Notes under the pieces: generated by a model | What the model was told of the DNA's origin: nothing | Databases searched by the model: none | Seen by the model: only the letters and a program-made list of their open reading frames with translations | Made by a program: the position numbers and the translations under genes | Assembly (NCBI RefSeq): GCF_004345605.1 | Contig: NZ_SLVY01000004.1 | Location: forward strand, 1-64,000 | DNA: 64,000 bases | From: Rhodococcus sp. SMB37 | GTDB taxonomy: Bacteria > Actinomycetota > Actinomycetes > Mycobacteriales > Mycobacteriaceae | Direction of reading: 5' to 3' | Part shown: positions 1 to 64,000 of the stretch, piece after piece | Layout: each line of letters begins with the position of its first letter | How positions within the stretch are numbered: position 1 is the stretch's first letter

Positions 1-121
1 CAATATCCGGCCGCGGAAGACACTCGGCTGGAGGAAGCCATGTAACGTGCTCGCGGAGTTGATCGCGGGTGTTGCGTTAGCGTCCTGAATCCGCCAGGTA
101 CACGCGACGACAGGTGCACAC

Positions 122-985
122 TCAAACCGGAGCGCCGGCGGCGCGAAGCCGGAGCCGGACCCTGTTCACGATCGACGCCGGCCGGCGTCGCAGCTGCTCG
201 GAGTTCACCCGGATCATCGACCAGCCGAGCGACTCACACGCCTCGTATCGCTCGATGTCCCGCGTGCGTTGTCGTTCGTCCGTCCAATGATGGATTCCGT
301 CGTACTCGACGGCGGTCCGCCACCGTCGCCATCCCATATCGGCTCGCGCGAGTATCCGGGAGCCGTCGACGATCGGCACTTGCGTCTCGGGGACGGGAAG
401 CCCGCCGCGGATGAGTAACAGCCGAACACGGGTCTCCGGAATCGACTCGGCTCCGGGGTCGACCTGAGGGAGGACGTCGCCCAGCTGTGTGAGTCCGCGC
501 TCGCGGGGATGACGCTCGGCGAGCTCGTGGATGTCGCGGGGAGTGAGGTGAGTGACACGGCACAACGCGTCGAGCTGGGCGATCGCATCGTCGGGGTCGA
601 GCCATCGGCCCAGGTCGAATCCGGTCCGCGCCGGTGTGGTGACAGCCATCGAGTCGAGGCGACACACCTCGTCGTCGAGGAGAGTGTCGCCGTGGATCAC
701 GAGTCCTGCCGCGGCACGTCGGCTACCACTGCGGATGAGTTCGGCCGGCGCGCGCGTATCGATCCACTTGCACCCGTGCAGGGCAGCAGCCGACCAGCCG
801 GCAAGTACGCCCCTGCGTCCCGACCACAGCCATGCTGCCTGCGCACGAAGTATCGGCGTCACCGACACTTTCGGATCGATATACACGCCCCGGTGTACCC
901 GGCGAAAGCTCCGGAGCTGCCCCTGAGTCAACCGGCCCGCAGTCACCGCTTCGGTGCCGAGGAACGGAACGTCGAAATCCCCCAC
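122..985 (-). CDS. DUF559 / AbiEi-like domain protein
   Basis: The protein is about 287 residues from a GTG at 985. An in-frame GTG at 1063 would add 26 residues of no recognisable family character, and neither start has a convincing ribosome site. The N-terminal half has the 'GQLRSFRRVHRGVYIDP' pattern of the AbiEi-like/transcriptional-regulator domain found in many mycolata proteins. The C-terminal 100 residues match the DUF559 (Vsr-like endonuclease fold) family, with the acidic 'AVEYDGIHHW' strand and a C-terminal arginine-rich helix. Such proteins are very common and multicopy in Rhodococcus and Mycobacterium. No toxin partner lies next to it, so an antitoxin role is unsupported and its function is unknown. 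Confidence 0.75.
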   Translation of the reverse strand: MGDFDVPFLGTEAVTAGRLTQGQLRSFRRVHRGVYIDPKVSVTPILRAQAAWLWSGRRGVLAGWSAAALHGCKWIDTRAPAELIRSGSRRAAAGLVIHGDTLLDDEVCRLDSMAVTTPARTGFDLGRWLDPDDAIAQLDALCRVTHLTPRDIHELAERHPRERGLTQLGDVLPQVDPGAESIPETRVRLLLIRGGLPVPETQVPIVDGSRILARADMGWRRWRTAVEYDGIHHWTDERQRTRDIERYEACESLGWSMIRVNSEQLRRRPASIVNRVRLRLRAAGAPV

Positions 986-1115
986 GTTCGAGACATTGCC
1001 TGATGTAGGCAGTTCGCGGAAGTGCCGATTCGCGCCCTGTGGATAACTTGATCGAGTGTGCACAACTCGGCGCGGAAACGTCCGAATTACGACAACAACT
1101 GCACACTCGACGACG

Positions 1116-1151
1116 AAGGCGCCCCTCCCGAATGTTCGGGAGGGGCGCCTT
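1116..1151 (-). terminator. Terminator of the alternative ribosomal protein operon
   Basis: A perfect 17-bp inverted repeat (left arm 1116-1132, right arm 1135-1151) lies 12 bp beyond the S18 stop codon. It is GC-rich and strong enough to act as an intrinsic terminator. It separates the S18-S14-L33-L28 operon from the downstream DUF559 gene. Confidence 0.8.
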
Positions 1152-1163
1152 CGAGCGTGTGTC

Positions 1164-1421
1164 CTACTTGCTGCTGACGTAGGGCAGCAGAGCCATCTCG
1201 CGCGCGTTCTTGACGGCGATGGCGACCTCGCGCTGTTGCTGCGGGGTCAGGCCCGTGACGCGGCGGCTGCGGATCTTGCCGCGGTCGGAGATGAACGTGC
1301 GGAGCAGGTTCACATCCTTGTAATCAACATGGTCGATCTTCGCCGCGAAGAGGGGGTTCTTCTTCGGCTTGCGGCCCTCGACGGCCCGCGACTTCTTCGA
1401 CGGCCCTCGTTTGACTGCCAT
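1164..1421 (-). CDS. rpsR2: 30S ribosomal protein S18, zinc-independent paralogue
   Basis: This is an 85-residue S18 starting '[20 protein letters not shown]', with the conserved core '[18 protein letters not shown]' and '[20 protein letters not shown]'. It has no cysteine, whereas the zinc-binding form carries CxxC near the N-terminus, so this is the C-minus paralogue. It is the last gene of a leftward four-gene operon, L28-L33-S14-S18, in the same order as rpmB2-rpmG1-rpsN2-rpsR2 of M. tuberculosis. By analogy it replaces the zinc-containing S18 in ribosomes made during zinc starvation. The ATG at 1421 was chosen because it begins the conserved N-terminus and follows a GAGG-type ribosome site. 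Confidence 0.95.
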
Positions 1422-1431
1422 GTTTCGCTCC

Positions 1432-1737
1432 TCACCAGCTCGACTTGTGGACGCCGGGCAACTCCCCGCGGTGGGCCATCTCGCGTACACGTACTCGCGA
1501 GAGCCCGAACTTACGCAGGTGGCCGCGTGGGCGACCGTCGGCAGCGTCTCGATTGCGCAATCGTACCGGACTGGCGTCGCGGGGCAGGCGCTGGAGGGCG
1601 GCCTGTGCTGAGGCGCGCTCCTCGTCGGTGCTCGTCGGTCTGCGGATCGTGTCCTTCAGGGCTGCGCGACGCTCGGCGTAGCGCGCGACTATCAGCTTGC
1701 GTTGTTCGTTGCGGGCGATCTTGGACTTCTTGGCCAC
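1432..1737 (-). CDS. rpsN2: 30S ribosomal protein S14, zinc-independent paralogue
   Basis: This 101-residue long-form S14 begins at a GTG ('[20 protein letters not shown]'). It has the typical '[20 protein letters not shown]' centre and '[20 protein letters not shown]' C-terminus. The CxxC...CxxC zinc knuckle of the short S14 form is absent. The start lies 2 bp after the L33 stop, so translation is probably coupled. It belongs to the zinc-starvation ribosomal operon and replaces the zinc-bound S14 when Zur is inactive (inferred from mycobacteria). Confidence 0.95.
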
Positions 1738-1739
1738 GG

Positions 1740-1904
1740 CTACTTCTCCTCTCGGAAATCGACGTGCCTGCGAAGCGTCGGATCGTATTTTCGCAGGACC
1801 AGGCGGTCGGGGTCGTTGCGGCGGTTCTTGCGGGTGACGTAGGTGTATCCGGTCCCGGCCGTCGACCGGAGCTTCACGATCGGCCGGATCTCGTTTCGTG
1901 CCAT
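1740..1904 (-). CDS. rpmG2: 50S ribosomal protein L33, zinc-independent paralogue
   Basis: This is a 54-residue L33 ('[20 protein letters not shown]') ending '[10 protein letters not shown]', the usual L33 length. No cysteine is present, so the CxxC pairs of the zinc form are missing. Its ATG (1902-1904) overlaps the TGA of the upstream L28 gene (1904-1906) in a TGATG arrangement, which implies translational coupling. It is the second gene of the L28-L33-S14-S18 operon. Confidence 0.95.
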
Positions 1905-2140
1905 CAGATCTTTTCTCCTCTCGCGCGCAGCCGGGCGATCACTGCGTCGATGCCGTCGCGGTCGATGGTCTTGATGCCCTTCGCGGAGAGGGTGAGCGTG
2001 ACGCGTCGCCCCTCGGACGGGACGAAGTACGTCTTGCGCTGGATGTTGGGGTTCCAGCGCCGGCTGGTGCGGACGTGGGAGTGCGAGACGGATTTCCCGA
2101 ATCCGGGGGAGCGCCCGGTGACCTGGCAGTGCGCCGACAC
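1904..2140 (-). CDS. rpmB2: 50S ribosomal protein L28, zinc-independent paralogue
   Basis: This is a 78-residue L28 starting at GTG 2140 ('[20 protein letters not shown]', '[20 protein letters not shown]'). Only one cysteine remains of the CxxC that binds zinc in the housekeeping L28, and the C-terminal CxxC is absent. It is the first gene of the leftward zinc-starvation operon. The promoter region upstream holds two Zur-like boxes shared with the divergent COG0523-like gene. Confidence 0.95.
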
Positions 2141-2177
2141 GATGTGTCCTTCCTGTCGGCCGCCCCGTAGAGCGTAA

Positions 2178-2192
2178 CGACAATCATTTTCG
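2178..2192. promoter_or_regulatory. Zur-like operator 1 (L28 operon side)
   Basis: The 15-bp site CGACAATCATTTTCG is a near-palindrome around a central C. It resembles the actinobacterial Zur box (TGAAAATCATTTTCA type, 7-1-7) with three mismatches. It lies 38 bp upstream of the L28 start. Repression when zinc is plentiful is inferred from the site and the genes it flanks. No zur gene is in the window. Confidence 0.7.
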
Positions 2193-2231
2193 ACAAATGG
2201 CGGGGCCGACTGTACGCTGCCGAATGGCTAA

Positions 2232-2246
2232 TGACAATCATTATCG
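2232..2246. promoter_or_regulatory. Zur-like operator 2 (COG0523 side)
   Basis: TGACAATCATTATCG is a second copy of the same 7-1-7 motif. It starts 54 bp from the first and sits directly before the ribosome site (GAAAGGAGG, 2246-2254) of the rightward COG0523-like gene. Two boxes, one per divergent arm, fit coordinated zinc control of both transcripts. Confidence 0.7.
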
Positions 2247-2258
2247 AAAGGAGGCGCG

Positions 2259-3500
2259 GTGGATACCAGGACACCGCTGATCCTCGTGGCGGGTCGGGGC
2301 GGAGTCGACACTCGTGATGCAGGCGCGGCACAGGTCGCCAACGGGTTCCTGCGGACGGGCACGATCGTCGTCCACCACGACCTCTCGCACGTCGGCGATG
2401 GCATCGTGCACCGCACGGTCACCACGTCGGACGATCGGCGACACGAAGCACTCGAACTCGCGCACGCCTGTGTGTCCTGCACCCTGCGGGAAGATCTCCT
2501 GCCGTTGCTGCGCCGGCTGCACAGACGATCCGATGTCGACCGGATCGTGCTCCACCTCGACCCGCAACTCGAACCCGAGGCACTGAGCTGGGCGATCGAG
2601 CACGTCGTCGTCGCAGATGTCGTCGGGCAGATCGACGGTCCCGCCTCCCGTGACGTGCGCATCGACGGAGTCGTCACGTGCGTGGACGCCGCCACGTGGA
2701 TGACCGATGCCACCGGCGACGAGGACATTGCGACCACACCCGACGACGAACGCACCGTCGCCCAGGTGGTGGTGGGACAGGTCGAGTTCGCAGACGCTCT
2801 CGTCGTCCGGCCCGGAGCCGACGGCTGGGCACAGGCCCGGCTCCACGCCGTCCTGGCCAGGCTCGCACCCGACGCGCCCATCGCGTGGAGCATGAACCCC
2901 GACGTCGAGGCACTGCTACAGCGGATCCCGTCCAGCGCGCGACGCGGGGAGATCTCCGATGCACACTCACCGCTGTTGCGCGGCCAACCACCGCTCGACG
3001 ACGACTGCGGCATCCGGCTGCTCGAATTCGGCGCACAGCGACCCTTTCATCCCCAGCGACTCCACGAGGCGATCGACGTCCTGCTCGACGGAGTCGTGCG
3101 CACTCGCGGCCGCGCCTGGGTTGCGACCCAGCCCGACAATGCGCTGATCATCGAGTCTGCGGGGTGTGGACTGCGCGTCGCGCACGGTGGACCGTGGCTC
3201 GCGTCGATGCCTCCCGGACAACAACAGGGCATCCCCGATGCACGCCGTGCCATGGCTGCTCTGCGCTGGAGCGACACCTACGGAGACCGCGACAGCTCTC
3301 TCGTCGTGCTCGTCCACGACGCCGATCCCGACACCGTGCTCGGTGCATTGCGACACGCCCTCCTCACCGACGACGAATTCGCCCACCCCGAGCTGTGGCC
3401 GACGTGGGACGACCCGTTCGGCCACTACCACCAGGACCCGTGCGCAGATCTGCCGACCGAACGCACGGAATCAGGCTCTGAAATGAGAGGTCACCCATGA
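2259..3500 (+). CDS. COG0523/CobW-like protein with degenerate P-loop, Mrf-type candidate
   Basis: The protein is 413 residues, with a GTG start 4 bp after a strong GAAAGGAGG ribosome site. It has the overall layout of COG0523 (CobW/YciC/ZigA) metal-handling GTPases, including a CobW C-terminal-like domain (about 250-390). Two hallmarks are altered. The Walker A position near the N-terminus reads '[11 protein letters not shown]' with no GKT. The metal motif CxCC is 'CVSC' (Cys71, Cys74). GTP hydrolysis is therefore doubtful. Context is decisive: it is divergent from the zinc-independent ribosomal proteins, upstream of L31 type B, and behind a Zur-like box. In M. smegmatis a COG0523-like Zur-regulated protein, Mrf, recruits the hibernation factor MPY to ribosomes under zinc starvation. 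This gene is a good candidate for the same role (inference). Confidence 0.8.
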
Positions 3501-3754
3501 AATCCGGTCTCCACCCCGACTACCACCCGGTCGTGTTCCAGGACGCGAATACGGGATCGACGTTCCTGACGCGCTCGACGATCACCTCTGATCGCACGGT
3601 CGAGTGGTCGGACGGCAATACCTATCCGCTCGTGGTCGTCGACGTCACCAATGAGTCGCACCCCTTCTGGACAGGAACGGCCCGCGTGCTCGACGCCGCC
3701 GGACGCGTCGAGAAGTTCGAACGCAAATACGGGACCAGGCGTCCCCGCTGCTGA
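3497..3754 (+). CDS. rpmE2: 50S ribosomal protein L31 type B
   Basis: This is an 85-residue L31 of the zinc-independent type B ('[20 protein letters not shown]', '[20 protein letters not shown]', '[11 protein letters not shown]'). The four zinc cysteines of type A are absent; a lone Cys ends an unusual basic tail 'TRRPRC'. Its ATG overlaps the TGA of the COG0523-like gene (ATGA), and 'AGAGGT' precedes it, so the two are cotranslated. It is part of the Zur-controlled rightward transcript. A TnpB element begins just after the stop. Confidence 0.95.
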
Positions 3755-3775
3755 CCGGAGAACGTAGCGCGCAAG

Positions 3776-3795
3776 CCTGGTCCTTCAGGGCCGGG
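3776..3795 (+). repeat. Left-end hairpin of the TnpB element
   Basis: The arms CCTGGTCC and GGGCCGGG close on a TTCA loop. The stem is fully paired when two G-U wobbles are allowed. It mirrors the right-end hairpin at 5050-5071, including the loop sequence, which supports a common single-strand transposase recognition structure. Confidence 0.7.
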
Positions 3796-3838
3796 TCAGC
3801 GCATCAATCATGTCGGTGGTCGTGGCTACGGTCTTGCT

Positions 3839-4987
3839 GTGCAGCTTCGATACCAGTACCGCGTCTACCCGACGCCCAGGCAGCAGCACATGCTGGCCCG
3901 CTCGTTCGGATGCGCACGGGTGGTGTTCAACGATGCACTCCGGGCACGGCAGGACGCGTACGCGGCCGGGGTGACGCTCTCGGACACCGACGTGCAGAAG
4001 CAGGTGGTCACCGCAGCGAAGAAGACCCCACCACGGGCGTGGCTGGCCGAGGTGGCGTCGGTGGTGTTGGTCCAAGCCTGTCAGGACGCGCGGCGCGCGT
4101 ACCGCAACTGGTTCGACTCGATGTCGGGGAAGCGCAAGGGCCGCAAGGTCGGCCCGCCGCGGTTCCGGTCCCGCAAAGACAACCGGCAGGCGATCCGGCT
4201 CACCCGCAACGGGTTCTCGCTGCGCCCGAACCGGAAGCTGTACATCGCGAAGGTCGGCGAGCTGAAAGTGTCGTGGTCGCGGGATCTGCCGTCGGTACCG
4301 TCGTCGGTCACGATCATCAAGGATGCCGCGGGCAGGTACTTCGCCAGTTTTGTCGTCGAGACGACCGACGATCCGTTGCCGGAGTGCGACGCGGAGGTCG
4401 GTATCGACCTGGGGCTCGCGACGTTCGCGGTGCTCTCGGACGGGAAGGTCATCGAGTCCCCGAAGTTCCTCCGCCAGGCCGAACGGCGGTTGAAGAAAGC
4501 GCAACAGGCTCTGTCCCGCACACAGAAGGGATCGAAGAACAGGGTCAAGGCGCGTATCCGTGTCGCCCAGGCCCATGCCATGGTGGCCGATGCCCGCAAG
4601 GATTGGGCGCACAAGCAGTCCACGGTGATCATCCGCGAGAATCAAGCGGTGTTCGTCGAGGATTTGTGTGTCACCGGGTTGGCGCGAACCAGGTTGGCGA
4701 AGTCGGTGCACGATGCCGGGTGGGCGATGTTCACCCGCATGCTGGAGGAGAAAGCCGCCCGGTATGGGCGGACCTTCGTGAAGGTGGACCGCTGGTTCCC
4801 GTCGAGTCAGCTGTGCTCGACGTGTGGGGTGCTCGACGGGCCGAAACCGCTTTCGATTCGGGAGTGGCAGTGCGCGGCGTGTGGGGTGGTTCACGACCGC
4901 GACCTCAATGCTGCGAAGAACATCCACGCCGCAGGACGTGCGGAGTGGTTAAACGCCTGCGGAGGGACCGTAAATCCTGCCGTTTAG
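3839..4987 (+). CDS. tnpB: TnpB, RNA-guided RuvC-like endonuclease
   Basis: The protein is 382 residues from a GTG start ('MQLRYQYRVYPTPRQQHMLA', the standard TnpB N-terminus). The RuvC acidic residues look intact: Asp190 in 'GIDLGLA', Glu274 in 'VEDL' and Asp355 in 'DRDLNAAKNIH'. A four-cysteine zinc ribbon lies between them (Cys326/Cys329 and Cys345/Cys348). Full length and complete catalytic residues suggest an active nuclease rather than a TldR-like repressor. TnpB proteins use an omega RNA made from the element's right end, with the guide read from the flanking DNA. No TnpA is nearby. The reading frame runs into the predicted RNA scaffold. Confidence 0.92.
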   Translation: MQLRYQYRVYPTPRQQHMLARSFGCARVVFNDALRARQDAYAAGVTLSDTDVQKQVVTAAKKTPPRAWLAEVASVVLVQACQDARRAYRNWFDSMSGKRKGRKVGPPRFRSRKDNRQAIRLTRNGFSLRPNRKLYIAKVGELKVSWSRDLPSVPSSVTIIKDAAGRYFASFVVETTDDPLPECDAEVGIDLGLATFAVLSDGKVIESPKFLRQAERRLKKAQQALSRTQKGSKNRVKARIRVAQAHAMVADARKDWAHKQSTVIIRENQAVFVEDLCVTGLARTRLAKSVHDAGWAMFTRMLEEKAARYGRTFVKVDRWFPSSQLCSTCGVLDGPKPLSIREWQCAACGVVHDRDLNAAKNIHAAGRAEWLNACGGTVNPAV

Positions 4988-5100
4988 CGGGAGGTAAGTC
5001 CCTGTGAAACAGGAACCCACCGGAGTGGCGCGTGGTGCTGCGGGAGGAATCCCGGTCGTTCACGGCCGGGAGGACGTCAACCGTTCTCAGGCACCTCTCA
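4945..5100 (+). ncRNA. Predicted omega RNA (reRNA) scaffold and guide
   Basis: The RNA would overlap the 3' end of tnpB and run to the right end of the element. Visible pairings are TAAACG (4950-4955) with CGTTTA (4981-4986), CCTGT (5001-5005) with ACAGG (5009-5013), and the terminal hairpin 5050-5071 followed by GGACGTCAA. In the TnpB family the roughly 16-20 nt after the element end act as the guide, here from about 5081. That guide covers the direct-repeat MprA operator. The position follows family rules and no transcript is shown. Confidence 0.6.
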
Positions 5101-5101
5101 G
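5085..5101 (+). promoter_or_regulatory. MprA box upstream of mprA
   Basis: Two TCTCAG hexamers (5085-5090 and 5096-5101) are direct repeats 11 bp apart. This matches the loosely conserved 8-bp direct repeats bound by mycobacterial MprA. A similar pair occurs before pepD with the same 11-bp spacing. The site is 24 bp from the mprA ATG and suggests autoregulation. The TnpB element ends only 4 bp upstream of it. Confidence 0.65.
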
Positions 5102-5124
5102 CGGTCGGGGCCAAAATGGTGCGC

Positions 5125-5814
5125 ATGCGCATCTTGGTGGTCGACGACGACCGGGCGGTGCGGGAATCCCTGCGCCGGTCACTCAGCTTCAACGGCTACA
5201 CGGTCGAACTCGCGACCGACGGGCAGGACGCGCTCGAGAAAGTGGCCGCCGCCCGCCCGGACGCGATGGTGCTCGATGTGATGATGCCCCGCGTCGACGG
5301 GCTCGAAGTGTGCCGTCGGCTGCGGAGCACGGGCGACGACCTGCCCATCCTCGTGCTCACCGCCCGCGACTCGGTGTCGGAGCGAGTTTCCGGCCTCGAT
5401 GCCGGCGCCGACGACTATCTGCCCAAACCGTTCGCACTCGAAGAACTCCTCGCCCGGCTCCGGGCCCTGCTTCGCCGCGCCACCCCGGATCCGGACGGTG
5501 GACTCGAAGACGCCATGCGCTTCGAAGACCTCACCCTCAACCCCGCGACACGCGAGGTCACCCGCGGGGACCGGCAGATCAGCTTCACCCGCACCGAGTT
5601 CGCGCTCATGGAAATGCTCATGGCGAACCCGCGTCGGGTGCTCACGCGTAGCCGGATCCTCGAGGAGGTGTGGGGCTACGACTTCCCGACCTCGGGCAAC
5701 GCCCTCGAGGTGTACGTCGGATATCTGCGTCGCAAGACGGAGGCCGGCGGTGAACCGCGGCTCATCCACACGGTGCGCGGCGTCGGTTACGTGCTGCGCG
5801 AGACTCCTCCGTGA
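5125..5814 (+). CDS. mprA: Response regulator MprA (OmpR family)
   Basis: The protein is 229 residues from the ATG at 5125 ('[20 protein letters not shown]'); an in-frame ATG at 5116 would add three residues. The receiver domain has the acidic pair 'DDD', phospho-acceptor Asp51 in 'VLDVMMP' and Lys in 'YLPKPF'. The C-terminal winged helix contains '[20 protein letters not shown]' and ends '[13 protein letters not shown]', almost identical to M. tuberculosis MprA. The family governs envelope stress and persistence. GTGA overlap couples it to mprB. The MprA box in front suggests self-control. The insertion of the TnpB element just upstream may have replaced distal promoter sequence. Confidence 0.95.
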
Positions 5815-7202
5815 GTGGGCAGATGAGACCCCCCATGCTGTTGACCCGGTCGGTGCCGTTGCGCACCCGGGTCACGCTGCTCGCCGCGGGGGCGGTGGCT
5901 CTCGCGGTTGCGGTGACGTCCATCGCCGCCTACATGGTGGTTTCGCGTGCTCTCTACTCCGACATCGACAAGCAACTGCAGGCCCGTGCGTCTGCACTCG
6001 TCGAATCCAGCACGCTGATCACCTACGACCCCCGCTACATCGGCGGTGCCCAGCTCTACAGCTCCGATATCAGCGTCGCGCTCGTCTACCCGGATCTCGG
6101 CCGATACGTACCGCCCGGATCGTCGGTACCGATCGGCGCGCCGGAACTCGCCGTCGCGGAAGGTGAGCTGGAGTCGTCGTTGCGGACTGTCGACCAGCAG
6201 CGGGTCCTGGCGCAACAGATCCCCGACGGCAGCACCATCGTCATCGCGCAGCGGTTGCGACCCACGGTGGAGGTGCTCAACCGCCTCGCGAGCGTGCTGT
6301 TCGTCGTCGGCGGGTGCGGAGTGGTGCTCGCCGCGGCCGTCGGCGCGACAGTGGGCCGCACCGGTCTGCGGCCCGTGGCGCGGCTGACCGCCGCCGCCGA
6401 ACGTGTCGCGAGGACCGATGACCTGCGACCGATCCGGGTGACCGGGCACGACGAACTCGCGCGCCTCACCGAGAGCTTCAACATGATGTTGCGGGCGCTC
6501 GCAGAATCGAGGGAACGACAAGCACGGCTCGTCGCCGATGCCGGCCACGAATTGCGCACGCCCCTGACGTCCCTGCGGACCAACATGGAACTGCTCATCG
6601 CCGCGAGCCGCCCGGGGGCGCCGAGCCTGCCCGACGAGGACATGGCCGAACTCCGCGAAGACGTCGTGGGTCAGATCGCGGAACTGTCGACACTGGTCGG
6701 CGACCTCGTCGATCTGGCCCGGGAGGAGGCGCCGGAGACGGTATTCGAGGCCGTCGACATCGCTGAGGTCGTCGATCGCAGCCTCGAGCGCGCACGGCGA
6801 CGTCGCACGGAGATCGATTTCACCGCAGTCACCGAACCGTGGTTCGTGTTCGGCGACCACGCGACCCTCACCCGTGCAGTGGTCAATGTCCTCGACAACG
6901 CCGCGAAGTGGAGCCCGGCCGACGAGGACGTGGTGGTGAGGATGCATCAGATCGGCCCCGGGCTCATGGAATTGACCGTCGACGACGCCGGGCCGGGTAT
7001 CCCCGAGGAAGAGCGGGAGCTGGTGTTCGAACGGTTCTATCGTGCGACCACCGCGCGGTCGATGCCCGGTTCGGGGTTGGGATTGGCGATCGTGCGGCAG
7101 GTCGTGATGAAGCACGGCGGGACGATCGCGGTGGACAGATCGGAACGCGGTGGTGCGCTCATCCGCATCGTGCTTCCGGGCACGCCACAGCTCGACGCCT
7201 AG
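5811..7202 (+). CDS. mprB: Sensor histidine kinase MprB
   Basis: The protein is 463 residues with a GTG start overlapping the mprA stop. An N-terminal membrane helix (about 20-45) and a second (about 160-185) flank an extracytoplasmic sensor region. A HAMP linker (about 180-235) follows. The phospho-acceptor His246 lies in '[12 protein letters not shown]', and the ATPase domain carries N ('[10 protein letters not shown]'), G1 ('[11 protein letters not shown]') and G2 ('GSGLGLAIV') boxes. It phosphorylates MprA in response to envelope stress. In mycobacteria its extracytoplasmic part is held by DnaK and unfolded proteins. The downstream pepD is a typical target and partner. Confidence 0.93.
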
Positions 7203-7261
7203 TAGTGCACAGAGCCCAGGAGTGGACAGAAGGGTAATTGCCAGGAAACTGTGAGCCGATT

Positions 7262-7278
7262 CTTCAGGAGCTTCTCAG
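7262..7278 (+). promoter_or_regulatory. MprA-like box upstream of pepD
   Basis: CTTCAG (7262-7267) and TCTCAG (7273-7278) are direct repeats 11 bp apart, the same geometry as upstream of mprA. The pair lies 74 bp before the pepD start. It supports direct control of the protease by MprA, as reported for mycobacterial pepD. Confidence 0.6.
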
Positions 7279-7351
7279 CCGACAGGTCCATATTGGATGG
7301 AGTACACACCCTCCACTCGGATCGACTCGAAGGACGAAGGCGACGAACGAA

Positions 7352-8578
<1,227 letters not shown>

Positions 8579-8595
8579 TTCAGGAGGCAGACATC

Positions 8596-9150
8596 ATGGA
8601 GATTGTCGAACATACAGCGCGTCCGGAAGACCTGCGAACTACCTTTGACTCCATGGAACTCGAAGCCCCCCGAAAGGGCCGCGCACTTGTCGTCATCGTC
8701 GACGACCGCGTCTCGCACGGAGACAGCCCCGACTCGACCGGCCCACTGGTGACGGAACTGCTTGTCGAAGCCGGTTACGTCGTCGACGGTGTCGTGTCGG
8801 TCTCGGCCGACGAGGTCGAGATCCGCAACGCGCTCAACACCGCGGTGATCGGGGGAGTGGATCTCGTGATCTCCGTCGGCGGAACCGGCGTGACCCCGCG
8901 CGACGTGACCCCGGACGCGACCGCGGACGTGCTCGATCACGAGGTCCGGGGGATCGCCGAAGCTCTGCGGTCGTCCGGTCTGGCATCGGGAGCCGTCGAC
9001 GCGGGTCTGTCGCGCGGTCTGGTCGGGGTGTCGGGTTCGACGCTCGTCGCGAACCTTGCGTCGTCGCGTGCGGCGATCCGCGACGGTATGGCGACGTTGT
9101 TGCCGCTCGCGACCCACGTGATCGACGAGTTGTCGCGAGTGGAGGAGTAG
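8596..9150 (+). CDS. moaB2: MoaB/Mog-type molybdenum cofactor protein
   Basis: The protein is 184 residues. The ATG at 8596 was chosen because a perfect AGGAGG (8582-8587) sits 8 bp before it; an ATG at 8575 overlapping the pepD stop is less well placed. The MoCF-binding domain shows 'RALVVIVDDRVSHGDSPDST', 'VISVGGTGVTPRDVTPDAT' and 'LVGVSGSTLVANLASSRAAI'. MoaB/Mog proteins bind or adenylate molybdopterin. In mycobacteria the orthologue sits in the same place after pepD, and its role in envelope stress is unclear. A short ORF follows within 5 bp. Confidence 0.9.
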   Translation: MEIVEHTARPEDLRTTFDSMELEAPRKGRALVVIVDDRVSHGDSPDSTGPLVTELLVEAGYVVDGVVSVSADEVEIRNALNTAVIGGVDLVISVGGTGVTPRDVTPDATADVLDHEVRGIAEALRSSGLASGAVDAGLSRGLVGVSGSTLVANLASSRAAIRDGMATLLPLATHVIDELSRVEE

Positions 9151-9154
9151 CACC

Positions 9155-9388
9155 ATCTCTGCCGACGACAAGACGGACGGCGACAAGAACGACAGCACTG
9201 CACCGTCGGACAGCACTACGCCAGAGCAGAGGAGCCGCGCCCGGATCGACCGGGCGCGGCTTGCTCGGATCTTCGGTGACGCACTTCCGGACACGACGAA
9301 GGACGAACGCGGGGTCGGTGAAGACCGATCGGGCGACTCCGACGAATGGCTCGAGCGCCAGGTACCGCCCCATCACGGCGGACTGTGA
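9155..9388 (+). CDS. Small acidic/basic hypothetical protein, non-standard start
   Basis: This open frame of 77 codons begins immediately after moaB2. No ATG, GTG or TTG occurs in frame between the upstream stop (9119-9121) and the end. A ribosome site GGAGGAG (9141-9147) sits 7 bp before an ATC at 9155, which is the best start candidate. The predicted product is charged, with a low-complexity Asp/Lys/Ser/Thr N-terminus, the helix 'RARIDRARLARIFGDALPDT' and an 'SDEWLERQVPPHHGG' tail. Codon use matches the neighbours. I do not recognise a family. It could be cotranslated with moaB2 from a rare ATC codon. Confidence 0.5.
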   Translation: MSADDKTDGDKNDSTAPSDSTTPEQRSRARIDRARLARIFGDALPDTTKDERGVGEDRSGDSDEWLERQVPPHHGGL

Positions 9389-9963
9389 TATCAGTCACTT
9401 TGCATAGGGTAACTTAAGTCTTGCGCCCGGCTCAGTGTCGGCGTGTCGCAACCCGTTCGTAACGCCATGTTTCCCCGCGAGGTGGGGCTGCGGCGCGCGT
9501 GGTGAGTGTTCATGGTCACAGACCCACCCCATGTATCTGCACTGAAAGTGCACGTAATCGCGGCAATTACCTGCATGAATGTCCGAATCTTGATGACGGC
9601 ACCCAATGGGTGCAGGCCAGTCCGAAATCTTGGGGTGAATCCCGGTAGCGCATATCTTGCGTTTCCCGCTTGTGTCTGACTGTGTTTCGTGAGAGTTCCG
9701 GTGGTCAGCTGTAGCCATTGCCTCGAGATTGGTCACGGTCTAATCTCCTCACAGGTTCGATCAGGTCAAGGAAAGGTCGCAGGGGCCAGCCTTTGATCAC
9801 GAATCGGTAACGCAAACCGTGCGGACGTTGATCAACAACGAGTTCACCGGCGGCAACGACCGGCGGTGAGCTCTGTGTGGGATACGCCTCGCGGACGGCT
9901 AGGGCGACCAAGTTGTCGGACGCGGGCGCGCATACCGGCACGCAGAGAACGGATGAGGCATTC
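9389..9963 (+). other. Intergenic region before the porin genes
   Basis: These 575 bp hold no supported gene. The first half is less GC-rich than its surroundings and contains an inverted repeat GTAAT-N7-ATTAC near 9555. The last 200 bp are presumably the promoter and leader of the first MspA-type porin. No known riboswitch core was recognised. Long untranslated leaders would suit genes for abundant outer-membrane porins, but no promoter could be fixed. Confidence 0.4.
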
Positions 9964-10773
9964 ATGAAGATTCAGACGCGACGCGGTTTCCGAACCGCCC
10001 GCAACGCCACGGTGGCGGCGGCCGCTGTGGCCGGTCTGGTTCTCGGATCGGCCGGGGCAGCAAGTGCCGAGGTCAATGATCAGAACCGGATCGTCTCCGA
10101 CGGCCACGAGGTCATCGTCACCCAGGAGGACACCTTCATCAACGGTGTGCCCCCGATCGGTGGCAGCCCGCTGAGCCGTGAGTGGTTCCACAACGGTCGC
10201 GGCCTCGCCCACATCGTCGGACCCGAGTCAGCTGACTTCGAGGCAACGACCTTCCAGTTCGGCTACCAGGTCGCGTGGGCGGCATCGCTCGACGGTGCGA
10301 TCGGGTTCAGCTGGACCACTCCCAGCCTGGACACCGACATCAAGGCGACCCGCCCCGCGGTGTACACGCCTGTTGAGATCCCGAAGCGCGACGAGAACGA
10401 CAATCTGATTCCGGCGTTGGACGATAAGGGCAAGCCCGTACTCGACGACAAGGGTAATCCGGTCTACGAGACCGAGACCTTCTATCAGGACAGCGGTGAG
10501 AGCGGCGATCTCAAGGTTTCCGAGGTCACGAACAAGGTCGGCAGCATTCTTCCGCAGGCCACTGCTGCTGTCGAGCTGACCCCGGCGCCGGGCATTGCGG
10601 AACTCGTCGTTGCCGAGGGCCAATTCGACGGCGACTTCAAGGAAGTGCAGATCGCGAACGTCCACGGTGCTGCCACCGGCGTCATCGGTCCGGTCTCGGT
10701 TCGCCCGTTCGTTCGTGCGATCACGGACAACGGCGACAACGTCACCACCTACGGCCAGGTCTGGACTCTCTGA
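9964..10773 (+). CDS. MspA-family porin with a long internal insertion
   Basis: The protein is 269 residues with a Sec signal peptide (basic start, Ala/Val core, cleavage after 'GAASA' at residue 35). The mature part is an MspA-type mycolate-membrane porin: 'EVNDQNRIVSDGHEVIVTQE', 'FHNGRGLAHIVG', 'FQFGYQVAWAASLDGAIGFS', and C-terminal 'VSVRPFVRAITDNGDNVTT'. MspA subunits form octameric goblet pores. Relative to its neighbour it has about 56 extra residues (roughly 127-182) with two DDKGxPV repeats and many charges, in the region just before 'KVGSILPQATA'. That segment would sit in a loop or the constriction/rim area. It is the first of a tandem pair. Confidence 0.9.
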   Translation: MKIQTRRGFRTARNATVAAAAVAGLVLGSAGAASAEVNDQNRIVSDGHEVIVTQEDTFINGVPPIGGSPLSREWFHNGRGLAHIVGPESADFEATTFQFGYQVAWAASLDGAIGFSWTTPSLDTDIKATRPAVYTPVEIPKRDENDNLIPALDDKGKPVLDDKGNPVYETETFYQDSGESGDLKVSEVTNKVGSILPQATAAVELTPAPGIAELVVAEGQFDGDFKEVQIANVHGAATGVIGPVSVRPFVRAITDNGDNVTTYGQVWTL

Positions 10774-10826
10774 GTCCGGTCCGAGCAATCCCGCAGTAAA
10801 TCCCCACCACCTAGTACGGAGTAATC

Positions 10827-11465
10827 ATGGGAATCAAGTCGCGTGGCTTCAAGGCCGCTCGCAACAGCGTCCTGGCCGGTGCCGCCGTTCTCGGCATGGT
10901 CGTCGGTGCCTCGGGTGCCGCTTCGGCCGAGGTCAACGACCAGAACCGCATCGTCTCCGACGGCCTCGAGGTCGTCGTGACGCAGGAAGACACCTTCATC
11001 CACGGCGTCCCGGCACTCGGCGGCAGCCCGTTCAACCGCGAGTTCTTCCACAACGGCCGCGGCACCGTGAACCTCCTCGGGGAGAATGCTGCGAAGGAAT
11101 CCGGCACCACCATGCAGTTCGGCTACCAGTTCGCATGGGCAGGCAGCATCGACGGCGCCATCGGCGTCACCTACTCGACGCCGGGCCTTGGTGTGGACGC
11201 CAAGCTCGGTGGCGACGTCACTGCAAAGGTCACCGATATCCTCCCGCAGGCGTACGCCGAGCTCGAGCTGACCCCGGCTCCGGGCATCGAGGAACTCGTC
11301 GTCGCCGAGGGCGAGTTCGACGGCGACTTCAAGACCGTTCAGTTCTCGAACGTCCACGGCACCGCCTCCGGCGTCCTCGGCGCTGTCCAGGTGCGTCCGT
11401 TCGTCCGCGCGATCACCGCGAACGGCGACAACGTCACCACCTACGGTCAGGCCTGGACCGTCTAA
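10827..11465 (+). CDS. MspA-family porin, standard length
   Basis: The protein is 212 residues with a signal peptide cleaved after 'GAASA' (residue 34), leaving about 178 residues, close to MspA (184). The core motifs are 'EVNDQNRIVSDGLEVVVTQE', 'MQFGYQFAWAGSIDGAIGVT', 'AYAELELTPAPGIEELVVAE' and 'VQVRPFVRAITANGDNVTT'. It is highly similar to the gene 53 bp upstream, so the two are a tandem duplication. The copies differ mainly by the long insertion in the first. Both probably form hydrophilic channels for small nutrients across the mycolate layer. A strong terminator follows. Confidence 0.92.
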   Translation: MGIKSRGFKAARNSVLAGAAVLGMVVGASGAASAEVNDQNRIVSDGLEVVVTQEDTFIHGVPALGGSPFNREFFHNGRGTVNLLGENAAKESGTTMQFGYQFAWAGSIDGAIGVTYSTPGLGVDAKLGGDVTAKVTDILPQAYAELELTPAPGIEELVVAEGEFDGDFKTVQFSNVHGTASGVLGAVQVRPFVRAITANGDNVTTYGQAWTV

Positions 11466-11497
11466 GACGGACCACCCGGCGTAAGCCGGCGCTCCAC

Positions 11498-11534
11498 AAG
11501 CTGGGCCCGCTCGCACTGCGAGCGGGCCCAGCTT
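11498..11534. terminator. Bidirectional terminator between porin and mscL
   Basis: A perfect 18-bp inverted repeat (11498-11515 with 11517-11534) lies between the convergent porin and mscL genes. It is GC-rich and can end transcription from either side. Confidence 0.8.
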
Positions 11535-11550
11535 CGTCTGCCTGTAGCGG

Positions 11551-11979
11551 CTACTCCGGCAGTGGCTTTGCGTGTGCTCCGCCCTGACCCGACTGCGCAG
11601 CCTGGGATTCGAGGATGTCGCGGATCTGGATCAGCAGGTCTTCGGCGCTGGCCTTCTCGTCGGATTTCTCGGTCGCGAAGCGCTTCTTCGCCGCGTTGGC
11701 CGGGACGATGAGCACGAAGTACACGACCGCCGCGATGATGATGAAGTTGATGGCCGCAGAAATCACGGCGCCGATGTTGATGAAGGTCGACGGGTTGTCG
11801 GCGAGGATCTGGAAACCCCACCCCATCTCGTTGTCGCCGCCGAGAGCGGCGATGAGTGGGTCGATGATGTACTCGGTGAAGGCTGTCACGATGGCGGTGA
11901 ACGCGGTGCCGATCACCACCGCGACGGCAAGATCGAGGACGTTGCCCCTCAGCAGAAAGTCCTTGAAACCCTTCAGCAT
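11551..11979 (-). CDS. mscL: Large-conductance mechanosensitive channel MscL
   Basis: The protein is 142 residues from ATG 11979 ('MLKGFKDFLLRGNVLDLAVA'). It has two transmembrane helices: TM1 with the small-residue pore motif 'AVVIGTAFTAIVTAF', and TM2 'INFIIIAAVVYFVLIVP'. The C-terminal helix 'DLLIQIRDILESQ' is the pentameric bundle. The channel opens under hypo-osmotic stress to release solutes. Its position matches Rv0985c in M. tuberculosis. A second, closely related mscL lies at 30976-31419. The gene is convergent with the porins and separated from them by a terminator. Confidence 0.95.
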   Translation of the reverse strand: MLKGFKDFLLRGNVLDLAVAVVIGTAFTAIVTAFTEYIIDPLIAALGGDNEMGWGFQILADNPSTFINIGAVISAAINFIIIAAVVYFVLIVPANAAKKRFATEKSDEKASAEDLLIQIRDILESQAAQSGQGGAHAKPLPE

Positions 11980-12099
11980 GGCGCTTTCCCTTTCGGCCTG
12001 ACCGCATGAATGCGGCATCGACGTGTCCGTGAGGCGGCGTGTTCCGCATCACATGCCGATAGAGGGACGATAAACCGCGGAGACCGTCTATGTGGTCTG

Positions 12100-12798
12100 T
12101 CAGTGGAGGGTGACGGTCAATGCGCTCGTCAGCGACGCGGCCGCCACCGACATGGCCTGCTCCTGCTCCAGAGCAACCAGGATCACGCGTTCGCGCTGAT
12201 CAGAGGACTCTTCGTGCTGGGCGAGCACCACCACGGCTCCTCGGGCCAGCACGTGGGCATCGCCCATCGCGGCATCGGACTCGCCGGTGACGGTGAGGAC
12301 GTCCACTTTGTCTCCCGCGCGCAACAACCGGCCGACCCCCGCGTCGGCAAGCCGGATGGGCACGACCCGCGCATCGTCGGCACCGACGGCGGCAGCCGCA
12401 AGCCGGGGGCCGAGGATTCTCGTATCGACGAGCGCTTCGCCGGCAGGTACCGGACCAGCGAGTGTGTGGCCTAGGGCGTCGGCGAGATCGGTGAGCGTGC
12501 CCGTGACGAGAGCGGAGGTGTCGCGATCGGCGAACTCGACGTCGTCGGCGGTGAGCGCGACACCCGGAGTCAGATCACGAGCCGCGACCACCACAGCGGT
12601 TCGTTCGGTGGCGGGATCGTTTCGGAGCGCGAAGACCGCGGCGAGGACGACGAGGAGTGCCGCGATGACGCGCCTGACGGCAACGCTGCGGGCCCAACCG
12701 GGGTGCAGCAGGGGCCGGATGCGGTCGGGAAGGTTCGGCTCCAGCGACGACGCGGGTCGCGGAGCGAGGTCACGAAACGGCGAAAGTCCGACGGGCAT
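12100..12798 (-). CDS. SAF-domain membrane protein (CpaB/RcpC-like)
   Basis: The protein is 232 residues with a cytoplasmic N-terminus, one membrane helix at about 42-58 ('VRRVIAALLVVLAAVFAL') and an extracytoplasmic SAF domain at about 68-130 ('VVVAARDLTPGVALTADDVE', 'AGEALVDTRI'). A C-terminal region follows with 'RLLRAGDKVDVLTV'. SAF/CpaB proteins act in Flp pilus assembly, but no tad/flp genes are in the window. This is the stand-alone actinobacterial form and its function is unknown. It lies leftward, 112 bp from the FmdB gene. Confidence 0.8.
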   Translation of the reverse strand: MPVGLSPFRDLAPRPASSLEPNLPDRIRPLLHPGWARSVAVRRVIAALLVVLAAVFALRNDPATERTAVVVAARDLTPGVALTADDVEFADRDTSALVTGTLTDLADALGHTLAGPVPAGEALVDTRILGPRLAAAAVGADDARVVPIRLADAGVGRLLRAGDKVDVLTVTGESDAAMGDAHVLARGAVVVLAQHEESSDQRERVILVALEQEQAMSVAAASLTSALTVTLH

Positions 12799-12909
12799 GG
12801 TCCGAACCTAGGGCTCGGATCTGCCCGCCGGACCTGAGAAACCGGCGAATCGGGCAACCTGTGGATGAACATGGTGCCTGTGGACAACTCCGGGGAGGAG
12901 TCGGGATCG

Positions 12910-13197
12910 TCAGCTGGCAGCTGCGGCCGTCGAGGTCGACGTCGTGGACGCCGCGGCGGGCGCCGGGTCGGACTTGGTCTCGGTCTTGGCGGGAGTAGCG
13001 GACTCGCTCGAGGTGCTGCCGCTGCGCGAGTCGGTGCGGTAGAAGCCGCTACCCTTGAAGACGATGCCGACGGAGTTGAAGAGCTTACGAAGCTTTCCGG
13101 CGCATTGGGGGCATTCGGTCAGCGACTCGTCGCTGAACGACTGCACGATATCGAACTTGTTGTCGCAGGTCGTGCAGGCATAAGAATAAGTGGGCAC
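12910..13197 (-). CDS. FmdB-family zinc-ribbon protein
   Basis: The protein is 95 residues from a GTG preceded by GGAGGAG. It starts 'MPTYSYACTTCDNKFDIVQS' with zinc ligands CxxC at the N-terminus and 'ECPQC' about 25 residues later, then 'FNSVGIVFKGSGFYRTD', the FmdB/CxxC_CXXC_SSSS family signature. The last 40 residues are a Ser/Thr/Ala/Pro-rich disordered tail. FmdB was linked to formamidase regulation, but the actinobacterial homologues are mostly uncharacterised; a role in zinc-dependent protein quality control has been proposed for Rv0991c. It lies next to the 5-FCL gene as in M. tuberculosis. Confidence 0.88.
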   Translation of the reverse strand: MPTYSYACTTCDNKFDIVQSFSDESLTECPQCAGKLRKLFNSVGIVFKGSGFYRTDSRSGSTSSESATPAKTETKSDPAPAAASTTSTSTAAAAS

Positions 13198-13258
13198 CGG
13201 GGACTCCTCCGCGTATGAGATCGGCTTTAGCACTCTACAGTCGACAGTGCCAACAAAT

Positions 13259-13861
13259 CTAGGGTCTGTGTTGTTCCGCACGCTCGCCGGAGCCGAGGCG
13301 GACCAGCCCCGATCCCGGCGTGAGCGCCCACCCCATACGAATGTCGTGCGGATCCTCGGGCAGTTCGTCGACGAGTTCGTCGTCGCGCACCACCGCAACG
13401 ATCCGCGCATCCGGCGCGGCCAGGTGGAGCGTGCGGTCGTAGAACCCGGCGCCCCGGCCCAGCCGCACGCCACGACGATCCACCGCCAGAGCCGGGACGA
13501 GAACGGTGTGTGCCCGGCCCACGGTCTCGGGCGGCAGTACGTCGCCTGTGGGTTCGTGAAGCCCGAAACCTGCCGCGACCAGTGTGTCGGCGCCGAGGAA
13601 ATGCGCCCAGCACAGCGGTGTGTCCGGCCGGGTGATCGGTACGAGGACTTCGGCTCCTGCATCGGCCAGTGCGTCGAGCATCGAGATCGCACCGGGTTCG
13701 GACCCGACGGGCACGTACGCGCACACGGTCGTGTCGGCGGGAACGAGTGTTGCGGCTAACGTGGCCAAAGCGGCATTCTCGCTGCGGCGCCGTTCGGTGC
13801 TGAGGATGCGCCGTCCATCGAGGACCTTGGTGCGCCAATCGGCCTTGGTCGGGGGATGCAT
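13259..13861 (-). CDS. 5-formyltetrahydrofolate cyclo-ligase family protein
   Basis: The protein is 200 residues from ATG 13861 ('MHPPTKADWRTKVLDGRRIL'). The ATP-binding N-terminal Lys/Arg segment and the signature 'GVRLGRGAGFYDRTL' near the C-terminus identify 5-FCL (EC 6.3.3.2). The enzyme converts 5-formyl-THF to 5,10-methenyl-THF and so returns a storage folate to one-carbon metabolism. It diverges from galU with 61 bp between starts, so the two promoters face each other. Confidence 0.9.
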   Translation of the reverse strand: MHPPTKADWRTKVLDGRRILSTERRRSENAALATLAATLVPADTTVCAYVPVGSEPGAISMLDALADAGAEVLVPITRPDTPLCWAHFLGADTLVAAGFGLHEPTGDVLPPETVGRAHTVLVPALAVDRRGVRLGRGAGFYDRTLHLAAPDARIVAVVRDDELVDELPEDPHDIRMGWALTPGSGLVRLGSGERAEQHRP

Positions 13862-13922
13862 AGTCGTCAACCTTAGGATCACCGAGCCATCACTTCGCCG
13901 GCAAAAGTTAGGGTGGGAACTT

Positions 13923-14834
13923 ATGACGAACAATTCGACCGAGGTCGCGCGGCATTTCAGAACCGCGGTCGTGCCGGCAGCGGGTATGGGTACGCGTTTC
14001 CTTCCCGCCACCAAGACCGTGCCGAAGGAACTGCTCCCCGTCGTCGACACGCCGGGCATCGAGCTGGTGGCGGGCGAGGCTGCCGAATCGGGTGCCGAGC
14101 GTCTGTTGATCGTTACCTCGCCCGGCAAGGACGGCGTGGTTGCGCACTTCGTCGAAGATCTGGTCCTGGAGTCCAAGCTCGAGGCGAAGGGCAAGTACGA
14201 GCTGCTCGCGAAGGTCCGGAAGTCGTCCGGAATCCTCGAGGTGGACTCGGTGATCCAGGCGCAGCCGCTCGGGCTGGGGCACGCGGTGTCGTGCGCCGAG
14301 GATGCGCTGGACGACGACGAGGACGCCATCGCGGTGCTGCTGCCCGACGATCTCGTGCTGCCCGTCGGTGTCCTGGAAACTATGCAGAAGGTGCGCACCA
14401 AGCGCGGCGGTTCCGTGCTGTGCGCGATCGACGTGCCGAAGGACCAGGTGAGTGCCTACGGCGTGTTCGACGTCGAGGTCGTGCCCGACGCCACCAACCC
14501 CGACGTGCTCAAGGTGCTCGGCATGGTCGAGAAGCCGGCCATCGAGGATGCGCCGTCGACCTTCGCTGCGGCGGGCCGCTATCTGCTCGACCGCGCGATC
14601 TTCGACGCGCTGCGTCGCATCGAACCGGGTGCAGGTGGCGAACTCCAGCTGACCGACGCGATCGCACTGTTGATCTCCGAAGGTCACCCCGTGCACGTCG
14701 TGGTTCACCGCGGCACTCGACACGATCTCGGAAATCCCGGTGGCTACCTGCGTGCTGCGGTTGACTCTGCGTTGAACACCGAGGAGTACGGCCCCTCGCT
14801 TCGTGAGTGGCTGGTCGAACGTCTCGAACGGTGA
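13923..14834 (+). CDS. galU: UTP-glucose-1-phosphate uridylyltransferase
   Basis: The protein is 303 residues. The nucleotidyltransferase signature 'VVPAAGMGTRFLPATKTVPK' is at residues 16-35. The substrate-binding 'VIQAQPLGLGHAVSCAED' and 'VLLPDDLVLP' follow, then 'GGELQLTDAIALLI'. It makes UDP-glucose for trehalose, glycolipid and arabinogalactan/LAM precursor synthesis. The ATG at 13923 begins the conserved frame. The upstream 60 bp are shared with the divergent 5-FCL gene. It precedes the glp-rimJ-glpR group. Confidence 0.96.
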   Translation: MTNNSTEVARHFRTAVVPAAGMGTRFLPATKTVPKELLPVVDTPGIELVAGEAAESGAERLLIVTSPGKDGVVAHFVEDLVLESKLEAKGKYELLAKVRKSSGILEVDSVIQAQPLGLGHAVSCAEDALDDDEDAIAVLLPDDLVLPVGVLETMQKVRTKRGGSVLCAIDVPKDQVSAYGVFDVEVVPDATNPDVLKVLGMVEKPAIEDAPSTFAAAGRYLLDRAIFDALRRIEPGAGGELQLTDAIALLISEGHPVHVVVHRGTRHDLGNPGGYLRAAVDSALNTEEYGPSLREWLVERLER

Positions 14835-14897
14835 CGTCGACCGGGTGATCTGTGAACGGTGACGCTGGGTAGTGCGGGCTGGAGGACGAGTAGCGGT

Positions 14898-16160
14898 ATG
14901 CGGTCGGTTGAGGATCAGCAGACCAGGGTGACGGCGGCGGCCGTGGCACCCAGGCCTGTGCGGGTGGCGATCTCCGAGGCACAAGGCCTGCTCTGCGCAG
15001 AAGAAGTGGTCACCGAGCGGCCGTTGCCGGGATTCGACCAGGCCGCGATCGACGGCTATGCGGTCCGCAGCGTCGACGTGCAGGCGGTGGGCGCTCGCCC
15101 CGATCCGGAATCCGGCGAGGAATCCGCCGAGGTGACGCTGCCGGTCGTCGGCGAAGTTCGTGCGGGCTCGCGCCAGCCGATCCGGTTGCAGCCGCGACAG
15201 GCCGTGCGCGTCGATACCGGTGCGGCGCTGCCCACACTCGCCGATGCCGTGCTCCCGCTCGAGAGCACCGATCGGGGCGACGCCCGGATCAAGGTCCTCG
15301 AACCGGTCCGGTCGGGCGAATACGTGCGACGCACCGGCGACGACGTGCAGCCCGGCGACGTGGCGGTGCGCGCGGGCGCGATCATCGGCGCCGCGCAGGT
15401 GGGTCTGCTCGCTGCGGTCGGGCGCGACAAGGTGCTCGTGCATCCGCGGCCGCGACTGTCGGTGATCTCGGTCGGTGGCGAACTGGTCGACATCGACCGC
15501 ACGCCCGGGCCGGGGCAGGTCTACGATGTGAACTCCTATGCGCTGGCTGCGGCCGCGCGTGACGCCGGCGCCGACGTCAATCGGGTGGGGATCGCGAGCA
15601 CCGAGCCGAAGCGGCTGCGTGAGGTGGTCGAGGGTCAGCTGATCCGTTCCGAGATCGTGGTGATCGCAGGTGCTGTCGGTGGCGGTGCGCTCGACGACGT
15701 CCGCGAGGCCCTGACCGATCTCGGGAAGCTCGAGGTCGAGCGGGTGGCCATGCATCCGGGTTCCGTTCAGGGATTCGGGCAGCTCGGACGCGACGAGGTG
15801 CCCACCTTCCTGCTTCCGTCGAATCCGGTCAGTTCTCTGGTCGTGTTCGAGGTGATGGTGCGTCCGCTCATCCGGATCGCGCTGGGTCGACGTCAACCGA
15901 TGCGCCGGATCGTCACGGCCCGCACGGTGGCTCCGATCACGTCGATTCCCGGACGCAAGGGATACCTGCGCGGGCAGCTCATGCGCGACGAGGCGACGGG
16001 CGACTACCTGGTGCAGGCCCTCGGTGGCGCTGCGGGCGGGTCGTCGCACCTACTTGCGACACTAGCGGAAGCGAATTGCCTGGTGTTGGTTCCGCCGGAT
16101 GTGTCCGAGATCCGCACGGGCGACCCGGTGGATGTGTCGTTCCTCGGGCAGCGTGGATGA
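14898..16160 (+). CDS. glp: MoeA-like gephyrin-like division protein Glp
   Basis: The protein is 420 residues from ATG 14898 ('MRSVEDQQTRVTAAAVAPRP'); GGAGG lies 11 bp upstream. It has the full MoeA fold: 'PGFDQAAIDGYAVRS', 'QAVRVDTGAALPTLADAV', 'RRTGDDVQPGDVAVRAGAII', the MoCF domain and C-terminal domain IV. The catalytic loop that in true MoeA reads like T-G-G-x-S-x-G-D is 'AGAVGGGALDD', so molybdenum transfer is doubtful. Orthologues in C. glutamicum (Glp) and M. tuberculosis (MoeA1/Rv0994) are reported to bind FtsZ and the membrane receptor GlpR. The glpR-like gene two places downstream fits that. Its stop overlaps the rimJ start. Confidence 0.85.
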   Translation: MRSVEDQQTRVTAAAVAPRPVRVAISEAQGLLCAEEVVTERPLPGFDQAAIDGYAVRSVDVQAVGARPDPESGEESAEVTLPVVGEVRAGSRQPIRLQPRQAVRVDTGAALPTLADAVLPLESTDRGDARIKVLEPVRSGEYVRRTGDDVQPGDVAVRAGAIIGAAQVGLLAAVGRDKVLVHPRPRLSVISVGGELVDIDRTPGPGQVYDVNSYALAAAARDAGADVNRVGIASTEPKRLREVVEGQLIRSEIVVIAGAVGGGALDDVREALTDLGKLEVERVAMHPGSVQGFGQLGRDEVPTFLLPSNPVSSLVVFEVMVRPLIRIALGRRQPMRRIVTARTVAPITSIPGRKGYLRGQLMRDEATGDYLVQALGGAAGGSSHLLATLAEANCLVLVPPDVSEIRTGDPVDVSFLGQRG

Positions 16161-16792
16161 GTCGTCACCCCGGGTGGCCGGCCGATCTGGGGCCGCTTCG
16201 CGTCGCGGGTGGGTTGGTGACGGTGCGGTCGGTGCGTCTGAGGGATGCCGCCGCGTGGAGTCGGCTGCGCACGCGTGACCGCGACCATCTCGAGCCGTGG
16301 GAGCCGACGGGGGAGTCTGCGTGGGAGATGCGCCACCACATCTCGGTGTGGCCGGGTCTGTATCGGAGTCTGCGCGCGGAGGCCCGCAAAGGGCTGATGG
16401 TGCCCATGGCGATCGAGCTCGATGGTCGGTACTGCGGCCAGATCACCGTGGGCAACATCGTGCGCGGTGCGCTGCGGTCGGCGTGGATCGGGTACTGGGT
16501 CGAGAAGGAAGTCAACGGGCTCGGGGTGGCGACGGCGGCCCTCGCTCTCGGGCTCGATCACTGCTTCGGCCCCCTCGGTCTACACCGTGTCGAGGCGACG
16601 GTGCGTCCGGAGAACGAGCCCAGCCGCGCGGTCCTGCGCAATGTCGGCTTCCGTGAGGAGGGCCTGCTGCAGCGGTACCTCGATGTGCACGGACGGTTTC
16701 GTGATCATCTTCTCGTTGCGATGACGGCCGAGGAAGTGCCAGGCTCGGTCGCAGACCGATTGGTGAGCAGTGGCCGCGCGACCTGGGCCTGA
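16157..16792 (+). CDS. rimJ: GNAT N-acetyltransferase, RimJ-like
   Basis: The protein is 211 residues, with an ATG in ATGA overlap with glp. The GNAT fold carries 'GYWVEKEVNGLGVATAALAL' (acetyl-CoA loop, altered Q/R-x-x-G-x-G/A) and 'EATVRPENEPSRAVLRNVGF', typical of RimJ/RimL. Members acetylate protein N-termini or small molecules; RimJ modifies ribosomal S5 in E. coli. The actual substrate here is not known. It is conserved between glp and glpR in Corynebacteriales, so a division-linked role is possible. Confidence 0.9.
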   Translation: MSRHPGWPADLGPLRVAGGLVTVRSVRLRDAAAWSRLRTRDRDHLEPWEPTGESAWEMRHHISVWPGLYRSLRAEARKGLMVPMAIELDGRYCGQITVGNIVRGALRSAWIGYWVEKEVNGLGVATAALALGLDHCFGPLGLHRVEATVRPENEPSRAVLRNVGFREEGLLQRYLDVHGRFRDHLLVAMTAEEVPGSVADRLVSSGRATWA

Positions 16793-17057
16793 GTGTCCGT
16801 CTCTGTCCGATTCGGGGTGAAGCATGTGCTGCGTGTAATGCAAGTTACGTGCAACATGAGTAACAATCCCCAGCGCAGATATATATCTGTGTGACTAGAG
16901 TGAAGAGTGTGTCACATGGTTTCGCGTGACTCGTGTGACGGCAGTAGCCGTCTGAGTCGGCGTTTCTGTAGGGATAAGAGTGATGATGCCGTTAACCTGG
17001 GAAAGGTCAGTGGCGTCGACGGACTGGTAGGCGACAACTGGGAGGAGGGCCGCCGCA
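16793..17057 (+). promoter_or_regulatory. Upstream region of glpR with palindrome and TGTGAC repeats
   Basis: These 265 bp have no gene. They contain a perfect 14-bp palindrome CAGATATATATCTG (16876-16889) followed at once by TGTGTGAC. An inverted GTGTCACA and a further CGTGTGACG occur within the next 60 bp. The cluster of TGTGAC/GTCACA elements resembles CRP/GlxR half-sites, but none forms an exact TGTGA-N6-TCACA site. It is probably the glpR promoter, and which factor binds is unknown. Confidence 0.45.
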
Positions 17058-17912
17058 ATGCCGAACTCACTCCTGTGGATCGGGCTGGTTGCCGTGTGGT
17101 TGTTCGTCCTGGTTCCCATGCTGGTCACGAAGCGTCCTCGTATCCGTCAGACGACCGACGCCGCACTCGCAACACGGGTTCTGCATCGCGGTGACGAGAA
17201 GCCGAAGGCCCCCCGTGGGCCCGCGGCGGGTCACCGCACTGATCCGAACTGGCGTCCGAGTCGTGATCACACGCACCGCCATGCGGAGGCTCGTATGAAC
17301 ACTCAGACCGACGACAGGCCCGACACCGAACTCGAATTCACCGATCTGGACGATGCCGCGCCGGGCAACTCCGACGAATACCAGTACGAGGTCGACGGGC
17401 CGCCGGTTCGGCAGAGCGTTCCGCGCCGCCGCGGCCGAGGCGGATTCGATCCGCAGGCCGACGCAGAGGCGTCGGCCGAACGTTACGAGTTCCGCCAGCG
17501 CGCCGTTCTGGGGCTGCTCATCGGCGCAATCATGACTGCGGCGCTGGGCTTGATCCTGTCGCCGGTGATGTGGTGGGCATGTGGCCTCGTGGTGGCAGCG
17601 TTCGTCGGCTACCTGTTCTATCTGCGCCGCCAGGTCCGACTCGAACAGGATATTCGTCGGCGCAGAATGGCCCGACTGCAGCGGTCGGCGGCAACCGGGG
17701 TACATGTGCGCGGCGAGGGGGACTTCGGCGAAGTTCCGTCGCGGCTCCGACGCCCGGGGGCGGTGGTTCTCGAACTCGACGACGAAGATCCCGAATTCGA
17801 GCATCTCGACAGGTTCGATGACGAGTACGACGACTACGCCGACCCCGACTACGTCGGCCCGGGTTACGACGAACCCGACGACTTCCCGGTCCGGCGCGCC
17901 TCCGGCGCATGA
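17058..17912 (+). CDS. glpR: Membrane protein, candidate Glp receptor GlpR
   Basis: The protein is 284 residues. It has an N-terminal membrane helix (about 5-24, 'LLWIGLVAVWLFVLVPMLV'). A hydrophilic disordered stretch (about 30-150) rich in Asp/Arg/Pro follows, then two more helices (about 152-195) and a long acidic C-terminal tail with Tyr/Asp repeats. Topology and position match Rv0996 and the corynebacterial GlpR, a membrane receptor for Glp at the septum. The assignment rests on context and layout, not on a catalytic motif. A hairpin terminator follows 27 bp after the stop. Confidence 0.75.
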   Translation: MPNSLLWIGLVAVWLFVLVPMLVTKRPRIRQTTDAALATRVLHRGDEKPKAPRGPAAGHRTDPNWRPSRDHTHRHAEARMNTQTDDRPDTELEFTDLDDAAPGNSDEYQYEVDGPPVRQSVPRRRGRGGFDPQADAEASAERYEFRQRAVLGLLIGAIMTAALGLILSPVMWWACGLVVAAFVGYLFYLRRQVRLEQDIRRRRMARLQRSAATGVHVRGEGDFGEVPSRLRRPGAVVLELDDEDPEFEHLDRFDDEYDDYADPDYVGPGYDEPDDFPVRRASGA

Positions 17913-17938
17913 CCGGAAAACCGGAAGAATCGACTTCG

Positions 17939-17968
17939 AAAAGCCCACACCACCCGGTGTGGGCTTTT
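17939..17968 (+). terminator. Intrinsic terminator after glpR
   Basis: A 13-bp perfect stem (17939-17951 with 17956-17968) with a 4-nt loop ends in a TTTT run. This is a classical rho-independent terminator. Confidence 0.9.
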
Positions 17969-18061
17969 CTGCTCGTGGAGCTATGACCTGCGTGTATGGA
18001 CCGATTTCGTGTTGGCGGTCTGCGTTTGCTAAGGTTTGCGAGTTGGTTCTACGGAACCTTC

Positions 18062-18137
18062 GGGGCTGTGGCGCAGTTGGTAGCGCGCTTCGTTCGCATC
18101 GAAGAGGTCAGGGGTTCGATTCCCCTCAGCTCCACCA
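18062..18137 (+). tRNA. tRNA-Ala (anticodon CGC)
   Basis: The 76 nt include an encoded CCA. The acceptor stem pairs GGGGCTG with CAGCTCC (one G-U). The D-arm GCGC..GCGC, the anticodon stem CTTCG/CGAAG with loop TTCGCAT (anticodon CGC, reads GCG) and the T-arm AGGGGTTCGATTCCCCT are all in place. The accessory stretch from 18.2 to about 29 kb starts right after it. No repeat of its 3' end was found elsewhere in the window. Confidence 0.97.
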
Positions 18138-18206
18138 TTTTCGAGGGCACGATCTCAATCCGGATCGTGCCCTTCGTCGTAGGTTGCGTTGCGTGTCCGA
18201 CCGACG

Positions 18207-18982
18207 TCACGCCCCGGTTCGCCGGAAGTCGCTCGGGTTGGTGCCTCGAACTCGTTTGAATGCTGCGCTGAATCCGAACGGATCGGAGTACCCGACGGCG
18301 CGGGCAACGTCCGCTATGGTTGCCCCCTTCTGCTCGATCAGTAGATCCGCTGCGAGTGTCATGCGCCGGCGGGTGAGGTAGGCCAGCGGAGGTTCACCGA
18401 CCAGATCGGCGAACCGCTTGGCAAGGGTCGACCGCGACACCCCGGTGCGGTGGGCGAGCGAAGAAACAGTCCACGGCGCCGCCGGGCCGGTCGAACGACT
18501 CGCGCAGCGTGCACACCAGCAACCAATCCAGCAGTCGGTCCAGCACGACCTGCTGCCTCCGGAACGTCGATGGAAGCCTCGGCTGCGAGGTGGTCCAGCA
18601 CGGCATCGCCTGTGCCCCCGGCGCCCACGCGCAGCACGACAGGAAGCTCGTCCAGCAGCGGGCGGCTGATCGCACTGCGCACCGGGTAGGAGCCGACGAT
18701 CAGTGTGGTGCCGCCGTTGTCTTTGGAGTCACTCCAGCCTCTCCGATGTCGAGTGCCGCCCTCCTCGGGCGCTGCGCAATGCTCACCACACGCGATCGGT
18801 TCCGCCCTCGTACCGACTTCGTCCACGAAGGTGAACGTCCCAGGCCCCCGCACAACGATCGTCTCGTGGTCACCGAGTGGCTCGGGTGGGCAATGTTCCG
18901 TGACGATCCAGCTCGACCCACCGACAACGGTGCACAACGTCAGGGGCGCGCCGTCCACGAAATGCAGTGCCCAAGGCGGTGA
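18207..18982 (-). pseudogene. Broken AraC-family regulator (cupin_6 type)
   Basis: The remains of one AraC-type gene lie in three reading frames. An N-terminal cupin part runs from about 18980 ('PPWALHFVDGAPLTLCTVVG') to about 18570 ('DAVLDHLAAEASIDVPE'). The frame then shifts to 'RQQVVLDRLLDWLLVCTLRE' (to about 18480). A second shift leads to the intact HTH ('RTGVSRSTLAKRFADLVGEP' to 'FRRTGA'). The 25 or so residues normally found between the 'ALRE...' helix and 'PWTVSSLA' are missing, so the second shift is a deletion. The first 20 residues and any start codon are also missing. A functional regulator is unlikely. Sequencing error cannot explain the deletion, though it could explain the first shift. 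Confidence 0.8.
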
Positions 18983-19002
18983 CTTGATCTCATGTTTCCG
19001 TC

Positions 19003-19428
19003 ATAAGCACCGCTGCCGATTCGCTGACCGGCCAGGACCTGGAGTTCCTCGGTCGCCCGCTCCACGGGTTCCTGACCGTGGCCGGAGGGCCGCACCCGCA
19101 GCCCCGGCCGGTGTGGTTCGAGGCCACCGCCGAGGGCAACGTCCAGATCTTCACTTCTCCCGACTCACTGAAAGTACGGCGTCTGCAACGTGATCCCTGG
19201 GCCTCGATCGTCGTCGCCGCCCCGGTCGGCGAACGTGAACGGTGGATTTCGGTCGCCGGCCGCATCACGGTCGAATCCGATGGGGCGCACGAATTGTGTT
19301 CACGACTGGCCGCTCGCTACTGGGATATCGGCGACCCGGACCGTGCTTCCGTCCTCGCCGAAATCCTGGCTGCAGAACAGGTTCGCATTGTCATACGCCC
19401 CGAGACCGTGCGCCGGTACGCGCTTTGA
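19003..19428 (+). CDS. PPOX-type flavin-binding protein without a normal start codon
   Basis: The coding similarity to pyridoxamine-5'-phosphate-oxidase-like proteins begins at about 19003 ('STAADSLTGQDLEFLGRPLH', 'GFLTVAGGPHPQPRPVWFEA') and runs to 'RIVIRPETVRRYAL'. Where homologues have ATG before the Ser-Thr, this sequence has ATA (19003-19005). The nearest upstream in-frame stop is at 18985, so no standard start lies between. The first legal start is a GTG at 19078, which would drop 25 conserved residues. Such proteins bind FMN or F420. It faces away from the broken AraC gene, its likely former regulator, and may itself be decaying. Its end overlaps the convergent TfoX gene by 38 bp. Confidence 0.65.
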   Translation: MSTAADSLTGQDLEFLGRPLHGFLTVAGGPHPQPRPVWFEATAEGNVQIFTSPDSLKVRRLQRDPWASIVVAAPVGERERWISVAGRITVESDGAHELCSRLAARYWDIGDPDRASVLAEILAAEQVRIVIRPETVRRYAL

Positions 19429-19774
19429 CCGCTGCTTTCCCGCGCGCGAGCCGGTTGTGGTCCATCGCGATCGCGACCCAGTAAGACAGGCTCTCGTCGT
19501 CGCGGATCGCTTCCGCAGCGACGTCGATCCAGCCGGGGCCCATCGTGCGTCCGGCGCCCATTTCGGCCTGCGTCGCTCCGGGTCTGCTGAGGAGCTCGTC
19601 GTGTCGGTCTGCGGCGACGCGCACCAGCAGACCACCGTCTTTCAGCGCGCTGACGACCATTTTCTCGTCGACCATGAACGCTCGACCGCCGAACATCGAT
19701 ACCTCGCGCGTCACCGACTCCGCGTCGAGCAGTTCGCGGAGGCGTTCGATCAGGGCAGTCTGCGCGGCAGTCAT
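19391..19774 (-). CDS. TfoX N-terminal domain protein
   Basis: The protein is 127 residues from ATG 19774, overlapping the stop of the SRPBCC gene (ATGA). The TfoX_N signature 'EVSMFGGRAFMVDEKMVVSA' and 'GLLVRVAADRHDELLSRPGA' is clear, and 'SYWVAIAMDHNRLARGKAAV' ends the domain. Stand-alone TfoX_N proteins in actinobacteria are not linked to competence; they often accompany ArsR-SRPBCC pairs, as here. It is the third gene of a leftward ArsR-SRPBCC-TfoX operon. Confidence 0.88.
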   Translation of the reverse strand: MTAAQTALIERLRELLDAESVTREVSMFGGRAFMVDEKMVVSALKDGGLLVRVAADRHDELLSRPGATQAEMGAGRTMGPGWIDVAAEAIRDDESLSYWVAIAMDHNRLARGKAAVKARTGARSRGV

Positions 19775-20226
19775 CAGCGCCTCCTTGGGCCATCCTGCTC
19801 GAGCGGCTGCCACTCGTCCGGTCCGGCGTCGCCGCCGGAGCCCGCGGTGGCCAGACGGGGGAGAAAATGTGCCCACCCGTGGGCGTGCCCGGGCACTTCG
19901 GTGTCGGGAAGGTCGGAGTGGATGAGGTCGACGCGGGTGCCGCCGGCAACGGCGGTGAGCCGGAACTCGACCGTCGATGCTCCGACGGGCAGGACCGTGT
20001 TCCCCACAAATCCCCACGAGACGACCACCCGAGTGGGGTGGTCGACGTGAAGATACTCGCCGCGCACCGGATATCCGGCGATGTCGACGGCGAAGCTGCC
20101 GCCGGGTCGCGGGTCGAGTTCGGCATACTGGCCCATCCACGCTGTCATCCCGGAGTTCGTGGTGAGGTACTCGAACACCGTCTCGGGAGACGCGGCAATG
20201 TCGATCGAATCTCGGAACTCAGCCAT
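19774..20226 (-). CDS. SRPBCC (AHSA1-type) domain protein
   Basis: The protein is 150 residues ('MAEFRDSIDIAASPETVFEY' at the N-terminus; 'WGFVGNTVLPVGASTVEFRL'; 'GTRVDLIHSDLPDTEVPGHA'). This is the START/Bet v1-like fold of the AHSA1 family, with a hydrophobic ligand cavity. It is encoded directly after an ArsR regulator with an 8-bp overlap, a very common pair in actinobacteria. The ligand is unknown. Confidence 0.9.
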   Translation of the reverse strand: MAEFRDSIDIAASPETVFEYLTTNSGMTAWMGQYAELDPRPGGSFAVDIAGYPVRGEYLHVDHPTRVVVSWGFVGNTVLPVGASTVEFRLTAVAGGTRVDLIHSDLPDTEVPGHAHGWAHFLPRLATAGSGGDAGPDEWQPLEQDGPRRR

Positions 20227-20554
20227 GGTTCTCGGCCTCCCTCGCCTCGATCACGGTCTTGAGCGCGGACAGCTTCCGCGGCCAGAAATCGTCGAGGTAC
20301 GAACGCACCGCGGCAAGACCGTCGGTGTCCACTGCGAACAGATGGCGTGTGCCGTCGCGAGTGCTGGCTGCGAGGCCCGCTTTCCGGAGCACGCCGAGGT
20401 GGTGCGACGTCGTCTGTTGGGACAATCCGACTTCCTCGGCGATGGAACCCACCGGGTGTGGACCGGAGCGAATGACCCGTAGGATCGCCCGCCGGTTCCC
20501 GTCGGCAAGCGCCCGCAACGCACTGTCGAGGTTCACCGCGGCCTCGGCACCCAT
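20219..20554 (-). CDS. ArsR-family winged-helix repressor
   Basis: The protein is 111 residues from ATG 20554, which has GGAGG 6 bp upstream; a GTG at 20581 lacks one. The HTH reads 'VGSIAEEVGLSQQTTSHHLG' and the wing 'AASTRDGTRHLFAVDTDGLA'. No metal-binding CxC motif is seen in the recognition helix region, so it is not an obvious metal sensor. It heads the SRPBCC-TfoX operon and probably represses it through the palindrome at 20591-20606. Confidence 0.9.
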   Translation of the reverse strand: MGAEAAVNLDSALRALADGNRRAILRVIRSGPHPVGSIAEEVGLSQQTTSHHLGVLRKAGLAASTRDGTRHLFAVDTDGLAAVRSYLDDFWPRKLSALKTVIEAREAENHG

Positions 20555-20590
20555 TGTTCGCCTCCGCTCGTCGAGTGTCACGACAATAAC

Positions 20591-20606
20591 ACAAATATGT
20601 ATTTGT
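20591..20606. promoter_or_regulatory. Palindromic operator of the ArsR operon
   Basis: ACAAATA-TG-TATTTGT is a perfect 7-2-7 palindrome in otherwise GC-rich DNA, 37 bp upstream of the arsR ATG. AT-rich imperfect palindromes are typical ArsR operators. It is the only such site in this intergenic gap. Confidence 0.7.
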
Positions 20607-20686
20607 ACTCATGGCTATACGTGGACTTGGGCACTCGGGACGGTGATCCGAAATGAATCATTGGCCGACGCACCGTGGTTCGTGCT

Positions 20687-22021
20687 CTATCCGACCACCG
20701 CACTGTGCCTGTGTGGCAGTGCCGGCACCTCCAGCTCCAGCGAATCGCGCAAGGTTCTGCCTGGGTACTCGGTGCGGAACAGGCCGCGACGCTGCAATTC
20801 CGGCACCACGAGGTCGACGAAGTCGTCGAGGGAATCCGGGTAGGCAGGGCACATCAGGTTGAAGCCGTCGCAGGCACCGGCGACGAACCACTCCTCGATT
20901 CGGTCGGCGATCGACTCGGGTGTGCCGATCATGGTGGCGTGACCGCCGCCGGCAGCGAGAAATCCGAGCAGCTCTCGCAGGGTCGGTCGTTGCGTCTCGA
21001 TGATTCGTTGCACCGTCGCGTACCGCCCCTGTGGGCCGGTGAATTCCGAGATGGGCGGCAGGTCCGAGACCGGAGCGTCGAGGTCGTGGCCGGTGTAGTC
21101 CTGGCCGGTGAAGGCCCCGAGCTGGGCGAGTGCGCCCTCGATGTCGAGATACGCGTCCAATTCCGACTTCTTCGCCTGCGCTTCGTCGTCGGTGCGTCCG
21201 ACGTAGGTGACGAGACCGGGCAGGATCGCGATCGATGTCGCGTCACGTCCTGCGGCGGCGGTGCGGGCACGTAGGTCGGTGGCGAATTCGAGCGCCGCCG
21301 GAAGATCCCAGGCAACCGAATACACGGCCTCGGCGTGGCGGGCCGCAAGGTCACGTCCGGTGTCCGAGGCGCCGGCCTGGAACAACACCGGGCGTCCTTG
21401 CGGGCAGCGCGGCACCGTGAGCGGACCGTCCACACTGAAGTGCCTGCCGCGGTGATCGATCCGGTGGACCGCGGCGGCATCGAGGAAACGCCCGGCCGAA
21501 CGGTCCGCGATCACGGCGTGCTCGTCCCACGAATCCCACAGCGCGACAATCGCGTCGATGAACTCCTCCGCCCTTCCGTACCGTTCGGCGTGGGCAGGCA
21601 ACGAACCGAATCCGTGGTTGCGGGCTTCGGCGTCGAACATCGATGTCACGATGTTGGCGCCGGCGCGTCCACCGCTGATGTGATCGAGCGACGCGAGCAT
21701 GCGTGCCGCGTGGAACGGCGTGTAGAAGCTTGCTGACACCGTGGTGACCAGCCCGATCCTCTCGGTGGCCCGCGCCATCGCCGACAGCGCGGTGATCGGT
21801 TCGAGAAACCACGTCGTGCCTGCCGTATACGCGGGGTTCACACTGTGGCCGTCGGCGAAGAACACCGCGTCGAGGCATCCCCGCTCGGCGGTGCGTGCGA
21901 GTTCCTCGAAATAGGCGATATCGCCGATGCGCTCCGCGGCGGAGTCCGGGTGCCGCCACGCCGAAGAATGGTGGCCGGTGCCATATAGAAATGCGTTGAG
22001 ATGCAGGGTGCGCACCGCCAT
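20687..22021 (-). CDS. LLM-class flavin-dependent monooxygenase (NtaA/SnaA/DszA type)
   Basis: The protein is 444 residues, the usual size for the NtaA/SnaA/DszA branch of bacterial-luciferase-like enzymes. Motifs include 'LHLNAFLYGTGHHSSAWRHP', 'RGCLDAVFFADGHSV', 'RIGLVTTVSASFYTPFHAAR', 'SGGRAGANIVTS' and 'GRPVLFQAGASDTGRDLAAR'. These enzymes use FMNH2 from a separate reductase and O2 to oxidise C-N or C-S bonds. The ATG overlaps the SDR stop (TGATG), so both genes are on one mRNA behind a TPP riboswitch. That regulation suggests a substrate related to thiamine, its pyrimidine or its thiazole. The precise reaction is unknown. No reductase partner lies nearby. Confidence 0.88.
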   Translation of the reverse strand: MAVRTLHLNAFLYGTGHHSSAWRHPDSAAERIGDIAYFEELARTAERGCLDAVFFADGHSVNPAYTAGTTWFLEPITALSAMARATERIGLVTTVSASFYTPFHAARMLASLDHISGGRAGANIVTSMFDAEARNHGFGSLPAHAERYGRAEEFIDAIVALWDSWDEHAVIADRSAGRFLDAAAVHRIDHRGRHFSVDGPLTVPRCPQGRPVLFQAGASDTGRDLAARHAEAVYSVAWDLPAALEFATDLRARTAAAGRDATSIAILPGLVTYVGRTDDEAQAKKSELDAYLDIEGALAQLGAFTGQDYTGHDLDAPVSDLPPISEFTGPQGRYATVQRIIETQRPTLRELLGFLAAGGGHATMIGTPESIADRIEEWFVAGACDGFNLMCPAYPDSLDDFVDLVVPELQRRGLFRTEYPGRTLRDSLELEVPALPHRHSAVVG

Positions 22022-22797
22022 CAGTTCATCACCAGTCCGCCGTCGACGACGAGGTTCTGCCCGGTGACCGCGCGCGACCAGTCGGACGCGAAGAACAACA
22101 CGGCGGCGGCGAAATCCTCCGGAGTCGTGACCTTACGCAGCGGTGTCGAGCCGGCGATCAGGTCGAAGACCTCCGGGGGTGTAGCGGACGATGCATCGGT
22201 GGTGCGCAGGAGCCCGCCCGACACCATGTTCACGCGGATGCCTTCGGGGCCCAGATCCGCAGCGAAAGTACGGGTGGTCGACAGCAGCGCCGCTTTGGCT
22301 GCGGTGTAGTCGTGGTACGGCACGACCGGGTTCTGGAACAGGTTGGTCCCGATGTTGACGATGCTGCCTCCGCCGGCTTCCCGCATTCCCGGCAGAGCGG
22401 CCTGGATGGTGTTCACTGCACCACCGACGATGCCTTCGAGCTGGGCTGCAAACGCGCCGTAGCCGATTCGATCCGCTTTTTCGCGGGCGTCACCGTTGAA
22501 CGAGAAGTCGGGCAGGGCGTTGTTCACCACGGTGGTCACCGGACGGCCGAAATGTTCGCGCGCGCGCTCGAACACAGCCTCTACTTGTGTGCGGTCGGTG
22601 ACGTCGGCCTGCACGGCAATCGCGCGTTCGGTGCCGATGCTCTCGGCGAGAGCGCGGGCCGTGTCGCTGCTGCGCCGGTAGTTCACGACGACGGACGCGC
22701 CTTCGTCCGCGAAAGCCTGTGCGATGCTGCGGCCGAGCCCTCGACCGGCACCGGTGACCAGGACGATCCGATTCTCCAGCGATGTTGTTGTGGGCAT
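22021..22797 (-). CDS. SDR oxidoreductase in a TPP-riboswitch operon
   Basis: The protein is 258 residues from ATG 22797, which follows AGGGAAGG. It is a classical SDR: 'VLVTGAGRGLGRSIAQAFAD' (NAD(P)-binding), a Ser-Tyr-Lys triad with 'YHDYTAAKAALLSTT', and 'NMVSGGLLRTTD'. It is of the FabG-like 3-oxoacyl-ACP-reductase type by sequence, but not in a fatty-acid cluster. The riboswitch region lies 67 bp upstream, and translation is coupled to the flavin monooxygenase. It may process the alcohol or aldehyde made or consumed by that enzyme. The substrate is inferred only from the thiamine-type control. Confidence 0.88.
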   Translation of the reverse strand: MPTTTSLENRIVLVTGAGRGLGRSIAQAFADEGASVVVNYRRSSDTARALAESIGTERAIAVQADVTDRTQVEAVFERAREHFGRPVTTVVNNALPDFSFNGDAREKADRIGYGAFAAQLEGIVGGAVNTIQAALPGMREAGGGSIVNIGTNLFQNPVVPYHDYTAAKAALLSTTRTFAADLGPEGIRVNMVSGGLLRTTDASSATPPEVFDLIAGSTPLRKVTTPEDFAAAVLFFASDWSRAVTGQNLVVDGGLVMN

Positions 22798-22810
22798 TGT
22801 CGTGACGCCT

Positions 22811-22829
22811 TCCCTTCGGACCGAAGGGA
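22811..22829 (-). promoter_or_regulatory. SD-sequestering hairpin of the TPP riboswitch
   Basis: The perfect 9-bp repeat TCCCTTCGG / CCGAAGGGA (22811-22819 with 22821-22829) lies in the leader of the SDR gene, and its downstream arm runs into the ribosome site (AGGGAAGG). Its upstream arm can also pair with the GCGAAGGGA of the aptamer core (22872-22880). This gives two exclusive structures: ligand-bound aptamer with hidden ribosome site, or open ribosome site without ligand. Confidence 0.7.
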
Positions 22830-22863
22830 TACGCAGGCGGCATCGGACCGGTGGTCTGTCGCC

Positions 22864-22946
22864 GACTCGGCATCCCTTCGCTCGCATGATCGAGATCAGG
22901 TGCTACGGGTGTGTTCTCAGCCGTGTCCGGCACCCCGTGTCGAGTT
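22864..22946 (-). promoter_or_regulatory. TPP riboswitch (THI element)
   Basis: Read on the minus strand, the aptamer shows GGGGTGCC, then a GCCG/CGGC P3 stem, CTGAGA, ACCC, ACCTGATCT, ATCATGCGAGCG and AAGGGA in the canonical order and spacing. P1 pairs ACTCG (22941-22945) with CGAGT (22865-22869). P5 pairs CTCG with CGAG. The core matches the actinobacterial form of the thiamine pyrophosphate aptamer. It lies upstream of the SDR-monooxygenase operon. A TGCTAACCT -10-like element just upstream (about 22956-22964) would start transcription at the aptamer. Confidence 0.93.
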
Positions 22947-22990
22947 TCCAACGCCAGGTTAGCATCTCGATTCGACCATGCTGCAGTGCG

Positions 22991-23581
22991 TCACGTTCCG
23001 GCGTGGAGGAACAGCAACGCGAGCCACACCCAGCCGACCGTGATCACCATCCGCTGCACAAGTCCGGCGAACCGGGAATCGTTCTCCCACGCCTGACCGA
23101 ACACGACGAAGCCGATGGTCAGCGCGACGGCGGTCGACCCCGAGAACCAAATCCATCCAGCGCCGGGCACGGTGAACACGGTGACGATCGCGGCTGCCGG
23201 AAGTGAGGTGAACACGACCGCGCCTGCCTGGTCGTGAATCTTGTGGCGGCGCGTGTATTCCGTCGGTGTCCGGTCCGGTGTGCCCGGCGGATATCCGCGC
23301 ATGGCATCCATCGGGAAGAGTCCCGAGATCATGAGCGACACCCCGAACACCCCGATCGCCACGCCGAGCAACACACTGCCGAATGTGTGGGCGACGCCGA
23401 CCGCTCCGACGGTCACTGCTGCACCGCACACGATGAAGTTGGTGGCCTGAATCCAGCCCCGGCGGCTCAGCGCGAGCGCGCTGACGGGCTGGCGCACCGG
23501 GTGGTAGCCGGGGCGGGACCACCCGTCGACGAGGAAGATCACGACGAAAACCGTGAGTGCGATCGAACCGATGATCGTCAC
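22991..23581 (-). CDS. DUF998 family membrane protein
   Basis: The protein is 196 residues from GTG 23581, 4 bp after the permease stop. It has six hydrophobic helices ('IIGSIALTVFVVIFLVDG' onward) with 'HPVRQPVSALALSRRGWIQA' and 'GLFPMDAMRGYPPGTP', the DUF998 pattern. DUF998 proteins are uncharacterised membrane proteins. It is the third gene of a leftward ABC exporter operon. The promoter of the TPP operon probably lies at its 3' end. Confidence 0.85.
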   Translation of the reverse strand: MTIIGSIALTVFVVIFLVDGWSRPGYHPVRQPVSALALSRRGWIQATNFIVCGAAVTVGAVGVAHTFGSVLLGVAIGVFGVSLMISGLFPMDAMRGYPPGTPDRTPTEYTRRHKIHDQAGAVVFTSLPAAAIVTVFTVPGAGWIWFSGSTAVALTIGFVVFGQAWENDSRFAGLVQRMVITVGWVWLALLFLHAGT

Positions 23582-23585
23582 TCGA

Positions 23586-24353
23586 TCATTCCCACCGGAA
23601 GAGCGCAGCTGCGACCACGACACCGACCACGATCGTCACGCCGAGCGCGGCGAAGTGGGCCGGGTCTGCGGGGCTTCCCGCCCAGGCTGCGGACATGGCC
23701 TCGACCGAGGCGCCGAACGGCAGCCACTCTCCGACCGTCGCGACCGGGTCGGGGAGCGCGTCGCGGCTACCGAACAAGCCGCCTGTCGCGCCCAGGGCGA
23801 AGAAGGCGACAAGTCCGATCGCCACCGCGGAGTTCGGCGTCGGGGACACTGCCGCGACGATCATTCCCACGGCGTACATCGCCGCCATCGCGAGCACGAA
23901 CACACCGACGGCGGTGCCGAGATGCACGGGGGGACTGGCGTCGAAGAAAGCAGTGGCGACGACGATCGCTACACCGAGCCCGACCAAGGTCTGCAGCACG
24001 CTGACCACGACCTGGGCCACCAGGACCATCGCGGGCGACGCCGGCGTCACCGACAGTCGTCGCAGAATGCCCGTGCGCCGGTAGTACGCGAGGAAACTCG
24101 GCATATTGATGACGCCGATCGAGGCAATGATGATCGTGAACACCAGTGGGAGCACGAAGACATCCAGCACAGTGCGCCCGTTCGCCACTTCTTCGGTGCT
24201 CGCCGACGAGGCACTCATCACCAGGATCAGCAGGGGAAGGCCGATCGGAACGACGAGACCCGCCGTGTCGCGTGCGACCATCTTCGCCTCGCACACGATC
24301 AGCGTGAGCCAGGCAGCGGGCCCCGGACGATAGGTTTCGACCACGGTGCTCAT
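23586..24353 (-). CDS. ABC-2 type transporter permease
   Basis: The protein is 255 residues with six predicted helices and the ABC-2 pattern ('NMPSFLAYYRRTGILRRLSV', 'GATGGLFGSRDALPDPVATV'). The start overlaps the ATPase stop (ATGA-like). With the upstream ATPase it makes a DrrAB-like exporter, commonly for drugs or lipids. The divergent histidine kinase-regulator pair probably controls it, as in many actinobacterial ABC/NarL-type systems. The substrate is unknown. Confidence 0.9.
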   Translation of the reverse strand: MSTVVETYRPGPAAWLTLIVCEAKMVARDTAGLVVPIGLPLLILVMSASSASTEEVANGRTVLDVFVLPLVFTIIIASIGVINMPSFLAYYRRTGILRRLSVTPASPAMVLVAQVVVSVLQTLVGLGVAIVVATAFFDASPPVHLGTAVGVFVLAMAAMYAVGMIVAAVSPTPNSAVAIGLVAFFALGATGGLFGSRDALPDPVATVGEWLPFGASVEAMSAAWAGSPADPAHFAALGVTIVVGVVVAAALFRWE

Positions 24354-25102
24354 TCCGTCTCCTCCAGTTCTCGTCCGGTGAGCGCGACGAACGCGTCGTC
24401 GAGGTTCTCCGCCGCCGCTCGTGCGACGAGGCCGTCCGGGGTGTCCAGTGCGACGATGTTTCCTGCGTCGAGCAGCGCCACGCGGTCGCAGAGGTGCTCT
24501 ACCTCTTCCATCGCGTGGCTGACCAGCAGAACTGCGACGTCGTCGCCGCGCAGACGCTCGATCGTCTTCCACATCTGTCGCCGCGCGCGGGGATCGAGGC
24601 CGGTGGTGAGTTCGTCGAGGATGACCACACGTGGTCGTCCGACGAGGGCGAGCGCGATCGACAGCCGCTGCTGCTGGCCGCCGGAAAGCTTCTCGAACCG
24701 GATGCCGCGTTGCTCGGTGAGGCCGACCATCTCCAGAAGTTCGCAGGCAGGCATGGGTTTCGGATAGAAGGTGCGATACAGCCCGACGAGCTCGGCGACG
24801 GTCAGCGAACCGTGCAGGGTGGCCTGCTGCAACTGAACACCCAGAACCTGACGGAGGCGGGAGCGGTCACGGTGCGGATCGAGGCCGAGGACACGCACAC
24901 GTCCCCCATCGGGATTCCGCAATCCCGCGACCATCTCGACGGTCGTGGTCTTCCCCGCGCCGTTCGCGCCGACGATGCCGAGGGTCTCGCCGATTCCGAG
25001 TGTGAAGCTCATGTCGTCGACCGCGACCTTGTCGCGGTACCGCTTGTGGAGGTGTTCGGCAACGATCGCCTGTGGAGTGGTGCCCGGGGCGCTGGTGTCC
25101 AT
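24350..25102 (-). CDS. ABC transporter ATP-binding protein
   Basis: The protein is 250 residues with Walker A 'GANGAGKTTT', Q-loop 'LGVQLQQATL', signature 'LSGGQQQRLSIAL', Walker B 'VVILDELTTGLDP' and H-loop 'LLVSHAMEEV'. It is of the drug-efflux (DrrA-like) type. It is the first gene of the leftward operon ATPase-permease-DUF998 and diverges from the kinase gene across 112 bp, so the promoter region is shared. Confidence 0.93.
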   Translation of the reverse strand: MDTSAPGTTPQAIVAEHLHKRYRDKVAVDDMSFTLGIGETLGIVGANGAGKTTTVEMVAGLRNPDGGRVRVLGLDPHRDRSRLRQVLGVQLQQATLHGSLTVAELVGLYRTFYPKPMPACELLEMVGLTEQRGIRFEKLSGGQQQRLSIALALVGRPRVVILDELTTGLDPRARRQMWKTIERLRGDDVAVLLVSHAMEEVEHLCDRVALLDAGNIVALDTPDGLVARAAAENLDDAFVALTGRELEETE

Positions 25103-25214
25103 GACTCCGACGTTAGGAGCCGAGCGTGGGTGATCGCGCGTGCCGGATGTCAGGGATGCCGACCATGACTTTCGGCACCCGCCCGGTGTCGCGGTCGCGG
25201 CTTAGAGTGGTGAC

Positions 25215-26318
25215 GTGCATCGATGGACACCAGAAGGGCTGTCGGGCGTGGCGATGCTCGTCGTCTCGGTCGTGGTGGGCGGGCCGGTACTGTTCGGCGC
25301 CGCTCGGACGGAGATCCCGCGCGCCGTATGGATCGTGCTGTTCGGTGTCCTGCTTGTCGCCCTCTTCGCCGCCGCTGTGACCACACGTCCATCCACGATC
25401 GGCAAGGCGTCGTGGGCGGTGGCGGTCGTCGCGGCATGGGCTGTGGTGTTGACCGCGCCGGAAATGGGTCTGCTTCCGATTCTGCTGGTCGTCGTCGCAG
25501 CCGTGAGCGTCTACGTCGTGCCGGTTCGTATCGGCCTGATCGTGGTGGCGCTCAATACCCTCGTCATCGGGTTGGCCACGGCGCAGCAGACCGGTGATGC
25601 GGGTGCGACGATGCTGACCGGAGGCTTCTACCTCTTGATCCAGCTGGCGACGGTGTTCAGCTCGGTGTCGCTGTTGCGGGAGCAACGAATGCGGCGAGAG
25701 TTGACGGAGGCCCATGTCGAGTTGCAGGCCGCGACCGTCCTGCTGTCGGAATCTGCGCGCACCGCCGAACGATTGCGGATCTCCCGCGACTTGCACGACC
25801 TCATCGGTCACCAGCTCACTGTTCTCGCGCTGGAACTCGAGACGGCGCGGCATCGAGACGGTGAGCGGGCCCGTGAACATGTCGAGCGAGCGAACCGAGT
25901 CGCGCGGGAGTTGCTCGCCGATGTCCGGTCCACGGTGGGGGAACTGCGAGTCGAGCCACTCAACCTCGCAGCCGCCCTGGAGCAGGTGGTGCGCGACCTT
26001 CCCGGGCTCGATGTGCAGATCGACGTCGCACCCGACGTGGATGTCGGAGAAGAGCACGCGGCCGCTTTCGTGCGTGCTGTGCAGGAGATCGTGACGAACG
26101 TTCTCCGCCACGCCGATGCGCGCGTGCTCCGAATCGAGATCTCGTCGGAGGGCGGCGGTGCTGTCCTGTCCGCGGTGGACGACGGTGCCGGAACCCGCAA
26201 GCTGCGTGTGGGCAACGGTCTCCGAGGCATGGCCGAACGGTTCGAGGCCCTCGGTGGGCATGCCACCTTCGACGGGAACCGCGGTTTCCGGGTCAGGGCG
26301 TGGGTACCGGCCTCATGA
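25215..26318 (+). CDS. NarL-type sensor histidine kinase
   Basis: The protein is 367 residues from GTG 25215. It has an N-terminal membrane domain with about five helices (to residue 155). A short coiled region leads to the HisKA_3 phospho-site 'ISRDLHDLIGHQLTV' and a HATPase domain ('EIVTNVLRHADARVLRIEIS', 'DDGAGTRKLRVGNGLRGMAE'). The topology resembles DesK/LiaS-like intramembrane-sensing kinases that watch membrane state or antibiotics. It is translationally coupled to the regulator (ATGA) and divergent from the ABC exporter, its likely target. Confidence 0.92.
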   Translation: MHRWTPEGLSGVAMLVVSVVVGGPVLFGAARTEIPRAVWIVLFGVLLVALFAAAVTTRPSTIGKASWAVAVVAAWAVVLTAPEMGLLPILLVVVAAVSVYVVPVRIGLIVVALNTLVIGLATAQQTGDAGATMLTGGFYLLIQLATVFSSVSLLREQRMRRELTEAHVELQAATVLLSESARTAERLRISRDLHDLIGHQLTVLALELETARHRDGERAREHVERANRVARELLADVRSTVGELRVEPLNLAAALEQVVRDLPGLDVQIDVAPDVDVGEEHAAAFVRAVQEIVTNVLRHADARVLRIEISSEGGGAVLSAVDDGAGTRKLRVGNGLRGMAERFEALGGHATFDGNRGFRVRAWVPAS

Positions 26319-26959
26319 TCCGTGTCGTGGTGGTGGACGACCAGACACTCGTGCGGCAGGGGATCACGAGTCTGCTGGAGGTCGCCGAGATCGAGGTGGT
26401 CGGTGAGGCCGACGACGGCCGTGCGGCCCTCGGCGTCATCTCGTCGACCCGCCCGGATGTGGTTCTGCTGGACCTCAGAATGCCCGGGTACGACGGAATC
26501 TGGACGCTCGAACAACTGCGTGAGCAGGACACGGCGGTGCCGGTGCTCGTGCTCACCACCTTCGACGATGATGCACTCGTACTCGATGCGCTCCGCGCCG
26601 GAGCTCGCGGGTACCTGCTCAAGGACGTCACTCTGGACCAGCTGACGCACGCGGTGCGCACACTGGCCGACGGTGGCACACTCATCGCCCCGTCGATCAC
26701 CGACCGCCTGCTCCGGGCGATCCGATCCGGACCGTCCCCGACCGGGCCCGACGCCTCGCCCGCGCAGGACCTCACCGACCGCGAACTGGAGGTACTGCGC
26801 CTGATGGCAGCGGGCTTCGGCAACCGTCGGATCTCCGAGGCGTTGTTCCTCGCGGAGGGCACGGTCAAGAATCACGTCTCCTCGATTCTGCTCAAACTGG
26901 GAGCCCGCGACCGCACCAACGCGGTACTGAGAGCGCTCCACGATGGAGTTCTGCGCTGA
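26315..26959 (+). CDS. LuxR/NarL-family response regulator
   Basis: The protein is 214 residues. The receiver domain has 'VVVVDDQTLVRQGITSLLEV', phospho-Asp in 'VVLLDLRMPG', and 'YLLKDVTLDQL'. The LuxR helix-turn-helix 'LTDRELEVLRLMAAGFGNRR' with 'EGTVKNHVSSILLKLGARDR' follows. It pairs with the kinase gene it overlaps and probably activates or represses the divergent ABC-DUF998 operon. Confidence 0.94.
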   Translation: MIRVVVVDDQTLVRQGITSLLEVAEIEVVGEADDGRAALGVISSTRPDVVLLDLRMPGYDGIWTLEQLREQDTAVPVLVLTTFDDDALVLDALRAGARGYLLKDVTLDQLTHAVRTLADGGTLIAPSITDRLLRAIRSGPSPTGPDASPAQDLTDRELEVLRLMAAGFGNRRISEALFLAEGTVKNHVSSILLKLGARDRTNAVLRALHDGVLR

Positions 26960-27122
26960 GTGGGTCGCGGGCGGTTCCTGCCGACTTCTCGATGGCCGGG
27001 CGGCTGCTACGCATGGCGGCGCGTTCGCACACAGACATCGGCGTGCTGTGAGGAGAGTATCGATCTCGTAATCGCACGTCCGGCTATGGCGCGGACCAGG
27101 AGAACCCGGCACACTGTGTGAC

Positions 27123-27278
27123 ATGGACCATAGGATGAGTGACGACGAATTGCGGCGTGCCATTCGGGTGCTGCGCGACCGAGCGGACCTCGCACGAAAC
27201 GAGGGTCGCCAGGACGACGCCGACATGCTGGAACGGACCATTCACGAATACCAGCAGGAGATGTCGCAGCGGCTCTGA
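27123..27278 (+). CDS. Small conserved-type hypothetical protein
   Basis: This is a 51-codon frame starting at ATG 27123 or, more likely, the in-frame ATG at 27135 (47 residues, 'MSDDELRRAIRVLRDRADLA'). It is highly charged and predicted as two amphipathic helices ending 'TIHEYQQEMSQRL'. Codon use is that of a real gene, with strong third-position GC. A GG-rich site precedes 27135. Function unknown. Confidence 0.6.
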   Translation: MDHRMSDDELRRAIRVLRDRADLARNEGRQDDADMLERTIHEYQQEMSQRL

Positions 27279-27324
27279 GTGAAGGTTGCGGGTTATGGAG
27301 CGTCGTGGCGGTTAGGGTGACGCC

Positions 27325-28182
27325 ATGGCGATCAAAGATCTGCGCGGCACGAGGTTTCTGATCACGGGCGCGGCCAGTGGAATCGGCCGTGCGCTCGCTC
27401 TGGCGGCGGCCGACGAGGGTGCCGAAGTCATCCTCACCGACCTCCACGCTGATGGCCTCGACGACGTCGTGACGGAAGTCCGCAACCGCGGTGGGGCGGT
27501 GCTGCATTCCGCGGCGTTCGACATCTCCGATTACGACGCCGTCACCGCGTTCGCGAACGAGGTCCACGAGCGATGCGAGTCGGTCGACGTCGTCGCCAAT
27601 GTTGCGGGGGTATCGGTGTGGGGCACGGTCGACCGGCTCGAGCACAAGCACTGGAAGCTCATGGTCGACGTCAACCTCATGGGGCCGATCCATGTCATCG
27701 AGAACTTCGTACCGCCGATGATCGCGGCGCGACGTGGCGGGCACATCGTCAACGTGTCGTCGGCTGCGGGGTTGCTCGCGCTTCCCTGGCACTCGGCGTA
27801 CAGCGCCAGCAAGTTCGGACTGCGGGGTGTGTCGGAGGTGCTCCGCTTCGACCTCAAACGCGACAAGATCGGTGTCTCGCTCGTGGTGCCGGGCGCGGTG
27901 GCGACGCCGCTGGTCGACACGGTGCAGATCGTCGGGGTCGACCGCGATGCTCCCGCAGTTCGCAAGCTCACCGGGCGATTCGTGAAGCATGCGGCCTCAC
28001 CCGAGAAGGTGGCGGGTTGCATCCTCACGGGAATCAAGAAGAACCGCTTCATGGTGTACACGTCGTTCGACACCCGGTTCGGTTTCTGGTGGGCCCGAAA
28101 GTTCGCGCCGCCCTACAACCTCGTCATGCAGGGCGCCAACGACTACTTCCGCAAGGTCCTACGTTCGAGCATGACGAAGTAG
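27325..28182 (+). CDS. SDR-family oxidoreductase
   Basis: The protein is 285 residues. The NAD(P) motif is 'LITGAASGIGRALALAAADE', the active site 'SSAAGLLALPWHSAYSASKF', and the C-terminus is longer than a minimal SDR ('FGFWWARKFAPPYNLVMQGA'), similar to mycobacterial and rhodococcal SDRs with hydrophobic substrates. No pathway genes are adjacent. Its end overlaps the convergent DinB-like gene by 24 bp. Confidence 0.9.
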   Translation: MAIKDLRGTRFLITGAASGIGRALALAAADEGAEVILTDLHADGLDDVVTEVRNRGGAVLHSAAFDISDYDAVTAFANEVHERCESVDVVANVAGVSVWGTVDRLEHKHWKLMVDVNLMGPIHVIENFVPPMIAARRGGHIVNVSSAAGLLALPWHSAYSASKFGLRGVSEVLRFDLKRDKIGVSLVVPGAVATPLVDTVQIVGVDRDAPAVRKLTGRFVKHAASPEKVAGCILTGIKKNRFMVYTSFDTRFGFWWARKFAPPYNLVMQGANDYFRKVLRSSMTK

Positions 28183-28683
28183 CCGGAGCTGGCCGATCTC
28201 GGCGACGTTCTTCGTGAGTTCGACGTCGACCCATGCGACCGTGTGAGCGACGGTCTTGTCCGGGTCGCCCTGCCACGGAAACGGCGCGGGCGAATCGAGG
28301 TCGTCGTCGGTCATCGCGTCGAGGACGGCCACCCACTCGTCGTGCAGGTCGCGTAACCGGGCGATCGAGGCCTCACCGCTACCCGGCCACGTGATCTCGG
28401 TGCGGTCGCGTGGGGTGCGGCCTTGCATGTGGTCCAGTGTCACCGTCCACCACCACTCGATGTGCCACATGACCCACGCGATCGTGGGAACCGGAATCGG
28501 ATCGAGTTCGGCCTCGTCCCAGTCGGGGATCCACAGGCCGTCGGCGCGTTCGTGGACCGTCCAGCAGAGGCCGGTGGGCTCCCACAGGAAATCGTCCGGC
28601 ACGAGCTGATCGAGGTGAAGTTCGAACAGTGACCAGGTCAGGTCGAACTGCCAGCGCAACAGGCCTTGTCGAGAGGACGGCAT
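28159..28683 (-). CDS. DinB-like (four-helix) domain protein
   Basis: The protein is 174 residues from ATG 28683. The DinB superfamily pattern is seen: 'LLRWQFDLTWSLFELHLDQL' at the N-terminus, 'WVMWHIEWWWTVTLDHMQG' with one metal-ligand His, and 'PFPWQGDPDKTVAHTVAWVD' with a second His. Relatives include bacillithiol/mycothiol transferases, often metal-dependent. The substrate is not evident. It follows the nitrobindin gene on the same strand with 20 bp between, so they may be cotranscribed. Confidence 0.85.
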   Translation of the reverse strand: MPSSRQGLLRWQFDLTWSLFELHLDQLVPDDFLWEPTGLCWTVHERADGLWIPDWDEAELDPIPVPTIAWVMWHIEWWWTVTLDHMQGRTPRDRTEITWPGSGEASIARLRDLHDEWVAVLDAMTDDDLDSPAPFPWQGDPDKTVAHTVAWVDVELTKNVAEIGQLRLLRHART

Positions 28684-28703
28684 TCCCCGTATCCCTTCGG
28701 GTT

Positions 28704-29183
28704 TCAGTTCGCGCGCTGGAGTTGCGCGCGAAGATGGTGGGTGAGCGGTGTGTCGGCGTGTGCCATCCACAGGTCATAGGTGAGGGTGTCGCCGTCGAGG
28801 ACGTATCGGCGTGCGAGTTCGTGTACCGGCTTCGAGTCGGGGGAGCGTTCGAGTACGACAGTGACCAGGTCGAGCACGCCGTGGCTGAGCCGGCCGCGCT
28901 GGATCTCGACGAATCCGGTGGGTTGCGACACGAGTAGTTCGATGTCGTTGCCGCTGTTCCGGAGATATCCGTTCTCGGTGTGGAGCGGTCGGGCCTCAGT
29001 GCGGTGGCGGGTTCGGCTCACGTACATCAGGAACGGTTTTCCGGGGATCGAGGCGAACTCGATCGTCTCGTCGTACGAGAAGTCTTCGATGGTGGGGTAG
29101 TGGCCTTCGCCGCCTCCCACCCAGCGACCCGCGAACGCAGCAAGTTCGCCGAGAGGATCGTTGTCGGCCGGATTGTCGGACAT
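28704..29183 (-). CDS. Nitrobindin / peroxynitrite isomerase family
   Basis: The protein is 159 residues with GAGGAG before the ATG. It has the nitrobindin signature GxWxGxGxGxYPTI as '[14 protein letters not shown]' (about 20-33) and the C-terminal heme-proximal His in '[11 protein letters not shown]'. It forms a heme-binding ten-stranded beta barrel that converts peroxynitrite to nitrate and may sense NO. The position next to arcA (divergent) may be linked to nitrogen-oxide stress, but this is only suggestive. Confidence 0.92.
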
Positions 29184-29263
29184 GGGGAACTCCTCGCGGG
29201 CTGCGCGTGTGTGGGCTGGGCGTGTGCGCCCTCCATCCTCCCGTAGAGAGTTACCGTTGTCGC

Positions 29264-30475
29264 ATGAACCAGCAGTGGGGTGTCGATTCCGAGGTGGGAG
29301 CGCTCACCTCCGTGATGCTGCATCGACCCGGCGCGGAACTCGAACGGCTCACACCCCGGAACAACGATCAGCTCTTGTTCGACGCGTTGCCGTGGGTGGC
29401 GCGGGCCCAGGAGGAACACGACGCGTTCGCCGACGTGTTGCGGAGTCGCGGTGTAGAGGTGCTCCTCCTTTCGGACCTGCTCACCGAAACCCTCGAGGTC
29501 TCCGGAGCGGCGCGGGTGCAGAGTATTTCGTCGGCCGTCGATCCGCGTCGGCTCGGTCACGCTCTGGCGCAGGAACTCGCCGGCCACCTGCGCACCACAC
29601 CCGCATCCGAGCTCGCACGAATCCTGATCGCCGGAATGACTTTCGACGAACTGCCGGCGGCGGGGATGGGTTCGGCGCCGTCGCTCGTGCGAATGATGCA
29701 TCACGGCCCGGACTTCGTCATCAACCCACTCCCCAACCTGCTCTTCACCCGGGATTCGTCGTTCTGGGTGGGTTCGCGCGTGGCGATCTCGACACTCGCG
29801 CTGCCCGCGCGTCGACGGGAAACCAACCTCACCGACCTCATCTATGCATTCCATCCGAAGTTCCTCGGTGTGCGACGCGCGTACGAATCGCACACAGCTC
29901 CCGTCGAAGGTGGCGACGTGTTGCTTCTCGCACCCGGCGTGATCGCAGTGGGAGTCGGGGAGCGGACCAGCCCGGCAGGGGCAGAAGCATTGGCGCGCAG
30001 TGTGTTCGAAGATGGCCTGGCGCATACGGTGCTCGCTGTGCCGATCGAGCAGCGACGGGCGTCGATGCATCTCGACACGGTCTGCACGATGGTCGACGTC
30101 GACGCCGTCGTCATGTATCCCGCCATCCGCGACACGTTGGAGGCATTCACGATTCGACGAGAGGACGGCGCTGCGCGGATATCGGGGCCTCGGCCCTTCC
30201 TCGAGGCGGCGGCCGACGCAATGGGAATCGAGAAGCTCCGGGTGATCGACACGGGGCTCGATTCCGTTGTCGCGGAACGGGAACAGTGGGACGACGGCAA
30301 CAACACCCTCGCGGTTGCGCCGGGCGTGGTCGTTGCGTACGAGCGAAACGTCGAAACCAACACGCGGCTCGAGAATTCCGGAATCGAAGTGCTGCGGATC
30401 GCCGGGTCGGAGCTGGGCTCCGGCCGCGGCGGTCCGCGATGCATGTCGTGCCCGCTCGCGCGGGCGGCACTGTAG
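29264..30475 (+). CDS. arcA: Arginine deiminase
   Basis: The protein is 403 residues from ATG 29264 ('[20 protein letters not shown]'). Guanidino-group-modifying fold: '[20 protein letters not shown]', 'EGGDVLLL', '[15 protein letters not shown]' with the catalytic His, and the nucleophile region '[12 protein letters not shown]' with Cys393 and Cys396. It converts arginine to citrulline and ammonia. There is no arcB, arcC or arcD in the window, so it is not a full ADI operon, as in mycobacteria (Rv1001). Confidence 0.95.
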
Positions 30476-30500
30476 GTCGGGTCGGGGTGAGGCGGACCGT

Positions 30501-30848
30501 TCAGAGAATGTCGCGGACCTTGTCGACGGGGCGCGCGAGCACTGTTCCCTTGTCGGTGACGACAAGGGGGCGTTCGATGAGGATGGGATTCTCGACCATC
30601 GCGACGAGCAGTTCGTCCTCGGATGCCTCGGTGAGGTTCAGCTCCTTGTAGAGCGATTCCTTCTTGCGGATCGCTTCGCTGGGCCGTAGACCCGCGTCAT
30701 CGAGGAGCTTGCGTAGTCCGTCGCGCGACGGCGGGGTCTCGAGATACTTCACGATCGTCGGTTCGAGGCCCTCCTCGCGCAGAAGTGCGAGGGTGTTGCG
30801 AGACGTGCTGCAGCGAGGATTGTGGTAGATCGTTGCGGTGTGTGCCAT
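30501..30848 (-). CDS. ArsC-family arsenate reductase-like protein
   Basis: The protein is 115 residues from ATG 30848 ('MAHTATIYHNPRCSTSRNTL'). The catalytic Cys in 'HNPRCSTSRNTL' and the C-terminal 'ILIERPLVVTDKGTVLARPV' with its anion-binding Arg fit glutaredoxin-type ArsC. Arsenate reduction is likely, but no arsenic-resistance genes surround it. It converges with arcA across 25 bp. Confidence 0.9.
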   Translation of the reverse strand: MAHTATIYHNPRCSTSRNTLALLREEGLEPTIVKYLETPPSRDGLRKLLDDAGLRPSEAIRKKESLYKELNLTEASEDELLVAMVENPILIERPLVVTDKGTVLARPVDKVRDIL

Positions 30849-30975
30849 GTCTCGATTGTGCACTGCCGCTGGGAACGCCGGAAATGTCTCTGTTGAGGTC
30901 GGAGGCGGGGCCCTTTAATATTTCCGAGTTGATATACCTACTCGAAGTGGCTCTATTGTGAAAGGCCCGGGGGAT

Positions 30976-31419
30976 ATGCTCAAAGGTTTCAAGGACTTTC
31001 TGCTGCGCGGAAACGTCATCGAACTCGCAGTTGCCGTCGTGGTCGGCGCCGCTTTCACTGCGATCGTCACTGCGTTCACCGACAACATCATCAACCCGCT
31101 CGTTGCGGCGGTCGGCGGCGACGACGAGATGGGCTTCGGCTTCAAGATCATTGCGTCGAACGAAGCGACCTTCATCAATCTGGGCGCCGTGATCTCCGCG
31201 ATGATCAATTTCGTCATCATCGCCGCAGTCGTGTATTTCGTCCTGATTGTGCCGGTCAACGCTGCGAAGGCGCGGTTCGCACCGGACAAGGAGCCGGAGG
31301 ACGAGCCGCTGAGCGAGACCGATCTGCTCATCCAGATCCGCGACCTGCTCGAGACGGGCAGCTACAACACCGTCGACGACGACACAGACGGTCGCCACAG
31401 CGACAAGGTGCGCGTCTGA
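30976..31419 (+). CDS. mscL2: Second MscL channel
   Basis: The protein is 147 residues from ATG 30976 ('MLKGFKDFLLRGNVIELAVA'); a GTG at 30958 would add six. It has the TM1 pore motif 'AVVVGAAFTAIVTAF' and TM2 'INFVIIAAVVYFVLIVP', then 'DLLIQIRDLLETG' and a polar tail with Asp-rich 'NTVDDDTDGRH'. It is closely similar to the MscL at 11551-11979, with a longer charged C-terminus. The two may differ in gating threshold or expression. A hairpin follows. Confidence 0.95.
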   Translation: MLKGFKDFLLRGNVIELAVAVVVGAAFTAIVTAFTDNIINPLVAAVGGDDEMGFGFKIIASNEATFINLGAVISAMINFVIIAAVVYFVLIVPVNAAKARFAPDKEPEDEPLSETDLLIQIRDLLETGSYNTVDDDTDGRHSDKVRV

Positions 31420-31442
31420 CCTTCGCGATCGCTCGACCGGAC

Positions 31443-31471
31443 CGGCGGTCCCGTGTATTGCGGGGCCGCCG
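31443..31471 (+). terminator. Terminator after mscL2
   Basis: The arms 31443-31452 and 31462-31471 form a 10-bp GC-rich stem with one G-U pair. A pyrimidine-rich stretch follows. It lies 23 bp after the mscL2 stop and 48 bp before the next gene. Confidence 0.65.
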
Positions 31472-31518
31472 CTCTTCTTCCGGTCGAAACCTCTGAAGGA
31501 CGCTGCTAGCCTGCAGTA

Positions 31519-31878
31519 ATGCTCGATATCGTGATCGATTCGGACTCATCCGTCCCACCGTTCGAGCAACTCCGACGGCGGATCGTGGAACTTGTCCGGG
31601 ATGGGGAGTTGATCGCCGGAACGAAGCTGCCCACCGTGCGTGGAATGGCAGAGACCCTCGGGATCGCGCCGAACACGGTGGCGAAGACCTATCGGGAGCT
31701 CGAGCAACTCGGAGTACTCGAAACACGCGGACGGGCCGGGACGTTCATCGCGGATTCGGGCGACCCGACACGCTCGCTCGCACAACAGGCGACGATCGAG
31801 TACGTCGCATCTGCGCGTGTACTGGGAATGTCCGACGAGGAGATCATCGAGTTCGTCGAGGCCGCGCTGCGCGCCTGA
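31519..31878 (+). CDS. GntR-family regulator, YtrA subfamily
   Basis: The protein is 119 residues. The winged HTH is 'ELIAGTKLPTVRGMAETLGI' with 'NTVAKTYRELEQLGVLETRG', and the short C-terminal helical dimerisation tail of about 45 residues defines the YtrA subfamily. These usually control ABC exporters encoded next to them, and none is adjacent here. The target may be elsewhere. Confidence 0.9.
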   Translation: MLDIVIDSDSSVPPFEQLRRRIVELVRDGELIAGTKLPTVRGMAETLGIAPNTVAKTYRELEQLGVLETRGRAGTFIADSGDPTRSLAQQATIEYVASARVLGMSDEEIIEFVEAALRA

Positions 31879-32335
31879 CGGACGACCTTCGCGCGATAGC
31901 ACAGCGTAGCCCGCCGCCCTCACCTCGGTGCTTCGGCAGAATCGGTCGCGGAGATGAGATGATCGAGAACCATGGCACGGAACAACCACTACGAGGCGTT
32001 CCCGCGACAAGTCTCGACCTTTGCAAGTCCACGCTGGATGCGGCCACCTGATCAGGGACTTTCGGGTCCCGGCTGTCCCACGCGGCACCGGCAACATATG
32101 GAACAAATTGCACTTCGAATGATTTCGCCGCAACGATAGATCCATCGTCGGCATTCCCGAAACCAGATCGACTTCCTGGGCCCGCCACGCCACTCGAGTC
32201 AACGGCGTCATCCACTACCGTCGCCACGCACCGGGGGAACAGTGGCTCGGACGGCGCAGGAAATACCGCACAGTGTGCCGATCGAGTTCAGCGAAAGCGG
32301 CACAATTTCGAGTCAATGAAGGAAAGTTGGGACAT
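31879..32335 (+). other. Intergenic region before the BCCT transporter
   Basis: These 457 bp have no supported gene. A 55-codon frame at 31972 (MARNNHYEAFPRQVS...) lacks a ribosome site and family features. The stretch is somewhat lower in GC than its neighbours and has no clear repeat. The BCCT promoter is presumably in the last 150 bp. Confidence 0.4.
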
Positions 32336-33940
32336 ATGACTGTGCCAGACGACCGGACTCACGACGCAGAAGCCGCTGTGGCCGTCGGACCACCGGATAC
32401 TCCGTCGACCGACCCACCGCGCATCCGCACAGACCGCGTCGTGTTCGGAATTTCCGCGGCCCTGGTTGTCGCCATAGTCGTGTGGGGCCTCGCGGCTCCG
32501 GACAGCTTCAACTCCGTGACCGGATCCGTTCTCGACTGGATCGTCATCGAGATGGGCTGGCTGTTCGTCATCAGCGCCACAGCGTTCGTCATCTTCGTGT
32601 TGTGGATCGCGGTGAGCAGATACGGGAAGATCCCGCTCGGCAAGGACGACGAAGTACCCGAGTTCCGCACCGTCAGCTGGATCGCCATGATGTTCAGCGC
32701 CGGGATGGGCATCGGACTGATGTTCTTCGGCGTGTCCGAGCCGGTGTCGCACTATGTGACACCGCCGCCCGGCACAGATGGTGGAACGGGCGTGGCGATG
32801 GCGACCACGATGTTCCATTGGAGCCTCCACCCGTGGGCGATCTACGCGGTAGTGGGTCTGGCGATTGCATACGGCACCTTCCGAAAAGGCCGGAAGCAAC
32901 TCGTGAGCGCCGCGTTCATCCCGCTTCTCGGACGCCGTACCGAAGGTCCCCTCGGCAAGCTCATCGACATCCTCGCCCTGTACGCAACGCTGTTCGGAAC
33001 TGCTGCGTCGCTCGGCCTGGGCGCACTTCAGATCGGATCGGGATTCGAGGTCACCGGGTGGCTCGAGGTCGCCGGTGTGGGGCTTCTCGTGGCGATCGTC
33101 GCGGTACTCACCCTCGCGTTCGTCGCGTCCGCCGTCTCGGGTGTCGCGAAGGGCATCCAATGGTTGTCCAACATCAACATGGTGCTCGCCGGAGTGCTCG
33201 CGCTGTTCGTGTTCGTGCTCGGACCGACGATCTTCATCCTCAACCTCATCCCCACCACGCTGGGCGCCTACGCCGCCGACCTTGCCGAGATGTCCGCTCG
33301 TACTGCGGCGTCCGGACCGGAAGCGGGCGAGTGGTTGTCCAGTTGGACGATCTTCTACTGGGCCTGGTGGATCTCATGGGCGCCGTTCGTCGGGATGTTC
33401 CTGGCGCGGATCAGCCGTGGTCGCACCATTCGTGAGTTCGTGATCGGCGTGATGATCGTGCCGAGTGTCGTGAGCTTGTTGTGGTTCGCCGTCTTCGGTG
33501 GCGCCGGGATCAATCAGCAGGAGGAAGGGTACGACATCGCCGATGCCGGAAGTGTCGAAGCGCAGCTGTTCGGGATGCTCGATCATCTGCCGCTCGTGGG
33601 CATTTCCACCGTCGTCGTGATGGTGCTCGTCGCGATCTTCTTCGTCTCCGGTGCCGATGCGGCATCGATGGTGATGGGCAGCCTCACGCAGCGGGGAACG
33701 CTCACACCGAGTCGCGGCATCGTGGTGTTCTGGGGTGGCCTGACCGGTGGTGTAGCAGCGCTGCTGCTGTGGACGGGCGGCTCCGAGGCGCTCAACGCAC
33801 TACAGACGATGACGATCATCGCGGCCGCCCCGTTCGTCATCGTGATGATCGGCCTGTGCGTGTCGCTGTACCGCGACCTGAGACGAGATCCGCTGATCAC
33901 CGGTGGTCGACGACGGCGATTGCTCCGACGCGTCGAGTGA
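32336..33940 (+). CDS. BCCT-family betaine/choline transporter
   Basis: The protein is 534 residues with about 12 membrane helices. The BCCT signatures are '[20 protein letters not shown]' with the glycine stretch and '[13 protein letters not shown]', plus the aromatic '[20 protein letters not shown]'-type motif (here '[20 protein letters not shown]'). It probably imports glycine betaine, ectoine or choline with Na+ under high osmolarity. Its C-terminus is short and basic, lacking a long osmosensing tail such as BetP has. GTGA overlap with the next gene. Confidence 0.93.
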   Translation: [534 protein letters not shown]

Positions 33941-34347
33941 CCTCCGAGCGTGCGGCCTTCGCGGTCGAGGTGACGGATCCGCAACCGGGATGCAGTGTCC
34001 TCCTGATCGGAGCGAAGACCGCAGCCGACGCGTTCGCGGTGCGTGTCGGACAAGGAGGCGTGATCCGTACCAGCGTCACCTTGGCCGACGCGACCGGCGC
34101 CTCCGATCTCGTCTGTGCGTTCGGGGTGCCGGAGTTCCGCGGTAGCGATGTGTCGCGGCTCGCCGGCATCACCGACCTGCTCGGACCCGCCGGGCAATTG
34201 TGGGTGTTCGATTCGGCGGGGCACGGCGATTCGGCCGGGTCGCTGTCGATGCAGATCAGCACGACGCTTGCGCGTGCAGGACTCGCGATCGTCGACATAC
34301 TCGAAGGCCGGTGCGTGATCGCGCTCTGTGCCATGGTGAAGGGATGA
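33937..34347 (+). CDS. Hypothetical protein coupled to BCCT and CFA genes
   Basis: The protein is 136 residues. Its GTG overlaps the BCCT stop and its stop overlaps the ATG of the CFA-type gene, so all three are translationally coupled. Sequence features are 'PGCSVLLIGAKTAADAFAVR', 'SDLVCAFGVPEFRGSDVSRL' and 'ITDLLGPAGQLWVFDSAGHG'. This looks like a degenerate Rossmann/methyltransferase-like half without the SAM-binding GxGxG. I do not recognise a named family. A regulatory or scaffold role beside the CFA enzyme is possible. Confidence 0.75.
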   Translation: MTSERAAFAVEVTDPQPGCSVLLIGAKTAADAFAVRVGQGGVIRTSVTLADATGASDLVCAFGVPEFRGSDVSRLAGITDLLGPAGQLWVFDSAGHGDSAGSLSMQISTTLARAGLAIVDILEGRCVIALCAMVKG

Positions 34348-35645
34348 GCGCCGCACGCGACCTCCTGTCTACCTTCGAAGAGTTTCTGCGAGTGCCACTT
34401 CCAGTCCACCTCCGGTGCTGGGACGGCTCGGAAGCGGGGCCGCCCGATGCCGCTGCACGAGTCGAATTCCGCAACCGCCGGGCGCTGCGCCGCGTGCTGT
34501 GGGCCCCCAACGAACTCGGATTGAGCCGGGCCTACATCAGCGGCGACCTCGCGGTCGACGGCGATCTCTATGCGGTTCTCGGTATCCCGGACCTAGTCGG
34601 CAGACTCGGCAGCCGCCCGCTGCGCGACACCTCGCCGCGTGAGCTCGCGCGCCTTGCCCGGAAGTTCGCCGCACTCGGCATCGTCGGGCTCCCGCCGCGA
34701 CCACCATCGGTCGAGATTCCTCGCCGGCGCGGCGCCCTGCACAGCAAGCGGCGCGACGCGCAGGTGGTCTCGCATCATTACGACGTCGGAAACGACTTCT
34801 ACAGGTTGTTTCTCGGCCCGTCGATGGTGTACTCGTGCGGCTACTGGGCTCGGCCCGACACCGGTACCGGTGGCCTCGAGGACGCACAACACGACAAGCT
34901 GGATCTGGTCTGCCGCAAACTCGGACTCGAGCCGGGCATGCGACTGCTCGACGTCGGATGCGGGTGGGGATCGATGGCCCTGCATGCGGCCCAGCATTAC
35001 GGCGTTGACGTCGTGGGCGTCACACTCAGCGCCGAGCAGCGCGACTTCGCGAGGGCACGAATAGCCGATGCAGGAATGTCGGATCGCATCGAAATTCGGT
35101 TGCAGGACTACCGGGACGTCGACGGGAGTGCTTTCGACGCCATCTCGAGCATCGGAATGTCGGAACACGTGGGGGCCGCCAAGCTCCCCGAGTATGCGCG
35201 CCACCTGCACGAACTTCTCGTCCCTGGCGGTCGGCTGCTCAACCACGCGATCGCGTCGGTGGTGTACCGGCCTGAACCCCCCAGCCGCCCCGCGACATTC
35301 ATCGACCGCTACGTGTTCCCCGACGGAGAGATCCTGCCGCTGAGCCGGACCGTCGACGCGTTCGAGCGTGCCGGGCTCGAAGTCCGCGACTCCGAGGCGC
35401 TGCGCGAACACTATGCGCTGACACTGCGCGCATGGGTCGCCAACCTACAGGAATCGTGGGACGAGGCTGTGTCACTCGTCGGCGCCGAACGTGCCCGAAC
35501 CTGGTTGCTGTACCTCACGGCGAGCGCACTCGGTTTCGAGGAACCCGGACGTTTGACGATCCACCAGGTTCTCGCAGTACGGCCCACCGGCACGGGTGCG
35601 AGCGGAATGCCCCGAACCCGTCACGAATGGCTCGCAACCGGGTGA
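34344..35645 (+). CDS. Cyclopropane-fatty-acid-synthase family SAM methyltransferase
   Basis: The protein is 433 residues with an ATG in ATGA overlap. The N-terminal domain (about 1-130) includes 'LSRAYISGDLAVDGDLYAVL'. The CFA catalytic domain begins 'VVSHHYDVGNDFYRLFLGPS' and has SAM motif 'LLDVGCGWGSMALHAAQHYG', 'MSEHVG' and 'FIDRYVFPDGEILPL'. It modifies unsaturated acyl chains of phospholipids with a methylene or methyl group. Members in mycolata include UfaA-like enzymes for cyclopropyl or 10-methyl acids. Linking to a betaine carrier suggests membrane adaptation to osmotic stress (inference). Confidence 0.9.
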   Translation: MSAARDLLSTFEEFLRVPLPVHLRCWDGSEAGPPDAAARVEFRNRRALRRVLWAPNELGLSRAYISGDLAVDGDLYAVLGIPDLVGRLGSRPLRDTSPRELARLARKFAALGIVGLPPRPPSVEIPRRRGALHSKRRDAQVVSHHYDVGNDFYRLFLGPSMVYSCGYWARPDTGTGGLEDAQHDKLDLVCRKLGLEPGMRLLDVGCGWGSMALHAAQHYGVDVVGVTLSAEQRDFARARIADAGMSDRIEIRLQDYRDVDGSAFDAISSIGMSEHVGAAKLPEYARHLHELLVPGGRLLNHAIASVVYRPEPPSRPATFIDRYVFPDGEILPLSRTVDAFERAGLEVRDSEALREHYALTLRAWVANLQESWDEAVSLVGAERARTWLLYLTASALGFEEPGRLTIHQVLAVRPTGTGASGMPRTRHEWLATG

Positions 35646-35742
35646 CGCCGCAGTCTCGGATCGGTGCGCCTGACGGGAGTTGTCGGCACCTCGCAGTAGC
35701 GTGACCGCAGCCCGCTGTTGCATTGCGAGAGGGGAGACACGG

Positions 35743-36516
35743 ATGGCCCGCACAGACCGCTTCGACGGAATTCTGGAACGGGGCTGGAACCGTTTCCGTA
35801 CCCGACTCGCCGGACGGATCGCGGCGCTCGGAAGGGGCGAGCAGATCGAACTCGCAGCAGAGACTGCAGGTGATCACACCACCTTGGTGAAAATCGTGGC
35901 GCTCGACGCACGGAGCATCGAGGTCGAGATGACAGGCTCCGCACCGCGCATCAGCCCTGCACGTCAGGCCGACGAGATCGCGCAGCGGATCGTCTCGGCA
36001 CTGCGCGAGAACTACAGCGTGCTGCACCCCACCTTCCTGCGAAGCGACGAACCCGACGCCCCCCGCACATTGCGCTCCCGCGTCGGTGAGGCACTGCGTC
36101 TACAGTTCGGCCGGCCGATCCCCACCGACGCAGACGGAGACTATGTCGTCATCGTCGATTCGCAGGCGGTGTTCGTCGTGGTCGACGACAGCGCTCGCAC
36201 CATCCAACTCTGGGCGCCGCTGCTGCACGGCATCAGCGGGCGCGCGCAGGCTGCCGAGGAATTGCTCGAACTCAACCGCGCATGGCCGCACATCAAACTT
36301 CTTCTCGTCGAAGACAGGCTGGTGGCGACGATCGACGTGATGGGCGACCCGTTCGTACCCCGACACCTCATCGACCTCTTCGGCGCCCTGAGAGCGCTCC
36401 TCGGCACAGTCGACACCGGATTCGCGCAGCGCTTCGACGGGGAGCGATACACCGGCGACACCGACGCAGAGCCCACGCTGTTCGACGAGCCGACAGTGTT
36501 CGACGAGCCGAGCTGA
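35743..36516 (+). CDS. YbjN/T3SS-chaperone-like domain protein
   Basis: The protein is 257 residues from ATG 35743. Two alpha/beta halves: residues about 10-110 ('LAAETAGDHTTLVKIVALDA') and the YbjN-like second half (about 135-235, 'VVDDSARTIQLWAPLLHGIS', 'LLELNRAWPHIKLLLVEDRL', 'DPFVPRHLIDLFGALRALLG'). The end carries a short repeat 'TLFDEPTVFDEPS', and the DNA repeat continues past the stop. YbjN-like proteins are thought to be peptide-binding or regulatory. The exact role is unknown. Confidence 0.75.
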   Translation: MARTDRFDGILERGWNRFRTRLAGRIAALGRGEQIELAAETAGDHTTLVKIVALDARSIEVEMTGSAPRISPARQADEIAQRIVSALRENYSVLHPTFLRSDEPDAPRTLRSRVGEALRLQFGRPIPTDADGDYVVIVDSQAVFVVVDDSARTIQLWAPLLHGISGRAQAAEELLELNRAWPHIKLLLVEDRLVATIDVMGDPFVPRHLIDLFGALRALLGTVDTGFAQRFDGERYTGDTDAEPTLFDEPTVFDEPS

Positions 36517-36561
36517 TCTTCGACGAGGTGAGCTGAACAGACACCCGGCTGGTCTGGAGCA

Positions 36562-38115
36562 TCAACGCCAGCTGGGCAACCACAGCTCGTTGTGCCAGTG
36601 CCCCACCGTGATGGGCAGCCCGGTCAGGATCGGCCACAACCACACGAAGTTCGCGACCACCAGACCCACGTAGAGACAGACCACGAGCAGACCGGTGGTT
36701 CGCCGCTCCGGCGACGCGTGACGCTGACCCAGCACCTCACCGAGAACGAGCGTGACCCCCATGACGAGGAACGGCGCGAGCGGAACCGCATAGAAGTAGT
36801 ACATCTGCCGATCGAGACTCGCGAGCCACGGCAGAATGCCCGCCCCGTAACCGGTGAGCACTGCCGCCCAACGCCAATCGCGGCGCACCAGCATCTGCCA
36901 CAGACCCCACCCGAGGACGGGCACCGACACCCACCACAGGGCCGGAGTGCCGATGAGCATCACGGCCTTGACACATTCGTCGGCTCCGCAACCGTCGATG
37001 TTCGACCCGTCCGCGAAGTAATACAGCATCGGGCGCAACCCCATAGGCCACGTCCAGGGCTTCGACTCCCACGGATGGATGTTGCCTGCGGAGTTGGTCA
37101 GACCGGAATGGAACTGCAGGACACTTGCGCTGTAGTACCACAGCGACCGCAGTGCGTCCGGCACGAACGAGAAGGCGCTGTCGTGGCCGATCTGATTGCC
37201 TACCGCGTGTCGGTAGACGCCGGTCTCACTGGCGAACCATGACCAGAAGGTCGCCAGGTAGACGCCGATGGGAATCAGCACCAGCGCGTACAGCGCGGGA
37301 CCGATGTCCCGGAGTGCGGTGCCGACCCATGGTCGTTGCACACCGTAGGACCGGCGCGTAGCGAGGTCGAATGCCACCGACATCAGACCGAAGAACGCGA
37401 TGAAGTACAGCCCCGACCATTTGGTTCCCACGGCCAGCCCCAGCAGAACGCCGGCTCCGAAACGCCACCACCGCACCCCGAAACGAGGCCCCCACACCGA
37501 GTCGCCGAGACGGCCTTCGGCGTACACACGGGCCATACGCTGCCGGATGTCGTCGCGGTCGACGAGCAGGCATCCGAACGCGGCGACGACGAACACCGCC
37601 TGGAATATGTCGAGCATGCCCATACGCGAGGAGACGAACGTGACTCCGTCGACGATGAGGAGCAGCCCGGCGACGGCACCGAGCATCGTCGACTGCGTCA
37701 TCCGGCGCACGATGCGCACCACCAACAGCACCAGGACGACGCCGGCGACGGCAGACGAGATCCGCCAACCCCAGCCGTTGTAACCGAACAGTGCCTCGCC
37801 CACCGCAATGAGCTGCTTACCGATCGGCGGGTGCACCACGAGCCCGTATCCGGGGTTGTCCTCGATCCAGCCGCCGGTGAGGACCTGCCAGCCCTGCGGG
37901 ACATAGTGTTTCTCGTCGAACACCGGTGTCCTGGCGTCCGTCGGATAGTTCAGCATCGTGAAACGCGTGATGGCGGCGAGCACCGTGACGAACGCCGTGA
38001 CGACCCAACCGCGTGCCCGATCGGTCGGGCCGGACGGTGGAGGGGGCACTTGCGGAGCGGGGCTCAAGAGGCGACGGGGCGGGGCCTCGGAAGGGCGCAG
38101 GTCCGTCGCGATCAC
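36562..38115 (-). CDS. pmt: Protein O-mannosyltransferase
   Basis: The protein is 517 residues from GTG 38115, close to Rv1002c (522). It is a multi-pass GT39/PMT enzyme with the catalytic Asp-Glu in 'TPVFDEKHYVPQGWQ' in the first extracytoplasmic loop, 'NPGYGLVVHPPIGKQLIAVG' and a C-terminal helical domain. It transfers mannose from polyprenyl-phosphate-mannose to secreted proteins during Sec export. It diverges from rsmI with only 23 bp between start codons, as in mycobacteria. Confidence 0.94.
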   Translation of the reverse strand: MIATDLRPSEAPPRRLLSPAPQVPPPPSGPTDRARGWVVTAFVTVLAAITRFTMLNYPTDARTPVFDEKHYVPQGWQVLTGGWIEDNPGYGLVVHPPIGKQLIAVGEALFGYNGWGWRISSAVAGVVLVLLVVRIVRRMTQSTMLGAVAGLLLIVDGVTFVSSRMGMLDIFQAVFVVAAFGCLLVDRDDIRQRMARVYAEGRLGDSVWGPRFGVRWWRFGAGVLLGLAVGTKWSGLYFIAFFGLMSVAFDLATRRSYGVQRPWVGTALRDIGPALYALVLIPIGVYLATFWSWFASETGVYRHAVGNQIGHDSAFSFVPDALRSLWYYSASVLQFHSGLTNSAGNIHPWESKPWTWPMGLRPMLYYFADGSNIDGCGADECVKAVMLIGTPALWWVSVPVLGWGLWQMLVRRDWRWAAVLTGYGAGILPWLASLDRQMYYFYAVPLAPFLVMGVTLVLGEVLGQRHASPERRTTGLLVVCLYVGLVVANFVWLWPILTGLPITVGHWHNELWLPSWR

Positions 38116-38138
38116 AATCCGATCGTAGGCTGAACCGC

Positions 38139-39005
38139 ATGCAGGCAGAGAATCCGGGACAACACGCGAATCCGGGACAGGGTCGGCTCGTGCTGGCCGC
38201 AACTCCGATGGGCGATATCGGCGACGCATCCAAGCGGCTTTGCGACGCGCTGGCCACCGCCGACGTCGTCGCAGCTGAAGACACCCGTCGCACTCGGTCT
38301 CTCGCTTCCGCGCTCGGCGTGACGATCACCGGCCGTGTCGTGAGCTTCTACGACCAGGTGGAAGTGTCGCGGGCGCCCGCGCTGATCGCCGATATGGAAG
38401 GCGGCCGCACGGTGCTGCTCGTCACCGACGCAGGCATGCCGTCGGTGAGCGACCCCGGTTATCGGCTGGTCTCCGCATGCGTCGAGGCGGGTCTGCCCGT
38501 GACGTGCCTGCCTGGTCCGTCCGCCGTCACCACCGCACTCGCACTGTCGGGTCTGCCCGTCGAACGTTTCTGCTTCGACGGATTCCCGCCGCGCAAGCAG
38601 GGCCAGCGCCGCACATGGCTGGCGACCCTCGCGACCGAGCCTCGGGCCGTCGTGTTCTTCGAAGCGCCGCACCGATTGGCCGCGAGCCTCGCCGATGCCG
38701 TCGAGGTCCTGGGCGGACAGCGCCGCGCCGCGGTGTGTCGCGAGCTGACGAAGACCTACGAAGAGGTCAAACGCGGAACTCTCACCGAACTCTCGGAGTG
38801 GGCAGCGGACGGGGTTCGGGGTGAGATCACCGTCGTGCTCGAAGGCGCCGCTCCGCGCAGTAGTGACCCGGCCGATCTCGTCGATGACGTCGAAGAACTG
38901 GTCGCGGACGGAATGCGGCTGAAAGACGCGTGTGCTCACGTCGCGGGGAGTGCCGTGTCGAAGAAAGAACTGTATGACGCGGTGCTGGCTGCTCGGCGAG
39001 TCTGA
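38139..39005 (+). CDS. rsmI: 16S rRNA 2'-O-methyltransferase RsmI
   Basis: The protein is 288 residues from ATG 38139 (Met-Gln-Ala-Glu-Asn). It is a tetrapyrrole-methylase fold: '[20 protein letters not shown]', '[19 protein letters not shown]', '[20 protein letters not shown]', '[17 protein letters not shown]', '[20 protein letters not shown]'. It methylates the ribose of C1402 in 16S rRNA with SAM. Its start lies 23 bp from pmt, so a compact bidirectional promoter must serve both. Confidence 0.95.
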
Positions 39006-39082
39006 CCTCTCCACCGGCACACCCCGGGCCTACACTTTCCCTCCATCGGATTCAGCCATCGGCGGACGAGCAGGAGAAGTGT

Positions 39083-40480
39083 ATGGACGCTGTCAACGAT
39101 TTCCTCGTCGAGGTGGCCGGGGTGGTGTGGGGGCCGTATCTGCTCATCCCCCTACTCCTCGGAACGGGCCTGCTCCTGACCATCCGGCTCCGCGGAGTGC
39201 AGTTCCGCAAGTTGGGGCCCGCACTGAGACTGGGGTTGATCACCCGTAACGACCCCGGTGCCGCCGAAGGCGACATCTCCCAGTACCAGGCGTTGACCAC
39301 CGCGCTGGCAGCTACGGTGGGTGTGGGCAACATCGCCGGTGTCGCGACGGCCATCTATCTCGGCGGCCCCGGTGCACTCTTCTGGATGTGGGTCACCGGC
39401 CTGGTCGGTATGGCGAGCAAGTACTCGGAGGCGTTCCTCGGGGTCAAGTACCGCACCAAAGATGCCAAGGGGGAGCAGAGCGGCGGTCCGCAGTATTACC
39501 TCGCCCGCGCGATCCCGAACAAGTTCGGCCTGGTGCTGAGCCTGGTGTTCGCCGTGTTCGCGGTGCTCGCGAGCTTCGGTATCGGCAACATGACGCAGGC
39601 CAATACCGTCGCGACGCAGATGGACGGCACGTTCGGGGTGCCGACATGGCTCAGTGGCGCCATCATGATGGTGCTCGCCGCCGCGGTGCTCCTGGGTGGA
39701 ATCAAGTCGATCGGCAGGGTCACCGCGGGGTTCGTGCCCGCCATGATCGTTCTGTACGTGGGTGCGGGCATTCTCGTGCTGGCCGTCAACGTCGGCGAGA
39801 TCCCCGCGGCCCTGGGCCTGGTGTTCACCGACGCCTTCACCGGAACGGCCGCGACCGGCGGATTCATCGGATCCGTGTTCATGGCCGCGATGCGCTACGG
39901 AGTCGCGCGCGGCATCTTCTCCAACGAGTCGGGCATGGGTAGTGCCGCGATCGCGGCCGCCGCAGCCCGCACGACACACCCCGTGCGTCAGGGTCTGGTG
40001 TCGATGACCCAGACGTTCATCGACACCATCATCGTGGTGACCTTCACCGGCATGGTCATCATCACCACCGGTGCCTGGCAATCGGGCGAGGAGGGTGCCG
40101 CGATGACCTCCACGGCCTTCGCAGACGGTCTGGGCGGCGAGTGGGGCAGCTGGATCGTGGCGATCTCCGTCGTGTTCTTCGCGTTCTCGACGATCCTCGG
40201 ATGGTCGTACTACGGCGAACGCTGCGTCGAACGTTTGGTCGGCCGAGGCGGCGTCGTGCCTTATCGCGCGATCTTCGTGGTCGTGGTGTTCATCGGCGCG
40301 ACCACCGAGCTCGAGGTGGTGTGGAACTTCTCCGACGTGATGAACGGTCTGATGGCGTTGCCGAACCTCATCGGCCTGATCCTGCTGTCCGGGATGATCG
40401 CGCGGGAGACGAAGGCGTACCTCGACCGCGACCCGTACCTGCTCGGGGAGCCACCGACCCGGGAATCCGACAAGGCGTAG
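39083..40480 (+). CDS. AGCS-family sodium:alanine symporter
   Basis: The protein is 465 residues with AGGAGAAG before the ATG. It has about 10-11 membrane helices and the AGCS signatures '[20 protein letters not shown]' and '[20 protein letters not shown]'. It imports alanine or glycine with sodium. It is followed by a strong terminator and stands alone. Confidence 0.93.
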
Positions 40481-40521
40481 CCGGTACGCAGTACCGAACA
40501 CAGGTACGCGACCGCGAAAAC

Positions 40522-40558
40522 GCGACGGCCGGACGATCATCGATCGTCCGGCCGTCGC
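40522..40558 (+). terminator. Terminator after the AGCS gene
   Basis: A perfect 17-bp inverted repeat (40522-40538 with 40542-40558) lies 42 bp after the stop codon, with a 3-nt loop. The remaining gap to 40809 contains no other gene and should hold the promoter of the STAND gene. Confidence 0.8.
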
Positions 40559-40809
40559 TCTCCCGATTCAGGACGCCCGCCGCACCGAAGGGAACTACCC
40601 CTCGATCAGTTCCGCTCGGCGCCGAGCACTCGCCCTGGTGCAAGGTGACCTTGCGTGGTGATCAGTTTTCCGTCCGTTGGCAACGCTCTCCAATCCTGAA
40701 ACACTGCGGAACGGGTATCATCCCAGCTCGGACATGGTGAGGAATTTTTCCGCAGCGGACTTTCGACGGCGGATTCTCCCGCGGAAGGCAGATCGGAAGG
40801 GCGCGGAAC

Positions 40810-43800
40810 GTGAGTGCGGACGAGGACGCGACGCATGGCGCAGACCATCGGCGCTTCTTCGCCGACCAGCTCCTCATGTTGTTCGCCGCTGCGGGTCGTC
40901 CTGCGCTGAAGAAGGTCGTGTCGGGCGCGTCCGCCATCTCGCGCGCAGTCGGAAACGACCGCACCGTGTCGGTGCAGCGGATCAGCGACTGGCGTAGCGG
41001 TAAGCGCGTCCCCGCGAGCTTCGAGTCGGTCCACCCGGTGCTCGTCGTGTTGATCCGCTCCGCCCGCGAACTCACCGCCGAGCCCCCGGCTCCGGGCCTC
41101 TACTCCCTCAAGCAGTGGGAGACGTGGTGGAAGGCCGCGCGAGGTGAGACCGGTGGCGGCCGGTCGACGGACAGGTCACCCACGGTGATCGTGGACACGC
41201 GACCCTACAAGGGGCTGTCGGCCTATCGCGCCGACGACGCGCGGATGTTCTTCGGCCGGACGCAGAGCATGCGCATGCTGGCCGACACCGTCGTCGCGGC
41301 GCACGGACAGGGACCGGTGATCGTGACCGGCGCGTCCGGGGTGGGGAAGTCCTCACTCGTCCAGGCCGGTCTGATCCCGTTGATGTGCGGTGGCGGCGAC
41401 TGCGTCCCGGTGGTGTTCACCCCGGGCTCGGACCCCGTGGGCCGTCTCGTGGAAGCGTTGCCGACTCTCGCCGGAATCGATGAGCTATCCGGCGATGCCG
41501 CGGCCGACCGGACCGCGGTGCACGAGGCGATGGCCACCGAAGCGGAGAAGTCGTCGGTGTCGACGCTGTTGGTCGTGGTCGACCAGTTCGAGGATCTGTT
41601 CACCCAATGCGACGATCCCGACAGCCGCACACTCTTCCTGACACTGCTCGAACACATGTCGACGGCCGGCGACACCGATGCTCCCGCGCACGTCGTTGCG
41701 ACGATGCGTTCCGATTTCTACGAGCAGGCCGTGACCTACCCGGCGCTCGCCCGTGCGCTCGAACGCCGGAGCAAGGCCGTCCAGCCGTTGGACCGGGACG
41801 ATCTCGTCGAGGTCATCTCTGCGCCGGCCAAACTGCTCGGTGTACGTCTCGAACCGGGACTCGTCGACCTGATCCTCCATGACCTGGGCGTGCTGGCGCC
41901 GGGGGACATCACGGGAACCGAGTTGCCGCTGTTGTCGCATCTGCTCGACACGATGTGGGACAAACGCACCGGTGGCGCGCTGACCGTGGCCGGCTATCGC
42001 GCGACCGGCGGCGTGCGCGGGTCGATTGCGGCCAGCGCCGAGCGAGCCTGGGAAAGTCTCGGCGAACGCGACCGCGAGATCGTGCGGACGTTGATGGTCC
42101 ACCTCGTCTACGTGACGAACACGGGTACCGATGTGAAGATGGCTCGCCCGCTCTCCGTGCTTCTCGCGGTGGGAAGCGAGGACCGCGCGACCGCGGCGAG
42201 AGTCGTGGACCATTTCGTGTCGGCGCGCGTGCTCGTCGTCCACGAGGGGCACGTCGAACTCATTCACGACGCGGTGATCGTGGCGTGGCCGCGTCTGAAG
42301 TCGTGGATCCAGGAGGATCGGCAGTTCGCGGCGTCGCGTCAGCAGATCGAGGCCGATGCTGCGAACTGGATCGAGAGCGACCGCAACAGGGGCCTGCTCT
42401 ATCAGCGCGACCGGATGGATCTGCTCTCCGAACAGGGCGCGCGTTTCGGTGGCAGGGCGGCGGGGGAACGGTCCGTCGCCGCGATCAGTCCGGCCGCCCG
42501 CGAGTTTCTCCGGGCGTCCCGACGGCAGGTCGATTGGCAGCGACGTCGCCGCGGCGCAGCACTCGCAGGGCTGGTGCTGCTGACGATCGTCGCCCTCGTG
42601 ATGGGTGGTCTGGCGTGGGTCGGCAAGAACCGCGCCGACGACGAACGTAAGGCCGCGCAGTTCCAGCAGGTCGTGGCGCTGTCGGATTCGACCCGCTCGG
42701 ACGATCCGACGGAGTCGGCGCATCTCGCGCTGGCCGCGACCTCTCTCGAAGGCGACAGTGATGTCGCCTATTCGAGACTCCTCGCCACGCAGGGAGTGCC
42801 GTTGGCCAGAGTCCTGGTCGGGCATACCGGGCCCATCTACGGAGTCGCGGTCTCGCCCGACGGTGCGACGTTGGCGTCGGCCAGTGATGACGGCACGGTG
42901 CGCCTGTGGTCGTTGGCGGGGGACATCTCGGCGATCGGCGACCCGCTGGTGTCGTCGTCGAACTACATGGCGTCGGTGTCGTTCAGCCCGGACGGGCGTT
43001 ATCTCGCCGCCGGCGGCGGCGACGGGAGTGTGTGGATCTGGGACATGTCCGACCGTGGCTCACCGCGACCGGTGCTGGACCATCGCGTGCTGGGATCGGG
43101 TGCTGTGCACAACGTCCGATACAGCCCGGACGGGCGGACACTGGCGGTGCCCTACGACGACGGTTCCGTCGTGCTCCTCGACACCTCGGAACCCGCGACA
43201 GGGCGGTTCCCCGATACACGGATACACGGTCACTCGGGCGGGGTACGGACTGTCTCGTTCCGCACCGACGGTTCGGTGCTGGCCACCGCCAGCGACGACC
43301 GCACGGTGCGACTGTGGGACGTGTCCGACCGCTCGGCGCCGGCCCCTCTGGGTGAACCCCTGACCGGGTTCGGTGATGTCGCGCATTCTGTCGGGTTCAA
43401 CGCGGACGGCACCCTCTTGGCTGCGAGCAGCGATGACGGTGTGTTGTGGTTGTTCGACACCACCGATCCGCGGGCACCCGAGCAGTTCGGGACACCGGTG
43501 CGGGCACACACCGGTGGCGTGTGGAGTGTGTCCTTCCTGCCGGACGGCGTCACCTTGGCAAGCGCATCGTGGGACGGCACCGCGAAGCTGTGGTCGGTGG
43601 ACAAGGAAGCGCGGCGGATCGACGAGCTCGCACCCGCCCTCACAGGACACGGTGGTGGTGTACCCGCACTGACGGTCACCCCCACCGGCGACACGATCAT
43701 CACCGGGGGTCAGGATGCGAACCTGCGCATCTGGACCATGCCGCATCGCCGCGTGTTCGTCTCCCCGGCGGCGTTGACACTGCCCGTCACCGACCGGACC

Positions 43801-44784
43801 GGCGACATCGTCGCCACCGGCAGCTACGACTCGGTCGTTCGGCTGTGGCACGTCGATGACGGAGGGTGGTCCCGCGTCGGCCAGGTGGAGCTCACGCGTC
43901 CGCTCGGCGGCGGCTACGTGAGTGCACTGTCGCCGTCGGGTGACATTCTGGCGGCCGCGGCAACCTCGGGTGGCAGCGTCGAGTTGTGGAACGTCGCCGA
44001 GCCTGCGGCGCCCAGGCGGCTGGCCGCACCGCTCGTGCTCGCCACCCGATTCACCTCGGCCCTCGCATTCGGTCCGGAGGGCACGACCCTGGTGACGGGC
44101 AACGACGATCATTCGGTGCAACTGTGGGATCTGTCCGATCCGGCAGCGCCCGAGCCGTGGGGGGAACCACTCGGCGGACCGACCAACCTGGTGCGGCACG
44201 TCGCGATCAGCCCTGACGGACGCAGCCTCGTCGCGACCAGCGCCGACGGCCGGATCTACGCCTGGGACATCACGGACCGGACTGCTCCCCGATCCGTGGC
44301 CGTCACCGAGGGACACTCCGCGGGCGTGAACGGTCTGGCGTTCACCCCCGACAGTTCGGTTCTCGTCACCGGTGGTGACGATCATCAGGTGGTGGTGTGG
44401 GACCGCGACGACGCGGGAGGTTTCACTGCCCGCGCCACGCCGCTGCGCGGGCACACGGGCACGGTGTACTCGGTGTCGGTGTCGCCCGACGGTGAGCGCG
44501 TCGTCAGTGGCAGCGATGACGGCACGGTCCGATTGTGGGATGTGTCGGATCCCGACGGCATGCGCGCGGTGGGTGGGCCGATCACCGATACCGGGGTCGG
44601 GCGGTGGCAGGTGATGTTCCATCCCAACGGCACGGTGATCGCCGCGGGTGGTGACGGCGTGTTGCGCACCTGGAGTCTGGACCCCGACACGGTCGTCGAG
44701 CGGATCTGCTCCGCGACCTCGGGACAGCTCAGGGAACTCCTGCCGCAGTTCGGACTACCGCTTCCGCACGACGAGGTGTGCTGA
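40810..44784 (+). CDS. STAND NTPase with HTH-like N-terminus, membrane helix and 14 WD40 repeats
   Basis: The protein is 1324 residues from GTG 40810. Residues 1-100 form an HTH-like domain ('QRISDWRSGKRVPASFESVH'). A novel-STAND-type NTPase (about 130-560) has Walker A 'GASGVGKSSL' (174-183) and Walker B ending at Asp258 ('LLVVVDQFEDLF'). A membrane helix (about 582-604, 'AALAGLVLLTIVALVMGGLA') separates it from 14 WD40 repeats (about 668-1300), enough for two seven-bladed propellers. The first repeat is 'LVGHTGPIYGVAVSPDGATL'. STAND proteins oligomerise on ligand binding and act as sensors or defence scaffolds. With the membrane in the middle, the propellers are probably outside and the NTPase inside. 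Its 3' end overlaps convergent pabB by 56 bp. Ligand and output are unknown. Confidence 0.9.
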   Translation: MSADEDATHGADHRRFFADQLLMLFAAAGRPALKKVVSGASAISRAVGNDRTVSVQRISDWRSGKRVPASFESVHPVLVVLIRSARELTAEPPAPGLYSLKQWETWWKAARGETGGGRSTDRSPTVIVDTRPYKGLSAYRADDARMFFGRTQSMRMLADTVVAAHGQGPVIVTGASGVGKSSLVQAGLIPLMCGGGDCVPVVFTPGSDPVGRLVEALPTLAGIDELSGDAAADRTAVHEAMATEAEKSSVSTLLVVVDQFEDLFTQCDDPDSRTLFLTLLEHMSTAGDTDAPAHVVATMRSDFYEQAVTYPALARALERRSKAVQPLDRDDLVEVISAPAKLLGVRLEPGLVDLILHDLGVLAPGDITGTELPLLSHLLDTMWDKRTGGALTVAGYRATGGVRGSIAASAERAWESLGERDREIVRTLMVHLVYVTNTGTDVKMARPLSVLLAVGSEDRATAARVVDHFVSARVLVVHEGHVELIHDAVIVAWPRLKSWIQEDRQFAASRQQIEADAANWIESDRNRGLLYQRDRMDLLSEQGARFGGRAAGERSVAAISPAAREFLRASRRQVDWQRRRRGAALAGLVLLTIVALVMGGLAWVGKNRADDERKAAQFQQVVALSDSTRSDDPTESAHLALAATSLEGDSDVAYSRLLATQGVPLARVLVGHTGPIYGVAVSPDGATLASASDDGTVRLWSLAGDISAIGDPLVSSSNYMASVSFSPDGRYLAAGGGDGSVWIWDMSDRGSPRPVLDHRVLGSGAVHNVRYSPDGRTLAVPYDDGSVVLLDTSEPATGRFPDTRIHGHSGGVRTVSFRTDGSVLATASDDRTVRLWDVSDRSAPAPLGEPLTGFGDVAHSVGFNADGTLLAASSDDGVLWLFDTTDPRAPEQFGTPVRAHTGGVWSVSFLPDGVTLASASWDGTAKLWSVDKEARRIDELAPALTGHGGGVPALTVTPTGDTIITGGQDANLRIWTMPHRRVFVSPAALTLPVTDRTGDIVATGSYDSVVRLWHVDDGGWSRVGQVELTRPLGGGYVSALSPSGDILAAAATSGGSVELWNVAEPAAPRRLAAPLVLATRFTSALAFGPEGTTLVTGNDDHSVQLWDLSDPAAPEPWGEPLGGPTNLVRHVAISPDGRSLVATSADGRIYAWDITDRTAPRSVAVTEGHSAGVNGLAFTPDSSVLVTGGDDHQVVVWDRDDAGGFTARATPLRGHTGTVYSVSVSPDGERVVSGSDDGTVRLWDVSDPDGMRAVGGPITDTGVGRWQVMFHPNGTVIAAGGDGVLRTWSLDPDTVVERICSATSGQLRELLPQFGLPLPHDEVC

Positions 44785-46021
44785 GCGACAGGGTGCTCGC
44801 TGCCTTGTCGAGGCATTCCTGCCATTCGGCCGCGGGGTCGGAGTCGATGGTGATGCCGCCGCCCACCCCGAGTGCGCAGGTTCCGTCTGCACCGAATTCG
44901 ACGGTGCGGATCGCGACGTTCAGTTCGGTGCCCGCGAGCGGACTCGCCATACCCACTGTGCCGCAGTAGACGCCGCGCGACGACGGTTCCCACTGCTGCA
45001 GCAGTTCACGGGCACGAGTCTTCGGGCACCCCGTGACCGAGGCGGGCGGGAACGTGGCATCGAGGAGATCGCGGACGGACACGCCGGGACGGGCAGTCGC
45101 GGTGACGGTCGAGACCAGGTGCCACACACCGGGTGCGGGCCGGACGGCGAGGAGTTCGGGCACGGCGATGCTGCCGGGTTCGGCCACCCGGCCGAGGTCG
45201 TTGCGGACGAGGTCGACGATCATGATGTTCTCTGCGACATCTTTGACGGATGCCTGCAGATCGTCGGGGTCCCGGTCCAGCGGGAGTGTGCCCTTGATGG
45301 GGCTCGAGGCGAGTCGGTGACCGTGACGGGAGACGAACAGTTCCGGAGACAGTGACGCCACCGCACCCCAGGGGCCTTCGAGGTAGGCAGCGCGGTCCGG
45401 GCATGTACGGGTGATTGCGTCGGAGAAGAAGGCGAGGGGGCTGCCGGTGTAGTCGCCGGTGAACCGGGTGCACACGCATGCCTGGTACACCTCGCCCGCG
45501 CGGATGGCATCGAGGCACTGCTCGACGCCGTGTCGGTGGGCATCACGGTCCGGCAGGGACCAGTCGATGTCCCAGCGTGGTTCGGGGCTCGCTGTGTTGT
45601 CGACCGTCACTGCGGGATCGAGTACCGCGCGGGCCAGCGCATCGGGACACGTGTCGTCGGTGAGGGTTTCGTACCACCAGCACCCGTCGGGGTCGAGACG
45701 CAGGACTGTGTCGGACCAGCCACCCGCCGCGGCGGGAAGTGCGGAGGGGTGCGAGGTGGTCGTGTCCGGGTAGGCGAGGTACCCGATCCACCCGCCGCCG
45801 ATGAGGGGTCCACCGGCCCGGACCTGTGCGTCCGGGCAGGTGAACGACTCCGCGGCCGACACCGGCGCGACTTCGAGTGACGGCGCAACCACGGCCGCAG
45901 AACCGAACCAGGCTCCGGTGAGCGCAGCCGGCGGAGGTATACCGAGGCGCCGGGCGCGCTCACCGAGAGCGCCGAGTACCTGAGCGGGTGTGCCTCCGCG
46001 TCCGAGTCGTTCCATCCGCAT
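44729..46021 (-). CDS. pabB: Aminodeoxychorismate synthase component I
   Basis: The protein is 430 residues of the anthranilate-synthase component I fold. Markers are 'GEVYQACVCTRFTGDYTGSP', 'ASLSPELFVSRHGHRLASSP', 'IKGTLPLDRDPDDLQASVKD' and 'ASVTGCPKTRARELLQQWEP'. The 'PIKGT' lysine marks PabB rather than TrpE. It makes 4-amino-4-deoxychorismate for folate with a glutaminase PabA that is not in the window. It matches Rv1005c by position. Confidence 0.9.
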   Translation of the reverse strand: MRMERLGRGGTPAQVLGALGERARRLGIPPPAALTGAWFGSAAVVAPSLEVAPVSAAESFTCPDAQVRAGGPLIGGGWIGYLAYPDTTTSHPSALPAAAGGWSDTVLRLDPDGCWWYETLTDDTCPDALARAVLDPAVTVDNTASPEPRWDIDWSLPDRDAHRHGVEQCLDAIRAGEVYQACVCTRFTGDYTGSPLAFFSDAITRTCPDRAAYLEGPWGAVASLSPELFVSRHGHRLASSPIKGTLPLDRDPDDLQASVKDVAENIMIVDLVRNDLGRVAEPGSIAVPELLAVRPAPGVWHLVSTVTATARPGVSVRDLLDATFPPASVTGCPKTRARELLQQWEPSSRGVYCGTVGMASPLAGTELNVAIRTVEFGADGTCALGVGGGITIDSDPAAEWQECLDKAASTLSLSTPRRAEAVVRTAAGVP

Positions 46022-46033
46022 ACGACAAGCCTG

Positions 46034-46933
46034 TCACGATGGAGACGATGCCCCGAATCGGGTCAGCTTGTCGGGGTTGCGCACCGCGTACACGCCGGTG
46101 ATCAGGCCGTCTGCGATCTCGAAGAGGAAGACGAGGTCGAGTACGCCGCGCGAGTACACGATCACGCCCGGTGCGGTGTTGACGATTGCTGTGTCGATCG
46201 TCATGTCGGGTAGTTCCACGCGTGCGAGTCCGGAGAACAGGCGCGCAACCTTCTGCGCGCCGTGGACCGGCACCTTGGCCGCTGTGACCTTGCCTCCGCC
46301 ATCCGCGATGTAGACGGCATCGGGTGCGAGCAGCCGGAGCAGTCCGTCGAGATCGCCGGTCATCGCGGCCGCGAAGAACTCACCGACCACACGGTCGGTC
46401 TCCGCGTTTGCCGGTGTGAAGCGCCGTCGCCGCTCCTGAACGTGGTCGCGGGCGCGGTGGGCGACTTGCCGGACGGCGGCCTGGGTGCGGTCGACAGCGT
46501 CGGCGATGTGCGCGTAGTCGAACCCGAACACCTCGCGCATCACGAACACCGCCCGCTCGAGCGGGCTCAACGTCTCGAGGACCAGCAGCATCGCCATCGA
46601 CACCGATTCGGCGAGTTCGACTTTCGCCGACGGATCGGTGCCGCCCTCGTCCGCAGCGGTGAGGAGCGGTTCGGGCAACCACGGCCCGACGTAGTCCTCA
46701 CGCCGCCGCTGTGCCGAACGCAGCGAATTGAGTGCCTGCCGCGTGACGACCTGCGCCGCATACGCGCGAGGATCTTCGATCGTGTCGGGATCGACCTTCG
46801 CGTACCGTAGGTAGCTGTCCTGGAGCACGTCTTCGCTGTCGGCGACGCTGCCGGTGATCTCGTAGGCGATCGAGAACAGCAGGCCACGGTGGTCGGTGAA
46901 CACCTGGGCCGACGACGTGTCGTCGGAGTTCAC
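46034..46933 (-). CDS. sigJ: ECF41-group RNA polymerase sigma factor (SigJ-like)
   Basis: The protein is 299 residues from GTG 46933. Sigma-2 (about 10-75, 'QVFTDHRGLLFSIAYEITGS') and sigma-4 (about 115-170, 'LSPLERAVFVMREVFGFDYA', 'DRTQAAVRQVAHRARDHVQE') are followed by a SnoaL-like domain (about 175-295). The ECF41 hallmark motifs are all present: WLPEPL (85-90), DGGGK (211-215) and NPDKL (286-290). In ECF41 factors the C-terminal domain regulates the sigma in place of an anti-sigma factor. Its start overlaps the stop of the oxidoreductase partner, as expected for this group. Confidence 0.93.
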   Translation of the reverse strand: MNSDDTSSAQVFTDHRGLLFSIAYEITGSVADSEDVLQDSYLRYAKVDPDTIEDPRAYAAQVVTRQALNSLRSAQRRREDYVGPWLPEPLLTAADEGGTDPSAKVELAESVSMAMLLVLETLSPLERAVFVMREVFGFDYAHIADAVDRTQAAVRQVAHRARDHVQERRRRFTPANAETDRVVGEFFAAAMTGDLDGLLRLLAPDAVYIADGGGKVTAAKVPVHGAQKVARLFSGLARVELPDMTIDTAIVNTAPGVIVYSRGVLDLVFLFEIADGLITGVYAVRNPDKLTRFGASSPS

Positions 46934-48078
46934 CGCGCCACCACTGCGTCGGTGGCGGGGCCCGCCGGGATGTAGGGCGCGTGGCCTCGGGCTTGGCGTT
47001 GCATGAACCAGATCGTGCCACGCAAGATGCCTTCCTTGGCGAGAGCACCGGGCCTTCCTCGTACCGCCGTCGCGCGGGGTGTGTCGGCGGACGTGGTGAA
47101 CTGCAGCGCGGCCCGACTGCGGCCCAGCGAGATGCATTGCGCGGTGAATCCGAGCGACAGCGGGTCGGGGTCGCGACCCTGCAGTACATCCCACACGGTG
47201 CCGGCGCCGTGCACGCCGAGCGGAATAGCGGCCTGGCAGCTCATCCGGACGTAGGGCCGGTCTGCGATGGTGACGGCGTCGCCCACGCCGATCACGTTGC
47301 TGCGGTTCGTCGACCGAAGTGTGGCATCGACGCGCAGGCGACCGGAGTCGTCGACGTCGAGTCCGCTGCGGTGTGCGAGATCGGGTACCGAGAATCCTCC
47401 TGCCCACACCGTGAGGTCGGAGGGCGACTCGGTGTCGTCGTCGAATCGCACAATGCCGTCGGAGATCTCGGTGACGGCCACGCCTGCCAGGATCTCGATT
47501 CCCAATCCGGTCAGGGTGCGTCGCAGGTATCGGCGGGTGCGGTCGGGGAGGTCCGGCCCCGGATCGCCGACGAGGGTGTAGCGGTGCTTTCGGTGCGCCG
47601 AGGCGAGTTCGGTGACGGTTTCGATGCCGGTGAATCCGCCGCCGACGACCGTGACGGTGGCGCCGTCGGGCAACGCCTCGATCGCGGTATGCAACGCCGA
47701 CGCCGCTTCGAGGTCGGACACCGAATACGCCCGTTCGCCGCCCGGGACGCCCACGCGGGCCGGTCCGCTCCCGACCGCGTACACAACGGCGTCGCATGTC
47801 GATACCGATCCGTCTCCGAGTAGCACTGCACCGTCGTCGATACGTTCGACGGTGCCCACACAAAGTTCGGCGCGGGGATGGAGCAGGTCGGTGAGGACGT
47901 GCGTCGCCGATCCGGTCGCGGCCGCATGCTGGTGCAGCCGGGTTCGTTCGACGAACACCGTTCGCGGATTCACCACGGTCGCCGCGACGTCGGGGTGTTC
48001 GGAGAGCAGTCTGTTCGTCGCCATCACTCCGGAGTACCCGGCACCGACGACCACCACGTGGAATCGGATGTTGTTCAT
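46930..48078 (-). CDS. FAD-dependent NAD(P)H oxidoreductase, ECF41 partner
   Basis: The protein is 382 residues from ATG 48078. The first dinucleotide site is 'HVVVVGAGYSGVMATNRLLS', the second 'ATVTVVGGGFTGIETVTELA', and 'NVIGVGDAVTI' is the FAD-contact motif. The family is NDH-2-like. ECF41 sigma factors are typically encoded beside a carboxymuconolactone decarboxylase, an oxidoreductase or an epimerase, and this gene is the oxidoreductase case. It lies first in the operon with the sigma gene and has a candidate ECF41 promoter upstream. The physiological substrate is unknown. Confidence 0.88.
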   Translation of the reverse strand: MNNIRFHVVVVGAGYSGVMATNRLLSEHPDVAATVVNPRTVFVERTRLHQHAAATGSATHVLTDLLHPRAELCVGTVERIDDGAVLLGDGSVSTCDAVVYAVGSGPARVGVPGGERAYSVSDLEAASALHTAIEALPDGATVTVVGGGFTGIETVTELASAHRKHRYTLVGDPGPDLPDRTRRYLRRTLTGLGIEILAGVAVTEISDGIVRFDDDTESPSDLTVWAGGFSVPDLAHRSGLDVDDSGRLRVDATLRSTNRSNVIGVGDAVTIADRPYVRMSCQAAIPLGVHGAGTVWDVLQGRDPDPLSLGFTAQCISLGRSRAALQFTTSADTPRATAVRGRPGALAKEGILRGTIWFMQRQARGHAPYIPAGPATDAVVAR

Positions 48079-48137
48079 GGTCTTCGCCCCAATACAGTCG
48101 TGTCGAAATGCAGACGTGTCGAATGTGTCAGTGATGG

Positions 48138-48164
48138 GACACCGCCCGGATCGAGAATGTGACA
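48138..48164 (-). promoter_or_regulatory. Candidate ECF41 promoter
   Basis: On the minus strand TGTCACA (48158-48164) is followed after 16 bp by TGTC (48138-48141), close to the ECF41 consensus TGTCACA-spacer-CGTC. It lies 60-86 bp upstream of the oxidoreductase ATG, between it and the DUF2786 gene. It supports autoregulation of the oxidoreductase-sigma operon. Confidence 0.6.
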
Positions 48165-48196
48165 CCCGGCAGAAAAGGATCTCGGAGTGGTGGCGC

Positions 48197-49342
48197 TCAG
48201 TGGCCCAGCGGCGACTGTCCTGGCTCGAGCAATGCGTTCTCGGCGGCGTCGCGTCCGGCATGGAAACCGTCGGAGTCGACACCGCGACCACCCGAGGATC
48301 GGGTGGTGGGGAACAGGCGCCGGAACTCCGCGTCGACGGCCTCGGAGCGTCGCGCGAGAATGGGCGCGAGATCGGTCATGGGTACCCGCGCGTCGGCGGC
48401 GGCCTCGGCCGTGGCGTGGGCCTGGACCTCGCGGAGTCGCTCGCCGATGCGGTTCGCGAAACCGGTGAGGAAGGCGCGGCGGAACGAGGTGGCGCCGCCA
48501 CCGCGTCGGCCGGCGGTTCCGGCCGAGTTCATGGCGCGGGTGCTCTGGACGAGCAGCGACGTGAACAGCATTTCGACCTGCTCGAGGTCGACGACCGTGC
48601 CGACGATGGTCGCGATCTGCACGCGCGTGAACCACACCGTGCGGACCCGGTTCGCGTCGCCGATCGCGGTGAGCAGCAGTACTTTCTCCTTCGCGTAAGG
48701 ACGTTCGAGGTGGAGGCGTCGTCCCCTCACCGGGTCGGTGGCCGACCCGGCGCTGTCGAGGACGGCCGCACCCACCGCGTACCGGGTCATGAGCTCCTGG
48801 GCCTTGGCGGTGAATGCCTCTGCTTCGTCGGGGAATTCGGTGGATTCGGCCTTCGAGAGCAACCCGCGGATGCGTTCGAGCACACGCGGATCCGGGGCGG
48901 AGGGAGCGGTGCCGTCCGGTGCCGTGCGTATCTCAGGCCACAGCGACGGAGGCGTGGTCAGGTGGGTGAACCGGGGGAGGTACTTCCATGTGTAGGCGAG
49001 CCCGTCGACCTGGAACCGCGACACGTGCGGCAGTACGCGGAACAGGCTCGCCTCGAACGGGCGGTCGGGTTCGGTGATACGAGCGATCGCGGGGTGGCGG
49101 TCGCCGATCGTGCGGACTTGGTGCAGCCATTCGGTGGGTGCGCGATGGGCTGCCCGAGTGCGGTGGGCATCGAACAACACGGACGCGGCGGCGAGGGGGA
49201 CGTCGGTGGGGTCGCCCGAGTGCGCGGCCATGTGGAGTACGTCGGCGGGCTGCCACCCGCGCTCGTAGGCGCCGTTCAGCTCGTCGAGCAGAATCTCGGC
49301 GCGCACCTCATCGGTTCGAATGTATGTTCCATTGCTCGGCAT
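48197..49342 (-). CDS. DUF2786 domain protein
   Basis: The protein is 381 residues. The DUF2786 segment is at about 150-190 ('VLERIRGLLSKAESTEFPDE', 'AEAFTAKAQELMTRYAV'). An N-terminal region (1-130) and a helical C-terminal region (about 205-370) with 'RAFLTGFANRIGERLREVQA' flank it. The family is common in actinobacteria and some phages. No function is established. It stands alone, with the ECF41 promoter immediately downstream. Confidence 0.85.
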   Translation of the reverse strand: MPSNGTYIRTDEVRAEILLDELNGAYERGWQPADVLHMAAHSGDPTDVPLAAASVLFDAHRTRAAHRAPTEWLHQVRTIGDRHPAIARITEPDRPFEASLFRVLPHVSRFQVDGLAYTWKYLPRFTHLTTPPSLWPEIRTAPDGTAPSAPDPRVLERIRGLLSKAESTEFPDEAEAFTAKAQELMTRYAVGAAVLDSAGSATDPVRGRRLHLERPYAKEKVLLLTAIGDANRVRTVWFTRVQIATIVGTVVDLEQVEMLFTSLLVQSTRAMNSAGTAGRRGGGATSFRRAFLTGFANRIGERLREVQAHATAEAAADARVPMTDLAPILARRSEAVDAEFRRLFPTTRSSGGRGVDSDGFHAGRDAAENALLEPGQSPLGH

Positions 49343-49386
49343 GGACAGAGTGTGGCGGACGGCACCGACAGGTTCCGCCGCCGCAG

Positions 49387-49884
49387 TCAGGAGGGGTCTT
49401 TCGGGGGGCGACCATGGTTGTGCAGTGCAGCGGTTTCACGTCCGACCGTGTCGGCGAGACCACTCGTCATACGCAGCAGAATCTCGAGTTCGGCGTCGGT
49501 GTAGGTGTCCAAATGGGTGGCGACCGCGGAACCGAGGCCGGCGAACAAGGGGGCGACCGTGTCGGCGGCCGCCTCATCTGCGAGTTCGACGAGGACCCTG
49601 CGGCGGTCGGTGGTGTCGCGAGTGCGTCGGACGTATCCCGCCCGCTCGAGCCGGTCGATCATCGCGGTGACCGCGCCGCCGCGGGTGATGCCGATCCGGT
49701 CCGCGAGCTGCCCCGGTGTCCGGGGGCCGTCGAGGCCGAGGATGTTCAGGCACGTCAGATCGGTGACCGCGATGCCGAGATGGGAGGCAACTGCGGAATG
49801 GAACATCACCGAGCGTGATGCCTGGCGCCGCAGTGCGTCGTCGAGCGAATTCAGTACCTCGCTCCGGGTTTTCCCTGATGGCAT
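49387..49884 (-). CDS. MarR-family repressor
   Basis: The protein is 165 residues from ATG 49884 with GAAGGG upstream. The winged HTH is 'RTPGQLADRIGITRGGAVTA' with 'MIDRLERAGYVRRTRDTTDR' and 'RRVLVELADEAAA'. It is divergent from a small membrane-protein gene. The 73-bp gap holds two copies of CTCT-N5-AGAG, so it probably controls itself and that gene. The effector is unknown. Confidence 0.92.
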   Translation of the reverse strand: MPSGKTRSEVLNSLDDALRRQASRSVMFHSAVASHLGIAVTDLTCLNILGLDGPRTPGQLADRIGITRGGAVTAMIDRLERAGYVRRTRDTTDRRRVLVELADEAAADTVAPLFAGLGSAVATHLDTYTDAELEILLRMTSGLADTVGRETAALHNHGRPPKDPS

Positions 49885-49906
49885 CACGCGCCCTTCGGAA
49901 TATTCT

Positions 49907-49935
49907 CTCTAATACAGAGCAACTCTAAATCAGAG
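49907..49935. promoter_or_regulatory. Double MarR operator
   Basis: Two palindromic elements, CTCT-AATAC-AGAG (49907-49919) and CTCT-AAATC-AGAG (49923-49935), start 16 bp apart. They are nested in a larger ATTCTCT...AGAGAAT inverted repeat. They sit in the centre of the marR/membrane-protein divergent promoter. Confidence 0.75.
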
Positions 49936-49957
49936 AATAACCTGACAGGGGTGAACG

Positions 49958-50512
49958 ATGAGAAAAGCCATACCAACACTGTGCCTGTGTCTGCTGGTGG
50001 TTTTCGTAGGAATCCAGTTCGGTGCCGGCTGGTACGAGAAACTCGTGGTCGTCCCACTGTGGTCCGACGCTCCGCCCGACCGGATGCTCGGGATCATGCA
50101 CGACTCCGGCATGTACTCGGCCGGACGGGTGTTCTGGCCGTTCGTCTCGCCGGTAGTGGCACTTCTCGCGGTGGTGAACCTGGTACTGGCGTGGCGCGCG
50201 ACGTCACCGAACCGCCGATGGTGGCTGGCAGGTTCCTCACTGATGACCGTGTACGCCGTGTTCAGCTACGGATACTTCGTCCCGCAGATGCTGCTGTTCC
50301 AATCCGGCGGCGATCAGTGGTCGGCGCAGGAGATCGAGTCGTTCGCGACGTGGTGGACCGGCCTGAACTACGTGCGCATGCTCATCGGCGGCCTCGGCTG
50401 GTTGTGTGCGCTGCGGGCCCTGTCCCTCTCCTCGGCGCCGGAGGTTGAGGTGGAGGCACAACCCGAGACGGCAGAGTCCGGGCCGCATCGGATGCAGCCC
50501 GGACCCGGATGA
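49958..50512 (+). CDS. DUF1772-like four-helix membrane protein
   Basis: The protein is 184 residues with four predicted helices (about 5-22, 60-80, 92-112, 135-155), the pattern 'GAGWYEKLVVVPLW' after helix 1, and a polar Glu/Pro-rich tail. It resembles DUF1772 (anthrone-oxygenase-like) small membrane proteins, but this match is tentative. It is probably controlled by the divergent MarR protein. Its end is 12 bp from the convergent metG. Confidence 0.65.
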   Translation: MRKAIPTLCLCLLVVFVGIQFGAGWYEKLVVVPLWSDAPPDRMLGIMHDSGMYSAGRVFWPFVSPVVALLAVVNLVLAWRATSPNRRWWLAGSSLMTVYAVFSYGYFVPQMLLFQSGGDQWSAQEIESFATWWTGLNYVRMLIGGLGWLCALRALSLSSAPEVEVEAQPETAESGPHRMQPGPG

Positions 50513-50524
50513 CGCGTTGGGTGC

Positions 50525-52081
50525 TCAGTCCTCGTCGACGAAACGCGGGAACACCGGCGATGGTGCAGGTAGCGCGGTGCCCGGCACGAGACGTGTCGCG
50601 ATATCGGAGAACTGCCGGGCCTCCGGCCCCTGACCGAGCAGATCGAGGATCGTGGAGCCCGCATCCGGCATCACCGGCTGGACCAGGATGCCCACGACCC
50701 GCACCACCTCGAGCGTCACGTACAGCACCGTGGCCATCCGTGCGGGATCCGTCTTGCGCAGCACCCACGGCTCCTGCGCCGAGAAGTACCGGTTGGTCTC
50801 GCCGAGCACATGCCAGATCGCTTCGAGGCCGAGGTGGATCTGTTGTTCCTCGAACTCGGCGCGGACCTTCTCGAGCAGCGCATCGGCCTGCGCGAGCATC
50901 GCCTCGTCGTCGGTGGTGAACTCACCGGGCGTCGGAACCTGCCCGTCGAGATTCTTCGCGACCATCGTCAACGACCGCTGCGCGAGGTTGCCCAGATCGT
51001 TGGCGAGATCGGCGTTGATTCGGGTGACGATGGCCTCGTGGCTGTAACTGCCGTCCTGGCCGTACGAGATCTCGCGGAGCAGGAAGAAGCGCAGCGGATC
51101 GAGGCCGTACTTCTCGACCATCTCGATCGGGTCGACGACGTTGCCGACCGACTTCGACATCTTCTCGCCCTTGTTGAACAGGAAGCCGTGCACGAACACC
51201 CGCTTGGGCAGTTCGAGACCGGCCGACATGAGGAACGCCGGCCAGTACACAGTGTGGAAGCGGGTGATGTCCTTGCCGATGATGTGCAGATCGGCCGGCC
51301 AGTACCGCTTGTACGACTCCGACTCGGTGTTGGGGAAACCGGCGCCCGTGAGGTAGTTCGTCAGGGCGTCGACCCACACGTACATCACGTGATCGGGATG
51401 GCCGGGAACGGGCACACCCCAGTCGAAGGTGGTGCGGGAGATCGACAGGTCCTTGAGTCCGCCCGAGACGAAGCTGACGATCTCGTTGCGCCGTGTCGCG
51501 GGCGCGATGAACTCGGGATGCTCGTCGTAGAGTTTCAGGAGCTTGTCCTGGTACGCCGACAAGCGGAAGAAGTACGTCGATTCCTCGGTCCACTCGACCG
51601 GCGTGCCCGTGTCGGTGGACAGGCGCGACCCGTCGTCCTGCAGGGTGGTCTCGGCCTCGGTGTAGAACGCCTCGTCGCGCACCGAGTACCAGCCCGCGTA
51701 GGTGTCGAGGTAGATGTCGCCGTTGTCGACCATGCGCTGCCAGATCGCCTTGCTGGCCTCGAGGTGATCGTCGTCGGTGGTGCGGATGAACCGGTCGTAC
51801 GAGACGTTGAGGAACTTGTCGAGAGCCTCGAAGACATCGGAGTTGCGCCGCGCGAGTTCCGTGACGGAGATGCCTTCCTTCGACGCCGTCTGCTGCATCT
51901 TCAAGCCGTGCTCGTCGGTGCCGGTGAGGAACCGGACGTCGAAGCCGTCGAGGCGCTTGAATCGCGCGAGAGCGTCGGTGGAGATGTACTCGTACGCGTG
52001 CCCGATGTGCGGGACCCCGTTGGGGTACGCAATCGCGGTGGTCACGTAGTACGGCGGTCGGGTGGGATCAGCGGCAGTCAT
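50525..52081 (-). CDS. metG: Methionyl-tRNA synthetase
   Basis: The protein is 518 residues from ATG 52081; an ATG at 52090 would add three residues. Class I signature '[20 protein letters not shown]' (HIGH) and '[14 protein letters not shown]' (KMSKS) are intact. No zinc knuckle with four cysteines is seen in the CP domain, matching the zinc-free single-knuckle M. tuberculosis form. It charges tRNA-Met. It diverges from tatD with 22 bp between start codons. Confidence 0.95.
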
Positions 52082-52103
52082 GATGGCCATTACTTTATAG
52101 GGC

Positions 52104-52934
52104 GTGAGTAGAAGTCGTCCCGCCCCCGAAGCCCCGGAACCGCTGGCACCCCTCGTCGATGCCCATACCCACCTCGATGCGTGCGGTGCGGTCGATGCTG
52201 CGACCACCGCGGCGATCGTGGACCGGGCGGCCGCGGTGGGTGTCGGTCGGGTGGTCACGGTCGCCGACGACCTCGCCGCCGCGCAGTTCGCGGTGCGAGC
52301 CGCGCACTGGGACCCGCGGGTGTTCGCGGCCGTGGCGATCCATCCCACGCGAGCGAACAGCCTCGACGATGCGACACGCGCCGAGATCGAGCGGCTCGCC
52401 GCCGACCCGCGGTGCGTCGCGGTGGGGGAGACCGGCCTCGATCTGTACTGGCCGGGCAAACTCGACGGTTGCGCCGAACCTGCCGAGCAGGAAGAGGGAT
52501 TCCGCTGGCACATCGATCTCGCGAAGCGCCTCGGCAAGCCGCTGATGATCCACAACCGCGAGGCCGATGACGATCTGCTGCGGGTACTGCACGACGAGGG
52601 TGCGCCCGAGACCGTGATCTTCCACTGCTTCTCGTCGGGTCCCGAGATGGCGCAGGCGTGCGTCGACGCCGGCTACCACCTGAGTTTCTCGGGCACCGTC
52701 AGTTTCAAGAACGCCAAGGCGCTGCGCGAGGCCGCGCCCCGCGTGCCGCGCGAGCAGGTCCTCGTCGAGACCGACGCGCCGTTCCTTACCCCGCATCCGT
52801 TCCGGGGCGCACCCAACGAGTCGTACTGTCTGCCCTACACGGTGCGGGCCCTCGCAGAGGTGCGCGGCGACGACGCGCTGGAACTCGCCGCAGCGACTAC
52901 TGTGAATGCCGAACGGGTGTACGGACTTTCGTGA
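52104..52934 (+). CDS. tatD: TatD-family metal-dependent hydrolase
   Basis: The protein is 276 residues from GTG 52104. The metal-binding '[12 protein letters not shown]', '[15 protein letters not shown]', '[12 protein letters not shown]', 'IFHCFSSG' and '[20 protein letters not shown]' are all present. TatD proteins are 3'-5' DNA exonucleases or peptidase-like hydrolases. A TACTTTATAG -10-like stretch lies only 4-13 bp before the GTG, so the mRNA may be leaderless. Confidence 0.93.
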
Positions 52935-52976
52935 AGAGGCCCTGCATCGGCACTGCGGACGTGAGACCGTGGCTGC

Positions 52977-54035
52977 ATGCACAACTTCGTCTACACGGCA
53001 CAACCGGCCCGGGTGATCTTCGGTATGGGCACCGCGTCGACGGTCGGCGACGAGGTTCGCCGACTCGGTAGATCGCGCGTGTTGCTGCTCGGTGGCGAAC
53101 ACGTGCGTCCGCAGGCGGATCTCGTCGAACGTGCGCTCGGGTCGTTGCAGGTGGCGCGGTTCGACGGTGCGGTGATGCACACGCCCGTCTCCGTGACCGA
53201 GCGTGTTCTGAAGTACGTCACCGAACATCAGGCCGATGCGGTCGTCGCCGTCGGTGGTGGATCGACCACAGGTCTGGCGAAGGCGTTGGCCGTGCGAACC
53301 GGGATCGATCAGGTGATCCTGCCGACCACCTACGCAGGTTCGGAGGTCACGCCCACGCTCGGAGAGACTGCGGACGGGGTGAAGACGACGCGGTCGTCGC
53401 CCGACATCCTGCCGGAGACGGTGATCTACGACGTGGAGTTCAGTGCCGGTCTGCCGGTGCCGATGGCCGTCACCAGCGCCGTCAATGCGTTGGCACACGC
53501 GGTGGAAGCGTTGTATGCCGAGCACGCCAATCCCATCGTCGACGCCCTCGGGTTGCAGGCGATCGCCTCGATCGGCAGAGGACTTCCTGCGCTCGGTGTG
53601 GACGGGGCGGACCTCGAGGGCCGCTCCGATCTGTTGCTCGCCGCGTGGTTGTCGGGGGTGTGCCTCGGGTCGGTGGGGATGGCCCTGCATCACAAGTTGT
53701 GTCACGTTCTCGGTGGATCGTTCGATCTTCCGCACGCCCCGACACACACTGTGATGTTGCCCCACGTCATGGCCTACAACGCGCCGTCGGTCCCGGGTGT
53801 GATGGCCGGAATCGCCGAAGTGCTCGACGTGGACAGCGCACCCGCCGGTGTCTACGACCTCATCGTTTCTGCGGGAGGGCCGACGACTCTTGCGGATCTC
53901 GGTATGCGTGAGGCCGATCTCGACGACGCCGCACGGCGGGCGACCGAGAAGACATATCCGAATCCGAGGGAGGTGACGTACGTGGGGGTGCGCCGACTGC
54001 TCGGCGAGGCGTTCTCCGGGACACGTCCGGAGTGA
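52977..54035 (+). CDS. Maleylacetate reductase-like iron-containing dehydrogenase
   Basis: The protein is 352 residues of the group III (iron) alcohol dehydrogenase fold, typical length for maleylacetate reductase. It shows 'VVAVGGGSTTGLAKALAVRT', 'ILPTTYAGSEVTPTLGETAD', 'KTTRSSPDILPETVIYDVEF', 'NALAHAVEALYAEHANPIVD' and 'MALHHKLCHVLGGSFDLPHA' with metal His residues. It reduces maleylacetate to 3-oxoadipate in aromatic or chloroaromatic breakdown. No hydroxyquinol or chlorocatechol dioxygenase is next to it, which is unusual, and it interrupts the tatD-rpfB order. The start follows tatD by 43 bp, so they may share a transcript. Confidence 0.88.
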   Translation: MHNFVYTAQPARVIFGMGTASTVGDEVRRLGRSRVLLLGGEHVRPQADLVERALGSLQVARFDGAVMHTPVSVTERVLKYVTEHQADAVVAVGGGSTTGLAKALAVRTGIDQVILPTTYAGSEVTPTLGETADGVKTTRSSPDILPETVIYDVEFSAGLPVPMAVTSAVNALAHAVEALYAEHANPIVDALGLQAIASIGRGLPALGVDGADLEGRSDLLLAAWLSGVCLGSVGMALHHKLCHVLGGSFDLPHAPTHTVMLPHVMAYNAPSVPGVMAGIAEVLDVDSAPAGVYDLIVSAGGPTTLADLGMREADLDDAARRATEKTYPNPREVTYVGVRRLLGEAFSGTRPE

Positions 54036-54089
54036 CTCCGGCGACATGGTCGCCTTTCAGTTGAACCTACAACCTTCGGCCTGTTACTT

Positions 54090-54107
54090 TGGTTGAACAG
54101 TCAACCA
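54090..54107. promoter_or_regulatory. Palindrome upstream of doxX
   Basis: TGGTTGA-ACAG-TCAACCA is a perfect 7-4-7 inverted repeat, 38 bp upstream of the doxX ATG. A half copy (GTTGAACCTACAAC) lies about 20 bp before it. It is a likely repressor site, and no regulator gene is adjacent. Confidence 0.65.
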
Positions 54108-54144
54108 GAAGGGGCCTTTCGGCCTCGGAACCGAAAGGCTTTCC

Positions 54145-54609
54145 ATGAACGTTTCCTTCGTCCGCGACATCGGCATCCTGATCGCACGGGTCGGCCTCGG
54201 CGCGATCCTCCTGACCCACGGGCTTCAGAAGCTCACGGTGTGGGGCCAGTCCGGCACCGCTGCGGCGTTCGAGGGGATGGGCGTGCCCGCGCCTTCCCTG
54301 GGCGCATTCGTCGCGACCTGGGTCGAGATCCTCGGCGGTATCGCGCTGATCCTCGGTCTGTTGGTCCCCGTCTTCGGTGCCCTGCTGTTCGCCGTCATGG
54401 CAGGCGCGTTCGTCATCGTTCACGTCGGTAACGGCGTGTACGTGGCCGACGGCGGCTTCGAACTCGTCGCCGCGCTCGGCCTCGGAGCACTGCTCCTCGC
54501 TGTAGTGGGTGCGGGACGTTTCAGTGTCGACCACTTCCTCGCGCCGAAGCTCCCGTTCCTCTCGCGGGAAGCTCCGGTGCAGCGGGAACCGGCTCGTAGC
54601 GCCGCGTGA
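54145..54609 (+). CDS. doxX: DoxX family membrane protein
   Basis: The protein is 154 residues with four helices: 'ILIARVGLGAILLTHGLQKL', then 'LGAFVATWVEILGGIALILG', 'GALLFAVMAGAFVIVHV' and 'AALGLGALLLAVVGAG'. DoxX proteins of this group act in redox or thiol-oxidant detoxification with SseA and SodA in mycobacteria. The palindrome just upstream suggests that a repressor from elsewhere controls it. A terminator follows. Confidence 0.9.
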   Translation: MNVSFVRDIGILIARVGLGAILLTHGLQKLTVWGQSGTAAAFEGMGVPAPSLGAFVATWVEILGGIALILGLLVPVFGALLFAVMAGAFVIVHVGNGVYVADGGFELVAALGLGALLLAVVGAGRFSVDHFLAPKLPFLSREAPVQREPARSAA

Positions 54610-54648
54610 TCGATCTCGGTGGTCGCAGAGGCGACTGCCGATAGCAGC

Positions 54649-54696
54649 CGAAGGGCGCATCGCAGGTGATTTCCGGTCACCGCGATGCGCCCTTCG
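54649..54696 (+). terminator. Terminator after doxX
   Basis: A 15-bp perfect stem (54649-54663 with 54682-54696), an 18-nt loop and a T-rich tail (CTTGTTTTC) lie 40 bp after the stop. It isolates doxX from rpfB. Confidence 0.75.
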
Positions 54697-54699
54697 CTT

Positions 54700-56109
<1,410 letters not shown>

Positions 56110-56148
56110 GACGACATGCCGTCTACTCCGGTGCGCTAGGTTCGCCTC

Positions 56149-57054
56149 GTGCAAGCAGACGATTCAGACGCCACCCCGGCTTCTCCGCGCGGCCTCGCCG
56201 CGTTGCTCGGACCCGCAGAGGTCCGGACGCTCGCGGAGGAGTTCGGGGTGCGTCCGACGAAACAACTCGGTCAGAACTTCGTGCATGACGCCAACACGGT
56301 GCGGCGCATCGTGTCGGCCGCAGGAGTCGGCCGCGACGACGTGGTGCTCGAGGTCGGGCCAGGGCTGGGGTCTTTGACCCTGGCCCTGCTCGACGTCGTC
56401 GACCGTGTGGTCGCGGTGGAGATCGACCCCAGGCTGGCCGAGCGGTTGCCCGCGACGGTCGCTGCTCGTGCCCCGCAGCTCGCTGATCGCCTCGACGTGG
56501 TGCCGATGGATGCGATGAAGGTATCGATCGCCGATCTTCCGTCGCAACCGACCGCGCTCGTCGCGAATCTTCCTTACAACGTGGCGGTTCCGGTGCTGTT
56601 GCACCTCTTCGCCGAAATCCCCTCGCTGCGCACCGCTCTGGTGATGGTGCAGCTGGAAGTGGCTGATCGCCTTGCCGCGCAACCGGGCAGCAAGGTCTAC
56701 GGCGTGCCGAGTGTGAAGGCCCGCTACTTCGGCGATGTTCGCCGCGCGGGCTCGGTCGGGCGTTCGGTGTTCTGGCCTGTGCCGAAGGTCGAGTCGGGTC
56801 TCGTACGCATCGACCGCTACGAAAACCCGCCGTGGCCCACCGATCCGGGGCATCGCAAGACCGTGTTCGCCGCGGTCGATGCTGCATTCGCTCAGCGCCG
56901 CAAGACGTTGCGTGCCGCATTGAGCGGTTGGGCGGGATCGCCCGCCGAGGCGCAGCGGCGCCTTGTCGCAGCGGGTATCGAACCGTCGACACGGGGGGAG
57001 CGGCTCGATGCTGCGGCATTCGTCCGGCTCGCCACGATCGGAAATGAGGGCTGA
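56149..57054 (+). CDS. ksgA: 16S rRNA dimethyladenosine transferase
   Basis: The protein is 301 residues from GTG 56149. Motifs: '[20 protein letters not shown]', SAM motif '[20 protein letters not shown]', motif IV '[20 protein letters not shown]' and '[14 protein letters not shown]'. It dimethylates two adjacent adenosines in helix 45 of 16S rRNA late in 30S assembly. Loss gives kasugamycin resistance in other bacteria. Confidence 0.95.
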
Positions 57055-57274
57055 GTCACCGTACGGTGGCATCGGGGCGCGATGTGTGGTCTACTTGAGT
57101 CTGGTCGTTAGGTAGTGTGTTTGTGGTTAACCCTCGCACATTTCTAGTTGCGAGCGGATGCGATACCACCACGGAATCGGTTCAGCCGTCGAGTGACAGA
57201 CCCGGAAGTCGAGACCGACTTCCGACGAGACAGGACGGCGAACGAGCCTCCTGCCTGCAAGTGAAGGAACAGCA
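57055..57274 (+). promoter_or_regulatory. Leader region of the cold-shock gene
   Basis: These 220 bp have no gene. They contain a perfect hairpin GGAAGTCG-AGAC-CGACTTCC (57204-57223) 51 bp before the start codon, and GAAGGA before the ATG. Long structured leaders are usual for cspA-type mRNAs and control translation at low temperature, though no promoter could be fixed here. Confidence 0.45.
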
Positions 57275-57478
57275 ATGGCTGAAGGTACTGTGAAGTGGTT
57301 CAACGGCGAAAAGGGCTTCGGCTTCATCGCTCCGGCCGATGGTTCGGCTGACGTCTTCGTGCACTTCTCCGAGATCCAGGGCCGCGGCTTCCGCACCCTC
57401 GAGGAGAACCAGCGCGTGAGCTTCGAGATCGGCCAGGGCCAGAAGGGCCCGCAGGCCACCGGTGTCAACGTCATCTGA
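57275..57478 (+). CDS. cspA: CspA-family cold-shock protein
   Basis: The protein is 67 residues: '[20 protein letters not shown]' with the RNP1 motif (KGFGFI) and '[10 protein letters not shown]' (RNP2). The single S1-like cold-shock domain binds single-stranded RNA and DNA as an RNA chaperone. This is the usual actinobacterial CspA. A strong terminator follows. ksgA upstream may be read into it. Confidence 0.95.
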
Positions 57479-57492
57479 CACAGGCTTCTCAT

Positions 57493-57531
57493 CAGCAGGG
57501 CCGGCACCCGTTTCGGGTGCCGGCCCTGCTG
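57493..57531 (+). terminator. Terminator after cspA
   Basis: A perfect 18-bp stem (57493-57510 with 57514-57531) has a TTT loop, followed by a TGTTCGTTTG tail. It is shared with the convergent small secreted-protein gene. Confidence 0.88.
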
Positions 57532-57558
57532 TGTTCGTTTGTCGAGAATCGAACTGCG

Positions 57559-57828
57559 TCAGCCGATGACGGCGCCGTGCCCGACGATGCCGACATCCGA
57601 GGAACCGGTCGACGAGCCCGTCCCGTCGGCCGAACCGGTGGCGATCCCAGCGGATCCCGTCGGCGGGTTCACGCAGTCGACCATGTTCAACGAACGCAGG
57701 ACGAGGTCGCCCAGGGAGCACACGCGAGGTGCAGGTGCAGGCTCAGCTGATGCGGTGCCTGCTGTACCCAGGGCAGCTGCCAGTGCGAACGCGCTGACCG
57801 CGACGGTGCTTCGCAGAACTCGTCTCAT
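57559..57828 (-). CDS. Small secreted protein
   Basis: The protein is 89 residues from ATG 57828, with GGAGGG upstream. A signal peptide ('MRRVLRSTVAVSAFALAAAL', cleavage after 'TASA') leaves about 58 residues with two Cys (in 'RVCSL' and 'VDCVN') and a Gly/Ser/Thr-rich tail. The two cysteines could form a disulphide. I do not recognise a family; short exported proteins with a Cys pair are common in mycolata. Confidence 0.7.
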   Translation of the reverse strand: MRRVLRSTVAVSAFALAAALGTAGTASAEPAPAPRVCSLGDLVLRSLNMVDCVNPPTGSAGIATGSADGTGSSTGSSDVGIVGHGAVIG

Positions 57829-57895
57829 GTATTCCCTCCAGATCCGACGCCGGTGATGTGATGACGGCGATCGCCCGAGCATAGATGCGCTGGGG

Positions 57896-58864
57896 TCACG
57901 CGCGCGAGTACCTGTCGGCGAGAAACCGGAGACGCTCACTCTGCGCCCGGCAGGCGTCGCGCAGGCCGGCAGGTTCGAGCACAGTGAAGTTCACGTCGAA
58001 GGCGACGAGCCACTCGGCGATACCGTCGAGCGACCGTCCGCCGAGCACGATCGCGCAGGTTTCGGCGTCGATCTGCTCGAGGCTTCCCCACCTGTCGTCG
58101 ACCATCGGGGTGATGGTCTCGAACGGCGCGTGCAGCAGCACCCTTGCGGTCACCGGCGCCGCGCCGCGCGCGATGCCGCGCGAGACGAACTCTGCCGCCC
58201 CTCCCGGTGGAAGCTCGCGCGGAACGAACCGCGGGCCGGTGGGGATCTTCGGCTCCATGCGATCCACGCGGAACGAGCGCCAATCGTCGCGTGCGAGATC
58301 CCACGCCACGAGATACCAGCGCAGTCCCGCGCGCACCACCCGATACGGCTCCACTTCCCGCCGCGACGACGTGCCGTCGTGTGTGCGGTAGTCGAAGCGC
58401 AGACGCTCGTGGTTGTGGCACACGGTCGTCACGGTCGCGAGCAGTTCTGCATCGACCGCGGAGGCAACCGGACCATGATCGACGACATCGACCTTCAGGG
58501 CCTCGAGTCGATGCTGCAACCGTGAGGGCATGACCTGCCGCAGTTTTGCGAGAGCGCGAGTCTCGGCGTCGCCGATGCCGGTGACCGCGTCGTTGGTGCC
58601 GGAGCGCAACGCGAGTGCGACGGCCACGACCTCGTCGTCGTCGAGCAGCAAAGGCGGCATCTCGGCGCCCGCGCCGAGCCGGTATCCACCGCCGACGCCG
58701 ACATTCGCGTCGACGGGGTATCCGAGGTCGCGGAGCTTCTCGACATCGCGCCGGACCGTGCGGGTGGTGATCTGCAGCCGCTCGGCAAGCTCGGTGCCGG
58801 ACCATTCCCGTCGCATCTGCAGGAGCGACAGGAGACGCAACAAACGGGCGGAGGTTTCGCGCAT
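57896..58864 (-). CDS. WYL-domain transcriptional regulator (DeoR/YafY-like)
   Basis: The protein is 322 residues. An N-terminal HTH_11-type winged helix ('LLQMRREWSGTELAERLQIT', 'TRTVRRDVEKLRDLGYPVDA') precedes the WYL domain (about 140-225, 'RVVRAGLRWYLVAWDLARDD') and a C-terminal WCX extension. WYL domains bind nucleic-acid-type or other ligands. Its upstream gap has ACGGA-CAGTT-TCCGT, a likely autoregulatory palindrome, before ispE. Confidence 0.92.
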   Translation of the reverse strand: MRETSARLLRLLSLLQMRREWSGTELAERLQITTRTVRRDVEKLRDLGYPVDANVGVGGGYRLGAGAEMPPLLLDDDEVVAVALALRSGTNDAVTGIGDAETRALAKLRQVMPSRLQHRLEALKVDVVDHGPVASAVDAELLATVTTVCHNHERLRFDYRTHDGTSSRREVEPYRVVRAGLRWYLVAWDLARDDWRSFRVDRMEPKIPTGPRFVPRELPPGGAAEFVSRGIARGAAPVTARVLLHAPFETITPMVDDRWGSLEQIDAETCAIVLGGRSLDGIAEWLVAFDVNFTVLEPAGLRDACRAQSERLRFLADRYSRA

Positions 58865-58950
58865 GATCAGACTGTGTCACGGATAACGGACAGTTTCCGT
58901 CCTCGATTGTGGGCATTGCTGGGGTCGCAGCGCGGGTAAGCTGTGTATTC

Positions 58951-59877
58951 GTGCTGTCCGTCGTTCCCGCCTCCGTCACCGTGCGGGCTCCTTCCAAGGT
59001 CAACCTGCACCTCGCGGTCGGGGACCTACGCCCCGACGGCTACCACGACCTGCGCACAGTGTTCCAAGCGCTGTCGCTGCACGACGAGGTGACCGTCGCC
59101 CCCGCCGACACCCTCCGCGTCGAGGTCCGTGGCCCCGACGCGGCGTCGGTGCCCACCGATTCGTCGAACCTCGTCTGGCGCGCCGCGGAGATGGTCGCCG
59201 AACGCGCCGGGCGCACTCCCGACGTCGTGATCACCATCGACAAGGGGATACCTGTGGCCGGAGGCATGGCCGGCGGTAGCGCCGATGCGGCCGCTACGCT
59301 CGTTGCCCTCGACGCGCTGTGGGGGCTCGGTGCCGGCCGCAGCGATCTCGACGAGATCGCCGCCCAGCTCGGCAGCGACGTCAACTTCTGTCTGCACGGC
59401 AACACCGCGCTCGGAACCGGACGCGGCGAACAACTCGTGCCCGTCCTGTCTCGCGGCACCTTCCATTGGGTGCTCGCGATCGCGAAGGACGGCCTGTCCA
59501 CTCCCGTCGTCTTCCGCGAACTCGATCGACTGCGCGCGAACGGTGATCCGCAGCGCGTGGGCGACGCCGACGAGTTGCTGCACGCGCTCGGCGCCGGCGA
59601 CCCACACGCGCTCGCTCCGCTGCTCGGCAACGACCTGCAGTCGGCCGCGCTGTCGCTGAACCCGGCGCTGCGCCGCACGCTTCGGGCAGGGGTCGAAGCG
59701 GGAGCTCTCGCCGGCATCGTGTCCGGCTCCGGGCCCACCTGCGCGTTCCTCGTCGACGATCAACGCGCCGCCGTCGAGGTGAGCGCCGAACTCTCAGGCG
59801 CCGGGGTGTGCCGAACCGTGCGTATCGCGTCGGGTCCGGTGCCGGGCACGCGCGTCGTCGATCCCGCTCGACCCTGA
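58951..59877 (+). CDS. ispE: 4-diphosphocytidyl-2-C-methyl-D-erythritol kinase
   Basis: The protein is 308 residues from GTG 58951 ('[20 protein letters not shown]'). GHMP kinase motif '[20 protein letters not shown]', '[20 protein letters not shown]' and C-terminal '[13 protein letters not shown]' are clear. It is the fourth step of the MEP isoprenoid pathway, phosphorylating CDP-ME. The following ABC-F gene starts 51 bp later and may be cotranscribed. Confidence 0.96.
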
Positions 59878-59927
59878 CACTCCCAAACCGATACACCGAT
59901 ACACAACTCCGGAAGGCTCTGCACCAC

Positions 59928-61715
<1,788 letters not shown>

Positions 61716-61881
61716 CCTTCTGTCGGCGCGTCCGCGCGTGCCCTGAGCGAATGTACCCTCCGTCTCGTTGGATCGACTGGGTGCGCCATTCACTCACCGG
61801 AACTGTGCGCGGACCGAGGCTCCGCGTCGAAGGCCCGCGGTGCAGCACCGTGCACGCCGAACACGAGCACGCTCTCTTCTC

Positions 61882-61904
61882 TTGACCTCGAGTCAACTCG
61901 AGGT
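61882..61904 (+). promoter_or_regulatory. MerR/SoxR-like operator-promoter
   Basis: A perfect 9-2-9 palindrome ACCTCGAGT-CA-ACTCGAGGT (61885-61904) overlaps a TTGACC -35 element (61882-61887). It is close to the SoxR/MerR-type box CCTCAAGTTAACTTGAGG, and lies in the same place over the spacer. It is 46 bp upstream of the next ATG. No MerR-family gene is in the window, so a distant regulator is implied. Confidence 0.75.
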
Positions 61905-61950
61905 TGCAGGCTGGGCACAGTCAGTTGAACCCGCCCAAGAGGAGAGCAAC

Positions 61951-62388
61951 ATGTCTGTCACCCGAACATCTTCTGTTTCATCGGCATCCGTGTGGTCGCG
62001 CGACTACGGACGTCCCACGATCGTCGTCGCTTCGGTCCTCGCCGCGTTGGTCGCCAACCTCGTGCTCTGGCTGGTGGGGCTGCTGGCCGGTGGATCGTTC
62101 GAGCACACCGACGCCGGGGCGATCGTCAGTGCGGCGCCGGGTGGTGTGGTGCTCATGACCGTCGTCCCCCTCGCGGCCGGGCTCACCGTCGCAGCGTTGC
62201 TGAGCCTGTGGTGGAATCCGATCGTGCGGATCGCGCAGGTCGTCGGTGCGCTCCTGCCGCTCGCGACCATCGCAGGAACTCTCAGCGCGGACTTCGACGC
62301 GGCGAGCACTGTGATGCTCGTCCTGATGCACGTCGTCATCGCTGCGGTGGCGGTGCTCGGGCTCGAGAAGATGCGCGTGCGCATCTAG
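61951..62388 (+). CDS. DUF6069-like membrane protein
   Basis: The protein is 145 residues with AGAGGAGAG before the ATG. It has four predicted helices ('VVASVLAALVANLVLWLVGL', 'GGVVLMTVVPLAAGLTVAAL', 'VVGALLPLATIAGTLSADFD', 'LMHVVIAAVAVLGLEKM'). This is the DUF6069 pattern of small actinobacterial membrane proteins of unknown function. The MerR/SoxR-like promoter upstream suggests induction by oxidative stress, a redox-cycling drug or a metal. Confidence 0.75.
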   Translation: MSVTRTSSVSSASVWSRDYGRPTIVVASVLAALVANLVLWLVGLLAGGSFEHTDAGAIVSAAPGGVVLMTVVPLAAGLTVAALLSLWWNPIVRIAQVVGALLPLATIAGTLSADFDAASTVMLVLMHVVIAAVAVLGLEKMRVRI

Positions 62389-62536
62389 TGCGACACCGCT
62401 CGTGCCGTCCGGTCCCGATCCTGCCGTCCGGGGCCGGACGGCGACGGAACGTTGCATACTGGACCTGGAGCGAACCGACCGGGGGACTGCCCGATCCCGG
62501 AGTCAACCGGCCGTCCTGACAGGCAGGGTGGTCACG

Positions 62537-63964
62537 ATGATCGCGGTACCGCACGGATACATGTCGCAGGCGGATTACATGTCGTGGCGGATGGAAGAGG
62601 ATCCGATCCTGCGTTCGACGATCGTCGCTATCGCGGTGGTCGATCGCGATCCTGACTGGTCTCGGTTCGTAGATATGATGCAGAGAGGCACGCAGCGGGT
62701 GCCCCTCTTCCGACGAAAGGCTGTCACCGATCCCCTCGGCCCGGCGCCGCCCCGCTGGGTGGACGACCCGGACTTCGAGCTCGGCTGGCACCTGCGCCGA
62801 TTCCGGGTGCCGGCCGGAAGAAGCTGGGATGCCGTACTCGACTTCGCGCGCACTGCCGCGATGACGGCTTTCGACAAGGAACGACCACTGTGGGAGTTCA
62901 CCGTGCTCAGTGGACTCGACGGTGGCCGGGCGGCCCTCGTGATGAAGGTGCATCACTCACTGACCGACGGGCTGGGCGGCATGCAGATCGCCCGGGAAAT
63001 AGTGGATTTCACTCGCGAGGGCGCAGCCCGCGACCAGCCCGCTGATGTCGTGGAGAACGCAGCGGACGCCGAGAACTCACCGATCGGGGCGCTCGGCTGG
63101 TACTGGGACACCGCCGGCAGTCTCACCCGTGGGCTGCCGGCGGCGCTGGTGCGGCAGGGTACGCAGTGGGTGCGGCGCCCGGTCGGCAGACTACGCAGCA
63201 GCGCTGCCCTTCTGGATTCCACTATGCGTTTCACGCGCCCGGTGCTCACCACTCTTTCCCCGGTGATGACCGAACGCAGTACCCGGCGACAGGTGGCCGC
63301 CCTCGACATCCCACTCGACGCACTCGGCGGGACCGCCGCGGCCGCCGAATGTTCTATCAACGACGCCTTCCTGGCGTCCGTTCTGCTGGGCATGGCGGGG
63401 TATCACCGGCTCCACGGTGTGGAGATCTCCGAGTTGCGCGTGACATTGCCCATCAGTCTCCGCACTGCGCACGATCCGATGGGAGGCAATTGCATCACTC
63501 TCGCGCGTTTCGGGCTGCCCGTCGACATCGCTGAACCCCGCGAATTGATGCGGCACGTCCACAGGATCGTCGAGGCGTGGCGCAACGAACCGGCGGTGGC
63601 ACTCTCGTTCGGTATCGCCGGCGCTTTCAATCTGCTCCCGGCATCCATATTGGGCAACATGTTCAAGCACGTGGACTTCGTCGCCTCGAACGTGGTGGGA
63701 TCGCCTGTACCAATGTTCATCGCCGGATCGGAAGTGCTGCGGTACTACGCATTCGCGCCGACCCTGGGGTCGGCATTCAACGTCACACTGATGTCGTACG
63801 TGTCGCACTGCTGCGTCGGCCTCCACGTCGACGCCGACGCCGTTCCGGACCTCGACATCTTCACCGAAGCGATTGCAGACGGATTCCGGAAGGTGCTCGG
63901 GTGGTATCCGGACGCAGAAGAGAGGGTGGTGAGGCGCCTCCGTGACACGTCCGGGGAGTTCTGA
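62537..63964 (+). CDS. Wax ester synthase / diacylglycerol acyltransferase (WS/DGAT)
   Basis: The protein is 475 residues from ATG 62537 ('MIAVPHGYMSQADYMSWRME'). The catalytic HHxxxDG is at 139-145 ('KVHHSLTDGLGG'). The family features 'PLWEFTVLSGLDGGRAALVM', 'NDAFLASVLLGMAGYHRLHG' and 'NVVGSPVPMFIAGSEVLRYY' are present. It makes triacylglycerols or wax esters from acyl-CoA and diacylglycerol or fatty alcohols, the usual storage lipids in Rhodococcus and Mycobacterium. An N-terminal extension of 45 residues to an in-frame ATG at 62402 is not supported. Confidence 0.94.
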   Translation: MIAVPHGYMSQADYMSWRMEEDPILRSTIVAIAVVDRDPDWSRFVDMMQRGTQRVPLFRRKAVTDPLGPAPPRWVDDPDFELGWHLRRFRVPAGRSWDAVLDFARTAAMTAFDKERPLWEFTVLSGLDGGRAALVMKVHHSLTDGLGGMQIAREIVDFTREGAARDQPADVVENAADAENSPIGALGWYWDTAGSLTRGLPAALVRQGTQWVRRPVGRLRSSAALLDSTMRFTRPVLTTLSPVMTERSTRRQVAALDIPLDALGGTAAAAECSINDAFLASVLLGMAGYHRLHGVEISELRVTLPISLRTAHDPMGGNCITLARFGLPVDIAEPRELMRHVHRIVEAWRNEPAVALSFGIAGAFNLLPASILGNMFKHVDFVASNVVGSPVPMFIAGSEVLRYYAFAPTLGSAFNVTLMSYVSHCCVGLHVDADAVPDLDIFTEAIADGFRKVLGWYPDAEERVVRRLRDTSGEF

Positions 63965-64000
63965 CAGATCGTGCACGCTCATGCAGACGACGTGAGCAGC

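Follow-up and report, generated by a model that had tools for sequence, protein, structure and literature searches.

A TPP riboswitch aptamer is followed, on the minus strand of the window (the whole 64,000-nt stretch of DNA that was analysed), by genes encoding an SDR oxidoreductase and an LLM class FMN-dependent monooxygenase (Table 1).

Table 1. Features of the riboswitch-headed locus, in window positions
Feature	Positions	Strand	Basis
TPP riboswitch aptamer	22856..22947	(-)	RF00059, cmscan 66.1 bits vs gathering 54.3
Putative expression platform	22798..22855	(-)	Folds of leader alone and of aptamer + leader; predictions
SDR oxidoreductase, PRK08642 family, 258 aa	22021..22797	(-)	NF006393, PF13561; start from alignment
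LLM class FMN-dependent monooxygenase, NtaA/DmoA family, 444 aa	20687..22021	(-)	TIGR03860, PF00296

Aptamer, putative expression platform and genes

The TPP aptamer called in the preliminary description was confirmed by a match to RF00059 above gathering that covers the full model (positions 1-105 of 105, from 22947 to 22856 minus), with an E-value of 8.9e-11 for both strands of the 64-kb window. It lies 58 nt from the SDR start, and a genome search found two further TPP sites. The SDR reading frame is open already from an ATG at 22887, but this start was rejected as it falls inside the aptamer; the likely start, deduced from the alignment of homologues, is the ATG at 22797, giving 258 aa. 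The SDR scored 427.6 bits against NF006393/PRK08642 (cut-off 292) and the LLM 541.5 bits against TIGR03860 (cut-off 279.7). The SDR stop and the LLM start share one base (TGATG at 22023-22019), which is consistent with a single operon. These scores and the overlap uphold the two-gene unit proposed earlier, an SDR gene followed by an NtaA-type LLM gene.

The leader was predicted to form a hairpin that hides an RBS-like GGGAAGG, and the GAAGGG of the aptamer is able, in the predicted fold, to pair alternatively with the 5' arm of this hairpin. Of 12 leaders from other Rhodococcus genomes, most were predicted to form a similar RBS-covering hairpin. For the 13 leaders folded, which are mutually related (two are identical over the folded stretch, and that of L040 has a start off by one base), at least 4 of the 5 bases of the RBS GGGAA were predicted to be paired in 12 leader folds, and the aptamer GAAGGG to pair with the leader at 4 or more of its 6 bases in 10 ligand-free folds. 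The RBS was still paired at 2 to 5 of 5 bases in the predicted ligand-free folds of all 13. The leader-only hairpin of the window was unexceptional against shuffles (z −1.45; 16 of 200 shuffles as stable), and the whole leader gave z −2.03. In Mesobacillus (Bacillota), a 13-bp terminator was predicted, and its 5' arm complements the aptamer 3' strand. Together, the predicted RBS hairpins and the Bacillota terminator suggest that the TPP switches of SDR-LLM units are OFF switches.

The classical SDR catalytic set is Asn-Ser-Tyr-Lys. Residues N93, Y164 and K168 were invariant in an alignment of 11 rows; the set is incomplete in that alignment, as an equally invariant Thr151 occupies the usual catalytic Ser position. 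Thr151 may do the job of Ser, and the Pfam assignment stands. Pyridoxal 4-dehydrogenase is among the profile relatives of the SDR. Among the LLM relatives with solved structures are riboflavin lyase, YtnJ, DszA and the monooxygenases acting on NTA and EDTA. In a tree computed with a shorter search, a branch separates the SDR-linked LLMs from 16 paralogues, and 21 clade-specific positions distinguish the SDR-linked group; the 54 rows labelled as TPP-linked in this tree are SDR-adjacent LLMs, one of which (L116) is without an aptamer.

Conservation of the unit and its gene neighborhoods

Of 18 Rhodococcus genomes, 12 have the SDR, and aptamer, SDR and LLM occurred in the same order in all 12, although only LLM residues 1-332 were matched in G004, which is 75% complete. 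The surroundings of the unit vary within the genus, with at least three settings by neighbor families. Beyond the genus, 80 named loci were chosen by SDR similarity; they are the top-ranking 80 among at least 586 SDR relatives. The LLM adjoins the SDR in 50 of these by tblastn (43 by ORF calling, which missed some LLMs), and a TPP aptamer lies directly upstream in 49 of the 50 adjacent pairs. This compares with 6 of the 30 SDR loci lacking an adjacent LLM, a contrast that is internal to the 80-locus sample. The 55 of 80 loci bearing a TPP aptamer do not represent an unbiased rate because the sample is the best 80 and the alignment used to fetch it was mostly TPP-linked (9 of 11 rows). TPP-SDR-LLM units were found in Actinomycetota, Pseudomonadota and Bacillota. 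Neither TPP aptamer nor LLM was present at 24 of the 80 SDR loci, largely Lysobacterales, which counts against a salvage reading.

Since 7 of the 9 TPP-bearing plasmid loci lay in the training set of the aptamer model, Rfam was used as a check of the aptamer calls; it agreed with all 16 positives that were sampled and gave a TPP aptamer in 0 of 10 sampled negative loci. A chance aptamer was rejected as very unlikely because the aptamer is kept with the SDR-LLM pair across genus and phyla. Conservation of the riboswitch with the pair, a test set by the preliminary description, was thus observed in 12 of 12 genus genomes and 49 of 50 cross-phylum pairs. Its picture of an SDR-LLM pair behind TPP was refined in that the SDR also follows a TPP aptamer without an adjacent LLM, in 6 of the 80 loci and in thiamine salvage operons.

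In two records, from Gemmobacter and Neorhizobium, the SDR is the fourth gene of a TPP-thiM-thiE-thiD-SDR operon with no monooxygenase. Two loci have it divergent from TPP-thiM, and one of these also carries thiD at a greater distance. A family of the size of SSS transporters lies within 6.5 kb of the SDR in 20 of the 80 loci and is headed by a TPP aptamer in 19 of these; the two of its 20 members tested in Pfam were both PF00474. In Pelagibacter, the probable HMP transporter ThiV is reported to be a TPP-controlled SSS symporter (PMC11452348). All neighbor families other than the LLM and the SSS symporter occur in at most 13 of the 80 loci, few of these families having been identified. In Pantoea and Azospirillum, an SDR of 49-51% identity comes after TPP-LuxE-LuxC, accompanied in Azospirillum by an NMT1/THI5-type binding protein; LuxE-LuxC-SDR presumably converts an acid to the aldehyde and then to the alcohol. 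A TenA-family gene elsewhere in the genome of the window has its own TPP site. The NF006393/PRK08642 model is named 3-oxoacyl-ACP reductase, and the thiamine gene context speaks against this name for the SDR described here.

Proposed function and alternatives

We hypothesized that the operon is TPP-repressed and serves to salvage the pyrimidine half of thiamine, a reading given about an even chance of being correct. The more detailed version is held tentatively, with the balance somewhat against it: an O2-dependent pyrimidine salvage in three phyla, in which a dedicated LLM clade would yield the pyrimidine-5-carbaldehyde from breakdown products of thiamine and a dedicated SDR would make HMP, the same SDR step ending a LuxE-LuxC carboxylate rescue. 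At low TPP, translation would be permitted because the aptamer 3' strand pairs with the RBS hairpin's 5' arm, while with TPP bound the hairpin would shut and turn the genes off. The LLM, using FMNH2 and O2 with a flavin reductase in trans, would hydroxylate the CH2 joining the pyrimidine to nitrogen in AmMP, FAMP or oxidized thiamine, a step modelled on NtaA and EmoA acting on their amines. The hemiaminal would break down to 4-amino-2-methylpyrimidine-5-carbaldehyde, which the SDR would reduce with NADPH to HMP; ThiD would then phosphorylate HMP and ThiE couple the product to thiazole made by the cell itself. Where relatives lack the LLM, the aldehyde would reach the SDR from the environment in thiMED operons, and from the LuxE-LuxC acid-reduction pair in Pantoea and Azospirillum. 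What the sequences show is the TPP aptamer and the SDR-LLM pair kept behind it across phyla; the switching logic and the chemistry of the LLM and SDR steps are inferred.

Pathway counts were made to tell the pyrimidine from the thiazole side. They used 38 of the 49 TPP- and LLM-bearing loci: L068 and L069 were left out as apparent repeats of G002 and G007, and L072, L085, L097, L112, L122, L127, L134, L136 and L138 (MAGs, short drafts and near copies) were omitted by hand, with no rule set in advance. The ThiC and ThiG counts take in 12 genus genomes, including G004 (75% complete), and the ThiM and TenA counts 11 of these 12, excluding G004. ThiG was found in 50 of 50 carriers, whereas ThiC was absent from 28 and present in 22, the three-piece ThiC of G096 being scored present and the 54-residue piece of G091, in a short frame, absent. 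ThiM was above cut-off in 30 of 49 carriers, including the window's genome, and absent from 19, with matches below cut-off in G069 and G073 scored absent. Ten of the 38 named carriers lack both ThiC and ThiM. The excess of ThiC loss, uncorrected for descent, gave a one-sided p of 0.02 against thiG-positive panel genomes without the SDR and of 0.20 within the genus; this association by itself is too weak to carry the pyrimidine case. TenA, the known route from AmMP, was above cut-off in 45 of 49 carriers (7 of 11 genus genomes gave weak partial matches only), and the SDR-LLM pair would therefore supplement TenA.

DszA-type enzymes cleave C-S bonds. This activity of LLM relatives, together with the SDR in thiM-containing operons and divergent from thiM, and with ThiM in 30 of 49 carriers, would suit a thiazole-side salvage: a modified thiazole would be opened or trimmed by the LLM, and SDR reduction of a thiazole acetaldehyde would supply ThiM with hydroxyethylthiazole. 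All 50 carriers tested have ThiG, however, and in the 19 that lack ThiM free hydroxyethylthiazole would be unusable, unless the substrate is already phosphorylated; this reading is considered unlikely. The evidence favors the pyrimidine half as the salvage target, so that the earlier suggestion that degraded or modified thiamine is salvaged, which fits the gene contexts, was narrowed accordingly. An oxygenase paired with a reductase could also repair or detoxify oxidized thiamine or antivitamins (oxothiamine, thiochrome, methoxy or oxy analogues), usable vitamin being a by-product, and Microcystis is reported to be a source of both antivitamins and thiamin oxidation products (PMC12345177). An OFF switch would, however, express the genes at low TPP rather than at high analogue load, and, beyond the LLM and the symporter, the neighborhoods offer no family in more than 13 of 80 loci, few of the families being identified; repair is likewise judged improbable.

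The 28 ThiC-less carriers that retain ThiG could point to an oxygen-dependent replacement of ThiC for de novo HMP synthesis. Against this, 22 carriers keep ThiC, and R. ruber NBRC 15591 has the pair but no ThiC, while another strain, R. ruber ZM07, is a thiamine auxotroph (PMC10269752); we regard this replacement as very unlikely. It is somewhat less improbable, although still doubtful, that the pair performs no thiamine chemistry and is a metabolic bypass or an unrelated catabolic pair, expressed upon failure of TPP-dependent enzymes: both families are broad, but thiM, thiE and thiD are operon partners or divergent neighbors of the SDR, which also adjoins SSS symporters mostly bearing their own TPP aptamer. 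Finally, oxygenases are frequently catabolic and the ligand-free folds are predicted to leave the RBS at least partly paired, as might be expected of an ON switch governing a thiamine-degrading system at plentiful TPP. The OFF logic predicted by both the RBS-covering hairpins of the genus and the Mesobacillus terminator complementary to the aptamer 3' strand makes this scarcely credible.

Relation to known systems and significance

No description of the SDR-LLM pair was found in the literature searched, the Rodionov 2002 survey lying outside that search; within this coverage, the earlier statement that no such pair had been characterized agrees with the result. Rodionov 2002 reportedly lists "oarX", a THI-regulated putative 3-oxoacyl-ACP reductase or oxidoreductase, and is not known to give it a monooxygenase partner or a function. 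The SDR half may already be listed there, oarX being possibly of the same SDR family, whereas the SDR here has a monooxygenase partner. Jenkins et al. 2007 are said to have described the salvage of base-degraded thiamin via ThiXYZ, YlmB and TenA. The operon as proposed resembles it in recovering the pyrimidine as HMP from thiamin breakdown products under TPP control, but would use a flavin monooxygenase and an SDR in place of the TenA and YlmB hydrolases; tenA and ylmB are absent from the operon, which holds the SDR and LLM genes only. The ThiM-ThiE-ThiD salvage operon of rhizobia, reportedly from Karunakaran et al. 2006, shares the TPP aptamer and, in Gemmobacter and Neorhizobium, the same SDR family as fourth gene; it differs in containing kinases, which the SDR-LLM operon lacks, and the operons of those two genera have no monooxygenase, in contrast to the LLM here. 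Both systems are cited in the text available from PMC5627462. The LLM belongs by its TIGR03860 score with the NtaA/EmoA/DszA/YtnJ group, but the SDR-linked LLMs differ from that group in their separate branch with its clade-specific positions and in lying behind a TPP aptamer in nearly all SDR-adjacent pairs. For R. ruber ZM07, the available part of PMC10269752 names thiL as the sole thiamine gene responding to thiamine, upwards, and makes no mention of the SDR-LLM pair.

HMP auxotrophy is described as the commonest form of vitamin B1 auxotrophy (PMC11452348), and dissolved concentrations of 16 to 112 pM were reported from a coastal system for FAMP, the formyl-amino breakdown product (PMC10881298). 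A TPP switch before the same two genes in many unrelated bacteria points to an undescribed recovery of the pyrimidine at B1 shortage. If this is true, the "3-oxoacyl-ACP reductase" name of this SDR group would be put in doubt, and a pair making the vitamin from breakdown products would alter predictions of vitamin cross-feeding.

The TPP-headed operon and its conservation

The preliminary description had placed a TPP aptamer before an operon encoding an oxidoreductase (SDR) and a flavin monooxygenase (LLM), and this was borne out by an RF00059 match exceeding the gathering threshold. The aptamer is separated from the SDR gene by 58 nt, and the SDR and LLM genes overlap by one base. Downstream of the operon (19774-20581), an ArsR-type repressor gene is followed by one for an AHSA1/SRPBCC protein. 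At 23586-26959, ABC-2 permease and ATPase genes diverge from apparent histidine kinase and response regulator genes, perhaps forming a sensor-controlled exporter.

Features of the operon in the window
Feature	Coordinates	Strand	Assignment
TPP aptamer	22947-22856	minus	RF00059, 66.1 bits (gathering 54.3)
SDR	22797-22021	minus	NF006393/PRK08642, 427.6 bits (cut-off 292)
LLM (NtaA/DmoA-family FMN monooxygenase)	22021-20687	minus	TIGR03860, 541.5 bits (cut-off 279.7)

Of the 18 genomes of the genus, 12 have the SDR, in every case with a TPP aptamer immediately before it and an LLM immediately after it; in one of the 12 (G004) the LLM match covers residues 1-332 only. Clustering of neighbor genes gave at least three settings for the unit in the genus; aptamer, SDR, and LLM are kept as one unit amid changing surroundings. 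Rhodococcus sp. DMU1 carries an extra copy (L062:5851-8087) on a linear plasmid of 716 kb. This plasmid, bearing the entire unit, was typed as mobilizable. Rhodococcus ruber NBRC 15591 has tandem TPP aptamers ~200 nt apart before the pair (L038:6649-7036, L068:7562-7949), an arrangement of TPP or AdoCbl aptamers said in PMC2258182 to make up <1% of such leaders. In the 61-genome panel, the SDR (65-71%) is also carried by five members of other genera in the family: three (G022, G027, G033) with a TPP aptamer and no adjoining LLM, and two (G025, G029) with no TPP aptamer at the SDR.

The arrangement extends across phyla. Plasmid records of Pseudochrobactrum (Alphaproteobacteria) and Mesobacillus (Bacillota) have adjacent SDR and LLM genes, each pair preceded by a TPP aptamer. 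A same-strand aptamer was found upstream of the SDR in 9 of 11 plasmid loci fetched and in neither of the other two, both from Caballeronia. One genome per species was then scanned with an SDR alignment (9 of 11 rows TPP linked), giving 80 loci, the best of at least 586 relatives, which were analyzed with a covariance model built locally from 33 TPP aptamers and, for LLM adjacency, by tblastn. Among these best 80, 55 have the aptamer immediately before the SDR and 50 have the LLM adjoining it; 49 of these 50 have the aptamer, 6 loci have aptamer and SDR without LLM, and 24 have neither. Rfam's own TPP model confirmed 16/16 sampled positives and found no TPP aptamer in 10/10 sampled negatives. 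Conservation of the riboswitch with the pair in relatives, on which the preliminary description had made its reading depend, was upheld both here and in the genus. Carriers among the best 80 include Rhodococcus, Arthrobacter, Paeniglutamicibacter, Kocuria, Cryobacterium, Marinobacter, Halomonas, Marinomonas, Alcaligenes, Pollutimonas, Methylobacillus, and Sporosarcina. Close SDR relatives at Lysobacterales loci (L073, L077, L081, L095, and others) have neither TPP aptamer nor LLM.

When 54 SDR-linked LLMs were placed in a tree with 16 paralogues, a single branch (SH-aLRT 100) set all the SDR-linked proteins apart, and 21 positions distinguish the two groups. The Sporosarcina LLM clusters with two from Arthrobacter (100/99, in a separate tree run with one row in the wrong frame), which suggests that the LLM was transferred between phyla.

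Direction of the switch

Folded alone, the leader in the window is predicted to form a hairpin over an RBS-like GGGAAGG (z of -1.45; 16 of 200 shuffles equally stable), while in the predicted ligand-free fold of aptamer plus leader the aptamer GAAGGG pairs with the leader in place of this hairpin. Of 13 Rhodococcus leaders folded, 12 are predicted to have the RBS GGGAA paired at ≥4/5 bases, and 10 to form the competing GAAGGG pairing at ≥4/6 in the ligand-free fold. The RBS is not fully freed in these folds since 2 to 5 of its 5 bases remain paired in all 13. Mesobacillus has a T-run terminator of 13 bp 3' of the aptamer (1 found; shuffles 0.1); ACTTTCCTA, the 5' arm of this terminator, is complementary to TAGGAAAGT in the aptamer. 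These predicted structures, hairpin and terminator, both suggest OFF designs.

Proposed chemistry and thiamine gene context

Relatives of the LLM include NtaA- and EmoA-type enzymes, which oxidize a carbon adjoining nitrogen and release an aldehyde. Acting likewise on the thiamine breakdown products AmMP or FAMP, or on an oxidized thiamine, the LLM would yield 4-amino-2-methylpyrimidine-5-carbaldehyde; reduction of this aldehyde by the SDR would give HMP for ThiD. A profile search placed pyridoxal 4-dehydrogenase among the solved relatives of the SDR; that enzyme handles a ring-CH2OH/CHO pair similar to that of the proposed SDR substrate.

Neighboring genes were consistent with a thiamine role. 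The SDR is gene 4 of TPP-thiM-thiE-thiD-SDR in Gemmobacter and Neorhizobium, and two Arthrobacter-group loci (L083, L106) have thiM behind a divergent TPP aptamer, with thiD further along in L083. An SDR of 49-51% identity lies downstream of TPP-LuxE-LuxC in Pantoea (L065:3149-6756) and Azospirillum (L064:654-6780), the latter with an ABC transporter, its binding protein of the NMT1/THI5 family, between the LuxE/LuxC-like genes and the SDR. Since LuxE and LuxC activate acids and reduce them to aldehydes, the common denominator of the SDR would be an aldehyde-to-alcohol step. Proteins of 479 to 555 residues (family F2) are encoded near the pair, divergent or convergent to it, in 20 of the best 80 of at least 586 loci (including L089, L105, L120, and L121), and a TPP aptamer heads the gene in 19 of the 20. 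Both members checked in Pfam are SSS symporters (PF00474). By analogy with Pelagibacter ThiV, a TPP-controlled SSS symporter described in PMC11452348 as the likely HMP transporter, these symporters may transport HMP.

Two further TPP sites were found in the host genome, one ahead of thiO-thiS-thiG with thiE divergent, the other (L050:9651-12301, contig C3) ahead of a gene of the TenA family, beyond which lies one for an ABC permease. ThiM was also present. As ThiC was not found in the genome search, the host would appear to lack the usual pyrimidine enzyme, yet to have the thiazole genes sought. ThiG was found in each of the 50 carriers searched, 12 from the genus and 38 named ones from the 80-locus scan, and ThiM was absent in 19 of 49. 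For cells that encode ThiG and in many cases could not phosphorylate free thiazole alcohol, a thiazole-salvage module would be odd; 10 of the 38 named carriers lack both ThiC and ThiM. ThiC was absent in 28 of the 50 (8/12 genus, 20/38 named). With shared descent ignored, its loss in 8/12 genus carriers compares with 10/36 thiG+ SDR-less panel genomes (one-sided p 0.02) and, within the genus, with 2/6 non-carriers (p 0.20). Counting against the pyrimidine reading are this weak excess, the retention of ThiC in 22/50 carriers, and TenA above cut-off in 45/49 (weak partial matches only in 7 genus genomes). That the pair replaces ThiC is unlikely because PMC10269752 describes R. ruber ZM07 as auxotrophic for thiamine, provided that this strain has the pair as NBRC 15591 does. 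Section 7 of that paper names thiL as the ZM07 thiamine gene changing with thiamine, upwards, and does not mention the pair.

Relation to described salvage systems

To our knowledge, neither enzyme of the pair is known in a thiamine-salvage role. A key older survey, Rodionov 2002, reportedly names an oxidoreductase, oarX, which may be this SDR. PMC2211319 mentions metagenomic TPP riboswitches that precede unidentified genes, and the pair is not described in the accessible portions of that paper or of PMC3766115, PMC2258182, PMC5627462, PMC11452348, PMC10881298, PMC12345177, and PMC10269752. The preliminary statement that no characterized pair of this kind is known agrees with the literature searched, in which, with Rodionov 2002 outside its scope, no description was found. 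On this basis, the pair would belong to TPP-controlled thiamine salvage, a known kind of system, with the SDR and LLM as its probable new part.
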